DNA of 34,049 nt from a virus, in IMG/VR virus record IMGVR_UViG_3300049893_002886, positions 1-34,049 of that record. One strand, given 5' to 3'. Position numbers and translations under genes: made by a program. How positions within the stretch are numbered: the stretch's first letter is position 1; each line of letters opens with the position of its first letter. Under the pieces are notes generated by a model that saw only the letters and a list, made by a program, of their open reading frames with translations, did not search any database and was not told the origin of the DNA. Below are positions 1-34,049 of the stretch, piece after piece.

Positions 1-52
1 GGGCGGGTTTGCCGACCCCCCGGGCTCTTTTCGTCTCAGGTCCCACAAGCCG

Positions 53-271
53 TTAGTCCACCAGGTCTTTAGCCCATCTCGAAGAGTAGGCTGGGTACAG
101 GGCTGCCATCTTGGCTACAGCCCTGTGGCGTCGGGTGGGCAGGGCGGCGTAGTGCGCCGCACGGATGGACAGGCTGTCGTCGCCCGCTGGGGCGTGGACG
201 AGGACCTCGAGTACGGTAATGGTCAGGACGAGAACGCTGAAGCTTGCCCAGATGACTAGTACGGTTTCCAT
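53..271 (-). CDS. Small single-pass membrane protein, 72 aa
   Basis: No family recognised. Residues 1-26 form a hydrophobic segment (starting METVLVIWASFSVL) that should be a membrane anchor. The remaining ~45 residues are soluble and basic, with several Arg/His, ending KDLVD. The ATG at 271 is preceded by a clear Shine-Dalgarno (TAGGAGAGAAGG on the minus strand), which supports both the gene and this start. A good sigma70-like promoter with a palindrome lies about 50 bp upstream (317-349), so this gene probably has its own transcription unit. It is the leftmost and last leftward gene in the window. The topology would fit a small inner-membrane host-takeover or exclusion protein, but that is inference from size and topology only. 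Confidence 0.7.
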   Translation of the reverse strand: METVLVIWASFSVLVLTITVLEVLVHAPAGDDSLSIRAAHYAALPTRRHRAVAKMAALYPAYSSRWAKDLVD

Positions 272-316
272 GGCCCTTCTCTCCTAGCCGCTTTGCCGAG
301 CGGCGTCGTGTACACA

Positions 317-349
317 AGCAATATTGCTCGCATTTTGTGCGGGTGTCAA
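317..349 (-). promoter_or_regulatory. Leftward sigma70-like promoter with palindromic operator candidate
   Basis: On the minus strand there is a perfect -35 hexamer TTGACA (344-349), an 18-bp spacer and a -10-like AATATT (320-325). A T-rich run precedes the -35. The -10 lies inside a perfect 12-bp palindrome, AGCAATATTGCT (317-328), a typical place for a repressor to block the promoter. The predicted start is near 313, about 40 nt before the ATG of the 271->53 gene. Candidate binders in this window are the ribbon-helix-helix-like and XRE-like proteins; this is unproven. Confidence 0.5.
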
Positions 350-461
350 GAAAAAAAAGCACATGGTCGGAAAGCGCAACTGGCGCGGCAGCTTGCGAGC
401 GCCGAGCGGCGATTAACGCAGTGCGGCTCCATTGAGCGCCATCCTGTAGTAGCGCGCAAAT

Positions 462-540
462 GGTCGGTCGGTCGGTCGCGGCGCCGAGCGGCGAGCGGCG
501 AGCGGGCACCGAGCGAGCGCCGAGCGGCGGCGAGCGGCGC
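462..540. repeat. GC-rich low-complexity tandem repeats
   Basis: Four tandem GGTC units (462-478) are followed by imperfect, overlapping repeats of CGAGCGG and GAGCGGC up to 540. Similar GAGCG(C/G)CGAGCGGC text also occurs near 395-412. No convincing gene covers 272-539: the rightward reading frames here are Arg-rich and lack ribosome sites. The function is unknown; iteron-like binding, replication slippage or simple low complexity are all possible. Confidence 0.6.
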
Positions 541-788
541 TACTTTCGCGCGGCGCGGCGAGCACGGACTGCGGCGTCGCGTGCTTCGACCTTCTGGCCG
601 GTACGCGGTACGCCGATCCCGCGCCGTCGGTACTCCCTGGGAACGCCGCGGCCGAGCTCGGCAGCGAAGTCAGGCAGGTAGCGCAATATGAGCATGCGTA
701 TGAGTTGCGAGGCAGGAAGGCCAGTGGCCGCCACAGCTGCGTCTATGGCGGACCGCGTCGACAAATCACCCCAGAAGTTGATAATCAT
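540..788 (-). CDS. Ribbon-helix-helix (CopG/Arc-like) DNA-binding protein candidate, 82 aa
   Basis: From the ATG at 788 the protein opens with a short beta-like segment (MIINFWGDLS). Two helices follow that match the RHH pattern: RSAIDAAVAATGLPASQLIR, then MLILRYL. The TG-(L)P-x-SQLIR turn and second helix are the usual CopG-family signature; the resemblance is by eye only. The C-terminal ~35 residues are strongly basic and probably disordered. The frame is open up to 827 with GTG (809) and TTG (827) alternatives, but none of the possible starts has a good Shine-Dalgarno. A short ORF with a good one (840->766) overlaps the start, so coupled translation is possible. It would bind DNA as a dimer and is a candidate regulator of the nearby palindromic promoter. 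Confidence 0.5.
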   Translation of the reverse strand: MIINFWGDLSTRSAIDAAVAATGLPASQLIRMLILRYLPDFAAELGRGVPREYRRRGIGVPRTGQKVEARDAAVRARRAARK

Positions 789-840
789 TCTCAAGATCGA
801 TCTTATCACAGGGGAGATATGGGGCAAAAAGGGACAACAT
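766..840 (-). CDS. Possible 24-aa leader ORF before the RHH-like gene
   Basis: The minus-strand ATG at 840 lies 9 nt after an AAGGAG ribosome site (850-855) and opens a 24-codon frame (MLSLFAPYLP...) ending in TGA at 766. It overlaps the start of the RHH-like gene in another frame. The good ribosome site belongs to this ORF rather than to the RHH frame, which hints at translational coupling or a leader role. It could equally be chance. Confidence 0.25.
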   Translation of the reverse strand: MLSLFAPYLPCDKIDLENDYQLLG

Positions 841-1205
841 TGCTACCAACTCCTTCCCCCGCAGGCCATTTCGGGGCCTCGTCGAAGCCCCCCGGGGGGT
901 CGCCGAGGGGTGCTCGCGGCGCCAAAAACGGCGTCTGCGGCGCCGCGGTCGGTCTTACTGCGCCCGCTGCGGCGTGCAAAATTCCAGCAATTTCGGGCGT
1001 TTGTGCCGAGCGTTCCGACGGAATGTTCCGACCGAGGGTCGAAACTCCCCGCGGCCTGCTTCGTTCTGTCGCTGTGGCTTGCCCTGGCACGGGCCTTGCC
1101 TACCCCACGTCCCGGGTTTACGTCCCGGGTCCCATCCCCATCTAATCTTATCGCCCCGCACCCGATTCGATTCCCAAAAGTCAAAGCACCGCCTGCCCGT
1201 TCTCA
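841..1205. other. Intergenic stretch with short palindromes and direct repeats, no convincing gene
   Basis: No frame here has protein-like composition with a ribosome site. The open frames on both strands are Arg/Pro-rich shadows. Visible structure includes a 12-bp palindrome of six C and six G (888-899) and two 11-bp direct repeats ACGTCCCGGGT (1107-1117 and 1120-1130). GTTCCGAC also occurs twice in 1012-1040, as do several GGCGCC sites. A leftward frame at 806-1090 is Pro/Ala-rich and cannot be fully excluded as a disordered protein. The stretch may be regulatory DNA for the leftward genes below it. Confidence 0.4.
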
Positions 1206-1439
1206 TCAGTCTTGTTTGTTCTCGGCATCCATGGCCGACGCCACAGCGACGATCGCGATATCCTGATGGCACTTCATGCACCTGAGCCGCAGCACTTTGC
1301 GGCCGAAGTCGTAGCAAGCTCCGAGGCCGGCGTCCTTGTGGCACGCCTGCACGATGCTTGCGACCGACACTTTACGTTCCTTGTCTGGGCCTGGCGTGTA
1401 TGGCGGCCACTCTTTCTCAAAGGTCTCTTGGAAGAACAT
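1206..1439 (-). CDS. Small Cys-rich (zinc-binding-like) hypothetical protein, 77 aa
   Basis: No family recognised. With the ATG at 1439 the protein has C33-H34, C42 and C54-MK-C57-H58, a spacing compatible with one zinc site. The C54-x2-C57-H58 also reads as CXXCH, but no signal peptide is present, so heme attachment is unlikely. The start at 1439 is chosen because GGAGAG lies 8 nt upstream; in-frame ATGs at 1445 and 1487 are possible, the latter overlapping the upstream gene's stop region. It is the last gene of a leftward run (1886->1206). Its role is unknown. Confidence 0.65.
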   Translation of the reverse strand: MFFQETFEKEWPPYTPGPDKERKVSVASIVQACHKDAGLGACYDFGRKVLRLRCMKCHQDIAIVAVASAMDAENKQD

Positions 1440-1474
1440 CCTCATCTCTCCGATCTGCCGCTGCCGCGGCCTCT

Positions 1475-1582
1475 TCAGTCCCCGCACATCTGCACAAAAA
1501 CACAGGCCAGGAGCAAGCCAGCGGCGAGCCCGTTCATGAACGTCTCAAAGGCGGCGACAGAAAGGTCTCGGTGTTCGCTCAT
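1475..1582 (-). CDS. Tiny single-pass membrane peptide, 35 aa
   Basis: The reading starts MSEHRDLSVAAFETF and continues into a hydrophobic helix (about residues 17-32, GLAAGLLLACVFV), ending MCGD. It is supported by a strong GGAGGAG ribosome site and by a 4-nt ATGA overlap with the stop of the upstream 54-aa membrane protein. This is classic translational coupling. Function unknown. Its position beside another small membrane protein suggests the two act at the inner membrane together (inference). Confidence 0.65.
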   Translation of the reverse strand: MSEHRDLSVAAFETFMNGLAAGLLLACVFVQMCGD

Positions 1583-1743
1583 GGGCTCCTCCAGACCAGC
1601 GCGCAGATGAGCCACACGGCAAGGCATCCGATGATTCCTTTGCCCCCTACCCACACAGCCGCCTTGAGCGCGGCGGCGAGAATGAGCAGCCCAACGAGCG
1701 CTACGGCAACGAAGCCGAAGATGTTCTCGAGCGCTTCTTTCAT
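1579..1743 (-). CDS. Small two-helix membrane protein, 54 aa
   Basis: From the ATG at 1743 the protein reads MKEALENIFGFV and carries two hydrophobic helices (about residues 8-30 and 35-50) separated by a short GGKG turn. A strong AAGGAG ribosome site lies 8 nt upstream, within the C-terminal codons of the preceding gene. Both borders are ATGA overlaps (1740-1743 and 1579-1582), so three genes form a tightly coupled cassette. A holin-like or host-membrane role is conceivable from size and topology, but position in the accessory block rather than near lysis genes argues against a holin. Confidence 0.7.
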   Translation of the reverse strand: MKEALENIFGFVAVALVGLLILAAALKAAVWVGGKGIIGCLAVWLICALVWRSP

Positions 1744-1886
1744 CTCCCGAGCTCCTTCCGGTGTTGGAGCCAGAACACCTCGTTCGGGTGGACCAGAACG
1801 AAGCGGTGTCTGTGCATTTCGAGGGCGTAGACGAACCCGTCGCAAAACAGCATCGACCACCAGAAGTCGAACGCCAGGTTGACCAT
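1740..1886 (-). CDS. Small hypothetical protein, 48 aa
   Basis: The protein starts MVNLAFDFWWSMLF and is aromatic-rich in its first half; the second half is polar with several His/Arg, ending RKELGR. The final codons encode the AAGGAG ribosome site of the next gene, and the stop overlaps the next start (ATGA), supporting this frame. The upstream ribosome site is weak (GGCGGG directly before the ATG). It diverges from the 1915 gene by only 28 bp. No family recognised; the unusual WW and aromatic content may mean membrane association. Confidence 0.6.
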   Translation of the reverse strand: MVNLAFDFWWSMLFCDGFVYALEMHRHRFVLVHPNEVFWLQHRKELGR

Positions 1887-1914
1887 CCCGCCAGTTTGCC
1901 GCTACGGTAACCAC

Positions 1915-2169
1915 ATGTCACGACGCGACGAGGCGAAGAAGGCTTTCACGTTGGCATCGATGCGCTACATGGAGTGCTACGAGCGCGGCATTGAGGCGCA
2001 GGACGCTGCGGCAGCGGCCAGGCGCAAGGGCGAGCTCGAGCGCAGTCTGATCACGGAGTCGGAGGCGGCAGCTGCGAAGGCCGAGGAGTTGCTCGCTCTC
2101 GTCAGGATGCTGCTCTCTTACCGGGAGATAGACAGACTGCCTGTCGAAGAAGAAATTTCGCCTGCGTAA
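1915..2169 (+). CDS. Alpha-helical coiled-coil hypothetical protein, 84 aa
   Basis: The sequence is almost entirely charged/Ala-rich helix (MSRRDEAKKAF..., AAAAARRKGELERSL..., AAAAKAEELLALVRMLL), with a short acidic tail. The ATG at 1915 is preferred over an in-frame TTG at 1879, although neither has a strong ribosome site. It is a lone rightward gene diverging from the 1886 gene. No DNA-binding or catalytic motif is visible. A small oligomerising or partner-binding phage protein fits, but the function is unknown. Confidence 0.65.
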   Translation: MSRRDEAKKAFTLASMRYMECYERGIEAQDAAAAARRKGELERSLITESEAAAAKAEELLALVRMLLSYREIDRLPVEEEISPA

Positions 2170-2387
2170 GAGAGAGAGCATGTAGCCTCAGGGGCCCACC
2201 GAAGCCTCGGCGGCTCGGGTGCGTGTCTCCCTCAGATCCGACCTCCTGTGCGGTCCGCGCTGAGGACCTTCACGGGGCCGGAGTTGACGCCTATGGAAGG
2301 ACTTATGGAGGAAGTTTCACCGCGACCGGTCCTTAGTTGGACCTGTCGCTCAGGGGGGAGATCTAAGAGGGGGGGGTTTGGGACAGC
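2170..2387. other. Intergenic region upstream of the XRE-like gene
   Basis: No gene seen. An imperfect hairpin (CCGAAGCC / GGCTCGG, about 2199-2218) lies after the preceding gene but has no T-run, so a classical terminator is not supported. A purine-rich tract (AAGAGGGGGGGG, near 2366-2377) serves as the ribosome site of the next gene. No clear -35/-10 pair was found. Confidence 0.4.
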
Positions 2388-2675
2388 GTGTCAAGCAAAT
2401 TCGTGGCCGCAGTGCATCAATACGTGAATTCCTCGGACTTTTGGGAAGCTGCGGAAAGGGAAATAATCGTGCCAAAGCAAAGCGTGAAGACCGCGAAGGA
2501 ACGCGGGTGGGGCCAGCCGCTCTATGTGTGGAGGATGCAGCGCGAGCTGACTCAGGATGAGGCCGCGATGAGAGCTGGGGTCAGCCGCGACTCGTGGGGC
2601 CGCTGGGAGACGGGCGTCATGTTGCCGAACTTGCGCCACTACAAGCGCCTCGTTCGGCTTGGTGTGCGGGTTTGA
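2388..2675 (+). CDS. XRE/Cro-type helix-turn-helix regulator, 95 aa
   Basis: The C-terminal half holds an HTH_3-type domain. WRMQRELTQDEAAMRAGVSR gives the first helices and turn, and DSWGRWETG is the recognition helix with the family's W-E-x-G ending, followed by LPNLRHYKRLVRLGV. The first ~40 residues are a helical extension with no recognised fold. The start is the GTG at 2388, with a G-rich ribosome site upstream. It is a single rightward gene between two leftward runs, a typical place for a phage early regulator. It probably binds operators near the accessory-block promoters; the target is unknown. Confidence 0.75.
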   Translation: MSSKFVAAVHQYVNSSDFWEAAEREIIVPKQSVKTAKERGWGQPLYVWRMQRELTQDEAAMRAGVSRDSWGRWETGVMLPNLRHYKRLVRLGVRV

Positions 2676-2684
2676 TCCGCTCCG

Positions 2685-3011
2685 TCAGTCCGCCTTCTTC
2701 TCCGCATGCCTGATGACCGCCTCGAGGGGGCCGTAGTCGGGCTTCTTCTTCTTGCGCATCTTCACGTCCTCGAGCACCCGGTGCCCCGCCGCGCTCACCC
2801 TCTGCCGCAGCAGGTTCCACGCGCAGCAGTCGCAGTGCTGCCCCTTGGCGACGCTCCGGTCGGCACCCCTGCAGCAGTACATGCAGTTGCCCTCGGCCGT
2901 GACCGGCACGCCCACGAGGAGCAGCGCCGCGGCAGCCTCGGTGATCGAAAGAAGGTGCTCGGCCATCTCGGCGCTGCTCGGGCCCTTCCTGCTGTCATTC
3001 TGGTCGGTCAC
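2685..3011 (-). CDS. Cys-rich zinc-binding-like protein, 108 aa
   Basis: The protein has a hydrophobic Ala/Leu stretch (about residues 23-37, ITEAAAALLLVGVPV). Six cysteines follow in two clusters, C43-x2-C46-C47 and C60-x-C62-C63, likely one or two zinc sites. The tail is basic with KKKK (about 87-90). The GTG at 3011 is chosen because GGAGGT lies about 7 nt upstream and the GTG overlaps the previous stop (GTGA). It is the last gene of the leftward run 4715->2685. No named family; the fold may be a small zinc ribbon. Confidence 0.65.
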   Translation of the reverse strand: MTDQNDSRKGPSSAEMAEHLLSITEAAAALLLVGVPVTAEGNCMYCCRGADRSVAKGQHCDCCAWNLLRQRVSAAGHRVLEDVKMRKKKKPDYGPLEAVIRHAEKKAD

Positions 3012-3244
3012 TTCACCACCTCCCGGGCTGCCTCGAGAACCGCCGCGCACGTTTCCTGCGTCTCTCCGTACCGTGCGGCATCGTGTACGCGCAGCGCATC
3101 GCGGAGCTTGGCGATCTTCTTGGACGCTGGCGCTCTGAATGCGTTGAATCCGATTGCCGCGGCCATCACCCCGACACCGAGACAGGCCATAAACATACCC
3201 GTTGCAACAAGCAACGACGCGACGTCTTGGACGCTGTTTAGCAT
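3008..3244 (-). CDS. Small membrane-anchored protein with C-terminal repeat module, 78 aa
   Basis: The N-terminal ~33 residues are hydrophobic (VASLLVATGMFMACLGVGVM...) and should span the membrane. The C-terminal half reads KKIAKLRDAL...VLEAAREVVK. That half resembles the C-terminal half of the upstream neighbour (KLAKLREAV...LLEAAREVVK), so the two look like partial paralogues. The ATG at 3244 overlaps the upstream stop (ATGCTAA). The terminal EVVK codons supply the GGAGGT ribosome site of the next gene. Function unknown. Confidence 0.7.
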   Translation of the reverse strand: MLNSVQDVASLLVATGMFMACLGVGVMAAAIGFNAFRAPASKKIAKLRDALRVHDAARYGETQETCAAVLEAAREVVK

Positions 3245-3624
3245 TTCACCACCTCCCGCGCTGCTTCGAGTAGCGCAGCAATGGCATCGCGTGTAGAGTG
3301 CTCTGTATCAAGGCACTTACACGCGTAATCTGTCGCCATTCCACGATTGCGTGGCCATAGACAGTTATTGCCGTAACAGCCTTTACCGATATCAGCATTA
3401 AAAGCGCCGACAGCCTCGCGGAGCTTGGCGAGCTTCGTCTGATATTCTTCGCGTACGGCTTCTGTCCCGCTCACGTAGCCCTCGTCCCAGCGCGAATCGG
3501 CTCGCTGTTGTAGCCGCTTGATTTCTCCTGCCGCCTCTTCGACGGTTGCAATCGAAGCGATACGGCCCTCGTACTCGTTCACCATCCCGAGAGCGCGGCA
3601 GAGTTCGATGTATGACTCATCCAT
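3238..3624 (-). CDS. Hypothetical soluble protein with Cys cluster, 128 aa
   Basis: The first two thirds are helical and charged (ATVEEAAGEIKRLQQRADSR, EEYQTKLAKLREAVGAFNAD). A Cys-containing loop follows (GCYGNNCLW...YACKC), then the C-terminal helix AIAALLEAAREVVKC shared with the next gene. A good ribosome site (GGGGAGGTGAAG) sits in the last codons of the upstream gene, 1 bp from its stop. The Cys arrangement could bind zinc. Parts of this gene look less GC-biased than its neighbours (around 3290-3420). No family recognised. Confidence 0.7.
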   Translation of the reverse strand: MDESYIELCRALGMVNEYEGRIASIATVEEAAGEIKRLQQRADSRWDEGYVSGTEAVREEYQTKLAKLREAVGAFNADIGKGCYGNNCLWPRNRGMATDYACKCLDTEHSTRDAIAALLEAAREVVKC

Positions 3625-3625
3625 C

Positions 3626-3907
3626 TCACTTCACCTCCCCAAGCGCGCGGTCGAGCAGGACGGCGAGGTGCTCTCCGTCACCGGTTTGGTCTGTTGCCTG
3701 TCGCGATGCTCGCATCAGAGTCTCGAATTCGTTACTCTCTCGTTCGTCATGCGCTTCACTCTCAAGCCACACCGCCACCGCCGCACATAGTCGCTCGATG
3801 AGCTGGGCTCGTGCCTTCTCACCTTCACAATCACAGCGCAGAATCTCCCGTGATTCTGCGTCAAGCCGCGTGCCATCTCCGTTGCATTTCTGACACTGCT
3901 CGGTCAT
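3626..3907 (-). CDS. Zinc-finger protein with DnaJ-type CxxCxGxG motif, 93 aa
   Basis: The N-terminus carries C5-QK-C8-N-G-D-G, an exact CxxCxGxG element as in DnaJ zinc centres, followed by C25-D-C27, which could complete a single zinc knuckle. Residues ~34-93 (LIERLCAAVAVWL ... GEHLAVLLDRALGEVK) are clearly paralogous to the whole upstream neighbour. It therefore looks like a tandem duplicate that gained or kept a zinc head. The start overlaps the upstream stop (ATGA) and uses GGGGAGGTG as ribosome site. Its role is unknown, perhaps an adaptor binding a host protein. Confidence 0.7.
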   Translation of the reverse strand: MTEQCQKCNGDGTRLDAESREILRCDCEGEKARAQLIERLCAAVAVWLESEAHDERESNEFETLMRASRQATDQTGDGEHLAVLLDRALGEVK

Positions 3908-4125
3908 GGCTGCACCTCCCCAAGCGCGGCGTCGAGTAGAATGGCGAGGTGCTCACCGCCACCGTTCGTGTTGGTGGCTTCTCGTGCAGCGTTCCACAGT
4001 TCTGAGCATCCGCCGTAGGAGATCGAATGAGCCTCTTCGCTGAGCCACTCCGCCACCGCAGCGCAGAGCTTCTCGACGAGCTGCCTGCGCTCCAACTCAC
4101 GCGACATTTTGAGTTTCGTGCTCAT
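3904..4125 (-). CDS. Small helical protein, paralogue of the downstream gene, 73 aa
   Basis: After a short charged N-terminus the protein reads LVEKLCAAVAEWLSEEAH and ends GGGEHLAILLDAALGEVQP, matching residues ~34-93 of the downstream 93-aa protein almost position by position. The pair arose by tandem duplication. The start forms an ATGA overlap with the stop of the MazG-Csx16 fusion gene, with a GGTGGGGG ribosome site in that gene's last codons, so the two are translationally coupled and may work together. No known family; helical with no visible catalytic motif. Confidence 0.7.
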   Translation of the reverse strand: MSTKLKMSRELERRQLVEKLCAAVAEWLSEEAHSISYGGCSELWNAAREATNTNGGGEHLAILLDAALGEVQP

Positions 4126-4715
4126 CCCCCACCAACCTTCACAACGATGTACTCGGCCGGTCCGCCGGCGAGCGTTCTGACCTGTTCCACTGAGAGCTCC
4201 TTGCCGCGCAGCTCGCGCGGTATATCGAGCGGAATCTCGACAACGCTCGCGGCGTGTGCGGCGAGATGCGTTGGAAGGTTTCCGATAACACGTTTGCCCT
4301 CGATTTCTGCCTTCGACGCGTGCTCGATCACCTTCGTATTGTCGTCGACGAGGCCTATCTCGCGCAGATAGAGAACGAGCGCTGAATGGCGTGTCACGAC
4401 GACCGTGTCGCGTGCATGCATCTCGAGGTGCGTGTCCCGCTCTCGTGACTTCGCCTCCTTTTTTGCTGCGTAGAAGGCGGCGTAGAGGGCGACATCGGCA
4501 GCCTCTTCCCAGGCTCGGCTGCCTGTCGCATCCAGGAGTTCCTCCGCCTCGAGGATGATGCCACCGTAGAGATTGTCCATGTCCTCGTCCTTCCAGTGGC
4601 GCTTGTCCGCGTTGCGCTCGAGCGCCGCCTGCGCCGCCTGCGCGAGGCGGGCGACGATGGGGTGGACCGTGATGGGCACGTTCGTGCGCGCGTCGCGCGG
4701 GGACATTGGACTCAT
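4122..4715 (-). CDS. MazG-like NTP pyrophosphohydrolase / Csx16 (VVA1548-family) fusion, 197 aa
   Basis: Two domains are visible. Residues ~17-95 are all-helical with the MazG metal-binding pattern, E56-AE-E59 followed by E71-AA-D74 in LEAEELLDATGSRAWEEAAD. This family hydrolyses NTPs to NMP and PPi. Residues ~103-194 match the CRISPR-associated Csx16 family: VVVTRHSALVLYL (104-116), VIGNLPTHLAAHA (143-155), then PLDIPRELRGKELS (162-175). Csx16 genes normally sit in type III CRISPR loci, and family members have been reported as ring nucleases that cleave cyclic oligoadenylate. The ATG at 4715 has GGAG 5 nt upstream; an in-frame ATG at 4706 is the alternative. It is first in a coupled leftward run of six genes. 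Inference: a phage counter-signalling enzyme. Domain calls are by eye, and the fusion is the odd feature. Confidence 0.75.
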   Translation of the reverse strand: MSPMSPRDARTNVPITVHPIVARLAQAAQAALERNADKRHWKDEDMDNLYGGIILEAEELLDATGSRAWEEAADVALYAAFYAAKKEAKSRERDTHLEMHARDTVVVTRHSALVLYLREIGLVDDNTKVIEHASKAEIEGKRVIGNLPTHLAAHAASVVEIPLDIPRELRGKELSVEQVRTLAGGPAEYIVVKVGGG

Positions 4716-4756
4716 TGGGTCTCCGTTCAGTGGAGTTGTGTTGCCGTCTCGGTTAC

Positions 4757-4784
4757 ACTATACCGGCGCGGCCCACAACGCCAA
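4757..4784 (-). promoter_or_regulatory. Candidate leftward promoter for the 4715->2685 run
   Basis: On the minus strand, TTGGCG (4779-4784) is followed by a 16-bp spacer and TATAGT (4757-4762), close to the sigma70 consensus. It lies 41 bp upstream of the start of the MazG-Csx16 fusion gene. This 80-bp gap separates divergent genes, so a promoter is expected here. A weaker rightward pair (TTGTGT, 17 bp, TATACC at 4736-4764) overlaps it and could serve the methyltransferase side. Confidence 0.4.
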
Positions 4785-4795
4785 ACGGAGAGCCC

Positions 4796-4879
4796 ATGTC
4801 TGAGAGCTTCTGGCGGGAACTGCTGTTGTTCGCCGTGTGTGCCTATGGCGGGATGTTGATGCACGGGTGCATTTCGTGA
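4796..4879 (+). CDS. Tiny membrane peptide preceding the methyltransferase, 27 aa
   Basis: The ATG at 4796, with GGAG 6 nt upstream, opens a 27-codon frame: MSESFWRELLLFAVCAYGGM, then a short Met/Cys-containing end and TGA at 4877-4879. Residues 9-22 are hydrophobic and could insert in the membrane. The stop overlaps the proposed GTG start of the adenine methyltransferase gene (GTGA), so it may be a translational coupler as well as a peptide. Confidence 0.5.
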   Translation: MSESFWRELLLFAVCAYGGMLMHGCIS

Positions 4880-5442
4880 ACGGCTCGTCCGAGTGGGAGA
4901 CGCCGCGGTGGCTTTTCGAGCAGCTCGAGATCGAGCTCACGCGCAAGTTCAGCCTCGACGTGGCGGCGAACGCGACGAACGCGAAAACGGACCGGTGGAT
5001 GGGGCGGGGCGGCAGAATGGAGCCCCACCCGTTACGACGCCATTGTGTCGGTGACGGCCTCGAGGACATGTGGCTTGGCGATGTGTGGTGCAACCCGCCA
5101 TATGATGACATTTTGTCATGGGCACGCAAAGCGTTCGACGAGGTGCACGGGACCAAGCATTTGCAGAGCTTTGCAATGCTCGTCCCTGGACGCACCGAGA
5201 CCGAGTGGTTCCGCATCCTTGCGGCATGTTCGTCGGAGATCCTGCTGCTGCACCCGCGTATCGCCTTCATTGATCCGGTGACGAAGCTCGCCGGCGGCTG
5301 TGACCGCTACGGCTCTGTGGTATTCTCGTGGCGATGCGGCGACCGCACGGGCGACCCGATCTACAGGCACGTACGGGCGACGGACCCAGCGCCGAAGCGG
5401 CGGCGTCAGTCCGACGACGAGTCGAAGGATTCCGAGCTCTGA
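4876..5442 (+). CDS. Phage-type DNA N6-adenine methyltransferase (Dam family), about 188 aa
   Basis: Transfers a methyl group from SAM to adenine N6 in DNA; in phages such enzymes mask restriction sites or regulate packaging and expression. Visible family features, numbered from the GTG at 4876, are EWETP (6-10), LDVAA (27-31), the catalytic NPPY motif IV within WCNPPYDDI (71-79), and the C-terminal GGCDRYGSVVFSW (140-152). This order and length match the phage Dam family. The start is uncertain: GTG at 4876 overlaps the upstream stop (GTGA), while GTGs at 4867 and 4837 also fit. The C-terminal ~30 residues are charged and probably disordered. It is convergent with, and overlaps by 37 bp, the leftward 5522->5406 gene. 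Confidence 0.85.
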   Translation: MNGSSEWETPRWLFEQLEIELTRKFSLDVAANATNAKTDRWMGRGGRMEPHPLRRHCVGDGLEDMWLGDVWCNPPYDDILSWARKAFDEVHGTKHLQSFAMLVPGRTETEWFRILAACSSEILLLHPRIAFIDPVTKLAGGCDRYGSVVFSWRCGDRTGDPIYRHVRATDPAPKRRRQSDDESKDSEL

Positions 5443-5522
5443 TCAGGAGGCGGGCGGAACAGGGAGACGAAGGCGACGTACGCGACCGTGGCAGCCGCCC
5501 CGATGGCGGCGAGTGTCAGCAC
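5406..5522 (-). CDS. Tiny single-pass membrane protein with acidic tail, 38 aa
   Basis: GTG at 5522 overlaps the stop of the upstream zinc-finger gene (GTGCTGA). The peptide has one hydrophobic helix (about residues 2-22, LTLAAIGAAATVAYVAFVSL), then a Pro turn and a Ser/Asp-rich tail ending FDSSSD. A ribosome site GGTGGTGAG lies in the upstream gene's last codons. The 3' end overlaps the methyltransferase gene antisense. The frame is also open further upstream, but that part is Arg-rich shadow of the neighbouring genes. Function unknown. Confidence 0.5.
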   Translation of the reverse strand: MLTLAAIGAAATVAYVAFVSLFRPPPDQSSESFDSSSD

Positions 5523-5869
5523 TGCGGGCTCACCACCGTGCGTGGAAGCCCGTAGGACCTGCCCGGGCAGCGCGCCATGACCACGGCGCTGGCAGCTGCC
5601 TGGACGCGGTCGGCGAAGGACGCCTGGTCTGCACGCCAGCTGTAGGTTTCCTTGGGCTCGGCGTGGACGAGCTCGGTGGCAGGGAACCAGTACCAGCGCA
5701 CGCCCGGCCCGCACTTCACGGGGCCGTCGGAGTGGCGCCCGCATTCCCGACACTCGACGTACTGGTGACCGTGGCAGGCGTCGCAGTCGGTGTCGACGGT
5801 GACGGCGCACAGTGGCCGCGGGCATGGGCGTTGGCCCTTGCCACTGCAGTCGATGCAGATCCGAAACAT
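5516..5869 (-). CDS. DnaJ-type zinc-finger protein, 117 aa
   Basis: The N-terminal half is a Cys-rich module: C5-ID-C8-S-G-K-G (an exact CxxCxGxG), C16, C21, C29-DA-C32-H-G, C40-RE-C43, C53. This resembles the four-repeat DnaJ central zinc domain but with degenerate spacing. The C-terminal half (residues ~58-117) holds a WYWFPATELVHAEP segment and a helical region. There is no J domain. ATG 5869 sits 3 bp after the upstream stop, with GAGG about 10 nt before it. It is the middle gene of a leftward three-gene run, 6046->5406. It may bind host protein or nucleic acid; the role is unknown. Confidence 0.7.
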   Translation of the reverse strand: MFRICIDCSGKGQRPCPRPLCAVTVDTDCDACHGHQYVECRECGRHSDGPVKCGPGVRWYWFPATELVHAEPKETYSWRADQASFADRVQAAASAVVMARCPGRSYGLPRTVVSPQC

Positions 5870-5872
5870 GGC

Positions 5873-6046
5873 TCAATCCTCGTGCATCGTGTCGCCCGGC
5901 TGCCTGGCCACCTGTCGTGCCATGCGTTGCCGGTACATACGGTTGGCGGCCTCGAGGGCGCGTCGGCGCTTCGTGAGTTCGGCCGACCGAGCGCTCGCAC
6001 GGCGCCGCCACCACCGCCTGAGCCGCACCCATAACCACCGCACCAT
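5873..6046 (-). CDS. Small Arg/Trp-rich basic protein, 57 aa
   Basis: The ATG at 6046, with AGGGG 8 nt upstream, opens a 57-codon frame. The first 15 residues read MVRWLWVRLRRWWRR, very rich in Trp and Arg; residues ~22-50 form a basic helix (AELTKRRRALEAANRMYRQR), ending MHED. The composition suggests membrane-surface or nucleic-acid binding. It is the first gene of the leftward run and abuts the zinc-finger gene by 3 bp. No family recognised. The ribosome site and coupled position support it despite its small size. Confidence 0.55.
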   Translation of the reverse strand: MVRWLWVRLRRWWRRRASARSAELTKRRRALEAANRMYRQRMARQVARQPGDTMHED

Positions 6047-6066
6047 GTATGCACCCCTATACTAAA

Positions 6067-6133
6067 GTGGGGCCGCCTCTGCTGCTGGCCGCGAAGCCAG
6101 GAAAGGGGATGACTCCGCGTGAGGCGGCCCCAC
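6067..6133. repeat. Perfect 13-bp inverted repeat with structured 41-nt interior
   Basis: GTGGGGCCGCCTC (6067-6079) and GAGGCGGCCCCAC (6121-6133) are perfect inverted copies. The interior holds a second small hairpin, CTGGC/GCCAG (6085-6089 and 6096-6100). It lies in the divergent gap between the leftward 6046 gene and the rightward late genes. No T-run follows on either strand, so a simple terminator is not supported. It could be a structured 5' leader or ncRNA, or a protein-binding or packaging site. Confidence 0.7.
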
Positions 6134-6227
6134 ACGCAAGTTACCAGAGCGGCGACGGCTGAACAACCCCTCAAAAAACTCCCACTGCAGCGGGCCCCAT
6201 GGTAGCCTGGTGGTCTCTCCGGTGTAC

Positions 6228-6267
6228 GCCTGCCGGCGGGTCCACTCACTCGCAACCGCCGGCAGGC
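6228..6267. repeat. Perfect 12-bp inverted repeat upstream of the late genes
   Basis: GCCTGCCGGCGG (6228-6239) pairs with CCGCCGGCAGGC (6256-6267) around a 16-nt loop, followed by six A on the plus strand (6268-6273). The A-run is on the wrong side for a leftward terminator and gives no U-tract for a rightward one. An operator, packaging recognition site or mRNA leader hairpin about 60 nt before the first late gene are the options. The rest of 6047-6328 holds no gene. Confidence 0.65.
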
Positions 6268-6328
6268 AAAAAACCCTGCAAAACCGGAAAGCTAGACTCG
6301 AAACCTAGAAACCGTGTAAGCTGTGCAA

Positions 6329-6778
6329 ATGGCGAGCACGGTTGCCCTCGCGGTCTTCCCGCCGCTGCCCCCTGGTACGCCTGGTCGCGTGGTCTACGTT
6401 GCCGGGCTCGTGGACGAGGCGCGCGCCGAGCTCGTGCGCCGCGGGTATCGGCCGGTCGAGCTGATGACGATGCCCAGGGGCACCTGGGACGAGAACCGGG
6501 CCTATCTCCTCGCGAAGGCTCAGGCCATCGAAGAGCAGACGGTCGTCGCCGACGAAGAGGCACGCAAGCAACTCGAACTCGAGATGCGCGCCTATGGGCT
6601 GCTGCAGAAGCAGACGACGTCGATTCAGGTCTCGGTCGACTGTGACGCCGAAGACATTCGCTCCATGTTCGGCTGGGGGCCGTCCCGCCACACGCTCGCG
6701 CACAACTCGACGGCTGTCGTCGCGGCCAAACTGCATGAACCCGCTCCGGCGAAGGTGCCGAGGGAGAAGAAGTCATGA
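6329..6778 (+). CDS. Candidate small terminase subunit, 149 aa
   Basis: This is the first gene of the late module, two genes before the large terminase, where small terminases usually sit. It is helical and charged in the middle: ENRAYLLAKAQAIEEQ, then EEARKQLELEMRAYGLLQK, reminiscent of the oligomerisation segment of small terminases that precedes a YGDK-like end. No N-terminal HTH is obvious, however; the start is a short beta-like region (RVVYVAGLVDEA). The start is ATG 6329; GTG 6323 is in frame, and neither has a strong ribosome site. It overlaps the next gene by ATGA. The assignment rests on position and weak resemblance. Confidence 0.4.
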   Translation: MASTVALAVFPPLPPGTPGRVVYVAGLVDEARAELVRRGYRPVELMTMPRGTWDENRAYLLAKAQAIEEQTVVADEEARKQLELEMRAYGLLQKQTTSIQVSVDCDAEDIRSMFGWGPSRHTLAHNSTAVVAAKLHEPAPAKVPREKKS

Positions 6779-7476
6779 GCGAGTACTACCGTGTCTCGAC
6801 GCGTCTGAAGCTGTCGGCGCTCGACGACTTCTCGGTGCTGAACCCGGGCCTGGATCTGCCTGATTTCGACGGCTCATACGACTACGTCGAAGTGAAGCGG
6901 GTGCTCGTCCCAGCCGCGACGTACCTCGACGTGACGCCCGGCGCGTCTATGACCAGCATGCGCGGCATCATCGTCTACAACCGCCACTCGACGGCCTACC
7001 TCAACCAGCGCGTCTACCAGTACGCGCCTATCTACACTGCGGGCGCGGGCAACATCACGTGGGTTGCAGAAGCGGGCACGACTCCCGCCCATGTCCTCGA
7101 CGCGGGCAACGGCTTCGCTGACTTCGACTCGCGTGGCCGGTTCGACTACGGCCACTGGGTGACGGTCACTGGGGCGACGGCTGGAGCCAACAACACTCGG
7201 TTTCTAGTCCAGACGACAGGTGCGGGAGTGCTCTACTTCGCCAGCTCACCGCTTGTTGCTTCGTCGGGCACTCTCGTGGCTGGTGTGGATGCAGGCACGC
7301 CGAGCTTTCAATCGGAATACTACTCGCACTTCGTGATCCCTCCGGGTGGGCACTCGTACATCCCGGGGCCCCAGGCGGCTGGGACTGGCTATCACCGACA
7401 CCTGAACATCGCGCTGTCGACCGTGACGTCGGGCTCGGCGGATGTACCCGCTGACGTGGTGGTGCTGGGGGCGTAG
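6775..7476 (+). CDS. Probable virion structural protein, 233 aa
   Basis: The sequence is beta-rich with many Gly, Thr, Tyr and Val and few charges (for example YDYVEVKRVLVPAATYLDVT, and GAGVLYFASSPLVASSGTLV), typical of decoration, spike or head-surface proteins. There is no signal peptide or catalytic motif. It is translationally coupled to the preceding gene (ATGA). Its stop (TAG 7474-7476) falls directly before the large terminase, which has no canonical start. A run of five G (7467-7471) lies just before that stop. A structural gene between the two terminase subunits is unusual. No family recognised. Confidence 0.7.
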   Translation: MSEYYRVSTRLKLSALDDFSVLNPGLDLPDFDGSYDYVEVKRVLVPAATYLDVTPGASMTSMRGIIVYNRHSTAYLNQRVYQYAPIYTAGAGNITWVAEAGTTPAHVLDAGNGFADFDSRGRFDYGHWVTVTGATAGANNTRFLVQTTGAGVLYFASSPLVASSGTLVAGVDAGTPSFQSEYYSHFVIPPGGHSYIPGPQAAGTGYHRHLNIALSTVTSGSADVPADVVVLGA

Positions 7477-7478
7477 AC

Positions 7479-9392
7479 ATCGAGCCGAGGGACATCATAC
7501 GCCACTGTCGCGAGATCGCGACCGAGGCCGGGAAGGATCCCGACCAGTTCGAGGCGAACCCGCTCGACTTCTTCGACCTCATCCGCGACATCATCAAGGA
7601 ATGGCCACGAGGGAAGCTCGAGCGAATCCCATGGGCTCGAGATTTCGCCATCGGCCTGCGCAAGCTGCGTGATGATTTTGAGGCGGAGGTCCGCGCCGAC
7701 CCGCTCCTACTCTACAAGCCGGCCCACCATGTCGCGCTCGAGTTTCATCAGAGCGCGGCGCGCATCCGCTACTACCGCGGCGGAAACCGTATCTCGAAGA
7801 CCCAGGCGGGTCTCTGGGACAACTACGCGGTTATGACAGGCTGTCACCCGTGGCGGGCGAAGACGCCCATGCCATCGAGTGTCGCGGTCATCGGCGTGAA
7901 CTTCTCGAAGTATGCTCCGACTGTCTTCGAGACGAAGTACGTGTACGGCGAGAACGGCAACCCGCTGTCCCCAGCGTTCCCGGAGGGCGGCAAATGGTTC
8001 AACCGCTACGACACGAAGAAGCACATCCTCTATATCGCGTGCCCGGAGTGCGCAGCTGCGAAAAAGGCGATGCAATGCAAGCACCCGCGGTCGAGCATCG
8101 TGTTGTTCTCCGACACCGAGGGGCCGGCGGTTCTCCAGGGCGGGCAGTACGCGCAGATTCAGTTCGACGAGCAGATTGACTACGCGTTTCTTGGCGAGGC
8201 GTTAAAGCGTCTCGAGACGGTCCCGAACAGCGGTCTCGTCGTGACCGAGACGCCGCTCAATGGCAAGGGCTGGTGGACGAACACAGTGCTCGCTCGCGAC
8301 GCCGCGGCGGGCAAGAAGATCGAAGGCACAGGCCAGCCGCTCGTCTCGCTGCACACCATCGACCAGTTCGAGGCTGGGCTAACCCCGCACCACATCATCA
8401 AGGCGGACATGGAGCTCATGAGCCCCGCCGAGATCGAGGCGCGGGTGTACGGGCGGCCCGCCGCGTTCAACGAGATGGGGGTCTTCGACACGTGGGAGAT
8501 CTCCGCGATGCTCGAGGAGGCGGTCGACCCGGTGCGCGGGGAGATCTACTTCGAGCAGGAGCGGGCGGCGACTGGCTCTCTGCCATCCGCGACGCTCATG
8601 CACGCGCTCAAGCCATCGATGCCGATGCTCTTCGACGAGAAGGCCGATGGCTCCTTACGCCTCTGGAAGCGACCAGAGCCCGGGCGGCAGTACGTCATCG
8701 GTGGCGATGTGGCGCAGGGCCTGACTCACCGCGATCCGTCGTGCGCGTCGGTACTCGAGCTCAGCCTCAGCAACCACGATGTCTGCTTCGAACTGGTCGC
8801 GCAGTTGCACGGCTGGATGAATCCGCGCCTCTACGCGGAAGACCTGATCAAACTGGCGATATGGTACAACGAGGCGCTCGTCGTGATCGAGCGCAACGGA
8901 CCAGGAGCCGAGGCGATTCGGAGCATGGTCGAGTGGGGCTACTGGAATCTGTTCCAAGACATCTCCGATCCGGCGCAGTCGCAGTTCGGCATGGATCCGC
9001 TCTACGGCATCAACACCGACCGAGCGAGCAAACCGGTCATGGTGGCGAGTCTGCAGCAGACGGTCAAAGACAAGCGCAGCGGCCGGCGCATGATCACCAT
9101 CCCGTGCCGTGACACTCTCGACGAGATGGGGTCGTTCGGTCAGGTTGTGACGCCATCTGGGAAGTCGATCACGTTCCAGGGCGCGCCAGGGATGGCGGAC
9201 GACCGTGTGATCTCGCTCATGGTACCAGTCTACGCGGCGAAGGTGTTCGGTGTGTACGACGTCGCAGCTGATGCGCGAGCCGCACAGAAGAAGGCGATGG
9301 AAGCGCTAGCGCCGCACGAGCGCGCCATCTGGGACGACATCAGGCGTCGCGACAGCGAGATGGCACAGGAGGCTAGCCGTGCATGGTACTGA
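7479..9392 (+). CDS. terL: Terminase large subunit (ATPase and nuclease), about 637 aa
   Basis: Packages DNA into the prohead. Numbered from 7479: Walker A GGNRISKT (101-108), Walker B QIQFDE (D230), coupling motif TETP (256-259), then the RNase H-like nuclease with acidic residues in VIGGDVAQG (D409), VVIERNG (E470) and MADDRVIS (D573/D574). A CPEC...CKH element (~187-202) may bind zinc. The frame is open from 7455, but the first ATG (7833) lies after Walker A and no ATG, GTG or TTG precedes it, so the true N-terminus must be unusual. Candidates are ATC 7479, ATC 7494 or ATA 7497 (after GAGGG), or a -1 shift on five G from the upstream gene. The call is secure; the start is not. Confidence 0.92.
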   Translation: MEPRDIIRHCREIATEAGKDPDQFEANPLDFFDLIRDIIKEWPRGKLERIPWARDFAIGLRKLRDDFEAEVRADPLLLYKPAHHVALEFHQSAARIRYYRGGNRISKTQAGLWDNYAVMTGCHPWRAKTPMPSSVAVIGVNFSKYAPTVFETKYVYGENGNPLSPAFPEGGKWFNRYDTKKHILYIACPECAAAKKAMQCKHPRSSIVLFSDTEGPAVLQGGQYAQIQFDEQIDYAFLGEALKRLETVPNSGLVVTETPLNGKGWWTNTVLARDAAAGKKIEGTGQPLVSLHTIDQFEAGLTPHHIIKADMELMSPAEIEARVYGRPAAFNEMGVFDTWEISAMLEEAVDPVRGEIYFEQERAATGSLPSATLMHALKPSMPMLFDEKADGSLRLWKRPEPGRQYVIGGDVAQGLTHRDPSCASVLELSLSNHDVCFELVAQLHGWMNPRLYAEDLIKLAIWYNEALVVIERNGPGAEAIRSMVEWGYWNLFQDISDPAQSQFGMDPLYGINTDRASKPVMVASLQQTVKDKRSGRRMITIPCRDTLDEMGSFGQVVTPSGKSITFQGAPGMADDRVISLMVPVYAAKVFGVYDVAADARAAQKKAMEALAPHERAIWDDIRRRDSEMAQEASRAWY

Positions 9393-9693
9393 GATAGCGC
9401 TCATTGTCACAACGATGTCGAGCCTCGTGTTCGGCGTGCTCTTCGTGTGGCACGCACGCGGGGAGCGGGCGGCTGTTTCGAAGCTCGTCGACAGCGCGCT
9501 CGCACACATGGTCGCGCGCAACCCGCGCGAGGTTGCCGAGGCGGATTCCTTGCGCGCCTACGAGGCCGAGGCCGTCAGGCAGGCGCGGGAGGCGTTCGAG
9601 GAGCAGCGCAGACAGAAGCCACAACCACATGAGCCGAGAGAGGTGGCGAGAGCCATTGACGCCCGCGGCCAAGAGTTCCGCATCCTGGAGTGA
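9379..9693 (+). CDS. Small N-terminally anchored membrane protein, 104 aa
   Basis: The GTG at 9379 has an ideal AGGAGG 7 nt upstream and overlaps the terminase end by 14 bp. Residues ~5-24 (EIALIVTTMSSLVFGVLFVW) form one transmembrane helix; the rest is a charged helical domain (AEADSLRAYEAEAVRQAREAFEEQRRQ) ending GQEFRILE. This topology recalls i-spanins or small packaging-associated membrane proteins, but placement between terminase and portal does not fit a lysis cassette. Function unknown. Confidence 0.65.
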   Translation: MHGTEIALIVTTMSSLVFGVLFVWHARGERAAVSKLVDSALAHMVARNPREVAEADSLRAYEAEAVRQAREAFEEQRRQKPQPHEPREVARAIDARGQEFRILE

Positions 9694-9696
9694 GCC

Positions 9697-10449
9697 ATGC
9701 CCAAGGTCGATTGGACGGACGAACTCGGCCTGCAGGGCGTTCTGCAGCGGCCGGCGCGCTTCGATGATCCTACGGCCGGCCTGATGGCGGTCACCAGTCG
9801 TCTCATGAGCGCGAGAGCCCGTGAGGAGGAGGAGCCGCAGTACTCCTCGTGGGGAGACATCGGCGACGGCAAGTACGACCCAGAGAATCCATATGGGCCC
9901 GGAGACGTGCAGCGCACGGCGCTGTTCGCCACCGAGGTCGCGACTACCAAACCAGACACGGACGTCGAGGATGTCGAAGACGCATCCGACGCGGACGAAG
10001 AGCAGGAGGGAGAGATGTTCGGAGCTCCGAAGTTTCAGCAGCGCGGACCGGCACGTGGTTTCGATTTCGGCGGTCGCGGTGGCTACGCGCCCGAGATGGA
10101 TATGTCGAACCCCTACGACTTCTCTGGTGAGCAGGCTGTCGGCGACCCGTTCGGCACCATGGATTTCGGTGAGCAGGGGGGGGTGTCCGGGATGGAATAT
10201 GGCGCACCGCCGATGGACTTCCAGGGGCAGGGTGGCGTGGGTGGCATGGAGTACGGGGCACGGCCGATGGACTTCCAGGGGCAGGGTGGCGTGGGTGGCA
10301 TGGAGTACGGGGCACGGCCGATGGACTTTGGAGGCCAGGGGGATTACCCACAGAACATCGACACGCGGATGGGCCCAGAAGAACAGCGCATGCTGATGCT
10401 GCGTGCGATCAAGGCGAGGCTGAATTCGGACCGACCGACGGCCCGCTAA
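9697..10449 (+). CDS. Acidic, Gly-rich repeat protein before the portal, 250 aa
   Basis: The N-terminal ~80 residues are mixed polar, followed by a very acidic stretch (TDVEDVEDASDADEEQEGE). A Gly/Met/Tyr/Gln-rich half follows, made of an 18-residue unit (MDFQGQGGVGGMEYGARP) repeated two times exactly plus degenerate copies on both sides. The end, PEEQRMLMLRAIKARLNSD, is helical. Most of it should be intrinsically disordered. It abuts the portal gene by 4 bp and follows the terminase, so a head-assembly or DNA-packaging accessory role is likely. No family recognised. Confidence 0.65.
   Translation: MPKVDWTDELGLQGVLQRPARFDDPTAGLMAVTSRLMSARAREEEEPQYSSWGDIGDGKYDPENPYGPGDVQRTALFATEVATTKPDTDVEDVEDASDADEEQEGEMFGAPKFQQRGPARGFDFGGRGGYAPEMDMSNPYDFSGEQAVGDPFGTMDFGEQGGVSGMEYGAPPMDFQGQGGVGGMEYGARPMDFQGQGGVGGMEYGARPMDFGGQGDYPQNIDTRMGPEEQRMLMLRAIKARLNSDRPTAR
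10159..10341 (+). repeat. 54-bp tandem repeat within the acidic repeat gene
   Basis: Unit 10213-10266 and unit 10267-10320 are identical over all 54 bp. A diverged copy precedes them (10159-10212) and a partial diverged copy follows (from 10321). All stay in frame and each encodes 18 residues. Exact identity including third positions suggests a recent duplication or ongoing unequal exchange. Confidence 0.85.
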
Positions 10450-10453
10450 GACA

Positions 10454-12673
10454 ATGGCCGAGAACAGGAAACAGCCCGATCCGATCGGCATCCTCGAGGG
10501 GCACGCGGTCAGTGACCCCTACACGCCGAGCCACGAAGAGCGGCAGCTCGTGGGCGAGCTCGAGGCCCGATTCACCGAGGCGAAGCGCGCCCGCGAGACG
10601 TGGGAGCGCGATGCGACCTTCTACCTGTCGTTCTTGCAGGGGAACCAGATCACCCTGCACAACCCAGTGTCTAACGAGGTGTTTCGTGCGACGGTTGTCA
10701 GCGACAACCGGAAACTACCATCCGTAGACAACATCTGCCGGGTGGCTGAGCGAGCCCTCACGGGCAAACTCACGCGGATCATCCCGAGTGCCACGGTGAT
10801 GCCAGCCACGGAGGACGCGGCGGACCTACGCTCGGCAATGGTGGCCGATACGTTGCTGGCCTATCTGTACCGGAAAGAGGGTCTGCGGGTGAAATACCTG
10901 CGGGCGGCGAAGCAACTGAGCTGGGCAGGCACTGCAGTCTTTCAGGTCGTGTGGGATCCGAACGGAGGCAAGGCCATCTCGCTGTGCCGCACGTGCCAGT
11001 ACCCGGGTGGTCCCGAGATGGTTGGCCACCCGTGCCCGCAGTGCGAGATGCAGAATGCGGCGGCGGCGATGCAGCAACCGCCGGCGCCAGGTCAGCCGCC
11101 CCAGCCACCGGCGGAAGCGCCGCTCATGGATCAGGCGAAGGAGGGCGACGTGCGGGTTATCCTGCACGATCCGCGCGACTTCTTCCCGGAGCCAGGGGCG
11201 GCCGACTTCAGCGAGATGCGCTACGCCATCGTGCGTAAGCCACTGCCGGTGTCGGAAGTGCGCGCGATGTTCCCCGAGCACGCCGAGCACATTCGGTCGG
11301 AGCAGGGCATCTACACGGACTCAGCGTCGTCGTACTACGCCACGGGAAACTACGGCTCCGGCGAGACGCGATACCTGCACGACTACTGCTACCTCTATGA
11401 GTACCACGAGAAGCCCACGCTCGAGTGGCCGCGCGGCCGGACCATCTGGATGGCGAACTCTATCGTGCTGCGGCAGATGGACTCGCTGTACTGGATGTTC
11501 GACCGCCTGCCGTTCTTTGGCATGTGGTTCACGAAGGACGAAGGAGAGTTCTGGGGGTCGCCGCCACTGGCTCACGCGTGGCAAGTGCAGCGCGAGCGAA
11601 ACAAGCTCCTAAGCCAACTGAGAGCTCAGCGCGAACTGACGCTGAATCCCCAGAAGCTAGTGCCGATGCAGTCGCGCATCAGCGCGAGCGAGTGGGATGA
11701 TCAGCCGGGGCGGCACATTTCGTACAACCCGATGGGCGGGAAGCCGGGGTACCTCGAGGTGCCGCAGTTCCCGAACTACGTCTACTCCGAGCTCGACCGC
11801 ATGCGCTCGGCCATCACCGAGAAATTCGCGGTGACGGACCAGGAGCTCGGACAGACGCAGGGCGACCCATCGGGCCGTTACGCCGCCATCCTCGAAGCGC
11901 AGTCGAGCGAGTCGATCTCACCGGTCGTAGTGGAGAACAACGCCGAGTGGATGGCGATGTTGAAGGCCTGCCTGCAACTGGCGCTCGCCTACTACCCTGA
12001 TGACAGATTCTGGTCGGTGACCGGCCGTGACCGCGTGATGGTGCGCGGCATCCGAGACATGAATCTGTCGCCGGGGTGGGACGTCGAGCTGGCGGAAGAG
12101 GACTCGCTGTCGAAGAACCCGGCGCTGCGTCTCCAGCAGGCCTCGAATCTCCTCAGCCTCGGAGTTTTCAACGACCCGCAGACTGGCGTCGCCGACATGC
12201 GCCTCTTCAAACGCGTCGCCGGATTGAAGTTGCCGGGGGTGGGGCCAGATCTACTCGGTGCCGAGCATGCCTATGCGGCGTCGATTCCAGACCGGATCCA
12301 GAACGGGGAACCGTTCACGCCGCGCCCGTGGGACGACGCCCGCATTGTCGCCGAGGAGCTCACTGGCTGGTTGCGCGGCGAGGGGCGCAACGCCCCCGAA
12401 GAGATTGTGCAGGCCGTCGGCGCTGTGTGGGTGGCCTACGCGAGCGCAGTCGCGGCGACGGCCATGCCGTCTGATAGCACGCTCGTGCCGAACACAGTGG
12501 ACCCCGCCGCCTCCGCTGGACAGCAGCCGCAGCAACAACCGGGCCAGCAAGGACAGCAACAGGGTGGCCAGACTCCGACCCAGGCGGCATCACCGGAGTC
12601 GGACCAAGTGGCGCAAAGCGCAGACAAAACAGCCGAGTCCCAGGCGAGACTTCAGACCGCACATGAGGGATGA
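10454..12673 (+). CDS. Portal protein, 739 aa
   Basis: Forms the dodecameric head-tail connector through which DNA passes. Support comes from length, position (terminase, portal, scaffold, capsid) and sequence: the N-terminal helix with RARETWERDATFYLSFLQGNQ, then mixed alpha/beta with WMANSIVLRQ and PFFGMWF, and the stem-like helix region around LAHAWQVQRERNKLLSQLRAQ. An insertion near 177-225 holds C178-RT-C181 and C194-PQ-C197 followed by a Pro/Gln linker, a probable zinc ribbon not typical of portals. The C-terminus (~680-739) is Gln-rich and disordered. Start ATG 10454 sits 4 bp after the preceding stop. Confidence 0.85.
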   Translation: MAENRKQPDPIGILEGHAVSDPYTPSHEERQLVGELEARFTEAKRARETWERDATFYLSFLQGNQITLHNPVSNEVFRATVVSDNRKLPSVDNICRVAERALTGKLTRIIPSATVMPATEDAADLRSAMVADTLLAYLYRKEGLRVKYLRAAKQLSWAGTAVFQVVWDPNGGKAISLCRTCQYPGGPEMVGHPCPQCEMQNAAAAMQQPPAPGQPPQPPAEAPLMDQAKEGDVRVILHDPRDFFPEPGAADFSEMRYAIVRKPLPVSEVRAMFPEHAEHIRSEQGIYTDSASSYYATGNYGSGETRYLHDYCYLYEYHEKPTLEWPRGRTIWMANSIVLRQMDSLYWMFDRLPFFGMWFTKDEGEFWGSPPLAHAWQVQRERNKLLSQLRAQRELTLNPQKLVPMQSRISASEWDDQPGRHISYNPMGGKPGYLEVPQFPNYVYSELDRMRSAITEKFAVTDQELGQTQGDPSGRYAAILEAQSSESISPVVVENNAEWMAMLKACLQLALAYYPDDRFWSVTGRDRVMVRGIRDMNLSPGWDVELAEEDSLSKNPALRLQQASNLLSLGVFNDPQTGVADMRLFKRVAGLKLPGVGPDLLGAEHAYAASIPDRIQNGEPFTPRPWDDARIVAEELTGWLRGEGRNAPEEIVQAVGAVWVAYASAVAATAMPSDSTLVPNTVDPAASAGQQPQQQPGQQGQQQGGQTPTQAASPESDQVAQSADKTAESQARLQTAHEG

Positions 12674-12694
12674 GGTCTCAATTCCTGGAAAACA

Positions 12695-12726
12695 TTGACA
12701 ACTCGGTAAACCCCTGAGACACTATC
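12695..12726 (+). promoter_or_regulatory. Possible promoter before the scaffold gene
   Basis: In the 151-bp gap between portal and scaffold there is a perfect -35 hexamer TTGACA (12695-12700). An ACACTAT sequence ends 25 bp downstream (12719-12725), with a spacer of 18-19 bp to a weak -10. The flanks GTCTCA (12676-12681) and TGAGAC (12715-12720) form a short inverted repeat around it. Extra transcription of scaffold and capsid genes would make sense. The -10 is poor, so this is a candidate only. Confidence 0.35.
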
Positions 12727-12824
12727 CCCGTCGCGGTGCCTGACCCCGCCGAGTCGCGCCGTTAGCGCTGATGGGGCGATGCGCCGCACTACACGGGTGG
12801 CGCTCGTCACGCGCCGGGGGACCT

Positions 12825-13931
12825 ATGGCAGCAGCGGCATCCGCGGCGTCGTCCGCGGGACAGACGTCCACACCGAGCCCGTCACAGCAGACTGGCGAGG
12901 GTGGGCAGCAGCAGGGTCGTGCGACCCCGCGCAGTGAGGGCTCGCTCGGGCGACGCGCCATGATGGCCGTCGATTCCGGGGAGGTCCCCGCTGGAGCGGC
13001 AGGCGGCGCGGCCGGCAAGACCGCTGGGCCTATCGCAGCAGGAGGGGCGGCGAATCCGTTCGCAGACAGCGATCCGTTTGCGATTCCTGCTGATGAATCA
13101 GACAGCTACCAGCTCGGATCTGAGACGGAGCGGCAACCTGGTGATCCTGAAGGGGAGCAGGAGCAGCAGGACGAGAGCCGATCTCAGAAGCGCATTCGAG
13201 GTCTCATCGACAACCTCAAGCGCGCGACTGAGGTCGCCCGGACTAGCCAGGCGCAACTGCAGCAGTTTCAGGCCTGGTCGCGACAGGCGACGCAACAGCA
13301 CGAGCAGTTGCGCGCGGCCTATCATCAGCAGCAGGTTGCCCTCGCACGCATGCAGGAGCGGCTTGCTGCGATTCCGCGTCAGCCGGGAGCCGAAGAGGAT
13401 CCGGTTGAAAAGTTCAAGCGTGATGTGCTGGGCGAAAGCGTCCAGCGCGCGCGCCAGGAACTCTCGCCGCAGATGCAGCAGGCTCTCCAGGAGGTCCAGG
13501 CCATCAAGGATGGCCTCCGGCAACAGCAGCTGCAGGCTCAGCGACTCCAGACCGAGCAGAAATACAACCAGGACGCCGACGGGGCGCTCGCGCGCCACCT
13601 CGCCCCGTACATGACCGAGGAGGGCGCGAAGAAGCACGCGAACCGACTCGGAGCATACGTCCTACAAGAGGCGATGCTGACGAACACGGACGCCGATTCA
13701 GCGGCGCGGTCAGTGCGCAATTTCATCTTCGAGGTGGCCCGCGATGTGATGGCGCGTCGGTCGGCGACGACCGGTGCGCGCGTGGCCGCAGGGCAACAAG
13801 TGCCGCCGCCAGCCCCTCGTGGGCGAGCGGACGCGAAGTCCGCGGAATGGCCCGCGTACTCCGCGCTGCGGAAGGCTGGATTTAAAAACTACGTCGAGTG
13901 GCAGATGCAGGGATCTCCCAAGCTCACGTAG
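12825..13931 (+). CDS. Scaffolding protein, 368 aa
   Basis: Guides prohead assembly and leaves before or during packaging. The N-terminal third is Ala/Gly/Ser/Gln-rich and disordered. The centre is a long Gln/Arg/Glu coiled coil (LQQFQAWSRQATQQHEQLRA; LQEVQAIKDGLRQQQLQAQR). The C-terminal part is helical and basic, ending YSALRKAGFKNYVEWQMQ, where scaffolds usually contact the capsid. Position directly before the major capsid gene supports the call. ATG 12825 with GGGGGA upstream is chosen over the in-frame ATG at 12771, whose extra 18 residues look non-native. Confidence 0.8.
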   Translation: MAAAASAASSAGQTSTPSPSQQTGEGGQQQGRATPRSEGSLGRRAMMAVDSGEVPAGAAGGAAGKTAGPIAAGGAANPFADSDPFAIPADESDSYQLGSETERQPGDPEGEQEQQDESRSQKRIRGLIDNLKRATEVARTSQAQLQQFQAWSRQATQQHEQLRAAYHQQQVALARMQERLAAIPRQPGAEEDPVEKFKRDVLGESVQRARQELSPQMQQALQEVQAIKDGLRQQQLQAQRLQTEQKYNQDADGALARHLAPYMTEEGAKKHANRLGAYVLQEAMLTNTDADSAARSVRNFIFEVARDVMARRSATTGARVAAGQQVPPPAPRGRADAKSAEWPAYSALRKAGFKNYVEWQMQGSPKLT

Positions 13932-13942
13932 GCGAGGCGACA

Positions 13943-15181
13943 ATGCCAGGCGTGACCGTAGAGAATTTCGGCGCGGACTTTACGAAGTACCTCCCGGGCG
14001 TCCGCAAGACGCTGAACGAGGAGATGAACGCCCGGAAGATGACGACCGGGAAGCTGAAGTGGCAGGGAACCAACCTCGAGTTTCGCGTGCATGTCAGCCG
14101 GAACCCGGCGGTCGGCAACATCGAGGACGGCGGGAATTTCCCGGTGGCCGGCAAGCAGGGATACGTACCTGCAAAGGCTTACCGGAAATTCATGGTTGGC
14201 TCGGTTCAGCTGACTGACGGAGCTTTGGCGAACGCCGCGACCACGGAGAACGCGGCGATTTCCGTCACCGAGTCGGAGCTCACTGGCCTCATCATGGGCC
14301 TCAAGAAGTACGCCAACGGCATGTGGACGCGTGACGGGACGGGCATCGTCGCGACGCTCGGCGCGACGGTATCGGGCTCGACGGTGAGCGTGTCGGACGC
14401 TCGCATGCTGTGGGACGGCAAGGACTTCGAGATCCGCGACGCGGCGACCCCCACCACCATTCACACGAACTTTACGGTCTCGCGCACCGCGCGCGCATTC
14501 AACGCCTCGAATGAGGCGGTGGTGACGACGGCCGCGAGTGTCTCGTCGGTCGGCCAGGCGCAAGGTGACTACGTCGTGTGGGGCACGGGCGCAAACTCGT
14601 CCTATGGCCGCGCGATCACTGGTCTCGACGCGCTCATCGACGACGCGGCAACCACCTTCCAGAACGTGAACTGCGCGACCTACCCGCGGTACACCTCGCC
14701 GGTGTTGTCGAACTCGGGGACGGCCCGGGCGCTGACGCCTTCGCTGTTCCGGCAGATGCTGTCGATGCTCCGCCAGGAGACCGGTGAGTCGCCGGGTGGC
14801 ATTACGGTCCTGACGAACATCTTCGAGGCGATCAACGTCGAGGAGCTCTACGAGGGCGAGCTGCGCATCACGCCCGACACCACGGTGGCGGGCGTCGCTG
14901 TGGCGAGCTTCCAGAGCACCCTCGGCCGAATCAACATCGCGACCGACCCCGACTTCCCCTACGGGAAGATGATGTTCCTCGCTCCCGAGGAGATCACCTA
15001 CGCGGTGCAGGCCGAGCTCGACTGGCGCCGAGACGCAGCGGGCCAGCCCGTGCTCAAGCGGTCCGACACGTTCGCTGGCTTCACGGGCACGGCCATCGAG
15101 ATTGGTGAGCTCGTGATCGAACAGCGCAACAAGTGCGGCAAGATCGAGGATCTCGCCGAGACGAAGTCCACCGCCTACTAA
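13943..15181 (+). CDS. Major capsid protein (HK97-like fold expected), 412 aa
   Basis: Builds the icosahedral shell. The gene sits directly after the scaffold gene and has the expected size. It starts MPGVTVENFGADF with an extended N-arm and a charged helix (YLPGVRKTLNEEMNARKM). A Thr/Val/Ser-rich middle region and a long axial region follow (SLFRQMLSMLRQETGESPGG), then the late beta/P-domain strands DPDFPYGKMMFLAPEEITY and FAGFTGTAIEIGELVIEQ. GAGG lies 9 nt before ATG 13943; the in-frame ATG at 13898 would overlap the scaffold gene and is less likely. The family fold is inferred from context rather than from a clear motif. Confidence 0.85.
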   Translation: MPGVTVENFGADFTKYLPGVRKTLNEEMNARKMTTGKLKWQGTNLEFRVHVSRNPAVGNIEDGGNFPVAGKQGYVPAKAYRKFMVGSVQLTDGALANAATTENAAISVTESELTGLIMGLKKYANGMWTRDGTGIVATLGATVSGSTVSVSDARMLWDGKDFEIRDAATPTTIHTNFTVSRTARAFNASNEAVVTTAASVSSVGQAQGDYVVWGTGANSSYGRAITGLDALIDDAATTFQNVNCATYPRYTSPVLSNSGTARALTPSLFRQMLSMLRQETGESPGGITVLTNIFEAINVEELYEGELRITPDTTVAGVAVASFQSTLGRINIATDPDFPYGKMMFLAPEEITYAVQAELDWRRDAAGQPVLKRSDTFAGFTGTAIEIGELVIEQRNKCGKIEDLAETKSTAY

Positions 15182-15216
15182 GCGACTCTCTCCATGGATG
15201 GAGGAGGAGGAGAGAT

Positions 15217-15615
15217 ATGGCACGAGGAATGCCGCCGAGAGCTCTAGGCCCGCTGGTCGCAGAGCACGGTCAGGTATCAGGACTCGCGGGTGTGCCGTTT
15301 GTGCTCAGACTGGTGACCGCATCGGGGACGGCGACCTACAGCTTTTTCAATGGGTCCTGCCCGCGCGGTCTGCGTGTGCTCGACTTCTGGTGCTACGCCG
15401 CGGCAGCGGGCGGGGCAGCTGATACGGTCACCCTGAAGAACGGGTCGAACAACATCAGCAACGCCCTCGATCTGAACGTCGCGGACAACACCCGAGTGGC
15501 GACCACCACTCTCGACGACGCGTATATCGACGTCGAGAAGAACGGCACGCTCTCGATTTCAACAGCAAGCGACGCGGTGGCACGGGCGCACGTGCTCTGC
15601 GTTTGGAAGGACTAA
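15217..15615 (+). CDS. Probable capsid decoration/structural protein, 132 aa
   Basis: A very strong GGAGGAGGAGGAG ribosome site precedes ATG 15217, implying high expression just after the major capsid gene. After a short basic start (MARGMPPRALGPL) the protein is beta-rich, with alternating hydrophobic strands (ATYSFFNGSCPRGLRVLDFW, then ADTVTLKNGSNN...). This pattern is common in phage head decoration or minor structural proteins. No exact family recognised. Confidence 0.7.
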   Translation: MARGMPPRALGPLVAEHGQVSGLAGVPFVLRLVTASGTATYSFFNGSCPRGLRVLDFWCYAAAAGGAADTVTLKNGSNNISNALDLNVADNTRVATTTLDDAYIDVEKNGTLSISTASDAVARAHVLCVWKD

Positions 15616-15619
15616 TCCC

Positions 15620-16357
15620 ATGGCACAGAGGAAACGTGTAGCGGTTGACTTCCGGCAGGTCGGCGACCCTGTCATGCTGAAGGGCGGCGGCGTCGCCGTC
15701 GCAGACGGTCTCGACACCACGACCTCGATTTTCCATCTCAAGGGACATCCGTTCGAGATCTACTACGGCGCCGCGAACAGCGACATCGTTTTCACGTCAA
15801 ACGCCGGTGGCCTCGTCATTCCGAATGACAACACCGACAACGAAGGCATCGAGATGACCAACGGCATCACAGCCGCTGCGTGTCCGGTCGCCTTCACGGT
15901 CGGTACCGATGCCGCGTTCTTTTTCTCGCTCACGTTCACGATCCCAGACGTGAGCGATTACGACGTGTGCATGGTCGGCTTCCGCGCGGTCGAGGCCTAT
16001 CAGGCCATCGCGAACATCGACACACCGGCAGAGACCATCACGCGCTACACTGACGTGGCCGGGTTCAACGTCAATGCTGGCGACATCTACTCGATGACCC
16101 GCGACAACAGCGGTACGGGTACCCTCACAGACACGACCGACAACTGGACCGACGGGCAAACCAAGACCCTCACGATCAAGGTCAGCGCGGCCGGCGTGAC
16201 GACGCTGCTCATCGACGGCGTCGCCCCGACGGTCGACACCAACAGCATCACCCTCGACGCCGGCAAGGTCGTGGTGCCGTTCTTCCGCCCCACGAAGGGC
16301 GGGACTGCATCCGACACGCCGCCTATCGTTCGCAAGTGGGTCTGCTCGTACCAGTGA
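15620..16357 (+). CDS. Beta-sandwich virion protein, 245 aa
   Basis: The gene follows 4 bp after the preceding one with an AAGGA ribosome site. The sequence is strand-rich with Thr, Asp and Val. A lectin/concanavalin-like pattern is suggested by an early strand set (ADGLDTTTSIFHLKGHPFEI), a central AFFFSLTFTIPDV and a late TKTLTIKVSAAGVTTLLIDG strand typical of LamG/jelly-roll domains. It is probably a head-surface or neck-associated protein, possibly carbohydrate-binding. The fold guess is by eye. Confidence 0.65.
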   Translation: MAQRKRVAVDFRQVGDPVMLKGGGVAVADGLDTTTSIFHLKGHPFEIYYGAANSDIVFTSNAGGLVIPNDNTDNEGIEMTNGITAAACPVAFTVGTDAAFFFSLTFTIPDVSDYDVCMVGFRAVEAYQAIANIDTPAETITRYTDVAGFNVNAGDIYSMTRDNSGTGTLTDTTDNWTDGQTKTLTIKVSAAGVTTLLIDGVAPTVDTNSITLDAGKVVVPFFRPTKGGTASDTPPIVRKWVCSYQ

Positions 16358-16380
16358 GCGAGACACGGAGGAGATGAGAC

Positions 16381-16704
16381 ATGGCAGCGACTGTGAATCT
16401 GAAGAAGTCCGTGCTCGCGGTGCCGTTCGGCCTCTACGAGTGGACGCTTTCGAGCCTGACGTCGGACGCCCTTGAGGCCCTCGTCTACGGCGACTACACC
16501 GAGCAGACGCCGGACTGGGTCGACTTCTGCGTGACCACGCAGGCTGACGACCACAGCGACATCTCGCTCGACTGGGTGTCGACGACGGCGAGCTCGAGCA
16601 CGATCAACGTGCGCCTGAAGGCCGAGAATGGCGGGGACCTCACCGGCGCAGTGGTGAAGGTCAGGGCGTGGTTCTACGCAATGGGCCAGGGTGGGATCGG
16701 CTGA
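16381..16704 (+). CDS. Small virion structural protein, 107 aa
   Basis: An excellent GGAGGAGATGAG ribosome site precedes ATG 16381. The protein is beta-rich and acidic (WTLSSLTSDALEALVYGDYT; WVDFCVTTQADDHSD; LKAENGGDLTGAVVKVRAWF). It ends at a TGA that overlaps the next gene's ATG (TGATG). Located between capsid-proximal and neck genes, it is likely a minor head or decoration protein. No family recognised. Confidence 0.65.
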   Translation: MAATVNLKKSVLAVPFGLYEWTLSSLTSDALEALVYGDYTEQTPDWVDFCVTTQADDHSDISLDWVSTTASSSTINVRLKAENGGDLTGAVVKVRAWFYAMGQGGIG

Positions 16705-17255
16705 TGATTGCCCCAGAGTGGGTCTGCCGTGAGCTCGAGCGGGTGTGCCCGCGTGTCCGGCTCGGATGGGCCGGCCGCGAGCGCACCTCGCCGGAGCAAT
16801 CGCTCAACCAGGGTAGCTTTATGCTGCTCGAGCTGGTGCGGGTGCGTGTCGCAGACAGGACGTTCCGCACGCCCTGGGGCGACCGTGGGCCGGTCTATGG
16901 GTCGGACTACGACAGGCTCACGCAGGTCCCTCTGATGATCTACGACGTCAGCCCCGAGGATGTCTTCTCGGGGCGCGTCGTGGTTCTGCTCAGGCGGTGG
17001 CTGCTCCCAATCAACCAGCGCATCGCGGAGCAGCAGCTGGAGCGGGAGCGCGCCCTGCGCTCGCGCATCAAGGACATCGCGGGCGACATGGGCAGCCATC
17101 TCTATCGGCAGGCACAGAAGAGTTGGGAGGGGGGCGACATCAGGCAGGCGCGGAAGTTTGAAACGCCCGAGGATCGCGCTCGCCTGAATGGTGACTGGGA
17201 GGCGTCTGTGCCGGCGCCGCAGACGACGCCAGTGGCGCCTGTGGCGGTCCTATGA
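16704..17255 (+). CDS. Hypothetical neck-region protein, 183 aa
   Basis: The start is coupled to the upstream stop (TGATG). The protein opens MIAPEWVCRELERVCPRVRLGW, followed by a short beta region (LLELVRVRVADRTFRTPWGD). A long charged helical section follows (RIAEQQLERERALRSRIKDI...SHLYRQAQKSWEGG), then a Pro/Thr/Val tail. The compact beta region plus long helices would suit a head-neck or assembly partner. It overlaps the next gene by ATGA. No family recognised. Confidence 0.6.
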   Translation: MIAPEWVCRELERVCPRVRLGWAGRERTSPEQSLNQGSFMLLELVRVRVADRTFRTPWGDRGPVYGSDYDRLTQVPLMIYDVSPEDVFSGRVVVLLRRWLLPINQRIAEQQLERERALRSRIKDIAGDMGSHLYRQAQKSWEGGDIRQARKFETPEDRARLNGDWEASVPAPQTTPVAPVAVL

Positions 17256-17917
17256 AGACATGGACGCTCGAGCGGCTCATCGACGGCACGAAGCGCATCG
17301 TGAACCAGGTCGACGGTCTGACGGACCAGGCGTTTACCGGTCCGGCTGGTGACCTCGACCTCTACTTCCGCGACGCGCTCAACGAGGCCTACGACGACGA
17401 GGTGGAGGAATCGAAGCAGAACGGCGACCCGCGGTGGTTCCTCGCAGAACTGCAGGCCACGTGGTCATCCGGCGTTTCGACCTTCACGCTGCCTGCGCTC
17501 GTGCGTGGCACGCGCATCGAGCGCATCGCAGACATCACCTCGAGCTACCCCGGCCAGGAACTCTGGGTCGGCGACAATCCACAGCGGGCTCAAATCCACT
17601 GGCGCGACAGGGACACGCTCTGGTGGGGCTCGAGCGGCCCGGGTAGCGACCGCACCATTCTGCTGACGTACTGCTCTGACCCGGAGACGCTCGAGGACCC
17701 CGACGACGAGCCCATGCTCATTGCGAACAAATTCCGCCACCTTCTCATGTGGGCGGCGGCGATGATTCTCGTGACGATGGCGGACCAGGAGGCCCCGAGC
17801 GAGTGGCGGCGGCGACGCGACGACATCCGTGACCGATGGCAGAAGTTCCTGATGATGGGGCGTCCGACGCAGACAGGCTTCGTCGGGGTGCGCCTCACCG
17901 ATGACCTCTACCCCTGA
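17252..17917 (+). CDS. Head-tail adaptor (tail tubular protein A-like), 221 aa
   Basis: Likely forms the adaptor ring between portal and nozzle in a short-tailed phage. The N-terminal helix reads TLERLIDGTKRIVNQVDGLT and a second helix LYFRDALNEAYDDEVEES. A central beta region (FTLPALVRGTRIERIADITS) is followed by a strongly helical C-terminus (NKFRHLLMWAAAMILVTMAD, then RRRRDDIRDRWQKFL). The helix-beta-helix layout, size and position upstream of the nozzle match T7 gp11/P22 gp4-type adaptors functionally. The sequence match is by eye only. Confidence 0.65.
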   Translation: MKTWTLERLIDGTKRIVNQVDGLTDQAFTGPAGDLDLYFRDALNEAYDDEVEESKQNGDPRWFLAELQATWSSGVSTFTLPALVRGTRIERIADITSSYPGQELWVGDNPQRAQIHWRDRDTLWWGSSGPGSDRTILLTYCSDPETLEDPDDEPMLIANKFRHLLMWAAAMILVTMADQEAPSEWRRRRDDIRDRWQKFLMMGRPTQTGFVGVRLTDDLYP

Positions 17918-17943
17918 GTGGCTAGGGAGATACGAGCACAGCT

Positions 17944-18831
17944 ATGGCCCACACTCCGATGCTGACGACCATACAGAATCTGACAGATGTCGCCCAGAAG
18001 GTCATCTGGGACGACAGAATAGAGGTATTGCAGCCATACTCCACGCGCGAGGTCTCTCGCGGTCTGGCCATGGCGTTCATCGAGCGCCGGGCCGGGTACG
18101 TGGTGGAGTACGTCCCTGCTGTCGTGCCGTCGCCAGTTGAGGGTGACGCTCGCGTGTGGATTGCGAACGCCACGGGCAACCCGTTTCTGCCGAAAAAGCT
18201 CTTCGATAAGGTCGTGCGCAAGGGCGTCGAGACGATCATAGAGCTCGACAACCCGCTCTGCACCCCGGTCGCCATCACGCACATGATGTCGCAGAGTCAG
18301 ATCGTGCAGCCGGCCCCCAGGGATCCGAACTCGATGGAGTCGGTTAACCTGCCGCGGCTGCCTGTGCGGATCCCACCGTTCCAGCGGATCATGGTCGGGC
18401 AGACCGTCGCGAACTGGCTGATTCGTCGGGACCAGCAGCAGGCGCGGCATCACATCGGAAAGCTCGTCACGTGTGACCAGCCAGCGGACTACGAGCCGAA
18501 CGACACGTGGCCGCTCGATGAGATTCGCGAGTACGCCTGCTTCATCGATGATGTGAAGTTCCGTCGTGACCACTCGGAGTGGGGAGACGTACTCGGGCCC
18601 GCCGAGAACGAGCTCAATGGCGAAGCAGCGGTGCTCGACGCAAAGATCACCCTACTACACAAGTTGTTTTTCACGCTGATCGACCGTCGCTTCGCCAAGC
18701 CAAGCCGCGGCGACATGAAGACCTGGCTAGCCGCTCGGGCCCGGCTGTCCGCTGCAGCTGCAGAGTCGCGAACAGCGGCAGCGAGGGCTGCAGTGAAGAC
18801 GTCGGGGTCGGGGCGCGACGCTCACATCTGA
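17944..18831 (+). CDS. Hypothetical virion/neck protein, 295 aa
   Basis: ATG 17944 has GGGAGA upstream. The protein mixes beta segments (DDRIEVLQPYSTREVSRGLA, RIPPFQRIMVGQTVANWL) with a charged middle (PLDEIREYACFIDDVKFRRD), and ends in an Ala-rich helical, basic tail. It stands between adaptor and nozzle genes in a continuous late operon, so a structural or assembly role in the neck is likely. No specific family recognised. Confidence 0.6.
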   Translation: MAHTPMLTTIQNLTDVAQKVIWDDRIEVLQPYSTREVSRGLAMAFIERRAGYVVEYVPAVVPSPVEGDARVWIANATGNPFLPKKLFDKVVRKGVETIIELDNPLCTPVAITHMMSQSQIVQPAPRDPNSMESVNLPRLPVRIPPFQRIMVGQTVANWLIRRDQQQARHHIGKLVTCDQPADYEPNDTWPLDEIREYACFIDDVKFRRDHSEWGDVLGPAENELNGEAAVLDAKITLLHKLFFTLIDRRFAKPSRGDMKTWLAARARLSAAAAESRTAAARAAVKTSGSGRDAHI

Positions 18832-18847
18832 TGGAGGTGGCTCGGAC

Positions 18848-21106
18848 ATGGCACAGAGGGTCGTGCAGCGCACCACCGGTGCCATGGGCATCAACGAGAA
18901 CAGCCGTTCCCACCATCCCAACGAACTCGCAGACGCTCTGGATGTCTACGCGCCAAACGGCGTAGTCGTAAGTCGCCCTTCGTACGCCCCTCTGACAGCG
19001 AGGATGGATTCAGGACAGATAGAGGTACCTGGAGACCACTATCACCAAACGGGCACACTGATTCACGAAAACACAGCCGTTGTCCCTTCCGTGTTCACTG
19101 TCGTGCCGGACGGATTTGGGAATTGCCCGGCCACAGCAGTCAACGATAGGTGGTATTTTGTTCTTGGCCCCGTGTCCGATCCTGTCAATACGATGGCAGC
19201 GGCGATAACTGTCGAGCAGATCTTTACCGGTAGCAATGTCGAGGTAAACGATCTGTATCCGGTGTTCTCCGTCTGGAATGGTGCGTACTGGTCGGAGATC
19301 TTTGGCTATGTTGCCATTGCAGACTACCGCCAGAATTCCTCGAGCGACTTCTACATTCGCGTCCCCGGGTTCCTGAACGCTGTCGCGGCCGATCCGACGA
19401 CGGCCTGGGGAACGACCGACTGCGTGTTTATTGTGCACATTCCTTCCATGGCACAAGAAACAACAGTGTCTGGTGTGTCTGGATTGTGTGTGCGAGTTGA
19501 ATGGCGCCAGAAGAACGCCCCCGGCGGCTCTATATCCGCGTGCACATCTACTGGTGTCGTGACGGTATCGCGGCCTATGGGCCGAGACGCGTCCAATTTG
19601 ATGACCGGCCACCTGGCGCACGTGGCCAAGGTTTCTGTTGCGGCAGGGCGCATGTATCTGACGTTCAGATCTGTCGAGCAGTCGGCCAACCCTGACATGC
19701 TGATCAGTGTGGCCCCTCGGCTCGATAGTCCATATCCGCTGGCAGCTGCCGGGATGACAGCAACACGCTTTTACGTCATCCCGCCTCGGCGCCCGATGTC
19801 TGTGGCGGTGGTGCCTGATACTGGGGATTGCTACGTGGCCGATAGTGGCACGTTTTACCGCTATCGTTACGCGACGATGGAGAAGTGGGGCGGATATCCT
19901 CCAGTCGGTTACGGGTTCGTTGACGACTCTTGCCCTGTCGAATCGTCATCCGGTCTGGTAGGGCCAGGAGCGAGATACAGCACGCAGTACATCGCGCAGC
20001 GGACAGAGTTCCCGCGCGCGAACATCGTCGCCTATTGGGGCAATAGATTGTGGGCTGCTGATGAGACGTCGGTCTACTGGACGCCGCCATCGCCGGCGCA
20101 CAATATCTGGCCGCTACTCTCGGTCGAGCCAGTTACTGATGGTTCCGAGACCATTACGGCCATGGCTCCATACGGCTCATCGATGGTCGTGTTCACAGAA
20201 TCCAGCATCTACACCGTGACTCCGGTCGGTGAGGATTCTTTCGGGCTGCTTACTGTGGCCATTCGTAAGGTTGTTACCGGCGTCGGGTGTGTTGCTCCGA
20301 ATTCCGTGTCCATGGTGGACGGTCGTCTGGTGTTTCTGGGTGAGGAGTCCCTCTACGCGTTCGATGGCTCCAGCGCTGTTGTCGACCTGACTGTCGGTGA
20401 AGGGGGGCGAAGGCTTCCTGGGTTCTTCCAGTCTATTGTCAGGTCGCGTCGCGGCAGAGCGGCTGGTGTGTACTGGCGCAAGCGTGGCCTCTATCTGCTG
20501 AGTGTCGAGACCGCGTTAGACAGCAACGACAACGAACCAGCTCTCGGTCATGTGCTTGTGTGGGATGCCAAGAACAACACATTCTGGAAATGGAGACTAC
20601 CGGCCCCGACGTGTTGGCTGCTCGATAACGAAAACGAAGAAAACGAGCGCCTGTGTTTTGGCACCTATGGTCCATGGATCTATGAACTCGGACCCGAGAC
20701 GGATGCGATGGAGATCTACGGCGCAGCACGGTCGCCAACAGTTGTTACGCATCAGTTTGGTGATGCTACGCCGCGGTACAAGGCTTTCCGCCAGGTCAGT
20801 CTTACTGTGCCATCAGGATGCACAGCTGTCGCTGTGGAGGGTAGGAATAACGCGGAAGAGTCCGAGGCGGCGTTCGCTGCAACCGTGTCTTTCGATGACC
20901 CGTTCGATGCCACGTGGCCAGCCGATGACGGCGTGGACAAGTGGGGAACGAGCAGACAGCGGGCCAGGCAGATTGGAATAAGGCTGACCGCCACAGGCAT
21001 GTCGGTCAAGGTGACGGCACCGAGCAATTGGTCGAATGGCGTTGCTGCTAACGCAAAGTTTGAGCTCGGGTACATCGAGACAGAGTTCGCTGAGCTGAAA
21101 CGCTGA
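18848..21106 (+). CDS. Tail nozzle protein (tail tubular protein B-like), 752 aa
   Basis: Forms the distal tube of a short tail. The call rests on length, position after the adaptor, and beta-propeller-type motifs seen in this family: the N-terminal NPNELADALDVYAPNGVV-like opening (HHPNELADALDVYAPNGVVV), RANIVAYWGNRLWAADETSV, ETITAMAPYGSSMVVFTESS, and IYTVTPVG, followed by GCVAPNSVSMVDGRLVFLGE. ATG 18848 has GGAGGTGG upstream. Base composition looks less GC-biased than the flanking genes, with many T- or A-ending codons. It overlaps the next gene by 1 nt (TGATG). Confidence 0.82.
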   Translation: MAQRVVQRTTGAMGINENSRSHHPNELADALDVYAPNGVVVSRPSYAPLTARMDSGQIEVPGDHYHQTGTLIHENTAVVPSVFTVVPDGFGNCPATAVNDRWYFVLGPVSDPVNTMAAAITVEQIFTGSNVEVNDLYPVFSVWNGAYWSEIFGYVAIADYRQNSSSDFYIRVPGFLNAVAADPTTAWGTTDCVFIVHIPSMAQETTVSGVSGLCVRVEWRQKNAPGGSISACTSTGVVTVSRPMGRDASNLMTGHLAHVAKVSVAAGRMYLTFRSVEQSANPDMLISVAPRLDSPYPLAAAGMTATRFYVIPPRRPMSVAVVPDTGDCYVADSGTFYRYRYATMEKWGGYPPVGYGFVDDSCPVESSSGLVGPGARYSTQYIAQRTEFPRANIVAYWGNRLWAADETSVYWTPPSPAHNIWPLLSVEPVTDGSETITAMAPYGSSMVVFTESSIYTVTPVGEDSFGLLTVAIRKVVTGVGCVAPNSVSMVDGRLVFLGEESLYAFDGSSAVVDLTVGEGGRRLPGFFQSIVRSRRGRAAGVYWRKRGLYLLSVETALDSNDNEPALGHVLVWDAKNNTFWKWRLPAPTCWLLDNENEENERLCFGTYGPWIYELGPETDAMEIYGAARSPTVVTHQFGDATPRYKAFRQVSLTVPSGCTAVAVEGRNNAEESEAAFAATVSFDDPFDATWPADDGVDKWGTSRQRARQIGIRLTATGMSVKVTAPSNWSNGVAANAKFELGYIETEFAELKR

Positions 21107-21747
21107 TGTCTGGGAGAACCTACATACCTGGTGCGTCGGTCGGCTACGTCGGCCGTGATGCGTCTGTGTCACAGGCAGACTCGGACAGGGTTAGCTCTCT
21201 ATCCCGTCTGGCTGATAGGCACGTCGTTTTGTCTACTGTCGGATCTGAATTCCTCGGTGGGTCTTCGACGACAGCATCTCCAGTGGCATTTGGTGGTCTG
21301 GTGCGGCTGGCGTTCCTCGGCCAGGTCACTGATTCTATGCGGTGCGCATTTGCTCTGGCGTACATGGGCGGTGCTGGCGGTGTGCTCGAAACACGCCTCT
21401 ACACGAAGCGGACCGGTACGGACCCAAGGTTGATTGCTGTCTCGGGTACGCTGGCAGAGTTTTCCTCCGGCGCCCTTGGGCGCCAACGCGTGAATCTGGC
21501 GACCGCCGGCGCGATAGGGCCGGGGTCTCTGGTGTATGTCGGGTGTCGTTTGCGGACAGATCCGTATGCTGGCACCATCGGTGTCATCACGGGGCACTCG
21601 ATGCTTGGTGGCGTCTACGCCACATCAGCGGCAGCGACCTCGCTGCGGGACGAATATTCTCTCATCGATGGCTCTGTTGCTGCGGTTGCCGCGGCGGTCG
21701 CGATACCAGAGGTCGCCTACTGCTCGGCGGCCCTCGAGGTGTTCTGA
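21106..21747 (+). CDS. Nozzle-proximal virion protein, 213 aa
   Basis: Coupled to the nozzle gene (TGATG at both ends). The sequence is Gly/Ser/Ala/Thr-rich with beta-like segments (TASPVAFGGLVRLAFLGQVT, GALGRQRVNLATAGAIGPGS, LVYVGCRLRTDP). Such composition is common in tail-tip or fibre-attachment proteins. There is no catalytic motif. It shares the softer codon usage of the nozzle gene. No family recognised. Confidence 0.6.
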   Translation: MSGRTYIPGASVGYVGRDASVSQADSDRVSSLSRLADRHVVLSTVGSEFLGGSSTTASPVAFGGLVRLAFLGQVTDSMRCAFALAYMGGAGGVLETRLYTKRTGTDPRLIAVSGTLAEFSSGALGRQRVNLATAGAIGPGSLVYVGCRLRTDPYAGTIGVITGHSMLGGVYATSAAATSLRDEYSLIDGSVAAVAAAVAIPEVAYCSAALEVF

Positions 21748-22331
21748 TGGCGATTCAGTTGCCGTATCCGGTGTTGTCGAACCCGATCAGCAAGTCGGAG
21801 ATCGAGGCAAACCAGGCGGCCCTGGTGGCGAAACTCGGCGCAGTGACATCATCGGACCTGGACGCTACCGCAGGACTTCTATCGACTCAACTCGCTGCGC
21901 CATACCAAGAGATGTGGGTTAGATTGCAGGCGCGCGGTACTTGGCCAGGTGGCAATGCTATTCTGGATAGTTTCGTTCTTCCGAACGATGCGCCACCGGC
22001 GTCGAGCCTTTGGTATGTGGACTACATCATGTGGGTTTGTACTGATATCGGAGATGGAGCTGGAACGTTCGATATCCAGTACGGTGCGTACAATGGGCTT
22101 GGTATTTGGACATCCGCAGCTACCATCGCCACGGCCACGACGATCAGTGGCGCGCCGGCCAATACGGGGTTCCAGGGCAACGTCGTGCCTAACGTCGGGA
22201 CCGTGACTCCGACGAATCCGTTTTCGAGTTTTGCCCTGCGCTCAACGAACGCCGGCGTCGGGGTTTTGAGCGGCGCGCAGGATACCCTTACTGTCGTGAT
22301 CAACCTTCGCCGCTATCTGACCGCGCGATGA
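21747..22331 (+). CDS. Tail-associated structural protein, 194 aa
   Basis: Starts MAIQLPYPVLSNPISKSEIE at a TGATG junction. A short helical N-terminal region (EANQAALVAKLGA) may attach to the tail, followed by a beta-rich domain (SSLWYVDYIMWVCTDIGDGA, GTFDIQYGAYNGLGI, GVGVLSGAQDTLTVVINLRR). The layout of an N-terminal attachment helix plus beta domain suits a tail accessory or small fibre protein. No family recognised. Confidence 0.6.
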   Translation: MAIQLPYPVLSNPISKSEIEANQAALVAKLGAVTSSDLDATAGLLSTQLAAPYQEMWVRLQARGTWPGGNAILDSFVLPNDAPPASSLWYVDYIMWVCTDIGDGAGTFDIQYGAYNGLGIWTSAATIATATTISGAPANTGFQGNVVPNVGTVTPTNPFSSFALRSTNAGVGVLSGAQDTLTVVINLRRYLTAR

Positions 22332-22343
22332 TGGAGGGCTTTT

Positions 22344-25061
22344 ATGTCTAGCATCTATGGAACCGGACGCGCGGCACCATCCCAGTCTCAATACATGGCA
22401 GACGAGGAGGAGCGGCGAAGACGCGCTCTCGGTGTTGTGGGCATTCCGGTGCAGTCTGTACCGCAACAGCAGGGAAGCTCCAACAGCGCACAGCGAGGTC
22501 AGTCTGCAGCGAACGCAGCGTCGCAGTACAACCCGCCGAACACATCGATCCAGACCCGCGCGACCGGGTCGTCGCAGGGGTCGCACGCACCGGCCGTCGG
22601 GGTCGGAGCTAAGACTGGCCAAACGGCGAAACAGCCTGTGATGATTCAGACGCAGACGCAGCAAGACGCAATGAATCGCCTGCGCGCGGCAGCGTCTGCG
22701 GCGCAGCAGCCCGTAAACACCCAGGCCGCCGCACCCCTGCCGCCGCCGCAGCCCGTGAGCACCCAGGCCGCCGCACCCCTGCCGCCGCCGCCATCCTCGA
22801 CGCCTACCGCGACGCCTGTGGCTGGTCCTCCCGACCACAGCCGGGACGTCGACCCGAATCCGGGCGGTGCGGGCTGGGCGCCTGACCGAGCTCCAGAGTG
22901 GGATCACGGCACCTCCATTATGCCGACGGGACCGACGCGCGAGGACCCGCGCGAGGACCCTATGATCGGCGGTCCTCCAAGCAGTGGCCTTTATGGCCAG
23001 CCACTGCCGGGTGCTCCAGCCACCACGCCGTTGCCGACACCGGAAGAGATGCCGACAGATGCGTCGCCTGGTGCACTGACGATGGGGGACAGTGGCGGCG
23101 GCGCCAGCGCTGCCGACGGGCGCAGGTGGGCCGACATGGCCGGCGCAGCAGCGAGACGGTACGGAGCTCAGCGCATCTCCGCCGACCAGTACGGGGCCCT
23201 TGGTTCTGCCGGCACGATGGGTGCCGCTGAGTCGCCGTCGAACTCGTGGATGGACTGGGCCGGATACGATCAGCAGTACTCGCCAGAGTATCGGCCTGGC
23301 GATGAATACGGGATGTTCAACGAGCGCTACCAAGACCCCGGCTCTCCGTTCGGCGCATACGGCGGCGGGTCAGAATGGCGCCGGGCATACTCCGGGCTGC
23401 AGAATCAAAACTGGAACCCACGCGGCGACGCGAGCTGGCAGGGTGATTACCAGCAGGCGATGGGGCAGGGCTTCGATACTGGCGCGGCCAACGCCCAGAC
23501 GCGGTCCGACTATGAGCGCGCCCTTGGGCTCGGTGCTGGAGCACCAGCAGACACCTCATGGCGCGCTGATTACCAGGGCGCCATCAGCCAGGGCTACACA
23601 CCCCAGAGCGGGTCGAGCTGGCGCAACGACATCAACGCGGCGGCGGCGCAGAACTTCGCTGGCGCGGCTGACTCCAGTTGGCAGCAGCGCGCGAATCAGG
23701 CGCTAGCGATGGGCGGACCGGCAGAGGCGTCGGGCGCGTGGCGTGGCCGCATGGACGAGGCTCTCACGGCGCAGGACCAGGGTTTACAGGCGGCGCTCGA
23801 CAGCGCGATGGCGGATGAGGCTCGAGCCGGGCGCATGGCCGCCGAGCAGAACGCGGCGATGGGGCGCGGCGCTGGCGGCGGCCTCGCTGGCCTGCAGGCC
23901 CAGGTGGCCCTCGGCGGGCAGGAAATGAGACGGCGGGCGCTGCAGGATTACGCAGCCCAGCGGGCCGGCCTGCTGCAATCCTACGGCGGCATGGAGCAGT
24001 CGGCGGGCGAAGCGCAGGCGGGCCGTGGCACTGCATGGGAAGAGGGCCGCCGGCAGGGGATGCTCGGCGTCGCAGGGCAAGAGCAGCAGGGCGCGGAGGC
24101 AGCGCGCGCGAGAGAGTACGGCTGGGAGCAGGGGCGCAGGGGGCTCTCGAGCGAGGCAGCGGCGAATCAGCTCAGCGCAGATGAGGCGGCGAAGGCCCGC
24201 GAGCTCGAGTACGGCATGCAGGGCCGCGAGCTCGGCGCCGAGATGGGCGCTGGGGCGCGCGCGTCCGCAGATGCCGCGGCAGCTCGGGCGCAGGATTGGG
24301 CCGGCGGCCAGCGCGACATTTTGAGCGAGATGGCAGGGACCGAGCAGGACCGCACCGAGCGCGAGCGTGACCGGGCGCTCGAGTGGGCGATGCGTGGCCG
24401 TGACATCGGGGTCGAGATGGGCGGTCAGAAACTCGCAGCATCCCAGGAAGAGGCACGACGCGGGCAGGAGTGGGACGAGCAGAGCCGCGCTCTTGGCGCC
24501 GCAGCTGCGGACCGCATGGCGCAGGAGTCTGAGGCGGACAAAGGTCGGCGCATGCAGGAGTGGACGACGAAGCTCGCGGACAAGCGCCAGCAAATGGAAG
24601 CTCTGCGCGATAGCGCCGAGCGGGCGAACGACCGCGGGATGCAGCAGTACGCGACGCAGATGTCTGCGCAGATGGATCAGCTCGACCGCCTGCACGACGC
24701 CGCCGAACGCTCGAGCGACCGGAACTTGCAGCGGGAGACCGAGAACCTGCAGGCGCGCATGTTCGACCTCGACCAGCAGTACCAGCTGGCGAAGCAACGC
24801 AACGACCACGAGCAGGAAGCCAAGGTACAGGCGAGCATGGAAGAGAACCAGCTCGCTATGGCCGAGCTCGAGGCGATGTTCGGCGTGCAGGATGTCGACG
24901 TGCTGCGCGAGATGATGAGAACTGGCTGGAAGCCCCAGGCGTACGGCGCCGACCAGCAGGTGCCGCAACTGACGCCGCAAGAGCTCGAGGACCTCAAGAT
25001 CCGCAACGCCTACAACTCAGCGTTCACGACAGGGCTCGTCGGCGCGCACATCGGGGGATGA
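22344..25061 (+). CDS. Large Ala/Gln-rich internal virion (ejection) protein candidate, 905 aa
   Basis: The N-terminal ~250 residues are disordered (Ser, Gln, Pro-rich), including two exact 14-residue Pro/Ala repeats. Residues ~345-475 contain about six copies of a loose ~25-residue repeat around (S/T)SW(R/Q)xDYxxAxxxG. The remaining ~400 residues are a long Ala/Glu/Arg/Gln helix with a second ~36-residue periodicity (EWxxxGRxxGxEM-like). It ends in a compact part (MAELEAMFGVQDVDVLREMM). Size, helicity and position after the nozzle suggest an internal core or ejection protein. ATG 22344 has GGAGGG upstream. The function is inferred from context only. Confidence 0.6.
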   Translation: MSSIYGTGRAAPSQSQYMADEEERRRRALGVVGIPVQSVPQQQGSSNSAQRGQSAANAASQYNPPNTSIQTRATGSSQGSHAPAVGVGAKTGQTAKQPVMIQTQTQQDAMNRLRAAASAAQQPVNTQAAAPLPPPQPVSTQAAAPLPPPPSSTPTATPVAGPPDHSRDVDPNPGGAGWAPDRAPEWDHGTSIMPTGPTREDPREDPMIGGPPSSGLYGQPLPGAPATTPLPTPEEMPTDASPGALTMGDSGGGASAADGRRWADMAGAAARRYGAQRISADQYGALGSAGTMGAAESPSNSWMDWAGYDQQYSPEYRPGDEYGMFNERYQDPGSPFGAYGGGSEWRRAYSGLQNQNWNPRGDASWQGDYQQAMGQGFDTGAANAQTRSDYERALGLGAGAPADTSWRADYQGAISQGYTPQSGSSWRNDINAAAAQNFAGAADSSWQQRANQALAMGGPAEASGAWRGRMDEALTAQDQGLQAALDSAMADEARAGRMAAEQNAAMGRGAGGGLAGLQAQVALGGQEMRRRALQDYAAQRAGLLQSYGGMEQSAGEAQAGRGTAWEEGRRQGMLGVAGQEQQGAEAARAREYGWEQGRRGLSSEAAANQLSADEAAKARELEYGMQGRELGAEMGAGARASADAAAARAQDWAGGQRDILSEMAGTEQDRTERERDRALEWAMRGRDIGVEMGGQKLAASQEEARRGQEWDEQSRALGAAAADRMAQESEADKGRRMQEWTTKLADKRQQMEALRDSAERANDRGMQQYATQMSAQMDQLDRLHDAAERSSDRNLQRETENLQARMFDLDQQYQLAKQRNDHEQEAKVQASMEENQLAMAELEAMFGVQDVDVLREMMRTGWKPQAYGADQQVPQLTPQELEDLKIRNAYNSAFTTGLVGAHIGG
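22707..22790 (+). repeat. Two tandem 42-bp repeats
   Basis: Units 22707-22748 and 22749-22790 are nearly identical (differing at a few positions near the start) and encode QPVNTQAAAPLPPP and QPVSTQAAAPLPPP in the disordered N-terminal region of the 905-aa protein. Confidence 0.75.
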
Positions 25062-25062
25062 C

Positions 25063-25722
25063 ATGGCGATCGATAGACGGCAGCGACTCTACGCGATGAT
25101 GGATGCCTACGGGAAGGCGAGGGGAAAACAAGTCAAAGACTACGAGAGAGAGATGGACAAGCAGAAGTACGAGCAGGACACGAAGTGGGGGAACAGCGCG
25201 GCGACGGGCGCTGGGATCGGTGGCATGTTTGGCCCATGGGGCGCCCTCGCTGGCGGCATCATCGGATCTGGCGTCGGTACGGTAAAGGCCTTCCAGGCGG
25301 CACGCGCCAAAGGCAAGGGGTTCAACGAGTCGTTGTGGGAGGGCATCAATCCCATCAACGGAATCCCCGACATGGACCTCGCTGCAGGCGCAGGACAGAG
25401 CATTGGGAAGGGAATACAAGAGAAGCAGTGGAATGATTACCGGAAGCAACAGTTGCAGCAGCAACAGCAGCAGCAGCGGCTTCCGGCCGAGCAGCACTAC
25501 AGTTCTGGAGCAAGCACGATGATGCCGAGCGCCGGTTACTCGGACTCGTCATCATTCGTCGGCCCAACCCAGGAGAAGAGCCCATGGGCCGCTGACGCTG
25601 GTTACTCAAGCGGGTCTCAGTGGGTCGGCCCGACATCGTACTCGACGGCGCCGATCCCGGAACGTGCGAGTCGCGTAGGCAATGATTGGCTTCTGCAGCC
25701 GGCTAGCCGGCGCAGGGGGTAA
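25063..25722 (+). CDS. Ejection-protein candidate with glycine-zipper segment, 219 aa
   Basis: A charged N-terminal helix (QVKDYEREMDKQKYEQD) precedes a glycine-zipper hydrophobic segment of ~28 residues (GAGIGGMFGPWGALAGGIIG...), typical of proteins that insert into or cross membranes. A poly-Gln stretch (QQLQQQQQQQ) and a Ser/Pro/Tyr-rich tail follow. Located within the ejection-protein block, it could form part of the channel delivered into the host envelope. It follows the previous stop by 1 bp. The family is unknown; the functional call is inference from the zipper and position. Confidence 0.6.
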   Translation: MAIDRRQRLYAMMDAYGKARGKQVKDYEREMDKQKYEQDTKWGNSAATGAGIGGMFGPWGALAGGIIGSGVGTVKAFQAARAKGKGFNESLWEGINPINGIPDMDLAAGAGQSIGKGIQEKQWNDYRKQQLQQQQQQQRLPAEQHYSSGASTMMPSAGYSDSSSFVGPTQEKSPWAADAGYSSGSQWVGPTSYSTAPIPERASRVGNDWLLQPASRRRG

Positions 25723-25724
25723 CC

Positions 25725-26699
25725 ATGAGCATCGAAGGCACGCTGTTCTACAAGCGCATGCAGCAGAAGCAGCAGGCGATGGACCGGGAGCGAGAGCAAC
25801 AGCGGGCTGCGATCGGGATCGCTCTTCAAGGGCAGAACGAGATGGCTGACTACGAAGAGCTGCAGAAGCAGCGCGAGCGCGAGCTCGCGAAGCAACTGGG
25901 TGCTTCGTACGAGGCAGCCGACAAAGAGCAGCCTGACATCCAGTACCGGGGTCCTGATGCGCAGCTCTATCAGGGGATCGGGCGTGCATCCGCTTCTGGC
26001 GAACGCATCAAAGGATATCGTGAGCAGGGGCACGATGAGAAGTTGCGCCGCATGCAGGAGACGGGTGCTACAGAGAGGTCGCGCGAGGACAACGCGGCCG
26101 CGATGGAGCGGCTCAGGGAGGAGCTCGCGTCACGGGAGCGCGTCGCGAAAGTTGAGGCCGACACCGCGGCCGGTGCAGCCAGGGCGCGGGCTGGTGCGGG
26201 TGATGATCCCGTGGCGACGGCCAGCAAGCTGTTTGCGCGCGCGACCGCGTATCGCGCCACTGGCAACCGCAATCTCTCAGAAAGCACGTACTCGAACAAA
26301 GAAGAAAACGAGGCACTTGCGCAGGACAACTTCTCTCGAGCTGACGAACTCGAACAGGCGGCTCGGTACATGATGAGGAGCGCCGGCCTGAGTCCCGATC
26401 AGATGCGCGCCGCGACGGAGCGGGGCTCACCGCAACCTACGGCCGATGAGTCGATTCCCGTGGCGCTCGCGAGACCACCGGAATCAGGGTCGCCCGGACC
26501 GACGATGCAATCGGACATCGAGGATATCGCGAGGGAACTCGAGAAGGGCGGTCCGGGCGCACCAGCGGAGTCTCCTGTGATGGAGCAACCGCAGGGCCCA
26601 GACGGTCCTGGTGGCTCTGGACTGCTCGACATCATCCGGCAGCGTGCCCGCAGAGAAGAGCAGGACTACAGCTACGCGCCATATGGCGAGGGTCGGTAG
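25725..26699 (+). CDS. Coiled-coil internal virion protein candidate, 324 aa
   Basis: The first ~170 residues are heavily charged helix (RMQQKQQAMDREREQQRAAI, ELQKQRERELAKQLGASYEA, AMERLREELASRERVAKVEA). An Ala-rich helical middle (DDPVATASKLFARATAYRAT, DELEQAARYMMRSAGL) precedes a Pro/Gly/Ser-rich disordered tail. ATG 25725 follows the upstream stop by 2 bp with a GGGGG ribosome site. Context between two putative ejection proteins suggests it belongs to the same internal core. No family recognised. Confidence 0.6.
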   Translation: MSIEGTLFYKRMQQKQQAMDREREQQRAAIGIALQGQNEMADYEELQKQRERELAKQLGASYEAADKEQPDIQYRGPDAQLYQGIGRASASGERIKGYREQGHDEKLRRMQETGATERSREDNAAAMERLREELASRERVAKVEADTAAGAARARAGAGDDPVATASKLFARATAYRATGNRNLSESTYSNKEENEALAQDNFSRADELEQAARYMMRSAGLSPDQMRAATERGSPQPTADESIPVALARPPESGSPGPTMQSDIEDIARELEKGGPGAPAESPVMEQPQGPDGPGGSGLLDIIRQRARREEQDYSYAPYGEGR

Positions 26700-26702
26700 C
26701 CC

Positions 26703-29700
26703 ATGGCACAGTCGCTCGAAGCCGAGTGGGATCCAGATGTCTCGACGGAAGAGAGTCTGGGCAAGACCATGCGCGGCTGGAGGCGCTCGCAGCGGGAGTA
26801 CCGCGGAGCGCTGAAGAGCGCCCTGCCTGATCCACCGAAGTATCTCGACGCGGCGAAAGAGGCCTACAAGCTCGCGTCCGAGCGCCTCGCGGGCCAACCA
26901 CCAGAGGTAATCAAGGCCGCGGCACTCGAAGTCGCCAAGCGCCATGTGGCGCGCCAGAACCGCGAGAGCTGGTCGAAGAAGGAAGCGATTGGAGAGGCGA
27001 TCCAGCAAGGGGCCGCTGCGCTCCCGGAGACGGTCGAGTACACCGAGAGCCAGCAACTCGCACAGCGCCTCGGCCTACCCTGGAAGCGAACGAACTTGCA
27101 GGCGCAGCACGAGCTCATGCGCGAGCAGTCTGACCCGCAGGAGGCCCTCAGGGTGCAGCTCGACCGGCTGACGCCAGAGGAGCGTGCAAGAGTACAGCAG
27201 ATCCAGAACGAGGAGATCGTCGGCGCTCCACGCGAGAAGCTCGGCACCATCGCCAACATCTTCCAGCGCATGGCATTCATCCCCGGCGGGTTCGCCGGAA
27301 TGGCGGCCGAGGAGACCAGGCAGGCTGGAGACCTGCGGCCGGCTCCGGGCGAGAAGACCTCGAGCCTCATCCCGGTCTCCAAGCTCAACCAGCCAGGGCT
27401 CGAAGACGACTGGGAGAAGCTGAAGGCATTCGGGCGCGGGGCGCTGCAGACAATCGTCGACCCGAACGCCGCCCCGCGGATCTCTGAGGAGTTCGAGAAA
27501 CGCGCCGCGAGGGTGCGGCAGCAGACGTTTCAGGAGGCATCGCAGCAGCTTGGCCGGCCCATCACAGACGAGGCCGTTCAGAAGCTCGGCGAGGAACTCT
27601 ACCAGCGCCGCCTCGAGGGCGAGCGCAACCCACTCGCGCGGTTCGCGGTCGAGCATCCGGTGGCGACAGGCTTCGCGGCGGAGTTTCTCGACCCGGTCGG
27701 CAACGTGGTCGCAGAGAAGGCGATGGGCCCAGTGTTGCGCGGCGCCGGCCAACTCATCGGCAAAGCCACCGAGAAGGCAGTGGAGACCCCTCTCGGGCAG
27801 GAACTCGCAAAGACCTCGACGGGTCGCCTCATCTCGAACCTGAAGGCTGGCTTCACGCACATGCCAGAGGCGAGCGAGATCGAGCGTGGTTTGCAGAAGG
27901 CGAACAAGGCCGAGCTCGGCAAGGCCGTCGGCGAGCAGTTGCGAGCCAGCGACGATTTCGCTCTGCACAAGGCGCGTGAGTTCCAGGAGCAGTTCGCGAC
28001 GAAGGTGGGGGAACTCGAGAAGGAGATTGCGAAGCAGGGCATCGATAAAGAGGCCTTCTTTCGGCTGCTCACGGTCAAGGGTGTGACCCGTGGGCAACTC
28101 GCCACTCTGCCGCCGAAGTACCAGCGAGCCATCGAGCTGAACAACGAGCTCGCGGACCTGAAGCAGGGGTATGACGAACTCACTGGACTCTCGCGCGAGT
28201 GGCGGTCGATGCCGCAGCGGCGCTTTAAGATAAAGGGGCAACCGACGACGGAGTTGCCCAGTGGAACAGAGCGAAAGTTCACTTTGCCGCCGAAGCGCGA
28301 GGTGCTGGCAGAGAGAGCCAGGCGCGACGTCTATGTACCGACCGGAATGAAGCTCGAGCAGGAGGCCGGATCGATCTTCCCGACGGAACTCGGTGGCTTC
28401 ACCAGTCAGACGAGTTCAACGACGCGTGCGCGCAAGACCCACGGCGCGAACTCCGTCCCGGACGTGATCGAGCAATGGCGACACTGGGCGAAAAGCGATC
28501 TCCAGAAGGCTCACGCATCACTACAGATGCGACTCACGCATGAGGTCCTCGAGCGCAACAACGTCGCCACCCGCGTGCGAATCAAGGGCGACATGCCGGT
28601 CGACGCCCGAGAGAAGCTAGAGCTCACGGCGAAGGCCATGGGCAACATGTTCGGGCAGAAGTTCGTGGTCGCGCCGGTCAAGGGTATAGAGGACTACGTG
28701 CACGGAGCGCCGTCGCAGGTGACCAAGGGGCAGGGCGTCGGCGACATCCTGACACGACTGTCGGGTAAGGGAGTCGGCAAGGCCCGTCGGCTCGACGAGG
28801 TGATTATCGCGCCCGAGAGCGCGGTCAAGATGTGGGAAGCGACGCGCCCATTCATCGAAGCATCTGCAAAAAAAGGCGGCTCGATCGAAGAGGTGCTCGA
28901 CGGCGTCAACCGCGTCATCTCGCCGTACATGCGCGTGTGGCGCGCAGCGAATACGTACATTCGGGCGCCGGCGTTCGTCGCGCGCAACGTGATCACGTCG
29001 GCCGGCTTTTCACATCTCGCCCTTGGGAACGAGGCGGCGAACCCGTGGCTACACGGAGCCGCCCTGGCGTCTGCATACGTGGTCGCCGACTCCGGGCCGC
29101 AGGCGCTGGGCCGCCTAGGCAAGGCGGTAAATCAGTACGGCGTGAAGATCGAAGACGCTGTACGCGCCGCCCTGGACCACGGACTGCTCTCGCAGGCAGG
29201 AGCTGCTGTCGGCGGTGCCGTCGGCCCTGCGGGCTGGGCGGACAAGGCCGCCGGGGCCATCGAGAAGTTCGCCGACGCGCGCTACATCGAGCAGGCGGCC
29301 GGCAAGCTCGGTCTGCGGCCCGTCGGAGCCGGGGTGCGTCGCGTCGTGAGCCCCTCGCTGCACGCGAAGGCGAGCGAGAACTACCAGCGGCTCGTCCCGT
29401 TTCTGGGCTTCATCCGCGGGACATCGCCAGCCGAGATTGCTCGCGCGGTCGAATTCACTTCGAAGTTCGCGGGAAACTACAACCGCCTCGGCAAGTTCGA
29501 GCGCGGCATCGTGAACAACACGGTCGGCTTCTACGGGTGGAACCGCTGGGTGTTCCCCCACGTGGTGAAGCAGCTCGTGGAGCACCCCGAGCGCGTGCGC
29601 AAATGGGTGCAGGCGCGCGGCGGGCTCGAGCAGTACCTGAGCACACGGGCATGGACCGACCTCGGTAAGCCGACGATGCCTGGGGCAATGGGCACTGACC

Positions 29701-30377
29701 CAAAGCACCAGCCGAAGCTCGGCTCCCACGAGTTCGCGATCTCGATGATGGACGACCCCGTGCAGGCGGGTCTCGCGATGGTCGATGTGATCAGGGCGGC
29801 GTACGGGAAGCGCGCAATCGATGACGACCGGCTGATCGAGATAGCGAGCCCGCTCACGCAGATGGTGGTCGAGATGCTGAGCGGCTACGACATGCAGACC
29901 GGCCAGGATCTTCCTGCGCTCGACTTCTCGAGTCTGCAGGGGTTCACGAGTTCGTCGATCGGCAAAGTGGTAGCCGCTCCCCTTCTGGGACCGGGCCGGC
30001 CACTCTGGGATTTGGCAGAGCTCTTCCATGCAGCCGGCCAGCCGCAGAAGGAGGCGTCCCTCAAGCTGCGCATGGCGGTCGGGCGGAATTGGCTCGGGCT
30101 CGACCACTACCTCTTCCCGTTGTTCGGGCGCGAGGGAATGAGCGTTGGTGGGCCGCTCGACTTCACGGAGAGTGGCGGCACGCCTGGACTGTGGATGTAC
30201 CGCCACGCGCCGTACGAAGCAGGGGCACGGCGCAAAATGAAGGCGCTCGACCAGTGGGGCACGCGGGCCGGCCGCTACATGCGAGCTCCGGTGCCGGATA
30301 GATTCTATCGGGGAGCAGAGGACTTCTACAGCGAGACAGACGACCTCGACGACGAGAGCGAGGACACGGGGGAATAG
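26703..30377 (+). CDS. Giant internal virion/ejection protein, possible LPD38-like C-terminal region, 1224 aa
   Basis: This is the largest gene here. The N-terminal half is charged helix (RMAFIPGGFAGMAAEETRQA at ~196-215; RFAVEHPVATGFAAEFLDPV at ~313-332). Around residues 750-960 it turns amphipathic/hydrophobic (PAFVARNVITSAGFSHLALG; GAAVGGAVGPAGWADKAAGA). The motif NYNRLGKFERGIVNNTVGFY...RWVFPHVVKQLVEHP recalls the LPD38 region of large polyvalent phage proteins injected with DNA. No lytic transglycosylase or protease motif is seen. Position and size match a T7 gp16/DarB-type ejection protein. The domain assignment is by eye and tentative. Confidence 0.65.
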   Translation: MAQSLEAEWDPDVSTEESLGKTMRGWRRSQREYRGALKSALPDPPKYLDAAKEAYKLASERLAGQPPEVIKAAALEVAKRHVARQNRESWSKKEAIGEAIQQGAAALPETVEYTESQQLAQRLGLPWKRTNLQAQHELMREQSDPQEALRVQLDRLTPEERARVQQIQNEEIVGAPREKLGTIANIFQRMAFIPGGFAGMAAEETRQAGDLRPAPGEKTSSLIPVSKLNQPGLEDDWEKLKAFGRGALQTIVDPNAAPRISEEFEKRAARVRQQTFQEASQQLGRPITDEAVQKLGEELYQRRLEGERNPLARFAVEHPVATGFAAEFLDPVGNVVAEKAMGPVLRGAGQLIGKATEKAVETPLGQELAKTSTGRLISNLKAGFTHMPEASEIERGLQKANKAELGKAVGEQLRASDDFALHKAREFQEQFATKVGELEKEIAKQGIDKEAFFRLLTVKGVTRGQLATLPPKYQRAIELNNELADLKQGYDELTGLSREWRSMPQRRFKIKGQPTTELPSGTERKFTLPPKREVLAERARRDVYVPTGMKLEQEAGSIFPTELGGFTSQTSSTTRARKTHGANSVPDVIEQWRHWAKSDLQKAHASLQMRLTHEVLERNNVATRVRIKGDMPVDAREKLELTAKAMGNMFGQKFVVAPVKGIEDYVHGAPSQVTKGQGVGDILTRLSGKGVGKARRLDEVIIAPESAVKMWEATRPFIEASAKKGGSIEEVLDGVNRVISPYMRVWRAANTYIRAPAFVARNVITSAGFSHLALGNEAANPWLHGAALASAYVVADSGPQALGRLGKAVNQYGVKIEDAVRAALDHGLLSQAGAAVGGAVGPAGWADKAAGAIEKFADARYIEQAAGKLGLRPVGAGVRRVVSPSLHAKASENYQRLVPFLGFIRGTSPAEIARAVEFTSKFAGNYNRLGKFERGIVNNTVGFYGWNRWVFPHVVKQLVEHPERVRKWVQARGGLEQYLSTRAWTDLGKPTMPGAMGTDPKHQPKLGSHEFAISMMDDPVQAGLAMVDVIRAAYGKRAIDDDRLIEIASPLTQMVVEMLSGYDMQTGQDLPALDFSSLQGFTSSSIGKVVAAPLLGPGRPLWDLAELFHAAGQPQKEASLKLRMAVGRNWLGLDHYLFPLFGREGMSVGGPLDFTESGGTPGLWMYRHAPYEAGARRKMKALDQWGTRAGRYMRAPVPDRFYRGAEDFYSETDDLDDESEDTGE

Positions 30378-30797
30378 ATGAGCTGCGCGACAAAGCCGTA
30401 TGTGCGCGAATACAAAGTCGTTCCGGCGGTGCTCGATATGAACGCGGAGGTCGCCGCCAACGGCGTCCCTGTGACGTCGGCCTGGTTCGATGTCACAGGC
30501 TACAACCAGATCGAAGTCGTGACAGAGGTCGACTGGACCGCAGCCACGCGCATGGACTTCTATCTCGAAGAGGAGAGGCCGAGCGGGCTCGCGAACAGTC
30601 GGCTGCAGACGAGCGTCATCGCCACAGGCGTCGAGACGTTGAGCGACCACGAGGTTCGCAAGGCGGTGTCAGCCGACAAGGTATACAGCTACATCCGCAG
30701 CATCAGCTACACGGGCCGGATGCGCATCGTCTACACGTCCGTCGGGGGGACGACGGACACCGTGACCTGTACTATCTATCTGCGCGTGAGCGAGTAG
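30378..30797 (+). CDS. Small virion protein before the fibre gene, 139 aa
   Basis: ATG 30378 directly follows the upstream stop, with GGGGGA as ribosome site. The protein is compact and beta-rich (WFDVTGYNQIEVVTEVDWTA; RMDFYLEEERPSGLANSR; SYIRSISYTGRMRIVYTS; TDTVTCTIYLRVSE), like small tail or capsid accessory proteins. There is no signal peptide. Located between the ejection and fibre genes, a baseplate/tail accessory or fibre-adaptor role is likely. No family recognised. Confidence 0.65.
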   Translation: MSCATKPYVREYKVVPAVLDMNAEVAANGVPVTSAWFDVTGYNQIEVVTEVDWTAATRMDFYLEEERPSGLANSRLQTSVIATGVETLSDHEVRKAVSADKVYSYIRSISYTGRMRIVYTSVGGTTDTVTCTIYLRVSE

Positions 30798-30815
30798 CTC
30801 GCCAAGGGGGGACAC

Positions 30816-32546
30816 ATGAAGAGGCTCGCCACGCTGCCGCTCGTTCTGACGGTGGCCGCCATCACCATTCTCGCTGGCGTCATCGCCGCAAACGCCGTTG
30901 ACCTTCCCGAGGAGTTCCCGTTCCTCTCGTCCGGCGGCGGGACCGTCACTGGCGCCATCACCGTCACGGGTGCCGGCACGACAGACTGCGTCATTTTCGA
31001 CGACAACGGCGCCCAGGGCTGCGTCAGAACCGCCGACGAAGCACCAAATGCCGTCTACGTCACCGGCCAAACGGCGTGGCCAGGCGCGACCGTCAATACC
31101 ACCGGTTCAAATCTCATTCTCGGCGCCGGTCAAGGTCGCACGGCTATCACGGCTTTCACATTTGCCAACTGTGCAACAGATACCGTGACTCTGACGGTTG
31201 ACGGGACTGCGACGGTTTCGACTGAAGGAACACACTGGACCGCAGCGACGAGTGATGCAGCCACCTGCTCGTCGCTGCTCACCCGCCTCAAGACCATTAC
31301 CGGCGTGTCGTCGACCAGCTCGTGCAGCGGCGAGGAACTCCGCCTCATCAAATCACCGAACGTCGGGAGCATTTCTCTCGCTGCGAGCGATGCCACCTGC
31401 GCGGTCGTTACGAATGGCACGGACGGTGGGGTGCGTGCCGTTCCGTACATCACGAGCGATGCCGCAGACCCGGCCGATGCCGGCTACATTCGTATGGGCA
31501 CTGGCGAGTTGATCGCTATGGAAGCATCTACGCCGGGCACCGATCTCACTATCGGCGGTACATCGGCTGGTCTCGTAATTACCGCGCCCGCTACTGTGTT
31601 TACCGGCGTTCCTATGTACGACACGGGCGGGACTGGGACAGCGCGATTGTGGGCGGTTGGAGTCAATGAGAATCTGTCACCCACGATGCAAACGGTATGG
31701 GCGAGCGGGGCCAATCTCAGTTCGCCGGACGTCGGACTCGCAAGGCAAGCAGCGGGTGTGTTGCGTGTCTCTGACTCATCCACTGGACTCGGCGACCTCT
31801 GGCTGGACGACTTGATTGCCGGCACGACGGGCGGCACCATCGACCTCACGAGCGGGACTGACGGAGCGCTATCGTTCTGCAATGCGGCCAAGGGAACGTG
31901 TCGCACGTTTACCGTAGACTCGGACGGCATTCTATTCTCGTCCGGGTTTGCCGCGGCCAACGGCGTTTCGAGTAAGAGCGGGTCGACCTACAAGTGGATC
32001 GCGAATAACAGCAACGTACTCCATGCGTCGGACATCCCTATCGCATGGTCGTCAACGACCAGCGCGCAGGGTTCAGTCGATTCCGGCATCGCGCGTAACG
32101 CAGCCGGCGTTGTCCGCGTGACTAATGGGTCGACGGGCACAGGTACTCTCGTTGCCGGCACCACATCCACCAAAGACGCACGCACGACCTATGGCGGCGC
32201 GGCGACTGACCTCACCTGCTCAGGCGGTGGCTCAGCGACTCTCACCGCTACAAACCTCATCCCCGATGGAGCGTTCCTGCTCGGCGTCTCGACACGTATC
32301 ACGACCGCATTGACCGGCTCGACCGGCTTCAGCGTGGGTGACGGGAGCGACGCTGACCTCTACGGCGTACAGGCTGCGGCCACGCAAGGTTCGACGACCA
32401 GCAACGCCGATGCCACAGCTACATGGGGCAACCCGCAGCTTTCGGCTGTTTCGCCTGTTTTGACTTTTTCTGGAGGCGCGTGCACAGCGGGGGCCATCCA
32501 TGTAGTCGCGCACTTTATCAGCATCGCCGCTGCGACGAGCAACTAG
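30816..32546 (+). CDS. Tail fibre/spike-like protein with N-terminal signal-peptide-like segment, 576 aa
   Basis: Residues 1-28 have a basic start, hydrophobic core and small-residue end (MKRLATLPLVLTVAAITILA...AANA), exactly like a Sec signal peptide and unusual for a fibre. The rest is Thr/Ser/Gly/Ala/Asp-rich with repeating short beta segments (GTVTGAITVTGAGTTDCVIF; GSVDSGIARNAAGVVRV; similar text at LARQAAGVLRVSDSSTG), as in trimeric fibres. The C-terminal ~110 residues (DLTCSGGGSATLTATNLIPD...) form a separate compact domain, likely receptor-binding or trimerising. Strong AAGGGGGG ribosome site. A secreted host-surface protein is an alternative. Confidence 0.65.
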   Translation: MKRLATLPLVLTVAAITILAGVIAANAVDLPEEFPFLSSGGGTVTGAITVTGAGTTDCVIFDDNGAQGCVRTADEAPNAVYVTGQTAWPGATVNTTGSNLILGAGQGRTAITAFTFANCATDTVTLTVDGTATVSTEGTHWTAATSDAATCSSLLTRLKTITGVSSTSSCSGEELRLIKSPNVGSISLAASDATCAVVTNGTDGGVRAVPYITSDAADPADAGYIRMGTGELIAMEASTPGTDLTIGGTSAGLVITAPATVFTGVPMYDTGGTGTARLWAVGVNENLSPTMQTVWASGANLSSPDVGLARQAAGVLRVSDSSTGLGDLWLDDLIAGTTGGTIDLTSGTDGALSFCNAAKGTCRTFTVDSDGILFSSGFAAANGVSSKSGSTYKWIANNSNVLHASDIPIAWSSTTSAQGSVDSGIARNAAGVVRVTNGSTGTGTLVAGTTSTKDARTTYGGAATDLTCSGGGSATLTATNLIPDGAFLLGVSTRITTALTGSTGFSVGDGSDADLYGVQAAATQGSTTSNADATATWGNPQLSAVSPVLTFSGGACTAGAIHVVAHFISIAAATSN

Positions 32547-32555
32547 GAGGACACC

Positions 32556-33188
32556 ATGCCTACAGTCCTCGGCGACAACCTGATTATGCCTAAGACCTCA
32601 GGCAAAGGGATTCAGGTCGACCAGACATCTCCTACGTTCGGCTGGCATGACATCATCGGTCACGTCTCGCCCAAGGCGTCTGGAGCTGGGTCTCCTACGC
32701 GGAGCACATATCGTGGCAACATCGCTGACTTCAGCTTCGCTTTGAACGATGTGGTCGACTTCACGTTTCATATCCCACACGACTACGTTCCATCGTCTGA
32801 TTTGTACTATCATATCCATTGGTCGCATACAGGAACAAACATCAGCGGCAACGTTGTGTTCACTACCTACATCACCTACGCGAAAGGTCACAACCAGGCC
32901 AACTTCCCCGTCGAGATCTCACCAACTATCACATACAACACGACAGACATCACTACGACACCGCAGTATCGTCATCGCATAGACGAGATACAGCTCAGCG
33001 CTACATCTCCGTCAGCCACGCAGCTCGATAGCGATGACATCGAGGTTGATGGCCTCATCATCATGACACTGAAGGTCACGACACTCCCGACTATCACCGG
33101 CGGGAACCTGTTCATACACTTCACCGATCTGCATTACCAAAGCACAAATATAGCGACGAAGCAGAAGGCACCGAACTTCTACACGTGA
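32556..33188 (+). CDS. Probable tail/receptor-binding protein, 210 aa
   Basis: AGGAGG precedes ATG 32556. The N-terminus (VLGDNLIMPKTSGKGIQVDQ) resembles fibre attachment sequences. The body is beta-rich and aromatic/His-rich (FTFHIPHDYVPSSDLYYHIH, then WSHTGTNISGNVVFTTYITY), ending GGNLFIHFTDLHYQSTNIAT. Such His- and Tyr-rich beta domains are common in phage receptor-binding or fibre-tip proteins. Codon use is less GC-biased than in neighbours. No exact family assigned. Confidence 0.62.
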   Translation: MPTVLGDNLIMPKTSGKGIQVDQTSPTFGWHDIIGHVSPKASGAGSPTRSTYRGNIADFSFALNDVVDFTFHIPHDYVPSSDLYYHIHWSHTGTNISGNVVFTTYITYAKGHNQANFPVEISPTITYNTTDITTTPQYRHRIDEIQLSATSPSATQLDSDDIEVDGLIIMTLKVTTLPTITGGNLFIHFTDLHYQSTNIATKQKAPNFYT

Positions 33189-33195
33189 GGATGAC

Positions 33196-33780
33196 ATGAA
33201 AACGATTCGATGGTTCGGAGCCTTGGGGCTCGCTCTCGTGACTGCTGTCGGCGTGGCTGTGCTCACGTCTGACGCTCAGGCTCAGTACGTCCGTCTCTTC
33301 CCTGGAAACGCTCGGCTCATGACCGCAGCCGAGGCTGCTCGCGTCTTGCAGGCGATCAACGCCTGCTGGGCACATCCGAACGGGACGGTTCGGATCGTAC
33401 GGCTCTACCGTGGGGAGGGAGCCGACGCCGGCAACCTCTTCGCTGACATCACAGGCGAAGGAAAACACACACGCGAAGAAGCTCGTGCTCTCTTGCGCGC
33501 TGGTGAGCATCTCCCACCCGGCCTGGCCAAGTCCATCGCCCCTGTCGAACGGTGTCAGATCACAGGCACTCCACGCCAGCGTGCGGTCGAGGACATCGCT
33601 CAGGCTCTCTGGCCGTACTCGTTCGACACCTGGCGCTCTAGCTCGTTCGTCTATTCACCTAGCGCGAAGACGTTGACCTGCATCGACACGCGCGGCGCCA
33701 TCGGCCTCAGCGAAGACGCCGTGCTCAGCGCACTCGAGAACGGCGAAGACATCCAGCTCGTCGGTCAGGTGCAGCCGTGA
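33196..33780 (+). CDS. Secreted (Sec signal peptide) hypothetical protein, 194 aa
   Basis: Residues 1-29 are a textbook signal peptide, MKTIRWFGALGLALVTAVGV..., with an A-Q-A cleavage site before QYVRLFPG. The mature part is ~165 residues with three cysteines (C in NACWAHP, ERCQITG and LTCIDT), partly helical (ARVLQAINACWAHP, REEARALLRAGEHLPPGLAK). It should act in the host periplasm or outer envelope. Neighbours are a fibre-tip protein and a spanin-like gene, so envelope disruption, receptor interference or exclusion are possible. No catalytic motif recognised. Confidence 0.6.
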   Translation: MKTIRWFGALGLALVTAVGVAVLTSDAQAQYVRLFPGNARLMTAAEAARVLQAINACWAHPNGTVRIVRLYRGEGADAGNLFADITGEGKHTREEARALLRAGEHLPPGLAKSIAPVERCQITGTPRQRAVEDIAQALWPYSFDTWRSSSFVYSPSAKTLTCIDTRGAIGLSEDAVLSALENGEDIQLVGQVQP

Positions 33781-34049
33781 CGGTTGAACTCTCCCCGGCC
33801 GCAGCTGCGCTGCTCGCCGCCGTGCTCTCGGCGGGCAGCGCTGTCGGTGTCGCCTGGCTGAACTCTCGATGGTCGGTGAAGCGCCAGATGCTCGAGCTCG
33901 CGGCGGCGGAGAAGCGGCGACGCGCCGAGCGGGCGGAGCTCGACGAGCAGAAGCGCCGAGAGCGGGCCGAGGTCGACGCGCGGCACGAGGGCATGGTGAT
34001 GGCGCGGTTCGACGAGGTCCTTCGTCGCCAGGAAGTGCACGACGGTCGG
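33777..34049 (+). CDS. Spanin-like membrane/coiled-coil protein, 3' end cut by window
   Basis: GTG at 33777 overlaps the preceding stop (GTGA), and the frame runs open to the window edge (91 codons). One N-terminal transmembrane helix (SPAAAALLAAVLSAGSAVGV) is followed by a long Arg/Glu/Ala coiled coil (KRQMLELAAAEKRRRAERAE..., RRERAEVDARHEG). That is the topology of inner-membrane spanins (Rz-like), which bridge the envelope in the last step of lysis of Gram-negative hosts. The identification is by topology only; a small tail chaperone is less likely. Confidence 0.55.
   Translation, partial: MTVELSPAAAALLAAVLSAGSAVGVAWLNSRWSVKRQMLELAAAEKRRRAERAELDEQKRRERAEVDARHEGMVMARFDEVLRRQEVHDGR

Follow-up and report, generated by a model that had tools for sequence, protein, structure and literature searches.

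A phage gene encoding a MazG-like domain fused to Csx16, a candidate anti-type III CRISPR protein

A gene on a phage contig encodes a 197-aa protein in which a MazG-like domain precedes a Csx16 ring-nuclease domain, and this protein probably acts against type III CRISPR by degrading cyclic tetra-adenylate (cA4), with a MazG-like NTP pyrophosphatase working in parallel. The gene occupies positions 4122..4715 (minus strand) of a 34,049-base virus contig, called the window hereafter; it starts with the ATG at 4715, 5' of which lies a Shine-Dalgarno-like ACGGAG. The two domains were recognised by homology, and both keep their conserved residues; the activity of the protein, its anti-CRISPR role and the substrate of its MazG-like half are inferred. 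One Csx16 degrades cA4 in vitro and is inactive on cA3 and cA6 (PMC12409355), in agreement with the ring-nuclease activity stated in an initial annotation of this DNA, and given this published specificity a phage cA4-degrading protein is the best explanation of the gene. The Csx16 half would bind and cleave cA4, the signal from Cas10 of type III CRISPR, so that cA4-activated effectors would stay off during infection. The MazG-like half would act alongside it as a metal-dependent NTP pyrophosphatase, with a nucleoside triphosphate or an alarmone as its substrate, and its helices may also pair the protein, bringing two Csx16 domains together into a single cA4 site.

Judged from its gene content, the contig is a phage: proteins of the window matched terminase, portal, major head, and tail or internal virion proteins. 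The fusion gene is the first of six ORFs in a leftward run that extends from 4715 to 2685. Its end overlaps by 4 nt (ATGA) a 73-aa ORF (3904..4125, minus strand), which overlaps, also by 4 nt, a 93-aa ORF with a Cys-rich N-terminus (3626..3907, minus strand); these two ORFs are paralogous, sharing 56% identity across 64 aa. The run continues on the same strand with a 128-aa ORF (3238..3624), a 78-aa ORF whose N-terminus is hydrophobic by eye (3008..3244) and, as its last member, a 121-aa ORF (2685..3050). Both the phage origin and the place of the gene at the head of a coupled leftward run had been proposed in the initial annotation, and both stand. Family searches with the five other ORFs of the run returned no match. 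The 128-aa and 78-aa ORFs have a C-terminal part in common (34% over 71 aa). On the other side, the divergent neighbour of the fusion gene is a phage DNA N-6-adenine methyltransferase (Dam, PF05869; 4837..5442, plus strand). No RAMP gene was found in the window, which thus does not place the gene in a type III CRISPR locus; this argues against the role of a host ring nuclease, and such a location is not required for membership of the domain family. Elsewhere in the window, an ORF at 9697-10449, between the terminase and portal genes, contains repeated MDFxGQGGVGGMEYGAxP units.

The C-terminal half (4128..4406, minus strand; residues 104-196) is, by profile and motif, a Csx16 domain. Residues 106-190 matched the Pfam family PF09652 (Cas_VVA1548) with an E-value of 1.6e-18 and 67.1 bits (cut-off 25), and the PADLOC Csx16 model matched the fusion protein at 1.5e-17; the NCBIfam model TIGR02620 scored 27.9 bits on the same stretch, under its cut-off of 46.35, and the domain was therefore considered a divergent member. 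In an alignment with 39 relatives, all invariant and nearly invariant Csx16 positions are kept in the window protein (V107, R109, H110, H132, G140, V143, G145, L147, P148, L151, R170, G171, E173, L174, Y189, V191), including the TRH, GxLPxxLA and RGxELS motifs and H132. As the catalytic residues of Csx16 are not established, conservation by itself is no proof of activity. In these conserved residues the domain is like the Csx16 of type III systems, and it is ~30-45% identical to members from cells and plasmids, but the window gene differs in that a phage carries it, not in a CRISPR locus, and that a MazG-like domain is joined to the Csx16. The AlphaFold model of this half has a pLDDT of 92-98 across most of the Csx16 domain. 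Its structural neighbours include cA4/cA6-bound Cam1, Csx1-Crn2 and the CARF domain of Cad1, at scores so weak (Z ~3.6-4.2) that little weight was given to the likeness of the models.

The N-terminal domain (4422..4715, minus strand; approximately residues 17-97) carries the pattern E56xxE59 ... E71xxD74. Pfam MazG (PF03819) did not match the window protein, and the N-terminal half alone, used as a query against phages and viral contigs, found no relatives. Short phage proteins related to it were recovered with a DNA pattern for the motif WxEAADVA, and those that also have an upstream ExxE gave the top scores against the window domain. Among the remaining ORFs with the WxEAADVA motif even the best scored lower, although the lowest-scoring MazG-like proteins come close to it. 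Pfam MazG matched two of these phage relatives, weakly (best E-value 0.0064). Across the nine aligned phage sequences E56, E59, E71 and D74, the putative metal site, are invariant, the gap between the ExxE and ExxD motifs being 11 residues in the window protein versus 13 in its nearest relative. A profile built from the eight relatives, with the window sequence left out, scored 45.2 bits on the window domain. Since the search pattern selects for the motif itself, the comparison was repeated with WEEAADVA masked and gave 23.7 bits, the maximum over shuffled sequences (n=1920) being 8.9.

When the nine-sequence profile was compared with the PDB, the top matches were 2p06 (AF_0060, MazG-like; E 2e-4) and the PRA-PH domain of MtHISN2 (E 6e-4). 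A separate model of the N-terminal domain (pLDDT 85) has the helical fold expected, with 2p06 again as best match (Z 9.2, rmsd 2.7, 75 residues), and the top 23 rows of a Foldseek search are all-alpha NTP pyrophosphatases (DCTPP1, HisIE, MazG-related proteins and the S-2L MazG), with weak individual E-values. A Foldseek search with the model of the entire protein gave no informative neighbours. Taken together, the phage relatives, the motif-masked control, the PDB profile matches and the AlphaFold model assign the domain to the all-alpha NTP-pyrophosphatase superfamily, as a MazG-like member and not as MazG proper. The initial annotation had named the two halves MazG and Csx16 and proposed Pfam and AlphaFold comparisons as checks. 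Its Csx16 half and its ExxE...ExxD pattern were both recovered; its MazG domain holds at the level of the superfamily but not of the Pfam family.

Viral relatives of the Csx16 half bear on its function. The union of two IMG/VR scans gave csx16 on 58 viral contigs besides the window, and a terminase profile matched 27 of 57 viral csx16 records. No type III locus was recognised by the RAMP search of 43 such records; the single one with a RAMP gene carries type IV csf2 with csf3 adjoining. This contig (L008), whose Csx16 is among the closest relatives of the window domain (61%), encodes the type IV Cas7 (csf2, E 1.8e-74) and Cas5 (csf3, E 6.4e-53) at 8064-9711, ~2.4 kb downstream of csx16. A viral Csx16 group found without type III loci lends further weight to the anti-type III reading. 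It was also considered whether Csx16 acts on another cyclic-nucleotide defence, for example on a CBASS-type signal. Phages carrying viral csx16 are unrelated in their make-up, which would leave room for such a target, but the assayed Csx16 acts specifically on cA4, with no activity towards cA3 or cA6 (PMC12409355), and this proposal was judged highly improbable.

A tree of 59 Csx16 domains, 30 of them viral, was built on few columns. It places 28 of the 30 viral domains in one half (support at the fork 99/88), together with sequences from Meiothermus, a Deinococcus plasmid and a MAG contig bearing a recombinase; the other half holds most of the cellular, Pseudomonadota-type Csx16. The viral label requires four changes on the tree, and with so few columns clustering is claimed and a single origin is not: on sequence, most viral Csx16 cluster apart from the sampled Pseudomonadota Csx16. 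The window domain lies in the mostly viral cluster and has the signature VTRHPALVxYLRE, by which it differs from CRISPR-associated Csx16. Very few neighbouring genes are common to viral csx16 loci, mostly between near-identical contigs, which suits an accessory gene moving among unrelated phages.

For the contribution of the MazG-like half, three proposals were weighed beside parallel action. In the first, put forward in the initial annotation, the two sites work in sequence, Csx16 opening a cyclic oligoadenylate and MazG degrading the product or an alarmone; in a variant, MazG removes ATP or the linear 5'-triphosphate oligoadenylates made by Cas10. Domain fusion often reflects a shared pathway, and the MazG-like Atd1 has been reported as an anti-defence protein (PMC10419184). 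Against this, the products of ring nucleases end in a 2',3'-cyclic phosphate (PMC12409355) and offer MazG no alpha-beta pyrophosphate, so that sequential action is chemically unlikely and the two sites would instead work side by side; moreover, Pfam MazG had no match over 30 whole viral csx16 records, nor did the N-terminal profile over the same 30 in a search run without a positive control. This proposal was considered very unlikely.

The second proposal is a nucleotide-pool enzyme, whose MazG half would clear (d)NTPs for phage replication while the Csx16 half senses or binds a nucleotide, as an allosteric site or a sponge, without cleaving cA4. Cyanophage MazG prefers dGTP and dCTP and neither binds nor hydrolyses (p)ppGpp (PMC6850273), and cyclic-nucleotide sponges exist in phages, such a role having been considered for Csx15 (PMC12409355). 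The retention of all conserved Csx16 residues speaks against it, as does the fact that viral Csx16 usually occurs alone, without a pool enzyme, and the proposal is unlikely. In the third, a two-enzyme counter-signalling protein would destroy cA4 and also clear either another nucleotide signal or the triphosphates from which the signal is made, disarming both the CRISPR alarm and an alarmone or abortive response; this reading is regarded as unlikely. The phage protein Atd1 reportedly degrades (p)ppGpp (review PMC10419184). The MazG half of the window protein may act on dNTPs, as in cyanophages, on an alarmone, as reported for Atd1, or only in protein dimerisation.

The fusion itself is known from a single metagenomic contig, and one feature of the gene could alter its product by an indel error or by ribosomal slippage: an A6 run (A AAA AAG; 4464..4469, minus strand), in frame and located 14 codons ahead of the domain junction. 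The heptamer is followed by GAGG, and a site of this type is used for programmed slippage in dnaX. In the window the -1 frame at the run is open for 184 codons and continues into the next ORF; no evidence for such use of the heptamer was seen. Alternatively, a single-base assembly error in the run might have joined a MazG-like gene and an overlapping stand-alone csx16. Loss of one base would make the first gene stop, in the +1 frame, about 20 codons past the run, just beyond the in-frame Met99 from which Csx16 would start, and Met99 is where stand-alone viral Csx16 proteins start; the fusion was also absent from every other locus searched. However, Met99 has no Shine-Dalgarno-like site, unlike the ATG at 4715, and in the model a single helix spans residues 66-100. 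Six-base runs are rarely wrong in short-read assemblies, which also counts against such an error. Two separate genes, which would leave the anti-CRISPR role standing but not the fusion, were therefore considered quite unlikely.

Searches for a second example of the fusion covered phages and viral contigs. The full-length protein had no relatives over its whole length, a MazG-like domain was neither fused to viral Csx16 nor encoded within the flanks fetched, and a capsid search of the viral contigs revealed no sister phage. None of the papers searched names Csx16 together with MazG. Within what could be searched, the MazG-Csx16 fusion and the size of the viral Csx16 group appear to be new. Phage Csx16 as such was already known. 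AcrIII-1 is by far the commonest ring nuclease reported from phages, and Csx16 was reported in just two of 28,114 phage genomes (PMC12409355). In a search of a phage collection, the sole Csx16 was that of Methanobacterium virus Drs3. It is likewise viral, and the stretch of Drs3 that was read has no other annotated CRISPR gene, but its Csx16 stands alone and lies far from the window domain in the tree.

AcrIII-1 (viral Crn2, DUF1874) resembles the proposed protein as a viral ring nuclease clearing cA4; it belongs to a different family, however, and its anti-CRISPR activity has been tested, whereas that of the window protein is predicted. The N-terminal half is like the MazG proteins of S-PM2 and S-2L and the anti-TIR protein Atd1 in having an all-alpha NTP-pyrophosphatase domain with ExxE...ExxD, but none of these is joined to a ring nuclease, and the window domain has diverged beyond the reach of the Pfam MazG profile. 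Csx16 is also a module of multidomain proteins in CARF-HEPN-Csx16 and CARF-Csx16-TM (PADLOC PDLC01842 and PDLC01940); these are host CRISPR proteins with CARF, whereas the partner in the window is a phage-encoded pyrophosphatase. If active when tested, viral Csx16 would give phages a second widespread type of counter-defence based on cA4 degradation, and phage cA4-degrading enzymes would be seen to combine with NTP pyrophosphatases and other modules.

Viral Csx16 proteins are mostly stand-alone, and some have other extensions. By eye, the N-terminal parts resemble a winged helix in one protein (L128), a helix-hairpin-helix in another (L119) and a zinc ribbon in three (L125, L135, L036). On two contigs an ORF with two diverged Csx16 domains adjoins an intact csx16 (L039:3988-5282 and L123:3001-4296), and in L039 a serine-recombinase-like gene is located nearby. 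A tandem pair of Csx16 domains is also present in Meiothermus-type proteins (L003:2992-3777 and L040:4881-5783); L003 is on a plasmid, beside a conjugative-transfer gene.
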